DNA from: Lachnospiraceae bacterium
GTDB taxonomy: Bacteria > Bacillota > Clostridia > Lachnospirales > Lachnospiraceae
Length of the DNA: 41,408 bases
Direction: 5' to 3'
NCBI GenBank assembly: GCA_017396145.1
Contig: JAFQMS010000042.1
Location: forward strand, 1-41,408
Numbering within the stretch: the first letter of the stretch is position 1; every line of letters begins with the position of its first letter. The notes under the pieces are model-generated. The model saw only the letters and a program-made list of their open reading frames with translations, was not told the origin of the DNA and made no database searches. Position numbers and translations under genes: made by a program. Below, piece after piece: positions 1 through 41,408 of this stretch.

Positions 1-1095
1 AATAGAATATATTCTCTTTCTTTGGCATTTAATCTTACAATCAGTGTTATCATAAGTGCAGTGCTTTTCTTTTTTGCAGAAAACATTTTGGGGTTAATGC
101 AGGTAGATAGTATCCATATGCCATACGCACTTGAATATATGAAGATAATGGGTTTTTTTATGTTCACTCAAGCACTATTTGATGCTATAGGACAGATATT
201 TAGAAGTAATGGTTTAACTCAAGTAGGAATGGTTATATCATTAAGTATTAATATTATTAATATTGTTGGCAACTGGATGTTTTTATATGGACCTTTAAAA
301 TTCATGGATTTGGGAGTTAAAGGTGTTGCTATATCAAGTGTTGTGAGTAGGATTGTGGCATTAATCTTTGCAATGATATATTTTAAAAAGCATGTAGAAG
401 GAGAGATATCCATAAAATATCTTGTTCCGTTCCCAGTAGATATGCTAAAAAAACTTATCAGACTTGGAATTCCTACAGCAGGTGAGAATATATCATATAA
501 TATGTCACAGGTGGTTATTACTACAATGGTTAATATGATAGGACCTGTAGCTGTTAATGCTAAGATATATGGTAACATATTGTCGAATTTTTCCTATGTG
601 TTCTCAGTATCTGCGGCAATAGCAACATCGATTATTGTTGGTCATATGGTTGGAGCAGACAAACTTTTAGTGGCAAAGGAAAAAGTTTTATCAACTCTTA
701 AGTATTCAATGATATTGTCAATTTCAATAGCTGTAGTTAATTTCCTTGTTAGTGGATTTACATTTGATATGTTTTCTAATACACAGGCGGTTATTGAACT
801 TGGTAAGAAGATAATGTTTATTGGTATATTTTTAGAGATTGGAAGAACAGCAAATCTTGTTGTAATTAACAGTATGCGAGCTGCAGGAGATGTTAGATTC
901 CCAACAATTTTAGGCATTATTTCAAACTGGGGAATAACAGTGGGTATAGGATTTGTACTGGGGATTGTCCTAGAACTTGGATTGGTAGGACTTTGGATTG
1001 CAATGGCTTTAGATGAGATACTTCGTGGAGTCATTGTGTATATAAGATGGCGTAGAGACGGCTGGATGGGTAAGAGTGTGGTTGGTCAAGAATAA
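1..1095 (+). CDS. MATE-family multidrug/cation antiporter, 5'-truncated by window edge
   Basis: The reading frame is open from base 1, so the true start lies upstream and only the last ~364 residues are present. The product is almost entirely hydrophobic with at least eight to nine predicted membrane spans. It has the layout of the C-terminal two thirds of a MATE (NorM/DinF-like) exporter, which swaps Na+ or H+ for organic cations across the plasma membrane. Supporting stretches are a loop with GQIFRSNG early on and NSMRAAGDVRFP near the end, both typical of the paired MATE repeats. A TTG at 22 could be misread as a start but has no ribosome site. A second, complete MATE gene is at 12552. The substrate cannot be told from sequence. 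Confidence 0.85.
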   Translation, partial: NRIYSLSLAFNLTISVIISAVLFFFAENILGLMQVDSIHMPYALEYMKIMGFFMFTQALFDAIGQIFRSNGLTQVGMVISLSINIINIVGNWMFLYGPLKFMDLGVKGVAISSVVSRIVALIFAMIYFKKHVEGEISIKYLVPFPVDMLKKLIRLGIPTAGENISYNMSQVVITTMVNMIGPVAVNAKIYGNILSNFSYVFSVSAAIATSIIVGHMVGADKLLVAKEKVLSTLKYSMILSISIAVVNFLVSGFTFDMFSNTQAVIELGKKIMFIGIFLEIGRTANLVVINSMRAAGDVRFPTILGIISNWGITVGIGFVLGIVLELGLVGLWIAMALDEILRGVIVYIRWRRDGWMGKSVVGQE

Positions 1096-1146
1096 CGCAA
1101 CAAAACTAACATTTTAAAGAGATTTATTACTAAAGGAGATTTTATT

Positions 1147-2310
1147 ATGATTAAGAAGATTACAGATTCAATTAAGTATATTGGTGTGGATGATAAGACC
1201 ATAGATTTGTTTGAAAGCCAGTATATTGTGCCAAATGGTATTTCATACAACTCGTATCTGATTATTGATGAGAAGATTGTGCTTATGGATACTGTTGACA
1301 AAAGAGCAATGGCAGAATGGGAAACTAATCTCTTAGAAGGACTTGGAGATAGAAAAGTTGATTATCTTGTGATTTCTCATTTAGAGCCGGACCACGCAGG
1401 AAGTATTTTAAGAGTTATAGAACTTTTCCCAGATGTTACATTAGTGGGAAATGCTAAGACGTTTGCAATGCTTCCACAGTTTTTTGAAGAGGTTTTAGAG
1501 GTGGAAAAACTGACAGTGGCAGAGGGAGATAAGTTAGAGATTGGAAGTCATACCCTCAATTTCATTATGGCACCTATGATTCATTGGCCTGAGGTTATGG
1601 TAACATTTGAAAGTAGCGAAGGAGTTCTTTTCTCGGCAGATGGTTTTGGCAAATTTGGTGCATTAGATACTGATGAAGACTGGGCTTGTGAAGCAAGAAG
1701 ATATTACTTCAATATTGTTGGAAAATACGGCGGACCAGTTCAGACCCTGCTTAAAAAGGCAGCAGCGCTTGATATTAAGATTATTTGTCCTCTTCATGGA
1801 CCAATTCTTACTGAGAATCTTTCATATTATATTGGATTATATGACACATGGAGTAGTTATAAGCCTGAAAAGAAAGGTGTGCTTATTGCATTTGCTTCAA
1901 TTCACGGTAACACTAAGAAAGTTGCATACAAACTTGCTGACATGTTGAAAGAAGCGGGAGAGGAAAAGGTGGTTGTCAGTGACCTTGCAAGAGAAGATAT
2001 GGCTGAGGTTATTGAGGATGCATTTAAATATGACAGAATGATAGTTGCTTCATCAAGTTATGATGGTGGTGTGTTCCCATGTATGCAGGATTTTTTATTA
2101 CATCTTAAATCAAAAGCATATCAAAATAGAACAGTGGGTGTTGTAGAGAATGGTTCATGGGGACCTACGGCAGCAAAATGTATGAAAGAAATCCTTTCAA
2201 CATTAAAAGATGTTACTATATTAGAAGAAAGTGTTACAATTCGTTCATCATTGAAAGAAAGTAATATGCCGGATATGGAAGCATTGGTTAAAGCAATTAT
2301 TAACAAATAG
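1147..2310 (+). CDS. FprA-like A-type flavoprotein (flavodiiron protein)
   Basis: The 387-residue protein has an N-terminal metallo-beta-lactamase-like di-iron domain (about 1-250) and a C-terminal flavodoxin domain (about 255-387). All expected di-iron ligands are visible: H78-x-E80-x-D82-H83, H146, D165 and H217. The FMN phosphate loop is the ASIHGNTKK stretch near residue 250. Flavodiiron proteins reduce O2 to water and/or NO to N2O in the cytoplasm of anaerobes, taking electrons from rubredoxin or a similar carrier. The start ATG is preceded by AAAGGAG at good spacing. There is no fused rubredoxin domain, so the electron donor must be encoded elsewhere. The 51-bp gap to the MATE gene leaves co-transcription possible. 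The family call is firm; O2 versus NO preference is unknown. Confidence 0.93.
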   Translation: MIKKITDSIKYIGVDDKTIDLFESQYIVPNGISYNSYLIIDEKIVLMDTVDKRAMAEWETNLLEGLGDRKVDYLVISHLEPDHAGSILRVIELFPDVTLVGNAKTFAMLPQFFEEVLEVEKLTVAEGDKLEIGSHTLNFIMAPMIHWPEVMVTFESSEGVLFSADGFGKFGALDTDEDWACEARRYYFNIVGKYGGPVQTLLKKAAALDIKIICPLHGPILTENLSYYIGLYDTWSSYKPEKKGVLIAFASIHGNTKKVAYKLADMLKEAGEEKVVVSDLAREDMAEVIEDAFKYDRMIVASSSYDGGVFPCMQDFLLHLKSKAYQNRTVGVVENGSWGPTAAKCMKEILSTLKDVTILEESVTIRSSLKESNMPDMEALVKAIINK

Positions 2311-2382
2311 AATTAATACTAGAAAATGAGATGGATGTGTTCAATAATTGATTTGCAAACAAAATAGGAGGCAACACAGAAA

Positions 2383-4689
2383 ATGAAAAGAAAAAGCTTT
2401 GTTAGGGCTTTAGTTTTGATGCTTATTATGTCTCTTGGTCTAGGTATGTTTACAGCATGTCAAAAGGACGAGGAGAATAATGGGGAATCAGAAGAAAAGG
2501 TACTTACAGTAGGATTTGATGCAGCATTTCCACCTTATGGATATAAGGATGAGAATGGAGATTATGTAGGTTTCGACCTAGACCTTGCAGCAGAGGTTTG
2601 CAAAAGAAATGGTTGGGAACTTAAAAAGCAGCCAATTGACTGGGATTCAAAGGATATGGAACTTGGTACAGGCAATATTGACTGTATATGGAATGGGTTC
2701 ACAATTAACGGTAGAGAGAATGACTACACCTGGTCTAAAGCCTATGTTGATAATTCTCAAGTTGTTATTGTTAGGACAGATTCTGGAATTAAGAAACTTT
2801 CAGACCTTGAAGGCAAGGTTGTAATAGTTCAAACAGATTCATCAGCACTTGCAGCGTTTACAGGTGATGGAGCAACAGATTCTAATAAAGAACTTGCTAA
2901 GAAATTCAAAGAATTACAGCAGGTTGCAGATTACAATAGTGCGTTTATGAATCTTGAATCAGGTTCAGCCGATGCAGTGTGTATGGATATAGGCGTTGCT
3001 AATTATCAGATTAAACAACGTGGCGAGAGTTTTGCAATGCTTGATGAAAGAGTATCAAGTGAGCAATATGGAGTTGGTTTTAAGAAGGGTAATACAGAAC
3101 TTAGAGATAAGATTGTTGAAACCCTTGATGAGATGGAAAAGGATGGTACTTTCGAAAAGATTGCCACAAAGTGGGAACTTACAGATTGCATATGTCTTGG
3201 TAAGGAAGGTACAGATGATGCTTATCTTTTGGATGCAGGGCAACCATCGGTTGATGAAGATACCAGATTTGTTGTAGGATTTGATGCAGCATTTCCACCT
3301 TATGGATATAAGGATGAAAGTGGAGAGTATGTGGGTTTTGACTTAGACCTTGCAGAAGAGGTTTGCAAAAGAAATGGGTGGGAACTTGTAAAACAGCCAA
3401 TTGACTGGGATTCAAAAGATATGGAACTTGATACAGGCAATATTGATTGTATTTGGAATGGATTTACAATTAACGGCAGAGAAGGAGATTATACATGGTC
3501 AAAAGCCTATGTTGATAACTCTCAAGTTGTTATAGTAAAAAAGGATTCTGGAATTAGCAAACTTTCGGACCTTGAAGGAAAAGTTGTAATTGTCCAGGCA
3601 GATTCATCAGCCTTAGCAGCATTTACAGGAGATGGAGCAACAGATGCTAATAAAGAATTAGCAGATTCTTTTGCAGGACTTCAGCAGGTTGCTGATTACA
3701 ACAGTGCGTTTATGAATCTTGAATCAGGTTCAGCAGATGCAATATGTATGGATATTGGAGTTGCTGCATATCAGATTAAAGAGCGTGGAGATAACTTCGT
3801 GATGCTTGATGAAAGAGTGTCAAGTGAACAGTACGGAGTTGGATTTAAAAAGGGCAATACATCTCTTCGTGATAAGGTTGTTAAGACCTTAGATGCTATG
3901 AAGGAAGATGGCAAGTTTGATGAGATTGCAACAAAATGGGAACTTACAGACTCAGTTTGCCTTGGCAATCCGGGAACAGACAGTGCATATTTAAGAGATG
4001 CTAATGGCAATAAGGATACTGGAAATGATAAAGAAAAACTGGGCTTTGGAGAGGTTGTAGAGCAGATTGGGGAAGGAATGTTAGCATCCCTTGGAATATT
4101 TGGTCTTACAATACTGTTCTCAATGCCACTTGGACTTATAGTTTGTTTTGCAAGAATGTCTAAGTTTAAGCCGATTTCATGGCTTGCAAGAGGATACATA
4201 TCAATTATGCGTGGAACTCCACTTATGCTTCAACTTTTAGTGGTTTTCTTCGGACCATATTATGTATTTGGAACAACTACTTCATCAAATTATCGTTTCT
4301 ATGCGGTAATTATAGGATTTTCAATTAATTATGCTGCGTATTTTGCGGAAATATATCGTGCTGGAATTGAAAACATACCTGTGGGACAAAGAGAAGCGGC
4401 TTTGGTACTTGGATATTCTAAAGGTCAGACTTTTAGAAAGATTATCTTCCCACAGATGGTTAAGAGAGTTATTCCACCTGTAACTAATGAAGTTATTACC
4501 TTAGTTAAGGATACATCTTTAGCATTTGCCATTGCCTATACAGAGATGTTTACTATGGCTAAACAGGTGGCAGCGGCAGAAGCAAGTATTATGCCATTAT
4601 TTGTAGCAGGTTTATTCTACTATGTATTTAACTTTGTTGTAGCATTGGTGATGGAATTAGTAGAAAAGAAAATGCAGTATTTTAATTAG
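2383..4689 (+). CDS. Polar amino-acid ABC importer: tandem binding domains fused to permease (GlnP-like)
   Basis: The 768-residue protein starts with a lipoprotein-type signal ending in FTAC (Cys at about residue 26). Two family-3 solute-binding domains follow (about 43-285 and 298-540), then a HisM/GlnP-type permease of about 215 residues. The permease shows the EAA loop, EIYRAGIENIPVGQREAA, which docks to the ATPase. Each binding domain has the FPPYGY and GFDLDL stretches and the NGR and VADYNSAF segments that line an amino-acid site. Lactococcal GlnPQ has the same SBD-SBD-TMD architecture, so import of glutamine or another polar amino acid is inferred. Unusually, the two binding domains are about 85% identical by my hand count, a recent internal duplication. 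The ATPase gene follows after 21 bp. Ribosome site AGGAGG at 2367-2372. Confidence 0.92.
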   Translation: MKRKSFVRALVLMLIMSLGLGMFTACQKDEENNGESEEKVLTVGFDAAFPPYGYKDENGDYVGFDLDLAAEVCKRNGWELKKQPIDWDSKDMELGTGNIDCIWNGFTINGRENDYTWSKAYVDNSQVVIVRTDSGIKKLSDLEGKVVIVQTDSSALAAFTGDGATDSNKELAKKFKELQQVADYNSAFMNLESGSADAVCMDIGVANYQIKQRGESFAMLDERVSSEQYGVGFKKGNTELRDKIVETLDEMEKDGTFEKIATKWELTDCICLGKEGTDDAYLLDAGQPSVDEDTRFVVGFDAAFPPYGYKDESGEYVGFDLDLAEEVCKRNGWELVKQPIDWDSKDMELDTGNIDCIWNGFTINGREGDYTWSKAYVDNSQVVIVKKDSGISKLSDLEGKVVIVQADSSALAAFTGDGATDANKELADSFAGLQQVADYNSAFMNLESGSADAICMDIGVAAYQIKERGDNFVMLDERVSSEQYGVGFKKGNTSLRDKVVKTLDAMKEDGKFDEIATKWELTDSVCLGNPGTDSAYLRDANGNKDTGNDKEKLGFGEVVEQIGEGMLASLGIFGLTILFSMPLGLIVCFARMSKFKPISWLARGYISIMRGTPLMLQLLVVFFGPYYVFGTTTSSNYRFYAVIIGFSINYAAYFAEIYRAGIENIPVGQREAALVLGYSKGQTFRKIIFPQMVKRVIPPVTNEVITLVKDTSLAFAIAYTEMFTMAKQVAAAEASIMPLFVAGLFYYVFNFVVALVMELVEKKMQYFN

Positions 4690-4710
4690 GAAAGGAGATT
4701 GTGTGACAAT

Positions 4711-5475
4711 ATGAACATTTTAAATATAGAACATATAAGAAAAAGTTTTGGCGATGTTAAAGTATTATCTGATATCTCCTTGAAAATCAATGAAGGTGAG
4801 GTTGTTGCAATACTTGGACCTTCAGGTTCAGGAAAATCTACACTTCTTAGATGTGCAACACTTCTTGAGAAGATGGACGGAGGAACTCTTAGTTATTGTG
4901 ATAAGATAGTGGCTAAAGATGATGGTAAAAAAAGTGTATATGTAAGTGGAAAAAAACTTCGTGAGATTAAAAGCATGTTTGGTTTGGTGTTTCAGAATTT
5001 TAATCTTTTTCCACACTACAGTGTACTAAAAAATGTAATTGATGCTCCAATAAATGTTCAGGGAAGAAACAAGGCCAAAGTGATTGAAGAAGGTAAACAA
5101 CTTCTTGCCAAAGTTGGACTTGAAGATAAGGAAGATGCTTATCCGGGACAGTTATCTGGTGGACAACAACAGCGAGTTGCCATTGCAAGAGCACTTGCAA
5201 TGAATCCGAAGATAATGTTTTTTGACGAGCCAACTTCAGCGCTTGACCCAGAACTAACAGCAGAGATTCTTAAGGTATTAAAGCAGTTAGCAAGTGAAAA
5301 AATGACTATGGTTATTGTTACCCATGAAATCGAATTTGCAAGAAAAGTTGCAGACAGAGTAATTTTTATGGATGGTGGAGTAATTGTAGAAGAGGGAAGA
5401 CCGGAAGATGTAATTGATAATCCATCTAATGATAGAACTAAAGCATTTCTTCAAAAACTTGAAGGTGAAAAATAA
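4711..5475 (+). CDS. Polar amino-acid ABC transporter ATP-binding protein
   Basis: A 254-residue ABC ATPase that energises the fused binding/permease protein encoded just upstream. Visible motifs in order are Walker [11 protein letters not shown]-loop FQNFNLFPH, signature LSGGQQQR, Walker [13 protein letters not shown] and the switch His in VTHE. The sequence is of the GlnQ/HisP class that serves polar amino-acid importers. I place the start at the ATG at 4711. An in-frame TTG at 4699 abuts the ribosome site AAAGGAG (4691-4697) and is too close to be used. Only 21 bp separate the gene from the permease, so the two form one operon. A hairpin at 5508-5543 lies after the stop. Confidence 0.95.
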
Positions 5476-5507
5476 AAAGAATTAATTAAATAAGAGTTTA
5501 ACTAATA

Positions 5508-5543
5508 AGCAGGTAAATGTAATAAAACTTACATATACCTGCT
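5508..5543 (+). terminator. Hairpin after the amino-acid ABC operon
   Basis: A 15-bp inverted repeat with one mismatch (arms 5508-5522 and 5529-5543, six-base loop TAAAAC) lies 33 bases after the ATPase stop. The downstream sequence ATATTTATTATAATG is AT-rich but not a clean T-run, so termination is likely but may be inefficient. A TATAAT at 5552-5557 just beyond it could be the -10 box for the peptidase gene; the best -35 (CTTACA, 18-bp spacer) lies inside the hairpin arm. Confidence 0.55.
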
Positions 5544-5581
5544 ATATTTATTATAATGAAAGTCCTGACAAAGGTGTGTTT

Positions 5582-7357
5582 ATGGCAGAGGAAATAGAAC
5601 TTTTAAATAATACTAAATTTGATAATCAGCTAACATATTCTCTTGGTACGCCCCAAGATTTAAGAGAAAAGACGAATAATCTTAATGTAGGTTTTAACGA
5701 TGGTGAAGGGGTTTGGGAGTTAATTATAAAATATGTGGGAGATATATATGAAGGTATTAGACAGGCGGGACTGACCAAAAGAGTAAAAGTTAAGCCGCTT
5801 ATTGGTGGATTTGGAGTAGTTACAATAGGTAGGGAAGATATTGAAAGATTCGCAACAATTCCACAAGTTTTTTTTATAGAAAGACCCACAAGGCTTTCTT
5901 TTGGTTTAGATGAGGCGAGAAAAGCGGTATGTATACCAGATAAAACATATGTGGATGGGATGAATGAAGAAACTGATAATAACTTATTGAAGGAGAATTG
6001 GGAAGAGGGCACTTTAACCGGAGAAGGAGTTATTGTTGCAATAATTGATAGTGGAATTGATTATTATCATCCCGATTTTTGTGATGATAAGGGAAATACA
6101 AGAATACAAAAACTGTGGGATCAGACTACGGATGTAGTATATGATAAGTCGGAAATAAATAGTGCAATAATGCTTGGAAGAAGAGTTGGAGAAGAAATAG
6201 TTTCCCAAAGAGATTTATCAGGTCATGGAACACATGTGGCAGGAATCGCATGCGGAAATGGGAGAGTAAGTGGTGGAAGATATAAAGGGATTGCAACTAA
6301 TAGTCAGATACTAGTGGTAAAACTGGGAGATTCACTAGGGGATTCATTTCCACGCACTACCAGATTATTAGAGGCTTTGGATTATGTTGTGAAGATAGCC
6401 ATTGAGGAGAATAAGCCCATAGCCATAAACCTTAGTTTTGGAAACAATTATGGAACCCATAGCGGTGACAGTCTTGTGGTAAGTTATATTAACAATATAT
6501 GCAGAGTGTGGAAAACTTCGGTAATAATAGGTACAGGAAATGAAGGAAATTCAAAGGTTCATACCACGGGAAGAATTTCTAATGATATAGAGATAGTTGA
6601 GTTTAACATTGGAGATTATGAGGGAAGTATTAATCTTCAAATTTGGCGAAATTATTATGATGAATTTGATATTTACATGGTTTTTCCTAATAATAGTGCG
6701 GTAAAACTTAATGAAACAGAGGCATTTATTCATAACTACGAGGATACAGTGTTATTAATATATAATTCCATGCCGGGACCAATAAGTGGAAGGGTGGAAA
6801 CCTTTATTGAGTTTATACCCACAGAGATGGGATATATTAATGCTGGTTTGTACAAGTTATATCTAGTGCCCCGAAATGTTGTGACAGGGGAGTATAATAT
6901 GTGGTTTCCTGTAAGTGCATCTATTAGCGAGAATACGGGATTTATTAACCCTGTTAATGATACTACTCTTACTATTCCATCAACATCTTCATTGGGCATA
7001 AGTGTTGGTGCATATAACTCTAATACCATGGAATTTGCCGAGTTTTCTGGAAGAGGACCAATTGCAGGAGGGGGTTATAATAAGCCTGATTTGGTGGCTC
7101 CGGGAGTTGATATAATATCTTGTTCTACTAATGGCAGTTACACGGTGCGTAGTGGAACATCAATGGCAGCACCCTTTGTAACAGGTGCTGCAGCGCTTTT
7201 GATGGAATATGGTATTATAAAAGGAAATGACCCATATCTTTTTGGGCAGAAATTAAAGACTTATTTGTTGAAGGGAGCAAGACAGCTTAAAGGAGAGGTA
7301 ACGCCTTCTTATAAAACAGGATATGGGGCACTTTGCATCAGGGATAGTTTACCATAA
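5582..7357 (+). CDS. S8 (subtilisin-like) peptidase without signal peptide, Csp-like
   Basis: A 591-residue subtilase with an intact triad: Asp156 in IIDSGID, His215 in SGHGTHVAGIA and Ser527 in SGTSMAAPFV. About 150 residues precede the catalytic Asp, consistent with a prodomain. A ~130-residue segment (about 320-450) without subtilase motifs interrupts the catalytic domain, as in the jelly-roll insert of clostridial CspB/CspC-type peptidases. No signal peptide is visible, so it acts in the cytoplasm or leaves by an unusual route. Csp proteases act in spore germination in Clostridium, but many Lachnospiraceae carry homologues of unknown role, so I do not assign germination. The start is the ATG at 5582, preceded by AAAGG; an in-frame GTG at 5576 lies too close to it. 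Confidence 0.9.
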   Translation: MAEEIELLNNTKFDNQLTYSLGTPQDLREKTNNLNVGFNDGEGVWELIIKYVGDIYEGIRQAGLTKRVKVKPLIGGFGVVTIGREDIERFATIPQVFFIERPTRLSFGLDEARKAVCIPDKTYVDGMNEETDNNLLKENWEEGTLTGEGVIVAIIDSGIDYYHPDFCDDKGNTRIQKLWDQTTDVVYDKSEINSAIMLGRRVGEEIVSQRDLSGHGTHVAGIACGNGRVSGGRYKGIATNSQILVVKLGDSLGDSFPRTTRLLEALDYVVKIAIEENKPIAINLSFGNNYGTHSGDSLVVSYINNICRVWKTSVIIGTGNEGNSKVHTTGRISNDIEIVEFNIGDYEGSINLQIWRNYYDEFDIYMVFPNNSAVKLNETEAFIHNYEDTVLLIYNSMPGPISGRVETFIEFIPTEMGYINAGLYKLYLVPRNVVTGEYNMWFPVSASISENTGFINPVNDTTLTIPSTSSLGISVGAYNSNTMEFAEFSGRGPIAGGGYNKPDLVAPGVDIISCSTNGSYTVRSGTSMAAPFVTGAAALLMEYGIIKGNDPYLFGQKLKTYLLKGARQLKGEVTPSYKTGYGALCIRDSLP

Positions 7358-7399
7358 TTAGGAGAACAAAACATTTATTTAGACCATGGTAATACTTAC

Positions 7400-7428
7400 T
7401 TGAAAAATGTGTAAAAAGATGGTATTAT
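7400..7428 (+). promoter_or_regulatory. Sigma-A-type promoter for the diguanylate cyclase gene
   Basis: TTGAAA (7400-7405), a 17-bp spacer and TATTAT (7423-7428) give a near-consensus housekeeping promoter about 57 bp upstream of the ATG at 7486. It lies in the 128-bp gap after the peptidase gene, so the cyclase is probably transcribed on its own. Confidence 0.7.
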
Positions 7429-7485
7429 CTTCGTAACTGTATTTTTGTACGAATATTAACAAAGATTGATAATTGGAGAATATAT

Positions 7486-9174
7486 ATGTTAAAAAAGTTC
7501 GTTAATTCGAAGGCATTAAAGGTTTTATGGTTAACATATGCATTATTTAGCATTGGTCTGGTACTTTATCTTTTAAATGGCGCGATATGTATGGAATATG
7601 ACAAGGTATCACAAAAAACCGTGTTAGAAAAAGGTTGGGATATAAGAATTAATGGCAAGAACCATAAAGATGTAGATATTACAACTTTTGATTTTGAGGA
7701 ACTTACTATTGGAGATAAGATAGTAATGACCACTGATGTACCAACAGATTGGACATATAATTTACCAAGTCTGACTTTTTATGTAAGACAGACGGCTATA
7801 AGAGTATTAGTTGATGGTAAACAATTGCATGAGTATGGTTGGGATAGAATAGAGAATAAAGAGACAGTTGGATGTGGATATCAGTTTATTGATTTTAATG
7901 ACGAGTATAAGGGAAAAGAAATGATTATTGAGATGGAAGTGGGAGAGCACAGGCCATTTAGGGTTCTTGATCCTATTTTCATTAGTGAAAGTCAAAATGC
8001 TTTAAAACAAATTGTTGTAGATAATAGATTGCCACTGATAATAGGTTCATTTTTAGTTGTTATCGGTGTGGTAATATGCCTTGTGTCAGCATTCGGAATT
8101 ATTGTATCAAGAAAATACATGAAGATTCTATTTCTTGCCGCGTTTTCAGTTTGTATAGGAATATGGACATTATGTTATTATGATTTATTAAGTATTTTTG
8201 CACTTCCCGTATATACTATTTCTTTATTGGAATATATGACTTTGTTCATGATGCCTATTCCACTGACTGCATATATGTACTGGCATGCTAAAGCGTTAAA
8301 GAATAAAGTGATAATGTACATTCATAGGGTATTATTTACATTGCAGACACTGTTTTCAGTAACGATAATTATACTTCATGCAAAGAATATAGTTCACGGA
8401 GCAGCTTCATTACCATATTTTCAAGTGCTTTTAGCTGTTTGGGCAGTGTTCACAGTATATGTTCTATATAAGAATCTGTTAATTAATAATGGACATACAA
8501 AGTTTTTCTTTATTGGTATGTTTTTTGTCGTAGTAGGTGTAGCAGCAGATATGTTAAACTATAGTGTGCAAAGATATACAGGACATCCTTTCCTACGCAT
8601 AAAAGGTATGTCGTCTTTGGGTATTTTTACATTCTTAGTATTTCTTTTATTTGATTTATACTGCGAGATAGTTAAGAACCTAATGGAAGATAAAGAAAAG
8701 AAAATGCTTATTGAAAGAGCATATACAGATGATTTAACAGGACTGAGTAATCACAGATTTTGTGCTGAATATCTAAAAGTGTTAGAAAAGGAAGAAAACA
8801 GAGATTATGCAGTTATTAGTATAGACCTTAATAACTTGAAGGTAATTAATGATAAGTACGGACATTTAGTAGGAGATGAATTACTTATAAAAGCCTCAAA
8901 AGTATTAACAGAAGCTTTTACTAAAGAGGGGATTGTAGGGCGACTTGGTGGAGATGAGTTTATTGCTGTCATTAAGTCATGGAATGAAGAGAAGGCACAT
9001 GAATTAATAAATAATTTTGAAAAACTTATAAAAGATAATGAGATTTCTCTTTCATATGGTTATGCATTAGCCAGTGAGGTAGAAGAGAATAGTTCTTCTA
9101 AGGTATACCAAAAAGCTGATGAAAGAATGTATGCCCAAAAGAGAAAATTTAAAGAAGAAAATGCTGCTTGTTAA
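7486..9174 (+). CDS. Membrane-bound diguanylate cyclase (GGDEF)
   Basis: A 562-residue signalling protein. An N-terminal membrane anchor (about 12-32) is followed by an extracytoplasmic region of about 150 residues. Seven or so membrane spans come next (about 180-395), then a cytoplasmic GGDEF domain (about 410-562). The layout matches 7TM receptors with diverse intracellular signalling modules (7TMR-DISM type). The active site is intact, GGDEF at 488-492, with IDLNNLKVINDKYGH upstream, so synthesis of c-di-GMP from two GTP is expected. The RxxD product-inhibition motif normally just before GGDEF is missing, so feedback inhibition is unlikely. The external domain probably senses a ligand; which one is unknown. 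A second c-di-GMP gene is at 32764. Confidence 0.9.
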   Translation: MLKKFVNSKALKVLWLTYALFSIGLVLYLLNGAICMEYDKVSQKTVLEKGWDIRINGKNHKDVDITTFDFEELTIGDKIVMTTDVPTDWTYNLPSLTFYVRQTAIRVLVDGKQLHEYGWDRIENKETVGCGYQFIDFNDEYKGKEMIIEMEVGEHRPFRVLDPIFISESQNALKQIVVDNRLPLIIGSFLVVIGVVICLVSAFGIIVSRKYMKILFLAAFSVCIGIWTLCYYDLLSIFALPVYTISLLEYMTLFMMPIPLTAYMYWHAKALKNKVIMYIHRVLFTLQTLFSVTIIILHAKNIVHGAASLPYFQVLLAVWAVFTVYVLYKNLLINNGHTKFFFIGMFFVVVGVAADMLNYSVQRYTGHPFLRIKGMSSLGIFTFLVFLLFDLYCEIVKNLMEDKEKKMLIERAYTDDLTGLSNHRFCAEYLKVLEKEENRDYAVISIDLNNLKVINDKYGHLVGDELLIKASKVLTEAFTKEGIVGRLGGDEFIAVIKSWNEEKAHELINNFEKLIKDNEISLSYGYALASEVEENSSSKVYQKADERMYAQKRKFKEENAAC

Positions 9175-9198
9175 TTTTAAAAAAATTTAAAAAAGGGG

Positions 9199-9227
9199 TT
9201 GAAAGTTTTTTAAAAAGAGTGTATACT
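9199..9227 (+). promoter_or_regulatory. Sigma-A-type promoter for the aldolase gene
   Basis: TTGAAA (9199-9204), 17-bp spacer, TATACT (9222-9227), about 50 bp before the ATG at 9277. The spacing is ideal and both hexamers match at five of six positions. Confidence 0.7.
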
Positions 9228-9276
9228 TTAACAAGTTAAAGCGACAAAGCGATAAAGTGAAAGGTGAAGAAATAAT

Positions 9277-10251
9277 ATGAAAGAAGTATCAAAGTTAATG
9301 GGGTACCGCCCAGAGATTAAGGTTTTAGATGCAACACTTAGAGATGGTGGATTGGTTAATGACTTTAGATTTACTGATGAGTTTATTAAGGATTTATATA
9401 AGGCAAATGTTAAGGCTGGTGTAGACTATATGGAACTTGGCTACAGAGCATCTAAAGAGATGTTTGATGTTGACAAGTTTGGTAAGTTAAAGTTTTGTGA
9501 CGAGGATTATTTAAGAGAACTTTTTGGAGATAATAATACACCATTAAAACTTGGTATAATGGCTGATGTAGGAAGATGTGATTATCAAAATGATATTATT
9601 AACAAGTCAGACAGTGCTATAGACCTTGTTCGTGTAGCAACATATATTCATCAGATGCCTGCCGCCCTTCATATGATTGAAGATGCAGCTAACAAAGGAT
9701 ATGAAGTTACATGTAATATTATGGCTGTTTCAAATGCTAAAGAGTCAGAGATTAAGATTGCCCTAGATTTGTTAGGACAATCACCTGTAGATGTTATCTA
9801 TTTGGTAGATAGTTACGGTTCTCTATATCCTGAAGAGATTGCAAGACTTTCATATACATATATGGAGGCAGCTGATAAGTATGGAAAGCAGATAGGTATA
9901 CATGCACACAATAATCAGCAACTTGCATTTGCTAATACTATTGAAGCAGTTGGTGATGGGGTTAACTGGTTAGATGCAACATATGCAGAGATGGGTAGAG
10001 GAGCAGGTAACTGTGGAATGGAATTACTTCTTGGATTCCTTCGTAATCCTAAATTTAATGTGTACCCGGTTATTCAGTTTATTGAAAAGCATATAGATAA
10101 CATTAAGCAGGACGGAGCCAAGTGGGGATATGATTTACAATACCTTATGACTGGTATGTTAAATCAGCATCCTAGAACAGCAATTGCATTTACTAAGGAT
10201 AACAGACATGACTATGCTGAGTTTTACACAGAAGTAGTGGCTCAGGATTAA
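9277..10251 (+). CDS. DRE-TIM metallolyase/HMGL-like aldolase
   Basis: A 324-residue TIM-barrel protein of the HMG-CoA lyase/4-hydroxy-2-oxovalerate aldolase superfamily. The hallmark DATLRDGG lies at about 18-25 (metal ligand Asp18, neighbouring Arg22 and Asp23), and the metal-binding HAHNN motif has His209 and His211. YLVDSYG near the middle and EMGRGAGNCGME late in the barrel also fit 4-hydroxy-2-oxovalerate aldolase. A pyruvate-releasing aldol cleavage is therefore the best guess, but the substrate is not predictable. No partner acetaldehyde dehydrogenase is adjacent, unlike the classical catechol-pathway enzyme. It has its own promoter (9199-9227) and terminator (10296-10321), so it looks monocistronic. 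Confidence 0.82.
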   Translation: MKEVSKLMGYRPEIKVLDATLRDGGLVNDFRFTDEFIKDLYKANVKAGVDYMELGYRASKEMFDVDKFGKLKFCDEDYLRELFGDNNTPLKLGIMADVGRCDYQNDIINKSDSAIDLVRVATYIHQMPAALHMIEDAANKGYEVTCNIMAVSNAKESEIKIALDLLGQSPVDVIYLVDSYGSLYPEEIARLSYTYMEAADKYGKQIGIHAHNNQQLAFANTIEAVGDGVNWLDATYAEMGRGAGNCGMELLLGFLRNPKFNVYPVIQFIEKHIDNIKQDGAKWGYDLQYLMTGMLNQHPRTAIAFTKDNRHDYAEFYTEVVAQD

Positions 10252-10295
10252 TAAGTGAAAACAGATTAAATCATTTTTGTGTGACAGGAATAAAG

Positions 10296-10321
10296 AATAC
10301 GCTGATAACGGCGTATTTTTT
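10296..10321 (+). terminator. Intrinsic terminator, shared by convergent genes
   Basis: A 7-bp stem AATACGC/GCGTATT (10296-10302 and 10311-10317, loop of eight) is followed by a T-run on the + strand. It lies between the aldolase stop and the stop of the minus-strand PHP gene. The minus strand reads CTTTATT after the same stem, so it may stop transcription from both sides. Confidence 0.8.
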
Positions 10322-11156
10322 ATTTGTCAAAGCACAAAGTTCCTAAGGAAATATCTTTATTAATTCCATGATAGTCACTGCCACCTGTAGATAAAAGACC
10401 ATTAGCAGCAGATGTCTTTTTAAGAAAACTTATTTCTTCTAATGTATATCGTGAATAATAGCACTCTAGTCCCTTAATGCCATATTCTTTTAGTAAATGA
10501 AAAAGGTCATTGAAGTTTTCCATGCTAGTTCTTTTTTCTCCTTCTCCCCCTAATGGGTGAGCCCATATTGGTATTCCGCCGGCATTTAATATAGCATCAA
10601 TTCCTTCTTTTGCCTGAATTTTAGCACTTACTGAATCACAGGCGAGAAGATATTTCGTAATTGCCTCACTTATACTATCTGCCCTTTTTTGTTTGATGAT
10701 TAGTTTTGCAAGGTGTGGTTTGCCAGCATTGTTAAGGCTTTTAAGCCAGTTAATTTCCTCATCTGAAAATGTTATAGAATGTACATCTTTGAGGAACTTA
10801 AGGCGTTTGTCCAGATTTGATTTTCTTATATCTTTGACTTTTGCAATAAGGGACATAAGTTCCTTATTGTTTCTATCATAATCGTAGCCTAAGATATGAC
10901 ATTTTCCTTTAGGAGTTACGCATGATAATTCTACACCTGGAATGAAGGAAGGCATTATAGCATCTTTTTGTCTATGTTGTAAAAGAGAGTGCATCTCATT
11001 ACTTCCTAAGATGGAATCATGGTCGGTTATGGAAAACACTTTTATATTTGAAGCCAAGATTTTATCTAAAAGTTCCACAACACTATCGCTACCATCTGAA
11101 TAAGAGGTGTGCATATGAAGGTCTATATCATAAGAAATGTTGATTGATGATTTCAA
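10320..11156 (-). CDS. PHP-domain phosphoesterase
   Basis: A 278-residue protein of the polymerase-and-histidinol-phosphatase family, the only minus-strand gene in the window. Metal-site motifs appear in order: DLHMHTSYSDGS near the N-terminus, ITDHDS, PGVELSC, IWAHP and a final GSDYHG. This pattern fits the YciV/RNase AM-like group (3',5'-nucleotide phosphatases or 5'-exonucleases) as well as uncharacterised phosphoesterases, so the substrate is open. I choose the TTG at 11156 as start because GAAAGGA (11172-11166 on the minus strand) sits nine bases upstream. The further in-frame TTG at 11174 would have that ribosome site inside the gene. A good minus-strand promoter is at 11257-11229. Confidence 0.88.
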   Translation of the reverse strand: MKSSINISYDIDLHMHTSYSDGSDSVVELLDKILASNIKVFSITDHDSILGSNEMHSLLQHRQKDAIMPSFIPGVELSCVTPKGKCHILGYDYDRNNKELMSLIAKVKDIRKSNLDKRLKFLKDVHSITFSDEEINWLKSLNNAGKPHLAKLIIKQKRADSISEAITKYLLACDSVSAKIQAKEGIDAILNAGGIPIWAHPLGGEGEKRTSMENFNDLFHLLKEYGIKGLECYYSRYTLEEISFLKKTSAANGLLSTGGSDYHGINKDISLGTLCFDK

Positions 11157-11228
11157 TGTAAATAATCCTTTCAATATGTGTTGATAATCAGTTTTGATTT
11201 GCAGTGTTCATAAAGAACTGTTTATTGA

Positions 11229-11257
11229 ATTATATTATTAATTATAGTTTATTTCAA
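11229..11257 (-). promoter_or_regulatory. Minus-strand promoter of the PHP gene
   Basis: Read on the minus strand: TTGAAA (11257-11252), a 17-bp spacer, then TATAAT (11234-11229). Transcription would start near 11222, about 65 bases before the TTG start codon. Confidence 0.75.
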
Positions 11258-11334
11258 TAAAGTTTCCATTCATTGTTTCTAAATGATACTTAGGATTTTT
11301 GATATTTAGTGGTGAAATATGAAGAATTAAGTGT

Positions 11335-11369
11335 TATAATAAAAAATCAAAATGTGATATTGATTTTTT
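11335..11369 (+). promoter_or_regulatory. -10 box with adjacent inverted repeat before the metallophosphoesterase
   Basis: TATAAT at 11335-11340 is followed at once by a perfect 10-bp inverted repeat, AAAAAATCAA (11341-11350) and TTGATTTTTT (11360-11369), with a nine-base loop. The predicted transcription start falls inside the first arm. The dyad is placed where a repressor would block initiation. If transcription began further upstream it could act as a weak AU-only terminator. No convincing -35 hexamer is seen. Confidence 0.45.
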
Positions 11370-11395
11370 AATTCCTAGATAAAGGAGAAAAATAT

Positions 11396-12517
11396 ATGAA
11401 TGTTAAAATGGCAATTATATTTGGTACAGTCATGTTATTAACAATGGGATTAATATCTTTTACTTATTATAGACTGTTAATTAGGTTTGTATCCTTGTTT
11501 AATAAAAAAGAAAGAAAAGATTATGGAAAGAGAATAAAAGCAATATACATCATATTGTCCGTTGTTATGACAAGTTTGACAGTTAATTTTTTTAGTGTTG
11601 TTGGAATCGTGCTGGCTCATTTTATAGTAATTAGTTGGATAATAGAATTAGTAAATATAGTTGTTAAGTTTTTGTTTTCAGATAAGAATCTTAATATATG
11701 GAACTGCATAATTAAAAGTTTGATTATTCCTTTAATATGCACTGTAGCAATTGTAATTTATGGATATATTAATATGCATAATGTAGTTAGAACCGAATAT
11801 ATAATTCATTCTAATGAGGTTAGTGAAGAGTATAAGATAGTTTTTATTTCAGATGTTCATTATGGAACTATAGTAGCTGATGAGGAGATTGATAAAGCAA
11901 TAGATAGGATTAATAAAGAAAATGCTGATATAATCATTCTTGGAGGAGATATGGTGGATGAATCTACTTCTAAAGAAGATATTCTAGAGGCATATAACAA
12001 ACTTTCAAAATTGAAGGCAAAACTTGGAGTATATCATGTGGAAGGAAATCATGACAGACAAAAGTATTCTGATAGTCCAACATTGTCCGATGATGAATAT
12101 GAAGAACTTAAAAATGGGTTAGACATTGTCTTTTTAGAGGATGATAGCATACAGGTTAACAATGAGATTTTGGTAGCAGGAAGACTTGATGTGTCTAACC
12201 AAAATAGAATAAGTGAGAATGAGTTACTTTATGGAATAGACCAGTCTCAGTTTGTTATTGTTGCAGACCATCAACCTGTAAATTATAAGGAAGAAAGTAA
12301 AGCAGGAGCGAATCTTGTTGTGTCAGGACATACTCATGCCGGACAGATATTTCCTATAGGGCTGTTTACAACATTAGTGGGTGGCGCAGAGCAAAACTAC
12401 GGACTAAAACTTGAGGATAACACTGTATGCATTGTATCATCAGGACTTGTAGGATGGGGATATCCCATAAGAACTTCTAAGAACTGCGAATATGTGGTTA
12501 TTAATCTAAAACCGTAA
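11396..12517 (+). CDS. Membrane-anchored metallophosphoesterase (YkuE-like)
   Basis: A 373-residue protein with about four N-terminal membrane spans (residues 5-130) and a calcineurin-like phosphoesterase domain (about 140-373). The binuclear metal motifs are complete: SDVHYG, GGDMVD, GNHDR, VADHQP and SGHTHAGQ. Members of this group act on phospholipid head groups or UDP-linked lipids at the membrane; the exact substrate here is unknown. A good ribosome site AAAGGAG precedes the ATG. Only 34 bp separate it from the downstream MATE gene, so both are probably transcribed together from the 11335 region. Confidence 0.88.
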   Translation: MNVKMAIIFGTVMLLTMGLISFTYYRLLIRFVSLFNKKERKDYGKRIKAIYIILSVVMTSLTVNFFSVVGIVLAHFIVISWIIELVNIVVKFLFSDKNLNIWNCIIKSLIIPLICTVAIVIYGYINMHNVVRTEYIIHSNEVSEEYKIVFISDVHYGTIVADEEIDKAIDRINKENADIIILGGDMVDESTSKEDILEAYNKLSKLKAKLGVYHVEGNHDRQKYSDSPTLSDDEYEELKNGLDIVFLEDDSIQVNNEILVAGRLDVSNQNRISENELLYGIDQSQFVIVADHQPVNYKEESKAGANLVVSGHTHAGQIFPIGLFTTLVGGAEQNYGLKLEDNTVCIVSSGLVGWGYPIRTSKNCEYVVINLKP

Positions 12518-12551
12518 TAGCATATAGGCTATGACAGAAAGGGTGATTTAA

Positions 12552-13919
12552 ATGTCATTAGCTACAAATAATAAAATGGATATGTGCAGTGGACCTGTTT
12601 TAAAGAATATTCTAGCATTTACAGTTCCACTAATGTTGTCATCAGTGTTGCAACTTATGTTTAATGCGGCTGATATTATAGTAGTAGGAAGATTTGCAGG
12701 AGATAATTCTCTTGCTGCGGTGGGGGCAAATGGTGTATTTATTAATTTACTAACCAACTTTTTTCTTGGCTTTTCAATTGGTGCTAATGTTTTAGTTGCA
12801 AAACTAATAGGTGCCGGAAAAGAGAAGGATGCATCTCATACCGTTCATACTGCAATAGCCTTAAGTATAATCAGTGGTATAATTATGACGATTTTGGGAG
12901 AGGCTCTGGCAAAGATTATTCTTAAGATGATGGATACTCCTACGGAAATACTAGACCTTGCTGTTACATATCTTAGGATATACTTTCTTGGAACAACAGC
13001 AAATATGATATATAATTTTGCCAGTGCTATTTTAAGAGCCATCGGCGATACTAAAAGACCGCTATATTATCTTACATTGTCAGGAGCAGTTAATGTAGTA
13101 TTAAATCTAATTTTTGTAATTGTTTTAGAAATGGATGTAGCAGGAGTTGCATTGGCTACGGTTATCAGTCAATGTGTATCGGCTGTCTTGGTAGTACGTT
13201 GCCTAATTAAAGAAAATGGATGCATAAAACTTAATTTGAAAAAAATAAAGATATATAGAAGTAAATTAACAAAGATTATGTTAATTGGTATTCCCGCTAG
13301 TTTGCAGGGAGTTATTTTCTCATTTTCAAATGTTATTATTCAGGCATCTGTTAATTCTTTTGGACCGGTTGTTATTGCTGGTAACGCTGCTGCCGGTAAT
13401 GTGGAAAGTTTTGTATATGTGGCAATGAACGCTTTTCACCAGGGTGCACTTACATTTACCAGTCAAAACATAGGTGCAGGAAAATATGAAAGAATCAATA
13501 GAATACTGATAACATCTCTTTTAAGTGTTGTAGTGGTAGGAGTTGTTTTTGGAAATCTTGTAGCAGATATGGGAGAACCACTGTTGAGATTATATACTAA
13601 AAGTAGTGCAGTAGTAGATGCAGGTATGGATAGGCTTAATGTTATTTGCAGAACATATGCTCTTTGTGGGCTTATGGATGTAATGGTAGGGGTAATAAGA
13701 GGACTTGGATATTCTATTATGCCTATGATTGTTTCTTTAATAGGAGCATGTGGCCTTAGAATTTTGTGGATTTTTACCTTTTTCCAGATTGAGAGATTTC
13801 ATAGAATAATGCTGTTATATGCTGTGTATGATATAAGTTGGGCAATGACTTTTATAGCACATGTGATATGTTTTCTTGTGGTAAAGAGACATTTTAAAGT
13901 CAAAAGGAATAAGGTGTAG
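12552..13919 (+). CDS. MATE-family efflux transporter
   Basis: A 455-residue, twelve-span membrane protein of the MATE superfamily. The two bundles are visible as repeated halves, with PLMLSSVLQLMFNAADIIVVGRFAG in pieces near the N-terminus and PASLQGVIFSFSNVIIQ starting the second half near residue 250. RAIGDTKRP is the conserved cytoplasmic loop after the first bundle. It resembles the clostridial branch of uncharacterised MATE exporters (DinF/VmrA-like) that couple Na+ or H+ entry to drug or metabolite export. The start ATG follows AAAGGGTG. It is complete, unlike the copy at the left edge of the window. The substrate is unknown. Confidence 0.93.
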   Translation: MSLATNNKMDMCSGPVLKNILAFTVPLMLSSVLQLMFNAADIIVVGRFAGDNSLAAVGANGVFINLLTNFFLGFSIGANVLVAKLIGAGKEKDASHTVHTAIALSIISGIIMTILGEALAKIILKMMDTPTEILDLAVTYLRIYFLGTTANMIYNFASAILRAIGDTKRPLYYLTLSGAVNVVLNLIFVIVLEMDVAGVALATVISQCVSAVLVVRCLIKENGCIKLNLKKIKIYRSKLTKIMLIGIPASLQGVIFSFSNVIIQASVNSFGPVVIAGNAAAGNVESFVYVAMNAFHQGALTFTSQNIGAGKYERINRILITSLLSVVVVGVVFGNLVADMGEPLLRLYTKSSAVVDAGMDRLNVICRTYALCGLMDVMVGVIRGLGYSIMPMIVSLIGACGLRILWIFTFFQIERFHRIMLLYAVYDISWAMTFIAHVICFLVVKRHFKVKRNKV

Positions 13920-13990
13920 ATTCTTTTGGGAGTTTGTGTTGCTATAATAATAGAAATATATTGATTAAGTTGTGGAAACGGAGATTTAGA

Positions 13991-15358
13991 ATGGAGAGAG
14001 AAAATCTAGGAAGTAGATTAGGGTTTATACTTTTAAGTGCAGGCTGTGCCATTGGAATAGGAAATGTGTGGAAGTTTCCGTATATGGTTGGGCAGTATGG
14101 TGGCGGTTTTTTTGTACTTATATATGCATTTTTTCTTGTAGTTATGGGAGTCCCTGTAATGACTATGGAATTTTCACTAGGAAGAGCTAGTAAGAAAAGT
14201 GCAGTAAAGATATACCACGAACTAGTACCAGAAAAAAAGGTATGGAGAACCCATGGATATGCATCTGTTGTTGGATGCTATCTTCTTATGATGTTTTATA
14301 CAGTGGTATCGGGATGGATGTTAAAATACTTTGTGTCAACAGCAAAAGGAGACTTTAAAGGCCTTGATACCAAAGGAGTAAATAGATTTTATGATAACAT
14401 GTTAGGGGATTGGAAAACACTGGTTTTTTTTACAGTGATGGTGATTGTTATAGGGGTGCTAGTATGTTCTATTGGACTTCAAAATGGGCTTGAGCGAGTG
14501 ACAAAGGTTATGATGATTGCACTTTTGGTTGTTATGGTTGTTCTTGCTGTTAACAGTGTGACAACTAAAGGTGGCAGTGATGGTCTTAAATTTTATATTA
14601 TACCGGATATAGACAAGGCTATGGATATTGGGATTGGTAAAGTTGTTGTGGCTGCTATGAATCAGGCATTTTTTACCCTAAGCCTTGGTATTGGCTCTAT
14701 GGCTATATTTGGCAGTTATATTGATAAGAAAAGGGCACTTATGGGAGAGGCTGTTAATGTAGCCATACTTGATACTTTCGTTGCGTTTTCCTCAGGACTT
14801 ATAATTTTTCCTGCATGCTTTGCTTATGGTGTACAGCCTGATTCAGGTCCTAGTTTAATATTTAAAACACTACCTAATATATTTAATAATATGTCTATGG
14901 GAAGAGTATGGGGAAGTTTGTTCTTTGTGTTTATGTCTTTTGCGTCTTTGTCTACAATATTGGCAGTATTTGAGAATATTGTTGCTTGTGTAATGGATAT
15001 GACAGGATGGAGTAGAAAGAAATCTTGCATAGTTAATGGAATATCGTTACTTGTTCTTTCCCTTCCATGTGCTTTGGGATTTAATATATTATCTGCTGTG
15101 AAGCCATTGGGAGAAAAGACTAATATTATGGATTTGGAGGACTTTTTAGTAAGTTATATTTTGTTGCCATTAGGTGCTTTAGTGTACATAGTGTTTTGTA
15201 CTAGAAAATATGGCTGGGGTTGGGATAAATTCAAAGAAGAAGCCAATACAGGTAAGGGAATAAAGATATCAGACAAAATGAGACCTTATATGACTTATGT
15301 GTTGCCTGTACTTGTGTTTGGACTTTTTGTGTATGGGCTTTATGGGTACTTTGCGTAA
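13991..15358 (+). CDS. Neurotransmitter:sodium symporter family transporter
   Basis: A 455-residue sodium-coupled transporter of the NSS/SNF (LeuT-like) family with about eleven spans, the usual bacterial number (MhsT and TyT1 group). The sodium and substrate site of span 1 reads AGCAIGIGNVWKFPY, and the span 6 region contains FFTLSLGIGSMAIFGSY. The likely role is Na+-driven uptake of an amino acid across the plasma membrane. I take the ATG at 13991 because CGGAGA sits about seven bases upstream. A frame extension back to a TTG at 13934 adds 19 residues of unusual composition and lacks a ribosome site. A hairpin (15343-15368) spans the stop codon. Confidence 0.93.
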   Translation: MERENLGSRLGFILLSAGCAIGIGNVWKFPYMVGQYGGGFFVLIYAFFLVVMGVPVMTMEFSLGRASKKSAVKIYHELVPEKKVWRTHGYASVVGCYLLMMFYTVVSGWMLKYFVSTAKGDFKGLDTKGVNRFYDNMLGDWKTLVFFTVMVIVIGVLVCSIGLQNGLERVTKVMMIALLVVMVVLAVNSVTTKGGSDGLKFYIIPDIDKAMDIGIGKVVVAAMNQAFFTLSLGIGSMAIFGSYIDKKRALMGEAVNVAILDTFVAFSSGLIIFPACFAYGVQPDSGPSLIFKTLPNIFNNMSMGRVWGSLFFVFMSFASLSTILAVFENIVACVMDMTGWSRKKSCIVNGISLLVLSLPCALGFNILSAVKPLGEKTNIMDLEDFLVSYILLPLGALVYIVFCTRKYGWGWDKFKEEANTGKGIKISDKMRPYMTYVLPVLVFGLFVYGLYGYFA

Positions 15359-15368
15359 CAAATACCCA
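15343..15368 (+). other. Hairpin spanning the stop codon of the NSS gene
   Basis: TGGGTA-(C)-TTTG at 15343-15353 pairs with CAAA-TACCCA at 15359-15368, leaving a five-base loop CGTAA that contains most of the stop codon. One C is bulged. No T-run follows, so it is not a standard terminator; it could stabilise the mRNA 3' end or limit read-through. Confidence 0.4.
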
Positions 15369-15403
15369 AACTGAATCATTAATATAAAATAGAGAGGGAA
15401 ATT

Positions 15404-16159
15404 ATGAACGACGAATCAAAACTTTTGCTTAAACACCTTATGGATCTTGCTAATAAGTCATATAATTCTAATATATTTACCTTTTCTAATTATTTAAGTG
15501 AGGGTGAGATAGCTGATTTTTTAGCGCATAGAAGAGAGTATGAGTTTGCAGGGTTTACTATCTTTGGTGGAAATGATGATACAGAGAGAAATATTATAAG
15601 ATTTGGCAATATGGACGAACTTGGATATGAGGAAGATTTTCCTATAGCCTGTATTAAGGTTGTACCTGTTCTAAAGAAGTTCTCAGATGACTTGGGACAT
15701 AGGGACTACCTTGGAGCCTTGATGAATCTTGGAATTGAAAGAGATAAAGTAGGAGATATTCTTATTAATGACAAAGAAGCCTATGTGTATTGTGATGATG
15801 CAATTAAAGAATACATAATTGAGAATCTAACTAAGATTAAACATACGGTAGTTAAACTTGAGTATGTAGAATTATCAGAAGGAAAGAGTAATAAAGAGCC
15901 TGTACAAAAACAGGTAATGGTTGCGTCCCTAAGATATGATATTGTAATTGCTAAAGTGTATAATCTGTCTAGGAGCCAGGTCATAGAACTTTTTAGGGAG
16001 CGAAAGGTGTTTTGTGATGGTTATCTGTTAGAGAATAACAGTGGGCAGTTAAAGGAAGGTAATAGAGTATCTGTAAGGGGGTATGGAAGATTTAGGTATC
16101 TGGGAATAGGAAGGACTACTGTAAAAGGTAAGCTTATGATAGATATTTCTTTACAATAA
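15404..16159 (+). CDS. YlmH-type S4-domain RNA-binding protein
   Basis: A 251-residue protein with the YlmH layout: an N-terminal region containing FLAHRREYEFAGFTIFGG (about 40-57), a central domain resembling the YlmH RRM-like part, and a C-terminal S4 RNA-binding domain (about 180-245, with LSRSQVIELFRERKVFCDG). YlmH proteins bind the 50S ribosome/peptidyl-tRNA and have been linked to rescue of stalled ribosomes in Bacillus. In many Firmicutes ylmH sits in the division cluster between ylmG and divIVA, but here its neighbours are a transporter and PLP enzymes, so the gene has been relocated. The start ATG is preceded by AGAGAGGG. Confidence 0.88.
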   Translation: MNDESKLLLKHLMDLANKSYNSNIFTFSNYLSEGEIADFLAHRREYEFAGFTIFGGNDDTERNIIRFGNMDELGYEEDFPIACIKVVPVLKKFSDDLGHRDYLGALMNLGIERDKVGDILINDKEAYVYCDDAIKEYIIENLTKIKHTVVKLEYVELSEGKSNKEPVQKQVMVASLRYDIVIAKVYNLSRSQVIELFRERKVFCDGYLLENNSGQLKEGNRVSVRGYGRFRYLGIGRTTVKGKLMIDISLQ

Positions 16160-16225
16160 TTCAAAATATGTTATGATTATAAAGAAGGATATTTTTTTAA
16201 CAAGTGAATAAGAATAATAAAATAG

Positions 16226-16243
16226 ATTGTTGAATTCAATAAT
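16226..16243 (+). promoter_or_regulatory. Imperfect palindrome upstream of the Cys/Met enzyme genes
   Basis: The 18-base sequence around the perfect core TTGAATTCAA (16230-16239) reads ATTGTTGAATTCAATAAT, with two mismatched positions. It lies about 40 bp before the ATG at 16280. The position would suit an operator in the leader of the cystathionine operon. No SAM riboswitch or T-box is visible in the 120-bp leader. Confidence 0.35.
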
Positions 16244-16279
16244 GCAAATACATATTGTGTTTTGCAGAATGGAGGAAAT

Positions 16280-17431
16280 ATGGGATATAAAATTGGTACA
16301 AAATGTCTGCATCTTGAGAAAGAAAATGCAATGAAGGACCAGTATGGTTCGGTAAGTTATCCAATATATCAGACTGCGACATTTGCTCACCTTGGTGTGG
16401 GAAAGAGTACAGGCTATGATTACAGCCGACTTCAAAATCCTACTAAGGAGAATCTTGAAAGAATTGTGTGTGCATTGGAAAAGGGTGATGATGCCCTTGC
16501 ATTTACAAGTGGTATGGCAGCTATTGCTACTTTGATGGAACTATTTAATCCAGGGGACCATCTTATAATTGAGAATGACTTATATGGTGGCAGTGTTCGT
16601 CTTTTTGATAATATCAGCAAGAAGAATGGAATTTCATTTACAGGAGCAGATGTAAGTGTGGATGATATTGAACCGTTGATTTTGGAAAATACTAAGGCTA
16701 TATTTATAGAGACTCCAACTAATCCTATGATGAATGTTACGGATATTGCCAAGGTTAGTAAGGTGGCTAAGGCTCACAATCTGATGCTTATTGTAGACAA
16801 TACATTTTTATCACCATATTATCAAAATCCTATTGAATTAGGAGCGGATGTGGTAATTCATAGTGGAACAAAGTATCTTGGCGGACATAATGATACCTTA
16901 GCAGGATTTTTGGTATCAGCATCTAAGGAAATTAGTGAAAAACTTCGTTTCCTTATTAAGACCACTGGAGCAGGACTTCCACCAATGGACAGTTGGCTTG
17001 TTACAAGAGGCATTAAGACTTTAGGTATTAGAATGGATAAGGCTTCAGCTAATGCTATGGAACTTGCAAAATGGCTTAAGGGTCAAAGTAAGGTTACTAA
17101 GGTGTGCTATCCAGGTCTTCCTGACCATCCGGGACACGAAGTTATGAAAAAGCAAAGCCGTGGTTTTGGTGCTATGGTTACATTTGAATTAGAGACTAAA
17201 GAGATGGCATTACACATCTTAGAACATGTTAAACTTATTCAGTTTGCAGAGAGTCTTGGTGGTACAGAGAGTTTACTTACTTATCCAATTACTCAGACTC
17301 ACGCAGATGTACCAAAGGAACTTCTTGACAAGAATGGAATTACTGACAGAGTTCTTCGTCTTTCGGTTGGTATAGAAGATGTATGCGACCTTATAGAAGA
17401 GTTTGAAAGAGTTTTTAGTGAAATGAATTAG
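16280..17431 (+). CDS. Cys/Met-metabolism PLP enzyme (cystathionine gamma-synthase or gamma-lyase)
   Basis: A 383-residue fold-type I PLP enzyme of the Cys/Met metabolism family. The cofactor lysine is in HSGTKYLGGHND (around residue 200), the conserved YDYSRLQNPT lies near residue 45 and ETPTNP precedes the PLP-binding Asp region. Members include cystathionine gamma-synthase, cystathionine gamma-lyase and O-acetylhomoserine sulfhydrylase, which cannot be separated reliably by eye. The paired beta-lyase-type gene 18 bp downstream favours a transsulfuration pair (cysteine and homoserine derivative to cystathionine to homocysteine). The start is the ATG at 16280 behind GGAGG (16271-16275). A TTG at 16262 is upstream of that ribosome site. 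Confidence 0.9.
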   Translation: MGYKIGTKCLHLEKENAMKDQYGSVSYPIYQTATFAHLGVGKSTGYDYSRLQNPTKENLERIVCALEKGDDALAFTSGMAAIATLMELFNPGDHLIIENDLYGGSVRLFDNISKKNGISFTGADVSVDDIEPLILENTKAIFIETPTNPMMNVTDIAKVSKVAKAHNLMLIVDNTFLSPYYQNPIELGADVVIHSGTKYLGGHNDTLAGFLVSASKEISEKLRFLIKTTGAGLPPMDSWLVTRGIKTLGIRMDKASANAMELAKWLKGQSKVTKVCYPGLPDHPGHEVMKKQSRGFGAMVTFELETKEMALHILEHVKLIQFAESLGGTESLLTYPITQTHADVPKELLDKNGITDRVLRLSVGIEDVCDLIEEFERVFSEMN

Positions 17432-17449
17432 TTGCAGGGAGCGATTAAC

Positions 17450-18643
17450 TTGGCAGAGAGAAATCTTGATTTTGATAAGATAATAGACAGAACTAATACA
17501 GACAGTTTAAAATATGATTTCGCAGTAGAGAGAGGAATGCCTAAGGGCATTCTTCCTTTATGGGTTGCGGATATGGATTTTCCCACCAGTTCATATATTT
17601 TAGATGCTATAAAGGAAAGAACTGAGCATGGGATATTTGGTTATAGCGATGTTAAAGATGAATACTTTAATGCTGTAAGTACATGGATGTATAAACGCCA
17701 TGGATGGAAGGTGAATAAGGAATGGATGGTAACAACTCCCGGAGTGGTGTTTGCTCTTGCAATGGCTGTAAGAGCGTATACTAAAGTGGGAGAAGGGGTT
17801 CTTATATTACAGCCTGTGTATTATCCCTTTGGCAAGGTTGTGGAAGACAATAAAAGAAAACTAGTTGTAAGCAATTTAAAACTTATGGAAGATAACAGAT
17901 ACCATATGGATTTGGAAGATGTGGAAAGCAAGATTGTGCAAGGCGATGTCAAAATGCTTATAATGTGTAGCCCACATAATCCGGTGTCAAGGGTATGGAG
18001 TAAGGATGAATTGTGTGCTATAGGAGACATTTGCCTAAAGCATAATGTGATTATTATGAGTGACGAGATTCATGCAGATTTCGTATACGAAGATAATAAA
18101 CATTATGTATTGGCAGATTTAGATGAAAAATACGCCCAGATTACCATTACGGCAACGGCTCCTAGCAAGACATTTAACATTGCGGGGCTTCAGGTATCTA
18201 ATGTGTTTATTTCCAACAAAGATTTAAGAGACAGATTTGTTGAAGAAATTGCTACTACAGGCTATAGTCAGATTAACAGTCTTGGAATTGTTGCTTGTAG
18301 AGCGGCATACGAGCATGGCGAAGAGTGGTATCAGGCAATGCTTAAGTATGTTAAAGACAATATTGATTTTGTAGATGAATACCTTAAATACAATATTCCT
18401 GTTTTAAAAATGATAAAAGTTGAAGGTACATATCTTGTGTGGATTGACTGTAGACAATTGGGGATAGAAGATAATGAACTGGAGGATTTGGTGGTTAATA
18501 AAGCAGGGCTTTGGCTTGATGGTGGAACAATGTTTGGAGAAGCCGGTAGCGGATTTCAAAGAATCAATGTGGCATGTCCAAGAAAGACACTTAAAAATGC
18601 TTTGGATAAATTAAGGGATGCGGTTATAAGTATGGAGAAATAG
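17450..18643 (+). CDS. MalY/PatB-type cystathionine beta-lyase (C-S lyase)
   Basis: A 397-residue PLP-dependent aminotransferase-fold enzyme of the MalY/PatB group, which cleaves the C-S bond of cystathionine or cysteine conjugates to release homocysteine or thiols plus pyruvate and ammonia. Diagnostic stretches are LPLWVADMDF near the N-terminus, CSPHNPVSRVW, MSDEIHADFVY and the cofactor lysine in APSKTFNIAGLQ. It follows the gamma-synthase-like gene, and together they could convert cysteine to homocysteine. I use the TTG at 17450 because AGGGAG (17436-17441) sits eight bases upstream. A frame extension to 17432 would start before that site. Confidence 0.9.
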   Translation: MAERNLDFDKIIDRTNTDSLKYDFAVERGMPKGILPLWVADMDFPTSSYILDAIKERTEHGIFGYSDVKDEYFNAVSTWMYKRHGWKVNKEWMVTTPGVVFALAMAVRAYTKVGEGVLILQPVYYPFGKVVEDNKRKLVVSNLKLMEDNRYHMDLEDVESKIVQGDVKMLIMCSPHNPVSRVWSKDELCAIGDICLKHNVIIMSDEIHADFVYEDNKHYVLADLDEKYAQITITATAPSKTFNIAGLQVSNVFISNKDLRDRFVEEIATTGYSQINSLGIVACRAAYEHGEEWYQAMLKYVKDNIDFVDEYLKYNIPVLKMIKVEGTYLVWIDCRQLGIEDNELEDLVVNKAGLWLDGGTMFGEAGSGFQRINVACPRKTLKNALDKLRDAVISMEK

Positions 18644-18727
18644 TTTTGCTACAATGTAGATATAATGATTGAGAAATGTACTTATTTAATTTGATTGAAA
18701 GACTAGAGTGAAAACGAAAGGCAGATT

Positions 18728-19546
18728 ATGAAAATAGGCTTTTTAGATTCGGGCATGGGCGGACTTAGTGTAATGCACAGAGCATTTCAAAAGTTGCCGT
18801 CAGCAAGTTATATTTATTATGCTGATGAGGTTCATGTTCCCTATGGTGAGAAGACAATTGAACAGATAAGACAGTACTGTGACGAGGCCGTAGGGTTTAT
18901 GGTGGATAAAGGTGCTAAAAGCATAGTTATTGCCTGCAACACAGCTACAAGTGCAGCCATAACATATCTTCGTGAAAAGTATAAGATTCCTATGGTGGGA
19001 ATGGAACCGGCTATAAAAAAGGCTGTTGATTATGATAATCACAGAAGAATTCTTGCTCTGGCAACACCGGTTACGGTTCGTGGAGAGAAGATGAAAAGGC
19101 TGGTGGACAAGGTAGGTGGCAATGAGATTGTAGATTTGCTTGCCACTCCTGAACTTGTAAGATTTGCAGAAAAGGGAGACTTTGGCTCAGAAGATGTGAT
19201 GAAATATCTTGAAGAGGTATTCGTCCAGATAGATTTTACAAAGTATTCTTCAGTGGTGCTTGGATGTACCCATTTTAATTATTTTAAGGAGTCTATGAGA
19301 AAGATAATTCCTGAAAACGTTATATTTGTGGACGGAATAGAGGGAACAGTTAATCATCTGATTCATGAGATTGGAATGGAAGATGAGATGGAAGAGGCTG
19401 ACTATAATAAAGAGATAATCGATATCTCTAAAAAAATAGCAGAGACTCCAGTATATTTTTCAGGAAAATTAGTTGAGAGCGGGGAAGAAATTCGAAGGGT
19501 TATGGAATATTTTGAGCAGCTTGAGAAAGTACAAAGGATAGGATAG
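18728..19546 (+). CDS. murI: Glutamate racemase
   Basis: A 272-residue Asp/Glu racemase that makes D-glutamate for peptidoglycan. It shows the DSGMGG start (Asp7 near the catalytic site), a first catalytic Cys in ACNTATS and a second in GCTHF, plus YADEVHVPYGEK, matching the normal YxGDxxxxPYGxK region. Length and motif order are standard. The segment after the first Cys half reads ALATPVTVRGEKM, close to the family's LATxGTI motif but slightly divergent. The start ATG follows AAAGG. An 11-bp gap to the next small membrane protein suggests co-transcription. Confidence 0.94.
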   Translation: MKIGFLDSGMGGLSVMHRAFQKLPSASYIYYADEVHVPYGEKTIEQIRQYCDEAVGFMVDKGAKSIVIACNTATSAAITYLREKYKIPMVGMEPAIKKAVDYDNHRRILALATPVTVRGEKMKRLVDKVGGNEIVDLLATPELVRFAEKGDFGSEDVMKYLEEVFVQIDFTKYSSVVLGCTHFNYFKESMRKIIPENVIFVDGIEGTVNHLIHEIGMEDEMEEADYNKEIIDISKKIAETPVYFSGKLVESGEEIRRVMEYFEQLEKVQRIG

Positions 19547-19557
19547 GTGAGATTAAG

Positions 19558-19986
19558 ATGAATAAAGAGAATAAACTTTCAAAGGTTTTATTAATTATTG
19601 CAGGTGTATGGTTCGTAATTGGACATTTTGTATTTAGACACACTATATTTATATTAGGCGTGCCGATTTTGTTATCAGGCATAAGCGGAGTTTACTGGTT
19701 GGTTAATAAACTGTATAATAGCATACAAAGTAATGTTGATAAAATTGATACTGATACTAATAATACTGCTAAATGTTTATTGATTACAGCAGGTGTATGG
19801 TTCTTAATTGGAAGTATTCTTATGAGAACAGTTGGAAGTGCGTTTGCACCTTCTGGAGGTTTGGATAGTCTAGCGGATGCGTTGGTGTACGCCTTTATAT
19901 GGGAAATAGTTGTGTTAGGCGTTCCGATTATATTATTGATTATTGGTGTAGTGATATGGTTAATTAATAGACATTCACGTCATTAA
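19558..19986 (+). CDS. Small four-span membrane protein built from two repeats
   Basis: A 142-residue hydrophobic protein of unknown function. It consists of two similar halves. Each begins with a K-x-LL-I-x-AGVWF-x-IG span (about 10-25 and 75-90) and ends with a LGVP-I-LL-x-I-x-G-V-x-WL-x-N span (about 35-58 and 117-138), giving four membrane spans. A polar linker of about 15 residues rich in Asp and Asn joins the halves. I recognise no characterised family. The gene starts 11 bp after murI with a GGTGAG ribosome site, so it is probably the last gene of that operon and ends at the hairpin at 20094-20152. Confidence 0.75.
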   Translation: MNKENKLSKVLLIIAGVWFVIGHFVFRHTIFILGVPILLSGISGVYWLVNKLYNSIQSNVDKIDTDTNNTAKCLLITAGVWFLIGSILMRTVGSAFAPSGGLDSLADALVYAFIWEIVVLGVPIILLIIGVVIWLINRHSRH

Positions 19987-20093
19987 AGCATTTGTGGATA
20001 AGCATGTAAACAAACTGTCAAATGTTGCCATATAATCAAGAAGAACCAATACAAATATTCTTGAATTTTAGAAGTGAGAAAAGCAATATATAT

Positions 20094-20152
20094 AAAAATA
20101 CCTCTTAAAAACATTTTTTTATAAAAACTATTGTCAAAAGGGGTATTTTTTT
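20094..20152 (+). terminator. Terminator-like long-loop hairpin after the murI operon
   Basis: AAAAATACCTCTT (20094-20106) pairs with AAGGGGTATTTTT (20138-20150) through 13 pairs including one G-U, and the T-run continues to 20152. The loop of 31 bases is long. The 3' arm belongs to a ~70-bp direct repeat whose second copy (21228-21298) lacks the 5' arm. Confidence 0.5.
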
Positions 20153-20192
20153 CATGTAATTGCAATCAGTGATTTTCACTACAAGATATTAT
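20125..20192 (+). repeat. Direct repeat copy 1 (~68 bp, imperfect)
   Basis: This stretch matches 21230-21298 with few changes. Shared blocks are AAAAACTATTG-x-CAAAA, GGGTATTTT, and TAATTGCAATCAGTGATTT followed by CACTACAA and ATTAT. The copy contains the small dyad AGTGA-TTT-TCACT. The two copies bracket a 1.1-kb segment with a truncated gene and an orphan gene. Confidence 0.8.
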
Positions 20193-20254
20193 AGAAGAAT
20201 CGAATTTTATAAAGGAAATGAGTAGAATCATATTACTATAGAAGGTGGAGAATT

Positions 20255-20575
20255 ATGGCGAGATTTACATATGTTATTAGCGATATTCATGGTCAGATTG
20301 ATGCATTTATGAGTATGCTTACACAGATTGATTTTACAGAAAACGATGAAATGTATATATTGGGGGATGTGATTGACAGAGGGCCGAAGTCCATTGAGTG
20401 TATAAAATGGATAATGGCTCGGGATAATATTCTTACATTGTTGGGAAATCATGAGTTAATATTATATGATGGGTATATCAATAATGCACCAGCATTTTAT
20501 CATTCCCTTACTGAAATTAGAGAAACAGTAGATGAATATAGATATAATGTTATAGATGGTAGTGATGACAAATAG
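20255..20575 (+). pseudogene. Truncated PP2A-like metallophosphoesterase
   Basis: A 106-residue frame with the N-terminal half of a serine/threonine-phosphatase-like metallophosphoesterase. SDIHGQ, LGDVIDRGPKS and GNHEL, the first three metal motifs, are intact. The C-terminal half carrying the remaining metal-binding histidines is absent, while family members usually run past 200 residues. The frame stops at a TAG (20573-20575) but continues open for another 30 codons to a second TAG at 20666-20668, ending just before the next gene. The ribosome site GGTGGAG is good, so a short peptide may still be made. It is most likely a decayed or recombined gene; a functional minimal protein cannot be excluded. 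Confidence 0.7.
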
Positions 20576-20678
20576 GGTAAGATGTTAGATGAATTTTGTA
20601 GGGATGTTGCTAAAACTATAGGGGAACAGAGAAACAGGTTAACACCATTTAGATTTAATTTTGGATAGGAGAATTAGT

Positions 20679-21161
20679 ATGTTTACATGGTCAGATACAA
20701 TAAAAAAATTTCCAACAATATTTAAGCCAGTATTAAAAAAGTATAATTTAAAGTATAAAATTATTAGTGAGCGGGAAGTAATATTTTATGGGAATGGTTA
20801 TGTGATTGCTGGAGTTTTGGAGAGAGAGGGTTTTTCGATTTCTTACCTTAGAAGAAAAGATGAGAATACATATTATAATTATATGATTGATACTTATTTT
20901 GCGATTAAGATTGATGACCAAGACAGAGATGATGTTCGTGTGACTAATGAGAAAAATAAATGGGTTAGGAAAATGATATACACTGCTAATTCCCTGCTTA
21001 GCAAATGGGATAATATGCTTTCTGGTAATCTAGATTGGATTGAAGATTTTAAGAAATCCAGATGGTATTATGTGCTTGAAAGACCATTTCAGGAGTGCTC
21101 GTCTTTTGATATGAATTATAAAAGAGCATTTGATGAAATGAAGTCTATTAAAAAGATTTAA
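20679..21161 (+). CDS. Hypothetical cytosolic protein
   Basis: A 160-residue soluble protein that I do not recognise. It is rich in Lys, Tyr, Trp and Asp, with no signal peptide or membrane span. The N-terminal third has beta-strand character (KYKIISEREVIFYGNGY), and the C-terminal half looks helical with several Trp residues (KWVRKM, KWDNML, WIEDFKK). The start is the ATG at 20679, eight bases after AGGAGA; a TTG at 20661 lies upstream of that site. It sits inside the direct-repeat-bounded segment beside a truncated phosphatase gene, so it may have arrived with that segment. Size and context would fit an immunity-type or accessory protein, but nothing in the sequence proves this. Confidence 0.65.
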   Translation: MFTWSDTIKKFPTIFKPVLKKYNLKYKIISEREVIFYGNGYVIAGVLEREGFSISYLRRKDENTYYNYMIDTYFAIKIDDQDRDDVRVTNEKNKWVRKMIYTANSLLSKWDNMLSGNLDWIEDFKKSRWYYVLERPFQECSSFDMNYKRAFDEMKSIKKI

Positions 21162-21229
21162 GGCTGATTTTTAGATATTTAAGGTGAAAATGGAACATTT
21201 TTTGTAAAAAAATCAACTTAATTTAAAAA

Positions 21230-21298
21230 AAACTATTGCCAAAAAGGGTATTTTATTCTTATAATTGCAATCAGTGATTTGCACTACAAATTATTATT
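21230..21298 (+). repeat. Direct repeat copy 2 (~69 bp, imperfect)
   Basis: The second copy of the 20125-20192 element, ending 23 bp before the aspartate kinase ATG. Here the dyad reads AGTG-ATTTG-CACT. The copy lacks the upstream ATACC arm that makes copy 1 a terminator. Confidence 0.8.
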
Positions 21299-21320
21299 AA
21301 AGAATATAGAGGAATAAGCG

Positions 21321-22640
21321 ATGGTTAAAGTTGTAAAGTTTGGTGGCAGTTCTTTAGCAAGTGCTGCACAGTTTAAGAAAGTTGCTGATATTATACATGC
21401 AGAGGATTCAAGAAGATATATTGTACCTTCTGCTCCTGGTAAAAGAGATTCGGCTGATACAAAGGTAACAGACATGTTATATGAATGTTATGGAGCAGCT
21501 GCAAAGGGAAAAGCATACAAGCATTTATTGCAGAGCATCAAGGAAAGATATTATGAGATAATCAATACATTGAAGTTAGATCTTTCTTTGGAGAAAGAAT
21601 TTGATGTGATTGAGGCTTGTTTTATTGGTAAGGCAGGAAGAGACTATGCAGCATCTAGAGGAGAATATTTAAATGGTATTATTCTTGCTAATTATCTTGG
21701 ATATGAGTTTATAGATGCAGCTGAAGTTATTTTCTTTGATGATAATGGTAAATTTGATGCTAAGAGAACTAATAAGGTGTTAGCAGAAAGATTAAGTGAT
21801 ATAGAAAAGGCAGTCATTCCTGGTTTTTATGGTTCCATGCCAAATGATACAATTAAAACATTTTCCCGTGGTGGTTCAGATGTAACAGGTTCAATTGTAG
21901 CAAGAGCTGTAAAGGCTGATTTATATGAGAACTGGACAGATGTATCTGGTTTCTTGGTGGGAGATCCAAGAATCATTAATGATCCAAAGGTTATCACAAC
22001 AATTACTTATAAGGAACTTAGAGAACTTTCTTATATGGGTGCAGGCGTTCTTCACGAAGATGCTATATTCCCTGTAAGAAAAGAAGGTATTCCAATTAAC
22101 ATTAAGAATACAAACAAACCTGAAGATGCAGGTACAATGATTGTTGAAAGTACATCTAAGAAGCCTGAATATACTATTACAGGTATTGCAGGTAAAAAGG
22201 GATTTACAGCGGTAAGTATTGAAAAGGATATGATGAACTCAGAACTTGGTTTTTGTAGAAAAGTTCTTGAAGAGTTCGAAAAGAATGGTATTTCTATTGA
22301 ACATATGCCATCAGGAATCGATACAATGACTGTTATTGTTCATCAGGAAGAATTTGAAGAAAAGGAACAGGAGATTCTTGCAGGAATTCATAGAAATGTA
22401 AGCCCGGATTCTATAGATATTGAGTCTGATATTGCTCTTATAGCAGTAGTTGGACGTGGAATGAAGTCTAATCGTGGTACAGCAGGACGTATATTTGCAG
22501 CCCTTGCACATGCACATGTTAATGTTAAGATGATTGACCAGGGTTCAAGTGAACTTAATATAATTGTAGGCGTATCTGCAGATGACTTTGATAAGGCTAT
22601 GAATGCTATTTATGATATTTTTGTAAAAGTACAGTTATAA
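21321..22640 (+). CDS. lysC: Aspartate kinase
   Basis: A 439-residue aspartokinase catalysing the first step of the lysine, threonine and methionine pathway. The catalytic domain (about 1-280) begins with VVKFGGSSLA and contains SRGGSDVTGS and the TDVSGF-like WTDVSGFLVGDPR region. Two C-terminal ACT domains follow (about 300-370 and 375-435; IALIAVVGRGM starts the second), so allosteric feedback by lysine or threonine is expected. Length and domain order suit the monofunctional clostridial enzyme. I see no lysine riboswitch or T-box in the 160 bp upstream, only the repeat element that may carry its expression signals. The ribosome site GAGGAA is adequate. The gene symbol is for the function; paralogues could exist. 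Confidence 0.93.
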   Translation: MVKVVKFGGSSLASAAQFKKVADIIHAEDSRRYIVPSAPGKRDSADTKVTDMLYECYGAAAKGKAYKHLLQSIKERYYEIINTLKLDLSLEKEFDVIEACFIGKAGRDYAASRGEYLNGIILANYLGYEFIDAAEVIFFDDNGKFDAKRTNKVLAERLSDIEKAVIPGFYGSMPNDTIKTFSRGGSDVTGSIVARAVKADLYENWTDVSGFLVGDPRIINDPKVITTITYKELRELSYMGAGVLHEDAIFPVRKEGIPINIKNTNKPEDAGTMIVESTSKKPEYTITGIAGKKGFTAVSIEKDMMNSELGFCRKVLEEFEKNGISIEHMPSGIDTMTVIVHQEEFEEKEQEILAGIHRNVSPDSIDIESDIALIAVVGRGMKSNRGTAGRIFAALAHAHVNVKMIDQGSSELNIIVGVSADDFDKAMNAIYDIFVKVQL

Positions 22641-22686
22641 GAAACTTAGAACACTGTATAAACTATAGAGTGATAAATTAAGTGAA

Positions 22687-22799
22687 TATAATTATAAATG
22701 TACATAGAGGCATCGTATACAAGTGTTTGATTCTCATCTTACTGGCTTGTCCAGAAAATGGAGACTTGGGCATGAGTATAGGATGCCTATTTGTATGTA
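22687..22799 (+). ncRNA. Candidate structured leader RNA or small RNA with -10 box
   Basis: A TATAAT at 22687-22692 is followed, at the expected start distance, by a long hairpin. TACATA (22701-22706) pairs with TATGTA (22794-22799), and AGGCATCGTATAC (22708-22720) pairs with GTATAGGATGCCT (22776-22788) with one mismatch. The 55-base interior contains CTCAT/ATGAG and a TCCA-GAAAA-TGGA stem-loop. The element lies in the 263-bp gap between aspartate kinase and the gene at 22904. It matches no riboswitch consensus I know. It could be the 5' leader of the downstream gene or a free small RNA. Confidence 0.4.
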
Positions 22800-22903
22800 A
22801 ATTAATGGTTTTCTAATGTAAATTTTTGTGATAGAAATATAATAGATAGAGTAGTTTAGTAAAATTTTACGATAAATAAGGAAGATTAAAGGAGAAAAAG
22901 GTT

Positions 22904-23515
22904 ATGTTAAAAGAAAAATTACCTAAGATAGGGATTGTTGTAGGAATTATAGTTGTAGTGGCAGCGATATTATATGTTAAATTCTATATTTTAGATGCTA
23001 CAGATGTCTATATTGCAGAATATTATGAAGGAATTAGATATGGTATGGATAAGAAGAGTGCAGGTAATATTTTAGTAAGCGACGGCCATACAGAAGTTAA
23101 ATCAGGCATGGTATATAAAGTTACTGATTTTGGCGGAGTTGAAGGTGCTAATGGTGTGGTTGCGATAACAGGAGCAGATGATAAGGTTGAGAATGTATTG
23201 TGTTTTTTTGAGGCCGGTGACAAGGAACAAGAGATTGATGCCAAATTACTAGATAAACTTGCTAAGGGATGTATTAAAGAATTAGATAAAATGATAGATA
23301 AAAAGATTGATGAAGATGAACATTTAGAAATACTAAAAACAGAGGGTGGGGATTATGATGAAAGCAAAGCTAAAGGCTTGATAGAAGGACAAACCATATG
23401 GTTAGGTGAGAAGTCATGTATTACTATTACTTATATTGAATCTACAAGTCTTACCATAGATTATGAAGATATTAATTCGGAAAGGAGCCAGTATTATCTT
23501 TCGGTGGATAAATAA
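22904..23515 (+). CDS. Hypothetical single-span membrane protein
   Basis: A 203-residue protein with one N-terminal membrane span (about 9-30: IGIVVGIIVVVAAILYVKF) and an extracytoplasmic domain rich in Asp, Glu and Lys. The first part of the outer domain (YYEGIRYGMDKKSAGNIL, then DGHTEVKSG) resembles the small beta-rich 'opening' motifs of SmpA/BLIP-like lipoproteins, but the similarity is weak and unconfirmed. There is no lipobox, so it is a signal anchor rather than a lipoprotein. The ribosome site AAAGGAG is strong. The 5' leader holds the hairpin described at 22687-22799. Function is unknown. Confidence 0.7.
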   Translation: MLKEKLPKIGIVVGIIVVVAAILYVKFYILDATDVYIAEYYEGIRYGMDKKSAGNILVSDGHTEVKSGMVYKVTDFGGVEGANGVVAITGADDKVENVLCFFEAGDKEQEIDAKLLDKLAKGCIKELDKMIDKKIDEDEHLEILKTEGGDYDESKAKGLIEGQTIWLGEKSCITITYIESTSLTIDYEDINSERSQYYLSVDK

Positions 23516-23617
23516 TATTAGAAGATAAGAAGTAGTCGATGAATTGCAATATGGGGGTGCATTAATTATGGTTAAAGTGAAGATTATGGCAAGAATGATT
23601 ATGCGTCTGGAGAAATT

Positions 23618-23866
23618 TTGTGTAATGTACTTGGGGATGAGATAGAGAAAGAAAAAGTAACAAAAACTGATCCAATGAAATTTGTTATTATTATAGTGCT
23701 TGTAGTTGTTGGAATTATGAGTATTGCATCACCTAGTGCTGTGTGGTATCTAGAATATGGATGGCGATATAAGGACGCACAGCCATCTGATGAAGCAATT
23801 GCAATGAATCGTTTTGTGGGAATAATTGCGATTATAGCGGCTGTTGCTATTCTTATTTTTGCATAA
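23618..23866 (+). CDS. Small two-span membrane protein (DUF6199-like), possibly frameshifted
   Basis: An 82-residue protein with two spans (about 21-40 and 65-82). A short loop with W-Y-L-E-Y-GW-R-YKDAQPS and a following Arg resembles the DUF6199 group of small membrane proteins (family recalled, not searched). The TTG at 23618 has GGAG five bases upstream and may be used. However, the same frame is open back to 23576 and reads like protein (DYGKNDYASGEIL), while the well-placed ATG at 23568 behind GGGGGTG is in another frame and stops after 25 codons at 23645. A single-base change near 23571-23578 would join them, so the gene may carry a frameshift or the short frame may be a coupled upstream peptide. 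Confidence 0.6.
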   Translation: MCNVLGDEIEKEKVTKTDPMKFVIIIVLVVVGIMSIASPSAVWYLEYGWRYKDAQPSDEAIAMNRFVGIIAIIAAVAILIFA

Positions 23867-23895
23867 AGGTAGTGCCTATAGAAAGGAAAAAACTT

Positions 23896-24777
23896 ATGTT
23901 TGGGAAGGAATTCTTTAAAAGATATACTTTTTTATTAGTATTATTAATTATTGTTATTGGGATGTCTAGTAGTGTAATTACTAGTCTTGCGCAGGAGCGT
24001 TTTCATGAACCTATAGAGAATTATTATGGTGCCGGAGCAATTTGCAAATTTGTGACATCAGTGATACCATTATTTTTGATGGTTAAATGGGGATATTTAA
24101 AGAAGGTGAGTTTAAGTAAGGTGCTGTTAGGATTTGCAATGGGAGCATTTACTTTTATATTCTTCTTACCTAATATTCTTATTTTAACAATGGTAAATGA
24201 AACCTTTTTCAATGTGAATTATAATGGTGTCTTAGCGGTAGCATTATTATCCTTAGGTATAGGCTTGATAGAAGAATCAGCGATTCGAGGAGTGTTTTTA
24301 CCATTCTTATGCGAGAAATGGCATAAGAAAAAGCATGTATATGTAAAAGCAGCCATAGCAAGCTCATTATTATTTGCAGTGATACACCTTAGTGGTAGCG
24401 TAGGGTATTTTGTTAAATACAAGACATTGCCTATGGAATACTTTCTAGGTAATATGTATCAGGTGTACTATACATTTTGCTATGGAATATTTATGGCAGC
24501 GGTTGTAATAAAAACAAAGAATATATGGGGCGTTGTGTTCTGGCATGGTGTTTGTGACTTCGTAGCATTTTTAAAAAGTGTTGTTATTGATGAGATATTC
24601 TTGACATACTTGTATGGTAGTAATTATCTGACATTTGCAAGATTTCTTGAAAAGCATGAGATTCTAGCTGGAGTTAAATATGCACCTCAGGTGATAGAGG
24701 GATGCATCAATCTTGCGTTGGTAGTTGTGGGGCTTGTGATAATAATTAAGGAAGAGAAGAAGATGGAAGAGATATAA
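23896..24777 (+). CDS. CPBP-family intramembrane metalloprotease
   Basis: A 293-residue, seven- to eight-span membrane protein with the full CPBP (Abi/Rce1-like) signature: Glu126-Glu127-x-x-x-Arg131, FAVIH with His164, and HGVCD with His217 and Asp221. These residues form the membrane-embedded metal site of prenyl-protein and bacteriocin-related endopeptidases. Bacterial members take part in bacteriocin maturation or self-immunity and in anti-sigma or receptor processing; no bacteriocin gene is evident nearby. The start is the ATG at 23896 behind AAAGGA; an in-frame GTG at 23872 lies upstream of that site. It is 29 bp after the small membrane protein gene, so both may be one transcript. Confidence 0.88.
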   Translation: MFGKEFFKRYTFLLVLLIIVIGMSSSVITSLAQERFHEPIENYYGAGAICKFVTSVIPLFLMVKWGYLKKVSLSKVLLGFAMGAFTFIFFLPNILILTMVNETFFNVNYNGVLAVALLSLGIGLIEESAIRGVFLPFLCEKWHKKKHVYVKAAIASSLLFAVIHLSGSVGYFVKYKTLPMEYFLGNMYQVYYTFCYGIFMAAVVIKTKNIWGVVFWHGVCDFVAFLKSVVIDEIFLTYLYGSNYLTFARFLEKHEILAGVKYAPQVIEGCINLALVVVGLVIIIKEEKKMEEI

Positions 24778-24801
24778 TCAGATTAATAAAGTGATAATGT
24801 A

Positions 24802-24830
24802 TTGCTATTGTGCGTACGAATTGATATAAT
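24802..24830 (+). promoter_or_regulatory. Promoter of the toxin-antitoxin operon
   Basis: TTGCTA (24802-24807), a 17-bp spacer and TATAAT (24825-24830), about 40 bp before the antitoxin ATG. A CGTACG palindrome (24813-24818) sits in the middle of the spacer, where an autoregulating antitoxin could bind. Confidence 0.65.
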
Positions 24831-24869
24831 TATAATAAATAAAAGTGTTTTGTAAAGGGAGGGTTAATT

Positions 24870-25178
24870 ATGGCAACAAAAACAGCTAATTTATATGCAA
24901 GGATAGAACCAGAACTAAAGGAACAAGCGGAAAATATACTTTCTACATTAGGGATTCCTGCTTCTAATGCAATTACAATGTTTTATAAGCAGATTATTTT
25001 GAATAGAGGGCTTCCTTTTGATGTAAAAATACCTGTAACTATACCTTTAGATGTATCTAGAATTACAGAAAATGAATTAAGCACAGAACTTGAGAAGGGG
25101 TATGAGGATATAATTGCTGGAAGGACAAAGCCTGCAACACAAGTGTTTGCTGATATCCGAAATGAATACAAGATATGA
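24870..25178 (+). CDS. RelB/DinJ-family antitoxin
   Basis: A 102-residue antitoxin. The N-terminal ribbon-helix-helix part (NLYARIEPELKEQAENIL, then LGIPASNAITMFYKQI) is the RelB/DinJ DNA-binding dimer, which normally represses its own operon. The C-terminal tail (about 60-102) would wrap the toxin. RelB/DinJ proteins neutralise RelE/ParE-fold toxins. Its stop overlaps the toxin start by four bases (ATGA at 25175-25178), the usual sign of translational coupling. The ribosome site GGGAGG is strong, so more antitoxin than toxin should be made. Confidence 0.92.
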   Translation: MATKTANLYARIEPELKEQAENILSTLGIPASNAITMFYKQIILNRGLPFDVKIPVTIPLDVSRITENELSTELEKGYEDIIAGRTKPATQVFADIRNEYKI

Positions 25179-25501
25179 TAAGTTATGAAGTGAGAATGTC
25201 AAATCAAGCGAATTATGATATTAAAAGTATATATGAATATATTGCCTTTGAATTATTATCACCAGAAAATGCAGTTGGTCAGGTTATTAGATTAGAAGAG
25301 AGTATACTTAATTTGGACACCTTGCCTGAAAGATTCAAAGAATACGATAAAGAACCATGGAAAAGCCGAGGACTACGAATAATGCCAGTTGATAATTACT
25401 TAGTCTTTTATATACCAGATAAAGAAAAGAGACAAGTAGTCGTGATACGAGTAATGTATGCGGGAAGAAATGTTGATATTGAATTAAATAAGAATGCATA
25501 G
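25175..25501 (+). CDS. RelE/ParE-family toxin
   Basis: A 108-residue toxin of the RelE/ParE superfamily. Two N-terminal helices (MSNQANYDIKSIYEYIA and the segment around 35-52) are followed by a beta-sheet containing GLRIMPVDNYLVFYI and VIRVMYAGRNV. The Y-(x)-V/I-FY-I and RVMYAGR signatures fit the broad family. RelE members cut mRNA in the ribosomal A site, ParE members poison gyrase; I cannot decide between them because the catalytic set is not clear by eye. The gene overlaps the antitoxin and is followed after only 11 bp by the translation-GTPase/NYN fusion gene. Confidence 0.9.
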   Translation: MISYEVRMSNQANYDIKSIYEYIAFELLSPENAVGQVIRLEESILNLDTLPERFKEYDKEPWKSRGLRIMPVDNYLVFYIPDKEKRQVVVIRVMYAGRNVDIELNKNA

Positions 25502-25512
25502 TAGGGTGAAAT

Positions 25513-28140
25513 ATGAACACGAACAAAAAATGCTGTATTGGCATTCTGGCCCATGTTGACGCAGGGAAGACTACGCTTTGTGAAAGTATGTTATATACTG
25601 CAAAGGCGATTAGACAGTTAGGGCGTGTTGACAAGGGAAATGCCTTTTTAGATACAGATGAAACAGAAAAGAAAAGAGGAATAACTATATATTCTAAGAC
25701 TGCCACATTTACATATGGCGGTCTTAATGTTGTGCTTTTAGATACTCCCGGGCATGCTGATTTTTCAGCAGAGATGGAGAGAACCTTAAGTGTGCTTGAT
25801 TACTGTATTCTTGTTATAGACGGCTCTCAAAGATTTAGTGAATACACCAAATTACAGTTTAATTTATTGAAAGAGTATAAGATTCCGGTGTTTGTCTTTG
25901 TTAATAAATGGGACAGGGCTACTAAGGATAAGGATGAATTCATAGGGGAACTTAAAGAGTTTTTTAAGGATGAATTTGTGTGCTTTGATGATGAAGATAA
26001 TATAGATATGGAGTCTATAGCGGCTACGGACGAAGAGTTTCTAACACAGTATTTGGAAAATGACACACTAGGTGTTGAATCGTTGCAGGATGCAATATCT
26101 AAATTGCTAATATATCCATGCTACTTTGGAAGTGCCTTAAAGGTAGAAGGGATAGACACATTTTTAAATGGAATAGAAAAATATACTACTAATAAAGAGT
26201 ACTGTGCAGAGCCAATGGCAAGGGTATATAAAATCTTACATGACCCAGAGGGAAACAGACTCACATTTGCTAAGATAATTGGTGGAAACTTTAAGATTAG
26301 GGATGAGATTAATGGTGAAAAGATTAACAGAATAAGAATATATTCAGGAGAGAAGTATGAGAATGTAACAGAGGCTGTAGCAGGGGATATATGTGCTTTT
26401 GTAGGATTAAATGATACGTACGCAGGACAGGGAATAGGTGATGTGGAGGAAGCAAAAGCACCAGTTATTTTACCTGTTATGACATACACCATTGAACCTG
26501 TGACCAAGATAGATATGCAGGATTTGTATCAAAAGTTTAAGAAAATGTGGGATGAGGAACCACAGATGATGCTTACCTTTGATGAACATACTAAGGAAAT
26601 CAGAGTGTCTATAATGGGTGAAATTCAGCGTCAGATTATCAAGGAACAGATTAAGAAAAGATATGATGTAGATGTGGAATTTGGCAAAGGAACAATAGCT
26701 TATAAAGAGACAATTAGTGAGCCTAGCTATGGAGTGGGACATTTTGAACCACTAAGGCACTACGGTGAGGTTCATGTGTTAATAGAGCCTGGGAAGGCAG
26801 GCAGTGGGATAGAGGTTGAGTCTGATTTGTCAGAGGATTTGCTGGATAAAAACTGGCAAAGGCTTATACTTAACAACTTGAAATTCTATAGACATAAAGG
26901 AGTGTTAACAGGCAGTCAGTTAACAGATGTAAAGCTTACACTTAAAGCAGGTAAGGCTCACAATAAGCACAGTCAGACTACGGATTTTCGTCAATCAGTA
27001 ATTAGGGCGGTAAGACATGGGCTTATGAAAGGGAAAAGTAAGCTTTTAGAGCCTTATTACACATATACCTTAAGTGTGCCACAATCGGGTATGGGTAAGG
27101 CAATGACAGATATGGAGAACAGACACGCATCAGTTGCTATTGATGTGATGGGAACATCTGATGATGATATATGTGTGCTTAAAGGAAAGGGACCTGTAAG
27201 TACACTGTGGGATTATGCCAAGGATATTTGGGCGTACACTAAGGGAAAGGGAGCCATGAGTCTAGAATATGCCGGATATGGAGAATGCCATAATGAAGAA
27301 GAGGTTATTATGAATATGGCATATAATCCGCTGGCTGATATGGCTAATCCACCAGGCTCGGTATTTTGTGCCCATGGAGCAGGATTTCATGTGGAATGGG
27401 ACAGAGTTGAAGATTATATGCATTTGGAAAATGCTATGAAGGTGAGACCAGTATCTTTGGAAGAAATGGTTGGGGATAATGATAGACCTGATAATAGAGA
27501 AAGTCTTTCAGACAGGTTAGAAGGACTTGGTACAGATGAGATAGACGCTATACTAAATAAGACATTTAATGCTAACAAAAAAAGTAGTGATAGTAAGAAT
27601 ATAAATTCCTTTAAAAAGACCAAGGTTGTATATGATGGTGGAAAATCTGGTGGAACAGCCACTAAGAATAAGGCCAAAAACAGTTATCTTTTGGTTGACG
27701 GATATAATATTGTTCATGCATGGGAGGAAACTAAGGATTTAGTTTCAGTATCCTTTGATGGAGCAAGAGACAGACTTTTAGAGATTCTTAGCGATTATGC
27801 TGGAACAGGCAAGGATAACATTATAGTTGTATTTGATGCCTATAAGACAAGCAATGCCAAAGAAAGCATTCTCACCTATCATAACATTAATGTGGTATAT
27901 ACAAAGCAGGCGCAGACAGCGGATGCGTATATTGAGAAGTTTACTCACGAAAACGCGAATAAATATAATATAACAGTTGCTACCTCAGATGGAGTTGAGC
28001 AGATGATTATTCGTGGAGCCGGATGTAATCTAGTGTCCGCAAGAGATTTTGAGAAAATGGTCAAAGATAGAAGGCAAAGACTGAAGGAGCAGGGCTTTTA
28101 TTCTGATGGGGAGAGTGTAGGAAATAGGGTTGAAATATAA
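25513..28140 (+). CDS. Tet(M)/EF-G-like translation GTPase fused to a Rae1/YacP-type NYN domain
   Basis: An 875-residue fusion. Residues 1 to about 655 form a translation GTPase of the ribosomal-protection type: P-loop AHVDAGKTT (about 12-20), RGIT in switch I, DTPGH, NKWD (in place of the usual NKxD) and the later EF-G-like domains. A Lys/Ser/Asn-rich linker (about 670-720) leads to a NYN/PIN-like domain (about 722-875) with LVDGYNI (Asp729), VFDAY, the TADAYIE acidic motif and ATSDGVEQ. These are the marks of YacP/Rae1. Rae1 of Bacillus cuts mRNA in the ribosomal A site, the site where Tet(M)-like GTPases bind. The start ATG lies 11 bp after the toxin stop, with ribosome site AGGGTGA. A plain tetracycline-resistance role is unlikely. 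Confidence 0.9.
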   Translation: MNTNKKCCIGILAHVDAGKTTLCESMLYTAKAIRQLGRVDKGNAFLDTDETEKKRGITIYSKTATFTYGGLNVVLLDTPGHADFSAEMERTLSVLDYCILVIDGSQRFSEYTKLQFNLLKEYKIPVFVFVNKWDRATKDKDEFIGELKEFFKDEFVCFDDEDNIDMESIAATDEEFLTQYLENDTLGVESLQDAISKLLIYPCYFGSALKVEGIDTFLNGIEKYTTNKEYCAEPMARVYKILHDPEGNRLTFAKIIGGNFKIRDEINGEKINRIRIYSGEKYENVTEAVAGDICAFVGLNDTYAGQGIGDVEEAKAPVILPVMTYTIEPVTKIDMQDLYQKFKKMWDEEPQMMLTFDEHTKEIRVSIMGEIQRQIIKEQIKKRYDVDVEFGKGTIAYKETISEPSYGVGHFEPLRHYGEVHVLIEPGKAGSGIEVESDLSEDLLDKNWQRLILNNLKFYRHKGVLTGSQLTDVKLTLKAGKAHNKHSQTTDFRQSVIRAVRHGLMKGKSKLLEPYYTYTLSVPQSGMGKAMTDMENRHASVAIDVMGTSDDDICVLKGKGPVSTLWDYAKDIWAYTKGKGAMSLEYAGYGECHNEEEVIMNMAYNPLADMANPPGSVFCAHGAGFHVEWDRVEDYMHLENAMKVRPVSLEEMVGDNDRPDNRESLSDRLEGLGTDEIDAILNKTFNANKKSSDSKNINSFKKTKVVYDGGKSGGTATKNKAKNSYLLVDGYNIVHAWEETKDLVSVSFDGARDRLLEILSDYAGTGKDNIIVVFDAYKTSNAKESILTYHNINVVYTKQAQTADAYIEKFTHENANKYNITVATSDGVEQMIIRGAGCNLVSARDFEKMVKDRRQRLKEQGFYSDGESVGNRVEI

Positions 28141-28163
28141 AAGGTTGTTTACACAAACTATGA

Positions 28164-28192
28164 TTGACAAAATATTGGAAATATGATACAAA
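28164..28192 (+). promoter_or_regulatory. Promoter candidate for the gene at 28249
   Basis: A perfect TTGACA (28164-28169), 17-bp spacer, then TACAAA (28187-28192; four of six matches). It lies in the 108-bp gap after the GTPase-NYN gene. Confidence 0.5.
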
Positions 28193-28248
28193 AAATGTGC
28201 ATTATTCAAAATTTAGTGGAACGTCATTAACAGGAGCAAAGTGGTATT

Positions 28249-28704
28249 ATGGAACATGGTCGTATTAATAAAAAAAGATTAATAGTATTTATTATAGTAT
28301 TATTTGTTATTCTAATTTCAGTTGTGGTATATAGAACTCTAAATAAAAAAGAAGAAGTATCTTTTGATGAAAATGATAAACTTTTTTTTGATATGTTTGT
28401 AAATCAATTTGAACCAGAGGAATATGAGTTTTATTCGCTTGATGCATATTATTTAGAAGATACAAGAGAGTATTATTACAATGCTAAATATAAATGTTAC
28501 TCATCCATAGATGATAAATGGTACGAAATAGATGAAGTGACCTATGGTGCACTTAACAAGTTTTATAATAGTTATTGTTTGTCGTGGGATGATTTAAATG
28601 GCTTTGAAGAAGTTGATAAAGAGTTTCAGCGAGCAAAAAAAGAAGGAGTTCACAAGTCATATTCAAGTAAAGATATTGAAAAACTTATTGAAGAGGTTAA
28701 TTAG
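28249..28704 (+). CDS. Hypothetical single-span membrane protein
   Basis: A 151-residue protein with one N-terminal span (about 10-29: RLIVFIIVLFVILISVVVY) and an acidic, aromatic-rich outer domain (about 35-151) containing many Tyr, Asp and Glu residues. A C-terminal stretch SSKDIEKLIEEV looks like an amphipathic helix. I recognise no family. It has its own promoter candidate (28164-28192); the ribosome site before the ATG is weak (AGGAGC, about 17 bases away). It may be unrelated to the translation GTPase upstream. Confidence 0.65.
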   Translation: MEHGRINKKRLIVFIIVLFVILISVVVYRTLNKKEEVSFDENDKLFFDMFVNQFEPEEYEFYSLDAYYLEDTREYYYNAKYKCYSSIDDKWYEIDEVTYGALNKFYNSYCLSWDDLNGFEEVDKEFQRAKKEGVHKSYSSKDIEKLIEEVN

Positions 28705-28760
28705 ATAGAAAGGTGCTCTGCATAGTGTGTTATTATTAGTTATTTTGTTGAAAATATAAT

Positions 28761-28779
28761 CATTATAAGTCTTATAATG
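28761..28779 (+). repeat. Perfect operator-like palindrome
   Basis: CATTATAAG and CTTATAATG flank a single central T, a perfect 19-base dyad in the 240-bp gap before the TM1266-like gene. It is about 80 bp upstream of the likely -35 box (28860-28865), so it could be an activator site or the remains of an older promoter region. Confidence 0.5.
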
Positions 28780-28859
28780 GGGAGTGGGTATCTTTTATCT
28801 TGATATTGGCAAGCTTATTACCGGTAGTAATTCTGTTAAAAAAAGAACCAAGTGAGTTA

Positions 28860-28888
28860 ATGACAAAATATGATATATAGAGTATAAT
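28860..28888 (+). promoter_or_regulatory. Promoter of the TM1266-like regulator gene
   Basis: ATGACA (28860-28865; five of six matches to TTGACA), 17-bp spacer, TATAAT (28883-28888). A second TATAAT at 28908-28913 has no matching -35. Confidence 0.6.
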
Positions 28889-28944
28889 TATAAATTATAA
28901 ATGTTGTTATAATAGAATTGTAGCATATAGGAAAGGTGGTAATT

Positions 28945-29190
28945 ATGGAAAACAGAATAGCTTTATTATCAATAATTGTAGAGGACAGAGAAAATGTGGA
29001 TGTGCTTAATGCGTTATTACATGAATTCTCAGATGACATTATCGGAAGAATGGGACTTCCATATAAGGAAAAAAATATTTCATTAATCAGTATAGCCATG
29101 GATGCTCCTGAGGATGTAATAAGCAATCTTTCGGGTAAAATTGGCCAAATTGAAGGCGTAACTGTCAAGGCTGCATATTCTAAACACTAA
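28945..29190 (+). CDS. TM1266-family iron-only hydrogenase system putative regulator
   Basis: An 81-residue ferredoxin-fold/ACT-like protein matching the TM1266 family: RIALLSIIVED at the N-terminus, a central LLHEFSDDIIGRMGLPY and the closing SGKIGQIEGVTVKAAYSK. In many anaerobes this gene sits beside hydE, hydF or hydG (Fe-Fe hydrogenase maturation) and is thought to be a regulator. No maturase genes are present in this window, so the gene is separated from them here. The start is the ATG at 28945 behind GAAAGGTGG; a GTG at 28936 overlaps that site. A strong terminator follows at 29248-29286. Confidence 0.85.
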   Translation: MENRIALLSIIVEDRENVDVLNALLHEFSDDIIGRMGLPYKEKNISLISIAMDAPEDVISNLSGKIGQIEGVTVKAAYSKH

Positions 29191-29247
29191 TTATTAAGTT
29201 AATTATGTTTTTTTAAAACTAAATTGTTTTGGCTAATGTGACGATAT

Positions 29248-29286
29248 AACTGATAGAGATACGGACATCTCTATCAGTTTTTTTTG
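29248..29286 (+). terminator. Strong intrinsic terminator
   Basis: A perfect 13-bp stem AACTGATAGAGAT/ATCTCTATCAGTT (29248-29260 and 29267-29279) with loop ACGGAC is followed by a T-run to 29285. It ends the TM1266-like gene. Confidence 0.93.
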
Positions 29287-29334
29287 CAAGGATGCGCAAA
29301 ATGTGAATTATTATGCTGTTTTTTCGCGTAGGCG

Positions 29335-29348
29335 CTCCGGAACGGAGG
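29335..29348 (+). promoter_or_regulatory. Small hairpin masking the ribosome site of the calcium-loop protein
   Basis: CTCCG (29335-29339), loop GAA and CGGAG (29343-29347) form a GC stem whose 3' arm is the GGAGG ribosome site for the ATG at 29354. The leader around it is unusually GC-rich for this window (CGCGTAGGCGC). Translation may need the stem to open. Confidence 0.5.
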
Positions 29349-29353
29349 TACAT

Positions 29354-30580
29354 ATGAAAATAAATAATTCAGCAATTAATCTATCTTCTGAACGTAACTT
29401 TTATAGTTATACTTCAGTTGAGTCGGAATCAATTGAACAACGAGCTGATGCTGCGGCACAACTTGATTTGTCAGGTGAAGGTAAGTCCATGCTAGAACAA
29501 CTTAAGGATTTTAAGGAAAATGAAAAAGTTCAGGCACAGGAAAGACAAAAACAAAACAATCAAAATTCTTTTATTAGTCTTAAGGATATGTTAGAGAGTC
29601 AAAAGGCTAATAATGAAGAACAATTTGAACTTCCTCAAGGGGAAGATTATAGAATTATGCTTATGAGAAAACTCATAGAGTCCTTTAGGAGAATGCATGG
29701 TAAAAAGGTACCAAAACTAGATAAAGAAGGTTCTGGTATGGAGAATAAGAATAATGCATTAAAAGTACAGATGTCAAGTAATAGTTCATTTTCATTAAAG
29801 GCGTTTTCAGGAAGGGTTTCTATTGGTAGCACATCCGGTGCAATTGGTACTGGCAGTACAGCAAATGCAGTTTCACAAGGTGGAGCGGTAAATAATCTTG
29901 GAGGCAATCAGTGGACAAGAACTACTGTGGTAAGTACTTTTGAACTAGAGGTTGAAAATACTGCTTTTGAGGGCACAGGTTATGTTAGAACTGCAGATGG
30001 AAGGGATATTGCATTCAATGTTACTGTTGAAATGAGCAGGGCGTTTTGCCAGACTACTGAGAGTAAGTTGGTAGAAGACTATTTTGTGAGAGTTTGTGAT
30101 CCGTTAGTTATTAATGTAGATAGTGTAAATCCAAGTGTTACTGACCAAAAGTTTATGTTTGATTTGGATAGTGATGGGAAAGAAGAAAACGTATCATTTG
30201 CCGGAAAAGGAAGTGGATTCTTGGCTCTTGATAAGAATGGGGATGGAATTATTAATGATGGAAGTGAGTTGTTTGGAACTAAGTCAGGAGACGGCTTTGC
30301 AGACCTTTCAGTATATGATGAAGATGGTAACGGATTCATTGATGATGGTGATGAAGTATTTAAGCACCTTAAAGTGTGGATGCTAGACGACGAAGGTAAT
30401 AAAAAACTAATTAGTGCTAAAGAACTTGGTATTGGTGCTATGTATCTTGGCAGCGCCGATACTCAGTTTTCTCTTAATGATAGTGAGCAAAATACCAATG
30501 CTTATGTAAGAAAAACCGGTATATATCTCAAAGAAGATGGTGGTGTCGGTACAATGAATCATATTGATTTAGTGTTGTAA
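29354..30580 (+). CDS. Protein with C-terminal calcium-binding (EF-hand/dockerin-like) loops, no signal peptide
   Basis: A 408-residue protein. The N-terminal ~190 residues are Gln/Asn/Ser-rich and probably partly coiled or disordered. A middle part is beta-rich. The C-terminal ~140 residues hold Asp-rich calcium-type loops: DLDSDGKEENV, DKNGDGIINDG and DEDGNGFIDDGD, with GSELFGT and GFADLSVYD between them. This C-terminal module is common in gut Clostridia proteins of unknown function. No signal peptide or lipobox is visible, so it is cytoplasmic or exported without a classical signal. The start is the ATG at 29354 behind GGAGG; a GTG at 29303 lies upstream of that site. The gene stands alone behind a terminator. 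Confidence 0.8.
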   Translation: MKINNSAINLSSERNFYSYTSVESESIEQRADAAAQLDLSGEGKSMLEQLKDFKENEKVQAQERQKQNNQNSFISLKDMLESQKANNEEQFELPQGEDYRIMLMRKLIESFRRMHGKKVPKLDKEGSGMENKNNALKVQMSSNSSFSLKAFSGRVSIGSTSGAIGTGSTANAVSQGGAVNNLGGNQWTRTTVVSTFELEVENTAFEGTGYVRTADGRDIAFNVTVEMSRAFCQTTESKLVEDYFVRVCDPLVINVDSVNPSVTDQKFMFDLDSDGKEENVSFAGKGSGFLALDKNGDGIINDGSELFGTKSGDGFADLSVYDEDGNGFIDDGDEVFKHLKVWMLDDEGNKKLISAKELGIGAMYLGSADTQFSLNDSEQNTNAYVRKTGIYLKEDGGVGTMNHIDLVL

Positions 30581-30725
30581 GTTGTTAATATGTTTTAAGT
30601 TATTGGTATTGTTAAATGTGCAATAGTGTTATGATAAATCATACTACTTTGACTTGTGGTAATTGTGGTTTCGTGATAATATGGGAATATAACCTTTATT
30701 AAAGCAACTACACGGAGGAAGCAAA

Positions 30726-32780
30726 GTGAGATTTGTTATTTTTTCTGACAACGATATAGAGATAACCGGAGTGCTTAAGAAAGAGTTACTTAAGCACTCT
30801 TTTAATGTTGAGATAATATATGAAAAAGATAGTAATATTCATGATGTCGTGGATTATGATGGAAAAAAATCTGCGGCTGAGATGAAAGATGAAGAAATAG
30901 TGGAGAAGGAGAGCCATATTGATAAAGATACATTTGTTGTACTTATTAGTAGACTTACTTCTGGTTTTTGTTCACCTTTTATTAAAGGGATAATGGATGA
31001 ACTTTGTAATAATGAAAGGCCGGCAGGAATTGCAGCAGCTGTATGTTATGAAAAAAAGAATGCGTATGGACATGATATTTTCCTTGGAGCGCTATCTTCC
31101 TATTGTGAGCATAATGACATACCGTTTTCAGGAATGTTTGCAATAGATAATAATCTAATAACAGATATTTCGGAGAATGGGGTATGTAGTGACATTAAGA
31201 ATTTTGCCAATAGTCTGGTTTTATTTGTTAAGCAAAACAAAACTATGCTACAGGATTTTGAATGGTACTTGCCATGCGATAAAAGCCACTGGCAAAGGGT
31301 TGCAATTCAGGCAAAAGCCTTAAGAAAGATGGGAATTGACTGTGTGTGGCTTCCACCTGCTTATAAAGGTGCTCATGGCGTTGAAGATACAGGATATGCA
31401 GTATATGATTTGTATGACCTTGGAGAGTTCAACCAAAAGGGTAGTGTGGCAACCAAATATGGAACTAGAAAAGAATACTTGAAAGCCATAAAGGCACTTC
31501 AAAACGAAGGTATAGAGGTGTTGGCTGATATTGTATTAGGACATAGAATGGGCGCAGACGAGAAGGAACGAATATTTGCATATTGTAATGATGCGTATAA
31601 TCGCAATAACGAAGTAACTAATGATAAGCAAAAGATTACAGTATGGACTAAGTTCACATTTCCTGGTCGTAATGGCAAATATTCCGATTTCAAATGGGAT
31701 TGGACACATTTTCATGGGACGGATTATGATGCTAAGAATGATGAGAATGGTATATATAGATTCATAGGTAAGGAATGGGACAGTGATGTTGACAACGAGT
31801 TTGGAAACTATGATTATTTAATGGGCGTTGACCTTGATATGAGTGATGATGAGGTTGTAAGTGAACTTAAGAGATGGGGCGAGTGGTATTACGAGACTAC
31901 AGGTGTAGACGGATTTAGAATAGATGCAGTAAAGCATATTGATTTTTCGTTCTTTAAAAATTGGCTTACTCATCTTAGAACTACATTTAACAAGAAATTC
32001 TTTGCAGTAGGTGAGTATTGGAATTCAGAACTTCCTATACTTGTAAACTATGTGGAAAAAACAGAGGGTGTATTGTCTATATTTGATGTACCATTACATT
32101 TTAATATGCATCATGCTTCTACAAGTTTTGGATATTATGATATGAGAAATATTCTAAAGAATACAGTGTTAAGTTACAGACCAGATCTTGCGGTGACATT
32201 TGTGGATAATCATGATACTCAGCCGGGACAAGCCCTAGAGTCATATGTGCTTGATTGGTTTAAACCTCATGCATATAGTCTTATTTTGCTTAGAGATTTG
32301 GGATATCCTTGTGTATTTTATGGGGATTTATATGGTATTCCCCATGATAATATTCCAAAGTTATCTTGTCTTGAGACTTTGATGTTAATAAGAAAAAACT
32401 ACGCATATGGTAAACTTCATGATTACTTTGATGACCCTAAGATTGTAGGATTTACAAGAGAGGGGATTGATGAAATTGAAGAGTCAGGATTGGCGGTTTT
32501 AATGACTGTTGAAAAGGGCGGAAGCAAAAAAATGTATATTGGCAAACATTTTTCTGGACTTTTCTTCAAATGTGTTGTCGGAAGTATTGACAATGAGGTG
32601 AAAATAGACGAAAATGGATATGGAATGTTTAATGTGGAAGACGGAAAAACAAGTGTTTATATTTTAAAAGAGGGTCAGCCTGTTGGTGTAAGAAATTATG
32701 AATATAATGATGAGAATGAAGTAAGTGCATTTGAAGATGCACTACTACGAGAGGTTGATAAGAATGAATGTGATGAATAG
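30726..32780 (+). CDS. Cytoplasmic GH13 alpha-amylase with flavodoxin-like N-terminal domain
   Basis: A 684-residue protein. From about residue 178 (FEWYLP) it matches the cytoplasmic bacterial alpha-amylase type (GH13 subfamily 5-like). The catalytic residues are all present: nucleophile Asp400 in GFRIDAVKH, acid/base Glu430 in VGEYWN and Asp497 in VDNHDTQPG. WLPPAYKG and YDLYDLGEF are typical of the subfamily. The first ~175 residues are extra and look like a flavodoxin or FMN-reductase fold (MRFVIFSD, then VVLISRLTSGFCSPFIKG). There is no signal peptide, so it should act on intracellular glycogen or imported maltodextrins. Start is GTG behind GGAGG (30715-30719). The 3' end overlaps the next gene by 17 bases. 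Confidence 0.9.
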   Translation: MRFVIFSDNDIEITGVLKKELLKHSFNVEIIYEKDSNIHDVVDYDGKKSAAEMKDEEIVEKESHIDKDTFVVLISRLTSGFCSPFIKGIMDELCNNERPAGIAAAVCYEKKNAYGHDIFLGALSSYCEHNDIPFSGMFAIDNNLITDISENGVCSDIKNFANSLVLFVKQNKTMLQDFEWYLPCDKSHWQRVAIQAKALRKMGIDCVWLPPAYKGAHGVEDTGYAVYDLYDLGEFNQKGSVATKYGTRKEYLKAIKALQNEGIEVLADIVLGHRMGADEKERIFAYCNDAYNRNNEVTNDKQKITVWTKFTFPGRNGKYSDFKWDWTHFHGTDYDAKNDENGIYRFIGKEWDSDVDNEFGNYDYLMGVDLDMSDDEVVSELKRWGEWYYETTGVDGFRIDAVKHIDFSFFKNWLTHLRTTFNKKFFAVGEYWNSELPILVNYVEKTEGVLSIFDVPLHFNMHHASTSFGYYDMRNILKNTVLSYRPDLAVTFVDNHDTQPGQALESYVLDWFKPHAYSLILLRDLGYPCVFYGDLYGIPHDNIPKLSCLETLMLIRKNYAYGKLHDYFDDPKIVGFTREGIDEIEESGLAVLMTVEKGGSKKMYIGKHFSGLFFKCVVGSIDNEVKIDENGYGMFNVEDGKTSVYILKEGQPVGVRNYEYNDENEVSAFEDALLREVDKNECDE

Positions 32781-34881
32781 TGGTGAAAAGGATATCTTAA
32801 CCGGAATATATAGCAGAGAAGGTTTTTGTGGAAAAGTTAAGACTTTATTTGCACAAAATCCAGAAGAGGATTATATCATTGCGGCATGGGATATTGAAAA
32901 GTTCAAGGTAATTAATGAATTATATGGAACTATAATCGGAGACAGAATATTAATTAATCTTGCTGCAAGGTTAAATAAATTGTGTACAGAGAAAGAGGGA
33001 TTTTGTGCTCGTCTTGAATCAGATCATTTTGCATTGTGTCTTCCTAACAAATATGTTAATTCTATAAGAGAATGTGCAGAAGAGATTATGATTACAGGAA
33101 TTTCTGTGGATGATGTAATATATCCGGTTGTAGTGCACATTGGAATGTATATGGTTGACGATCATAATGTGCCAGTAAGCACTATGTGTGATAGAGCTAA
33201 TCTTGCCCTTGATACGGTTAAGGGTAAGTATAATACAAGATGGGCTTACTATGATAAGAGTCTTACTCAGGAATTACTTAATGAGCAGGAAATCATCAAT
33301 CAGATGCAAAAAGCCTTGGATAATAAGGAATTCTACATTGTAATTCAGCCTATTGTTGATGCAATAACAAGAAAAGTTGTTGCCGGTGAAGCCTTGGTAA
33401 GATGGAGACATCCGGTAAAGGGTATTATTTCACCAGGTGTATTTATTCCTGTATTTGAAAGAAATGGTTTCATTGCTAATCTTGATATGTTTGTATGTCG
33501 CGAGGTTTGTAAGTATCTTGCTGAGAATAACGAAAAAGGTATTAGTAATGTCCCTATTTCCGTTAACATTTCAAGAATTAACTTCTATAATCCTAATTTA
33601 GGAGATAATATTTTAGAGATAACTAAGGAATATGATATAGATCCAAGACTTATTAAGATAGAGATTACAGAAAGTGCATATAACGATAATACTTATGACT
33701 TGTTAAGTGCAATGTCTGAGTTTAAACAGATTGGTTTTCAAGTTCTCATGGATGACTTTGGAAGCGGGTATTCGTCACTTAATATGCTTAAGGATGTGCC
33801 TGTAGATGTTCTTAAAATTGATATGAAGTTTATGGAAGATTTGGATAGTTCAGAGAGAGCATGTAATATTTTGTTTAGTATTATTCAGATGGCAAAGCGC
33901 CTTAAGATGGGTATTGTTGCTGAAGGTGTTGAAACAAAGAATCAGTATGATATGCTAAAGAGTATGGGTTGTGATTCTATCCAAGGATACTATTTTTCAA
34001 GACCACTTGAGACTGATAAGTATACGGAGAAACTTCTTGAACCTGTTGAGAATACATATTCATTTGATAAAGAACTTAATGAAACTAAACAAGGTATTTT
34101 AGTAGTTGATGACAATGAGATGAGTAGAAAGATAATTGCATCAAGTATTAGTGACCAGTATAGAATTATGGAAGCTTGTAATGGTAGGGAAGCATTAGAA
34201 TTCATTAGAAATAATTTTGCTACCATTGACCTTGTTATTAGTGATATTGTAATGCCAGAGATGGATGGACTTACACTATTAAGAAATATCAAAGGTAGTG
34301 AGATATTTGGCTCTATTCCAGTTCTTGTTGTTACAAGTACAGATGCTAATGAGAACAGGGTCAAAGCCCTTGATATAGGAGCGCTAGATGTTATTGATAA
34401 GCCAATTGAACCAGTGCTTTTGCGTAACCGTGTACGTAATATATTTAATGCGGTAAGCGGTCAGCAAAATTACGGATACTATAAGCTTGTTAAGGATAAT
34501 GTGCTGTTGAAACAAAAACTGGATATGCTTACAGAAAGCAATAACCTTAGTATGTGTCGTATTCTTTTAGGTGGAGAAGGACCAGTTAAGAAAGTGGTTG
34601 ATGTGCAGTATTGTAATGAGACATACCTTGACATTCATAATCTTACAACTGACCAGTTAAAGGACGATATAAAGGTTATTCTGTCTACCATTACTGAGAA
34701 CTACGAGAATTGCTATGCAACAGTTCATAATGCAATATCTAAGAAAGAGCCAAAGGCTCAGATAAAATATAAGACAACTACTAAAGAAGGAATGCTTAAA
34801 GATGTGGTATGTGATATGGTATTCACATACTGGGATGACAACCAGATAGCAGTTGATATATGTGAGATTGTAGTGGATTAA
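32764..34881 (+). CDS. Degenerate GGDEF - EAL - receiver (REC) c-di-GMP protein
   Basis: A 705-residue cytoplasmic signalling protein. The GGDEF domain (about 1-165) is degenerate, with ESDHF in place of GGDEF, so it is not a cyclase. The EAL phosphodiesterase domain (about 180-430) keeps its catalytic set: EAL at 209-211, NISR, EITES, DDFGSGYSS, K in VLKID and AEGVET. A response-regulator receiver domain follows (about 445-565; acidic pair Asp449-Asp450, phospho-acceptor Asp494, VVTST, DKPI), with a ~130-residue C-terminal part of unknown type. Hydrolysis of c-di-GMP under phosphorelay control is expected. I take the ATG at 32764 behind GAGAGG, so the gene starts inside the amylase gene. The terminator is at 34913-34959. 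Confidence 0.9.
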   Translation: MNVMNSGEKDILTGIYSREGFCGKVKTLFAQNPEEDYIIAAWDIEKFKVINELYGTIIGDRILINLAARLNKLCTEKEGFCARLESDHFALCLPNKYVNSIRECAEEIMITGISVDDVIYPVVVHIGMYMVDDHNVPVSTMCDRANLALDTVKGKYNTRWAYYDKSLTQELLNEQEIINQMQKALDNKEFYIVIQPIVDAITRKVVAGEALVRWRHPVKGIISPGVFIPVFERNGFIANLDMFVCREVCKYLAENNEKGISNVPISVNISRINFYNPNLGDNILEITKEYDIDPRLIKIEITESAYNDNTYDLLSAMSEFKQIGFQVLMDDFGSGYSSLNMLKDVPVDVLKIDMKFMEDLDSSERACNILFSIIQMAKRLKMGIVAEGVETKNQYDMLKSMGCDSIQGYYFSRPLETDKYTEKLLEPVENTYSFDKELNETKQGILVVDDNEMSRKIIASSISDQYRIMEACNGREALEFIRNNFATIDLVISDIVMPEMDGLTLLRNIKGSEIFGSIPVLVVTSTDANENRVKALDIGALDVIDKPIEPVLLRNRVRNIFNAVSGQQNYGYYKLVKDNVLLKQKLDMLTESNNLSMCRILLGGEGPVKKVVDVQYCNETYLDIHNLTTDQLKDDIKVILSTITENYENCYATVHNAISKKEPKAQIKYKTTTKEGMLKDVVCDMVFTYWDDNQIAVDICEIVVD

Positions 34882-34912
34882 GGGATACTACATAGAATAA
34901 TATGAAGTTTGC

Positions 34913-34959
34913 ACAGGCTGGAAGTGACGATAGATTCGCACTTTCGGCCTGTTTTTTTG
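34913..34959 (+). terminator. Intrinsic terminator of the amylase/EAL operon
   Basis: ACAGGC plus AAGTG (from 34913) pairs with CACTT plus GCCTGT (to 34952) across a small internal mismatch and a 12-base loop, followed by seven T residues. The 325-bp gap beyond it holds the 35111-35139 promoter and otherwise only AT-rich sequence. Confidence 0.9.
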
Positions 34960-35110
34960 TTAGTTATGTTTAAAGTTTTGTTTTGTTTTGATTTCTTGTA
35001 AGAATTTTTCAAATATTATAAAAAAAGAAATGGATGAGTTTATTGAAGAAAAGAATGTAATTGCAAAAAAAGAAGAAAGTATTTTATTATTATGTATTTT
35101 CAACAAAATA

Positions 35111-35164
35111 TTGACACATCTAATTTAGTGAACTATAATTTAGTAAATCGTAAATAACTAAATT
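35111..35164 (+). promoter_or_regulatory. Consensus promoter with repeated TAATTTAGT sites
   Basis: TTGACA (35111-35116), a 17-bp spacer and TATAAT (35134-35139) match the sigma-A consensus exactly. Copies of TAATTTAGT occur at about 35121-35129 (inside the spacer) and 35136-35144 (over the -10), and the inverted ACTAAATT at about 35157-35164. Such a layout suggests a strong promoter held off by a repressor. It serves the ATPase gene at 35207. Confidence 0.8.
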
Positions 35165-35206
35165 GTGATTAAGCAAATTGCAGATGTTACTAGGGAGGAT
35201 TTTATT

Positions 35207-36595
35207 ATGTTTATAGGTAGAGAAAAAGAACTTGACAGTTTGGATAGACTTTATAAATCTAATAGATTTGAATTTGCAGTAATATATGGGCGTAGGCGTG
35301 TTGGCAAGACTGCCCTAATTAATGAGTTTACTAAAGATAAGCCAACCATTAGTTTTACAGGGGTTGAGACCAATGAGAGACAGAATCTGGAGAACTTTAG
35401 TAAATGCATATTTGAATATTTTACAAGTGGACCGGTTAGCATTTCTTTCGATTCTTTTCAGTTGGCATTGGAGTATGTTTTTGACCTTGCTAAGGAAGAA
35501 AGGATAGTATTGGTAATCGATGAGTACCCATATGTGGCTCGTTCTTCAAAAAGCCTTGCTTCCACATTGCAATTATTGATTGATAAATACAAAGATAATT
35601 CAAAGTTGTTTATTATTCTATGTGGTTCATCTATGTCGTATATGGAAGATCAGGTTCTTGCTTATAAAGCACCACTTTATGGGCGAAGAACAGCTCAATT
35701 TAAGATACAACCTTTTGAATTTCGTGAGGCTTGCCAGTATTTTAGTTATTTACCTGATGAATGCAAGGCATTAGCTTATGGAATTGTTGGCGGAACACCA
35801 CAGTATTTATTGCAGTTAGATGATAGGTTATCCATAGAAGAGAATATTAAAAACACATACCTTAATACAACGTCTTCTATTTATGAGGAACCACAGAATT
35901 TATTAAAGCAGGAAGTGCGTGAACCAGCTATTTATAATGCTATTATTGGGGCTATTGCTACAGGACATTCAAAGATGTCACAGATATCATCGAAGACCCA
36001 AGAAGATACCAGTGTGTGCGCAACTTATATTAAGAATCTGATTTCTCTTGGAATTGTTAAAAGAGAAGTTCCTTATGGGGAAGATTCAGCACGCAAAACA
36101 ATATATTCTATTGAAGATAATATGTTTCGTTTCTGGTATCGATTTGTTCCAGAAAATACTTCTATTATTGCTCGTGGTGCCACAGACCTAGCATATAAAA
36201 GAATTGAACCGAATTTATCTCAGTATATGGGTGGCGTGTTTGAGGAGATATGCAAACAATACCTATGGAATCTTATGTTATCAGGAAAATGCGAAATAGA
36301 TTTTGTTGATATTGGCAGATGGTGGGGGACTAATTCAAGAACCAGGCAACAGGTTGAAATTGATATTATGGGAACTGCTGATAAGAATACAGCACTGTTT
36401 GGTGAATGTAAATGGACGAATGAAAAAGTTGACCTAGGAGTATTAGAAGGTTTGGTTGAAAAAAGTCAAATGTTTCATTTTGAGAATAAGCATTATTATA
36501 TCTTTGCTAAAAGTGGATTTACAAAGGGATGTGTAGATAAGGCAAAAGAGATGGGAAATGTTACATTAGTTAGATATAAGGATATGATTCCATAA
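35207..36595 (+). CDS. AAA-type P-loop ATPase with winged-helix and DUF234/PD-(D/E)XK-like C-terminus
   Basis: A 462-residue 'archaeal ATPase'-type protein. The N-terminal NTPase (about 1-220) has the P-loop GRRRVGKTALI (near residue 26) and the Walker B VLVIDEYPY, followed by a sensor-like LFIILCGSS. A winged-helix segment (about 255-310, KMSQISSKTQEDTSVCATYI) comes next, then a DUF234 tail whose EIDIMG...GECKW pattern matches a D-x(n)-ExK nuclease core. Proteins of this type are widespread, often mobile or standalone, with unproven roles suspected in DNA processing or defence. The start is the ATG at 35207 behind AGGGAGG; a GTG at 35165 lies upstream. The stop codon lies in the loop of a 21-bp inverted repeat. 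Confidence 0.87.
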   Translation: MFIGREKELDSLDRLYKSNRFEFAVIYGRRRVGKTALINEFTKDKPTISFTGVETNERQNLENFSKCIFEYFTSGPVSISFDSFQLALEYVFDLAKEERIVLVIDEYPYVARSSKSLASTLQLLIDKYKDNSKLFIILCGSSMSYMEDQVLAYKAPLYGRRTAQFKIQPFEFREACQYFSYLPDECKALAYGIVGGTPQYLLQLDDRLSIEENIKNTYLNTTSSIYEEPQNLLKQEVREPAIYNAIIGAIATGHSKMSQISSKTQEDTSVCATYIKNLISLGIVKREVPYGEDSARKTIYSIEDNMFRFWYRFVPENTSIIARGATDLAYKRIEPNLSQYMGGVFEEICKQYLWNLMLSGKCEIDFVDIGRWWGTNSRTRQQVEIDIMGTADKNTALFGECKWTNEKVDLGVLEGLVEKSQMFHFENKHYYIFAKSGFTKGCVDKAKEMGNVTLVRYKDMIP

Positions 36596-36616
36596 TGGAA
36601 TCATATCCTTATATCT
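36572..36616 (+). terminator. 21-bp perfect inverted repeat with the stop codon as loop
   Basis: Arms 36572-36592 and 36596-36616 are exact reverse complements; the three-base loop is the TAA stop of the ATPase gene. The first arm encodes the last seven residues. No T-run follows, so termination efficiency is uncertain; mRNA stabilisation is an alternative. Confidence 0.7.
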
Positions 36617-36782
36617 TCTTGAATCCCCACTCTCCTTATGCTATAATGATTAGATTAAGAACCATACATAATAAAGCGTTTAATGAGTGCTATTAAAGTA
36701 CTTTATATTTAACAAAAGATTAAAAAGTAAAGAAAGAATTCTATAAACTAGATAATTTGACACCAAGAAAGGGCACACAATT

Positions 36783-38378
36783 ATGAAAAAAAGAATTTTG
36801 GCTATTTTAATGGTAACGGTAATGGTTTTATCTATGGCGGCTTGTAGTAGTGATAATACTGGCGCAGATGATAAGGAAAACACCGAGAATGATGGAGGTA
36901 ACAACAAAACCGACAATAACTCAGATAATAACAGTGATAAAGATGACAACAACAATAATAATGATAAAGACAACGACAGCAGCAATGACAATACGCCTGT
37001 TGTAGAAGGCACTGCTAACGGTAACGAGGCTGGTTTTGACGAGGCTGAACTTGCTATTTATAATGCACTATTTGACCTTGATAATAAGATATCTGTGAAA
37101 GTTACTATTTCTCAAGAAGAGATTAATAAGATTCAGTCAGACTACAAAAGATATGAAAAATCACCAATCTATAGAATTGCTGAAAAAGTAACTTTTGATA
37201 TTAACGGAGAGATTTATGAGATTGAAGACGTTGGTATTAGAATGAAGGGTAATACTTCTCGTACAGATTTAATTGCTAGAGATGGAAGATATCATCTTAC
37301 TCATTTTAGACTTAGTTTCGATGAGACCTTTGATGAGACTGAGTACTATGGAAGTGAAGCAAGAGTATGGGATTGTGAAGAAGAAAGACAGGCAAGAAAG
37401 GATAGAACTTTTGCTACATTATCTTCTATGGAATTAAAGTATAATGGAACAGGTGACCGTACATACTCTACTGAAGTTTATGCACATGAATTCTTCATAA
37501 ATAACGGTGTTTTAGCCCAGAAATGTACTGAAGCAACATTTAATTTTGGAGAGACAGATTTTGGAGTATATACAATATATGAGCCAGTAGACAAAACATT
37601 TATCGAAAGAAATCTACCTGAAGAAGACTGGGATGGAGACCTTTATAAGGCACAATGGACTTATGTTCCTGCTAACTATTCATATATGTGTTCTTATGGA
37701 ATAGAAGATGAGATAACAAGAACTTTCTATAACTATGACCTTAAGACTAACAAAAAGTCTTCAGATCATTCAAGTATAAGAAACCTTATTGATACTATTA
37801 ACACAAAGAATAGTAAAGAGAGCATTGAAAGTGTGGTTGATATAGATTATTTCATAAAATTTGCGGCAACAAGTTATTTTGCAGGATGTCCTGATGATGT
37901 AAGAAATAATTACAATAACCACTATGTATATTTTAAGAAAAGTGATGGTAAAGCTATATTTATTCCATATGATTATGACAGATGTTTTGGACATACAGGC
38001 GGATATAATCCGGATGGACAGTGTATGACATCAGTTTCTCCGTTTGAAACTCGCGCTGTGGGTGCTCGTGAGGGAGATGTAAACCAGATGTTTATGCAGA
38101 TTGTTACTGAGTCAGGATATTATGTAGATGAATATGTTGCAGAACTGAAAAGACTGATGGATAGTGAATGGTTAACATATGACAAGTTTTTAGAAATCTA
38201 CAATAAGATAGAAACTAATTACAAGGATAACGCTGTACCAACATATAACTTTAAGTCTTGTGATGAGCAGGCACTTGCTTTTGGAGATAACAATACACAA
38301 GGTAATATGCATGTTGATGTATACCTTGATACAATTAAAAATACATGTGCTAGCGCAATTATTGCCCTTGCTAAATAG
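36783..38378 (+). CDS. CotH-kinase-family lipoprotein
   Basis: A 531-residue lipoprotein. The signal ends in SMAAC (lipobox Cys at about 21), followed by a ~55-residue Asn/Asp/Lys/Ser low-complexity linker that would hold the domain off the membrane. The remainder matches CotH: VGIRMKGNTSR near the start, FNFGETDFGVYTIYEPVDKTF in the middle, and NHYVYFKKSD...FIPYDYDRCFGHTGG, the Asp-containing active-site region. CotH of spore coats is an atypical kinase acting on proteins; extracellular Lachnospiraceae homologues have also been linked to cellulosome-like or adhesion proteins. The substrate here is unknown. The ATG lacks a strong Shine-Dalgarno (GAAAGGG at some distance). Confidence 0.88.
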   Translation: MKKRILAILMVTVMVLSMAACSSDNTGADDKENTENDGGNNKTDNNSDNNSDKDDNNNNNDKDNDSSNDNTPVVEGTANGNEAGFDEAELAIYNALFDLDNKISVKVTISQEEINKIQSDYKRYEKSPIYRIAEKVTFDINGEIYEIEDVGIRMKGNTSRTDLIARDGRYHLTHFRLSFDETFDETEYYGSEARVWDCEEERQARKDRTFATLSSMELKYNGTGDRTYSTEVYAHEFFINNGVLAQKCTEATFNFGETDFGVYTIYEPVDKTFIERNLPEEDWDGDLYKAQWTYVPANYSYMCSYGIEDEITRTFYNYDLKTNKKSSDHSSIRNLIDTINTKNSKESIESVVDIDYFIKFAATSYFAGCPDDVRNNYNNHYVYFKKSDGKAIFIPYDYDRCFGHTGGYNPDGQCMTSVSPFETRAVGAREGDVNQMFMQIVTESGYYVDEYVAELKRLMDSEWLTYDKFLEIYNKIETNYKDNAVPTYNFKSCDEQALAFGDNNTQGNMHVDVYLDTIKNTCASAIIALAK

Positions 38379-38458
38379 TTTGGTGATTGTATTTTATAAG
38401 GGAGAATTAAGGATAATACAAAGGGAATAAAGAAGGATATCAGATATAGGTGATTAAA

Positions 38459-39637
38459 GTGATTAAGAAAAGATTTGTGTGTCTTTTGACAACGGGAATT
38501 ATAGCTATGGCACTTACAGGCTGTAACGACGGCGATGAAAAATATGATAAAGGTGTAAAAGCTTTCGAAGCGCAGAATTATGAATCCGCGGTGATATATT
38601 TTAGCGAGGCAATAGAAGAGAATCCTGAAGTGGCAGATTATTATATTTATCACGGAATGGCGTTAATCAAGACTGGTAATATGGAAGAGGCGGTACTAGA
38701 ATTTGATAAAGCCATCCTTGATACGGATAATCAGATTGTTAGAAGGAATAATAAGAAGGCATACAGAGGAAAGGGAATTGCCTACTTTGAAATGGCGGAT
38801 TACGAAGAATCTGTGGAGTGTTTTAACAAGGCTTTGGAAATTAATGAACTAAATGATATTAACAAAGATATTAATTATTATAAGTCTAATGCCCAGGAAG
38901 CGCTTAAAGATTATGAGGGAGCCGTTGAGACTTGTGATAAACTTCTTGAAAATGATAAATCAGATGCATCTGTTTTCTTTAGAAGAGCAAAGTGTCTTGC
39001 GGGTCTTGGAAAATTTGATGAAGCAGTAAAGGATTACGATAAGGCTATTGAACTAGATAATACTAATTATGATTATTATTTTGGTAAATATGATTCATTA
39101 ATAGAAGATGGCAAGGAAGAAGAAGCTAATGAGGTAATTAAAAAGGCACTTACAATTAAGGGCTCTAAGAAAGACAATGCATTTTCCCTTGCGAAACTTT
39201 ATTATCTTACAGGTGACTTTGAATCTGCAAAACCGTTATTCGAAACGGCTTATGAAGACGATAATATGCAAGCAGCATATTACCTTGGAGTAATGTATCG
39301 TAAGGATAAGAAGAACAAGGAAGCGGCAAAATACCTAAAAGAGTATATAGATTCAGAGACTGTACTTCGAAGCGCATTACCATATAGTGAGTTGATTCTT
39401 TGTGATATATATCTGAAAAACTTTGATGAAGCAAAGGAAATGATTGAGAAAGCATACAAACTTAAAGATGCAGACAATATGCAGGTGATAGAGTATAATG
39501 AAGTTGTTCTTTATGAGAAAATGCTTGACTTTGATACTGCATACGAAAAATGTAAGACCTATATGGAAAAATACCCTGATGATAAGGCAATGGCAAAGGA
39601 ACTAAAGTTTTTAGCAACAAGAATTTCAGAAAAATAA
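38459..39637 (+). CDS. Tetratricopeptide-repeat lipoprotein
   Basis: A 392-residue lipoprotein with lipobox LTGC (Cys near 22) followed by about nine or ten TPR units. Repeats such as YESAVIYFSEAIEENPE, ADYEESVECFNKALEIN and FDEAVKDYDKAIELDN show the A/G-x-Y/F and A20-type pattern. TPR solenoids mediate protein-protein contacts, here on the outer face of the membrane. I favour the GTG at 38459, five bases after AGGTGA, but an in-frame GTG at 38450 behind AAGGAT is also possible and would add three residues. It lies 80 bp after the CotH lipoprotein; whether they share a transcript is not shown. No specific partner is evident. Confidence 0.85.
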   Translation: MIKKRFVCLLTTGIIAMALTGCNDGDEKYDKGVKAFEAQNYESAVIYFSEAIEENPEVADYYIYHGMALIKTGNMEEAVLEFDKAILDTDNQIVRRNNKKAYRGKGIAYFEMADYEESVECFNKALEINELNDINKDINYYKSNAQEALKDYEGAVETCDKLLENDKSDASVFFRRAKCLAGLGKFDEAVKDYDKAIELDNTNYDYYFGKYDSLIEDGKEEEANEVIKKALTIKGSKKDNAFSLAKLYYLTGDFESAKPLFETAYEDDNMQAAYYLGVMYRKDKKNKEAAKYLKEYIDSETVLRSALPYSELILCDIYLKNFDEAKEMIEKAYKLKDADNMQVIEYNEVVLYEKMLDFDTAYEKCKTYMEKYPDDKAMAKELKFLATRISEK

Positions 39638-39726
39638 TGACATGAAACGCATACTTAGTAAATTGTCTTATAGAATGAATTTGGGAAAGTATTAAATGAT
39701 ATTTAGTATTTATAATTGGAGGAAAT

Positions 39727-40974
39727 ATGTCTGACATATTTGAAATAAAAGAAGACGAAGAGCGTCTTATATTAGCAGCAGTGTGTGTTAATAAAAATGA
39801 TGATACCAAGCAGTCCTTAGTGGAATTAAAAGAACTTGCCCAGACGGCAGGTGCACTGACTGTTGCCACAGTTATTCAAAACCTTGATGCTCCGGTAGCA
39901 GCTACTTATCTTGGTAAGGGTAAGATGGAAGAGATAAGGTTATTGGCACAACAGTTAGATGCCACAACTTTAGTATGTGATGATGAGCTTTCTCCAGTCC
40001 AACTTAAGAATCTAGAAGACGCAGTTGGCATTAAAGTTATTGATAGAACCATCCTCATATTAGATATCTTTGCCCAACGCGCAGTTACCAAAGAAGGAAA
40101 ACTTCAAGTTGAATTAGCCCAACTTCGTTATAGGGCTACCAGACTTGTGGGACTTGGCAAGTCGCTATCAAGACTTGGTGGTGGTATTGGTACACGAGGC
40201 CCTGGTGAGAAGAAATTAGAGATGGACAAGCGTCTTATTAAAGATAGGATTTCACAACTTAAATCTGAACTTGCCAATGTGGAATCGCAAAGAAAGACTA
40301 ACAGAGTTCTTCGAACCAATAACGAAGTTCCGGTAGTTGCTATAGTAGGATATACTAATGCGGGTAAATCCACTTTACTTAATAAACTTACAGGGGCAGG
40401 AGTGCTAGAACAGGACCAGTTATTCGCCACTCTTGACCCAACCACAAGAAAGTACAAGTTAGAAAGTGGACAAGAGGTTTTACTTACTGATACAGTAGGA
40501 TTTATTAGGAAATTACCTCATCATTTAGTTGAAGCATTTAAAAGTACATTGGAGGAAGCAAAATATGCTGATATAATACTCCATGTAGTGGATAGTTCTA
40601 ATGAGGATTTTCATATGCAAATGCATGTGGTATATGACACATTAAGACAGTTAAAGGTTGAAGATAAGACGGTAATCACCGCTTTTAATAAGGTTGACAG
40701 ACTGGAAAATGACGAAGTTTTAAAAGACCTTAGAGCAGATGAAACCATTAAGATAAGTGCAAAATCCGGTACAAATCTTGATGAACTTATGAAACTTATT
40801 GAGGAAGTTTTGCGTAAGCAAAAAACACTTATTGAAAAAGTATTTCCATATGCTCAGGCAGGAAGGATTCAGCAGATTAGAAAATATGGACAATTATTAA
40901 TAGAAGAATACAGACAAGAAGGAATATTTGTAAAAGCATATGTACCTAACAAGTTGTATAATGAGTGGTTTTAA
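39727..40974 (+). CDS. hflX: Ribosome-associated GTPase HflX
   Basis: A 415-residue GTPase. The N-terminal HflX domain (about 1-190) includes TYLGKGK, DDELSPVQLKNLE, DRTILILDIFAQRA and the Gly-rich SRLGGGIGTRGPGEKKLE. A coiled segment then leads to the G domain (about 200-365): VGYTNAGKST, DTVGFIRKLPHHL and NKVD. HflX splits or rescues stalled 70S ribosomes, especially after heat or antibiotic stress. The length is typical. The ATG follows TTGGAGG. It is the third gene in the window likely to act on ribosomes, after the RelE/ParE toxin region and the GTPase-NYN fusion. Confidence 0.95.
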   Translation: MSDIFEIKEDEERLILAAVCVNKNDDTKQSLVELKELAQTAGALTVATVIQNLDAPVAATYLGKGKMEEIRLLAQQLDATTLVCDDELSPVQLKNLEDAVGIKVIDRTILILDIFAQRAVTKEGKLQVELAQLRYRATRLVGLGKSLSRLGGGIGTRGPGEKKLEMDKRLIKDRISQLKSELANVESQRKTNRVLRTNNEVPVVAIVGYTNAGKSTLLNKLTGAGVLEQDQLFATLDPTTRKYKLESGQEVLLTDTVGFIRKLPHHLVEAFKSTLEEAKYADIILHVVDSSNEDFHMQMHVVYDTLRQLKVEDKTVITAFNKVDRLENDEVLKDLRADETIKISAKSGTNLDELMKLIEEVLRKQKTLIEKVFPYAQAGRIQQIRKYGQLLIEEYRQEGIFVKAYVPNKLYNEWF

Positions 40975-41034
40975 ATTGTAAGAGTGGTATATTGATATGT
41001 TGATATTTTGAGTTAATTTGATTTTGGAGGATTT

Positions 41035-41408
41035 ATGAGTTTAGCAGATAAAATATTTATAGATATGTGCTCTGATATTATTGAAAATGGAATGAGCAGT
41101 GAAGGATTAGAAGTTAGACCTAGATGGGAAGATGGGACTCCTGCTCATACTATTAAGAAATTTGGTGTGGTTAGCCGTTATGATTTGTCTAAAGAATTTC
41201 CGGCAATTACACTTAGAAGAACAGGCATTAAGTCTTGTATTGATGAACTTTTATGGATTTGGCAGAAGAAATCTAATAATATTAATGAATTAAATAGTCA
41301 TATATGGGATAGTTGGGCTGATGAGACAGGTTCAATAGGTAAGGCATATGGATATCAGATGCAGGTTAAACACCAGTATCCGGAGGGGATGATGGACCAG
41401 GTGGACAG
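41035..41408 (+). CDS. thyA: Thymidylate synthase (ThyA), 3'-truncated by window edge
   Basis: The first 124 residues of a folate-dependent thymidylate synthase that methylates dUMP to dTMP with 5,10-methylenetetrahydrofolate. Family marks present are FPAITLRRTGIKS, the DELLWIWQKKSNNINEL helix, and HIWDSWADETGSIGKAYGYQ; the catalytic Cys lies beyond the window. The frame is open to the right edge. The ATG at 41035 is preceded by TTGGAGG at ideal spacing. The gap to hflX is 60 bp. Because the gene is cut, nothing can be said about a linked dihydrofolate reductase gene downstream. Confidence 0.95.
   Translation, partial: MSLADKIFIDMCSDIIENGMSSEGLEVRPRWEDGTPAHTIKKFGVVSRYDLSKEFPAITLRRTGIKSCIDELLWIWQKKSNNINELNSHIWDSWADETGSIGKAYGYQMQVKHQYPEGMMDQVD

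What the first reader, a model, noticed from the sequence alone, without database searches (positions are those of the whole stretch)
25513..28140. Translation GTPase fused to a Rae1/YacP-type ribonuclease domain
One 875-codon frame joins a Tet(M)/EF-G-like GTPase to a NYN domain resembling Rae1/YacP. Rae1 enters the ribosomal A site and cuts mRNA there; Tet(M)-like GTPases enter the same region from the factor-binding site. The fusion suggests one protein that clears or inspects the A site and cleaves mRNA in a GTP-dependent way, i.e. a dedicated ribosome-rescue or translation-arrest factor. Motif content is seen; the mechanism is inferred.
Basis: partly seen in the sequence, partly recalled or inferred. 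Interest (0 to 1): 0.8.

Follow-up and report, generated by a model that had tools for sequence, protein, structure and literature searches.

The report
Translation GTPase fused to ribosomal RNase
One gene joins a ribosome-binding GTPase to an mRNA-cutting enzyme; the pairing is real, common in related bacteria and was reported once in 2015, but I found no test of what it does, and relatives are labelled as tetracycline resistance although they do not look like resistance proteins.

Summary
ORF 25513-28140 (875 aa) joins a complete EF-G/Tet-type GTPase (residues 8-595) to a Rae1/YacP NYN RNase domain (726-860); the active-site acids are kept in 127-128 of 128 aligned fusions. It is not an artefact: 80 of 80 named loci found with a fusion profile are fused, and the layout predominates in its family, Lachnospiraceae by inference. 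It is not new: a 2015 survey reported Tet+YacP-NYN fusions in ten clostridial species (PMC4342817). What I add: the GTPase is a clade separate from true Tet proteins; it scores far below the Tet cut-offs that two Tet controls pass; its domain IV tip loops are conserved but unlike those of Tet(M) or EF-G; the fusion arose about once and usually holds the genome's only YacP domain. In the family the GTPase is in 175 of 180 genomes with YacP and 0 of 20 without. Most likely it is a ribosome-targeted A-site mRNA endonuclease with GTP-gated access, acting on stalled ribosomes.

The parts
25513..28140 (+). Fused GTPase-NYN gene, 875 codons plus stop; GGGTGA Shine-Dalgarno-like stretch just upstream
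25534..26187 (+). G domain (residues 8-225): P-loop K19, T58 (RGIT), DTPGH 77-81, NKWD 131-134
26218..26424 (+). EF-G domain II (residues 236-304)
26473..26688 (+). EF-G domain III (residues 321-392)
26689..27033 (+). EF-G domain IV (residues 393-507), the region best conserved with the window protein (mean identity 59% over 127 fusions)
26722..26784 (+). Domain IV loop I (residues 404-424), family motif GxGHFEPLRHYAEVH
26944..26994 (+). Domain IV loop III (residues 478-494), family motif GRAHxKHTEGGDFR; here GKAHNKHSQTTDFR
27040..27297 (+). EF-G domain V (residues 510-595)
27313..27408 (+). Conserved extension after domain V (residues 601-632, consensus NPxGSVFCxHGAGFxVxW), also in 19 of 20 unfused rows
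27409..27678 (+). Poorly conserved linker (residues 633-722); W629 to L726 spans 73-152 residues in 128 sequences, 97 here
27688..28092 (+). NYN_YacP (Rae1-type) RNase domain (residues 726-860) with D729, D775, D804, E808, D826

Best explanation
A ribosome-targeted endoribonuclease of mRNA with GTP-gated access to the A site. Proposed order of events: (1) the GTPase half, built like EF-G, docks in the factor-binding site of a ribosome whose A site stays empty, that is, a stalled one; (2) its domain IV tip, which carries the family's own conserved loops, probes or clears the decoding site; (3) GTP hydrolysis lets domain IV withdraw; (4) the NYN domain, held nearby by a flexible linker of about 90 residues, enters the A site and cuts the mRNA as free Rae1 does in B. 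subtilis, leaving a truncated message that tmRNA can rescue. Shown here: the architecture, intact catalytic residues in both halves, about one fusion origin, use of what is usually the genome's only YacP domain, co-occurrence of the GTPase with YacP, and lack of the Tet-type tip. From papers: B. subtilis Rae1 can attack mRNA in the ribosomal A site. Inferred: that the GTPase targets and times the cut, and steps 1 to 4.
For: Complete EF-G domain set and YacP NYN domain; Rae1 acids align and are kept in 127-128 of 128 aligned fusions. Of 180 family genomes with a YacP match, 175 show a single match, so the cell's Rae1 is mostly the fused one. Separate Rae1 genes: 6 of 9 loci checked have a SpoU-type rRNA methylase gene directly upstream, like yacO-rae1 in B. 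subtilis (PMC6613710 passages). Family co-occurrence: GTPase in 175 of 180 YacP-positive and 0 of 20 YacP-negative genomes (Fisher). Where the GTPase is a separate gene, YacP is elsewhere in the genome in 21 of 22 genomes (10 of 11 genera) at order level, 2 of 2 at phylum level and 6 of 6 in the family. Domain IV is the region best conserved with the window protein and has its own tip motifs. Rae1 as an A-site nuclease, and A-site cleavage as preparation for tmRNA: PMC12320835 passages.
Against: Rae1 works without such a GTPase in B. subtilis as far as the passages say, and YacP is common without the GTPase: by subtraction, 77 of 107 GTPase-less genomes of the order have it, and 5 of 180 in the family. 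Loss of both halves together is partly trivial once they are fused; the separate-gene test is weak (Fisher p = 0.012, not corrected for phylogeny; six of the 22 genomes are of one genus). One separate-gene genome, G211 (77% complete), shows no YacP. The window's genus has drifted in the tip: GKAHNKHSQTTDFR here, and the same-genus copy L060 lacks the conserved His483, so this member may be a relaxed one. No gene-neighbour signal.
Confidence: 0.5

Rival explanations
1. A ribosomal protection protein against tetracycline or another ribosome drug, with the RNase as an accessory part. This is the reading of the 2015 survey and of automatic annotation.
For: Placed in the Tet subfamily by PMC4342817, which suggested a new resistance mechanism involving RNase activity. 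With a 7-sequence GTPase profile the nearest solved structures are TetM and TetO, then EF-G; with the single sequence, EF-G comes just ahead of TetO and TetM. Plasmid-record annotation of the 15 listed relatives TetM/TetW/TetO/TetS-family (two read in full), and the other a translation factor GTPase.
Against: Score 398 against a Tet cut-off of 775, and 374-425 in four relatives, while two true Tet controls pass with 876 and 819. Separate clade, SH-aLRT 99. The Tet(M) tip (PPNPFWA and YYSPVSTP), present in 5 of 5 rows that I had picked as Tet, is absent from all 58 rows of this family. True Tet-type genes occur beside it in the same genomes, for example in G005 and G358.
Confidence: 0.15
2. A ribosome-assembly or stable-RNA processing factor: the GTPase checks new subunits and the NYN domain trims rRNA or tRNA.
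For: The NYN domain was earlier proposed to act in rRNA and tRNA maturation (stated in PMC4342817); separate YacP genes lie next to a SpoU rRNA methylase gene in 6 of 9 loci.
Against: The experimentally studied YacP protein, Rae1, is described as an A-site mRNA endonuclease (PMC12320835, PMC6613710 and PMC8266666 passages). Both halves are absent from 20 of 200 family genomes, 15 of these at least 90% complete by the table, so the function is dispensable.
Confidence: 0.17
3. The two halves work independently: two ribosome-associated proteins that became one chain without functional coupling.
For: The linker is long and poorly conserved; unfused members keep the same GTPase tip; two unfused sequences nest in the fused clade, so splitting seems tolerated.
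Against: Fusions were found in 8 family groups of the phylum sample, the GTPase is almost never found without YacP, and both active sites are kept together. One strongly diverged copy, G178 (L206), lacks several motifs of both halves.
Confidence: 0.13

Closest known systems
Tet-subfamily proteins with a YacP-like NYN domain in ten clostridial species (Atkinson 2015, PMC4342817)
   Same: Same two parts and same bacterial group; very probably the same family.
   Different: The paper treats them as Tet resistance proteins and suggests RNase-based resistance. Here they form a clade outside the true Tet proteins, and the RNase half is now known as Rae1. I saw passages only; its supplementary list could not be read, so identity of members is inferred.
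Rae1/YacP of Bacillus subtilis (5MQ8, 5MQ9)
   Same: NYN domain by sequence and the same five acids aligned; the fused NYN domains sit among separate YacP proteins of the same phylum in a tree (which did not include B. subtilis).
   Different: The solved Rae1 chain is a separate protein of 181 residues with no GTPase.
Tet(M)/Tet(O) ribosomal protection proteins
   Same: Same EF-G-type domain layout; among the closest solved structures.
   Different: Domain IV tip loops, curated score cut-offs and tree position all differ.
EF-G
   Same: Same domains; tip His483 aligns with a histidine of the EF-G tip, present in 4 of 4 EF-G rows.
   Different: Different tip motif, well under the EF-G cut-off (276 against 659), separate clade.

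Membership tests
Tet ribosomal protection proteins | Score over the NCBIfam Tet cut-off (NF012153, 775 bits) | tested here: not met
   398 bits for the window; 409, 411, 425 and 374 for four relatives; two true Tet controls score 876 and 819
Tet ribosomal protection proteins | Domain IV tip of the Tet(M) type (YYSPVSTP, PPNPFWA); that the tip loops dislodge the drug is stated in PMC4342817 | tested here: not met
   0 of 58 family rows; 5 of 5 Tet rows have it (Tet(M) itself)
Tet ribosomal protection proteins | Falls in the Tet clade | tested here: not met
   58-row family clade SH-aLRT 99, 7-row clade with the five Tet rows 100 (quick tree without bootstrap)
Tet ribosomal protection proteins | Confers tetracycline resistance | not testable with these tools
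   needs a phenotype assay
Rae1/YacP RNases | NYN_YacP domain over the Pfam cut-off | tested here: met
   150 bits against 24.6
Rae1/YacP RNases | Acidic active-site residues of Rae1 (their catalytic role is recalled) | tested here: met
   D729, D775 and D804 in 128 of 128; E808 and D826 in 127 of 128, the other row a gap
Rae1/YacP RNases | Ribosome-dependent A-site mRNA cleavage | not testable with these tools
   biochemical assay needed
Translational GTPases, EF-G/Tet type | G motifs and domains II-V | tested here: met
EF-G proper | Score over the TIGR00484 cut-off and place in the EF-G clade | tested here: not met
   276 bits against 659; outside the four-row EF-G clade used as outgroup
Tet+YacP fusions of Clostridiales (PMC4342817) | Tet/EF-G-type GTPase with an additional YacP-like NYN domain, in Clostridiales | tested here: met
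   the paper's own sequence list was not readable

The most novel reading that the evidence does not exclude
A translational GTPase with its own built-in A-site mRNA nuclease: one protein that recognises a stalled ribosome through an EF-G-like probe, spends GTP to withdraw, then cuts the message in the emptied A site. It would be a dedicated, GTP-timed bacterial rescue or quality-control factor, widespread in Clostridia and currently mislabelled as tetracycline resistance.
Probability: 0.4. Interest if true: 0.8.

Novelty: new member of a known kind. Interest (0 to 1): 0.5.

Why it matters
If the GTPase times the cut, this family offers a single-protein system for asking how A-site mRNA cleavage is restricted to stalled ribosomes, an open point for Rae1, whose recognition is still poorly defined (recalled). 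Independently of mechanism, record annotation of 15 listed plasmid relatives tetracycline resistance proteins, although the five family members that I scored fail the curated Tet cut-off and all 58 aligned rows lack the Tet tip. Surveys of resistance genes in Clostridia that rely on such names may count a translation factor as resistance.

Tried and rejected
Operon logic with the RelB/RelE-like pair just upstream (24870-25501): at 127 fused loci, within the flanks held, blastp found no relative of either protein; a later phmmer found one marginal hit (E 7e-4, a 65-aa ORF in L082); rejected as a shared system. Conserved gene neighbours: the commonest neighbour family is at 15 of 127 loci; nothing useful. 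RNA families near the gene: none over Rfam thresholds in 20000-31000. Defence system: no PADLOC match. Metal site in the C-terminal extension (C592, C619, H621): C619 is kept in 120 and H621 in 111 of 128, so not pursued. The first genome-contig scan with the single protein found nothing; the alignment scan worked.

Papers: three papers named in reference lists as dealing with Rae1 itself and one by its DOI were not held; one of them, on Rae1 distribution (2018), may already mention the fusion. Searches for later work on the fusion (listings capped at 10-20 papers, open-licence PubMed Central only) showed the 2015 survey as the only listed paper with YacP, NYN and Tet words together; PMC11780869 holds YacP and tetM, but there tetM is a reporter gene (passages).

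How the counts were read (by hand from the tables). Family, 200 genomes: 'GTPase present' means profile A2 E below 1e-180; the 15 YacP-positive genomes under that line had a second look with profile A1 (10 present, one of them strongly diverged; 5 absent: G007, G016, G020, G068, G128), and the 20 YacP-negative genomes had the same second look (0 present; best matches are EF-G-like frames). Of the 175, 169 are fused (several broken by a contig end or a frame break, one lacking domains IV-V) and 6 separate (G024, G029, G054, G059, G099 with a broken GTPase frame, G161). Order, 196 genomes: 63 fused, 22 separate (2 seen in part), 4 undetermined (G661 and G576 end at a contig end; G646 and G651 seen in part; the last two have YacP), 107 none. 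The 77 of 107 is by subtraction from 163 YacP-positive genomes. The Fisher tests used these numbers.

Changed on checking: the number of single-match genomes (175, not 174), the number of YacP-negative genomes at least 90% complete (15, not 14), and the layout of seven genomes, settled.

Full report
The gene. The 875-codon frame at 25513-28140 is real. It holds a full set of EF-G-type domains (G, II, III, IV, V; residues 8-595), a short conserved extension (about 601-632), a variable linker, and a YacP-type NYN RNase domain (726-860). The NYN part aligns with B. subtilis Rae1/YacP (5MQ8, 5MQ9). Over 128 fused sequences (window plus 127 loci), D729, N732, D775 and D804 are invariant and E808 and D826 are in 127 with one gap; P-loop K19 is in 127 with one gap, T58, D77 and D134 in 128. 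Both active sites are therefore probably under selection.

Prior knowledge. Atkinson 2015 (PMC4342817; passages) states that Tet proteins from ten clostridial species have acquired a YacP-like NYN RNase domain, and proposes rRNA RNase ability and a possible new resistance mechanism. That predates the 2017 Rae1 work, cited in papers I could see but not itself held. Later papers describe Rae1 as able to attack mRNA in the ribosomal A site and A-site cleavage as preparation for tmRNA rescue (PMC12320835, passages; PMC6613710, passages; PMC8266666, passages). The architecture is therefore not new. I found no experimental study of the fused protein in the open-licence library (searches, with capped listings).

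Distribution. PF05991 matches 180 of 200 genomes of the window's family, 175 of them once; 19 of the listed rows have frames under 800 aa, the other listed rows being of fusion length (listing capped). Read together, both halves are present in 175 genomes: 169 fused, some of them broken by a contig end or a frame break, and 6 as separate genes. The family is probably Lachnospiraceae: contig G011:C84 and record JAILQS010000012.1, a Lachnospiraceae MAG, have the same length of 28,694 bases. Across the phylum 155 of 299 genomes have YacP, mostly as separate proteins of about 170-200 aa in the listed rows, with 17 fusions besides the window, in 8 family groups. A scan of named genomes returned 80 loci (capped), all fused; its search patterns came from a fusion alignment, so this does not measure frequency. 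By protein search, 2 of 1,204 matching plasmid records and 2 of 109 matching phage records cover at least 80% of the query.

The GTPase half is not a Tet protein. It scores 398 bits against a Tet cut-off of 775, and four relatives 374-425, whereas two true Tet controls score 876 and 819. In a 76-row tree the family (38 fused, 20 unfused rows) is one clade with SH-aLRT 99; the five Tet rows sit with two further proteins in another clade with support 100; a third group of seven unfused GTPases is separate (quick method, no bootstrap). The tip of domain IV differs from both Tet and EF-G: the family has GxGHFEPLRHYAEVH in loop I and GRAHxKHTEGGDFR in loop III, with some divergent members; Tet rows have PPNPFWA and YYSPVSTP; EF-G rows have GGRGQYGH-type and GSYHDVDSSE-type loops. 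Unfused members share the family tip, so the tip seems older than the fusion. Against this, the solved structures nearest to the GTPase are TetM and TetO by profile and EF-G, closely followed by TetO and TetM, by single sequence.

How the two halves came together. On the GTPase tree the fused rows form one group of 40 (38 fused plus two unfused, L185 and the L. salivarius plasmid copy L223; support 100), with the other unfused rows branching earlier. The NYN tree, on only 163 columns and with weaker support, needs two changes of layout at the fewest, of which well-supported branches force one. One fusion with a few later splits is the simplest reading.

Dependence of the GTPase on YacP. In the family, the GTPase ortholog is present in 175 of 180 YacP-positive and in 0 of 20 YacP-negative genomes (Fisher p about 3e-23). 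Fused genes are lost as a unit, so most of that signal is expected. The cleaner test is in genomes where the two are separate genes: YacP is present elsewhere in 21 of 22 at order level (10 of 11 genera), against 77 of 107 genomes with no GTPase ortholog (Fisher p = 0.012, not corrected for phylogeny). The exception, G211, is 77% complete. At phylum level 20 of 20 GTPase genomes have YacP, 2 of them as separate genes. The reverse does not hold: YacP is often found without the GTPase.

Mechanism. Rae1 alone can cut in the A site. An EF-G-type factor places domain IV in the same place (recalled). Both cannot be there at once, so the sensible order is GTPase first, then withdrawal, then cleavage by the tethered NYN domain. 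The linker (W629 to L726: 73-152 residues, median 91) looks long enough for such a swing, but no structure was available to test geometry. The GTPase could supply ribosome targeting, selection for an empty A site, or clearing of an obstacle; the data do not separate these.

Caveats for this member. The window copy and its only same-genus relative seen (L060) depart from the family tip motif: the window reads GKAHNKHSQTTDFR and L060 lacks His483. The genome is 58.5% complete, so absence of a second YacP in it is uncertain.

Verdict.

Noticed in passing
window 24870-25501: A RelB/DinJ-like antitoxin (61 bits, over cut-off) and a RelE/ParE-like protein (26.3 bits on TIGR02385, just under its cut-off 27.9; Pfam ParE_toxin met) lie in tandem, ending 11 bases before the fused gene. 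RelE-type toxins also cut mRNA in the A site (PMC12320835 passage), but the pair was not found at other fused loci.
   Followed up: partly
L197-L200, L205, L214, L217: A further clade of unfused Tet/EF-G-like GTPases with a different tip (PKPCWA and HTHPLDF-type loops), neither Tet nor the fusion family; one member scores 602 on the Tet model, under the cut-off 775.
   Followed up: no
L206 (G178): A 928-aa fused protein on a very long branch in which simple motif searches found no AHxDAGKT, RGIT or TAD, and which lacks the family tip: a decayed or repurposed copy in a genome listed as 99% complete.
   Followed up: no
G135:C43:27866-29824: A 690-aa frame in which the match skips profile positions 401-657 (about domains IV-V) between the GTPase start and the NYN domain.
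   Followed up: no
L223 (Ligilactobacillus salivarius UCC118 plasmid pMP118): An unfused member on a megaplasmid, near a 30S ribosomal protein S14 gene and labelled as tetracycline resistance; it nests inside the fused clade.
   Followed up: partly
phage records MT835514 and MT835563 (human faecal, unannotated): Each holds a stretch covering 96-97% of the fused protein at 43-45% identity; they may be bacterial contigs filed as phage.
   Followed up: no
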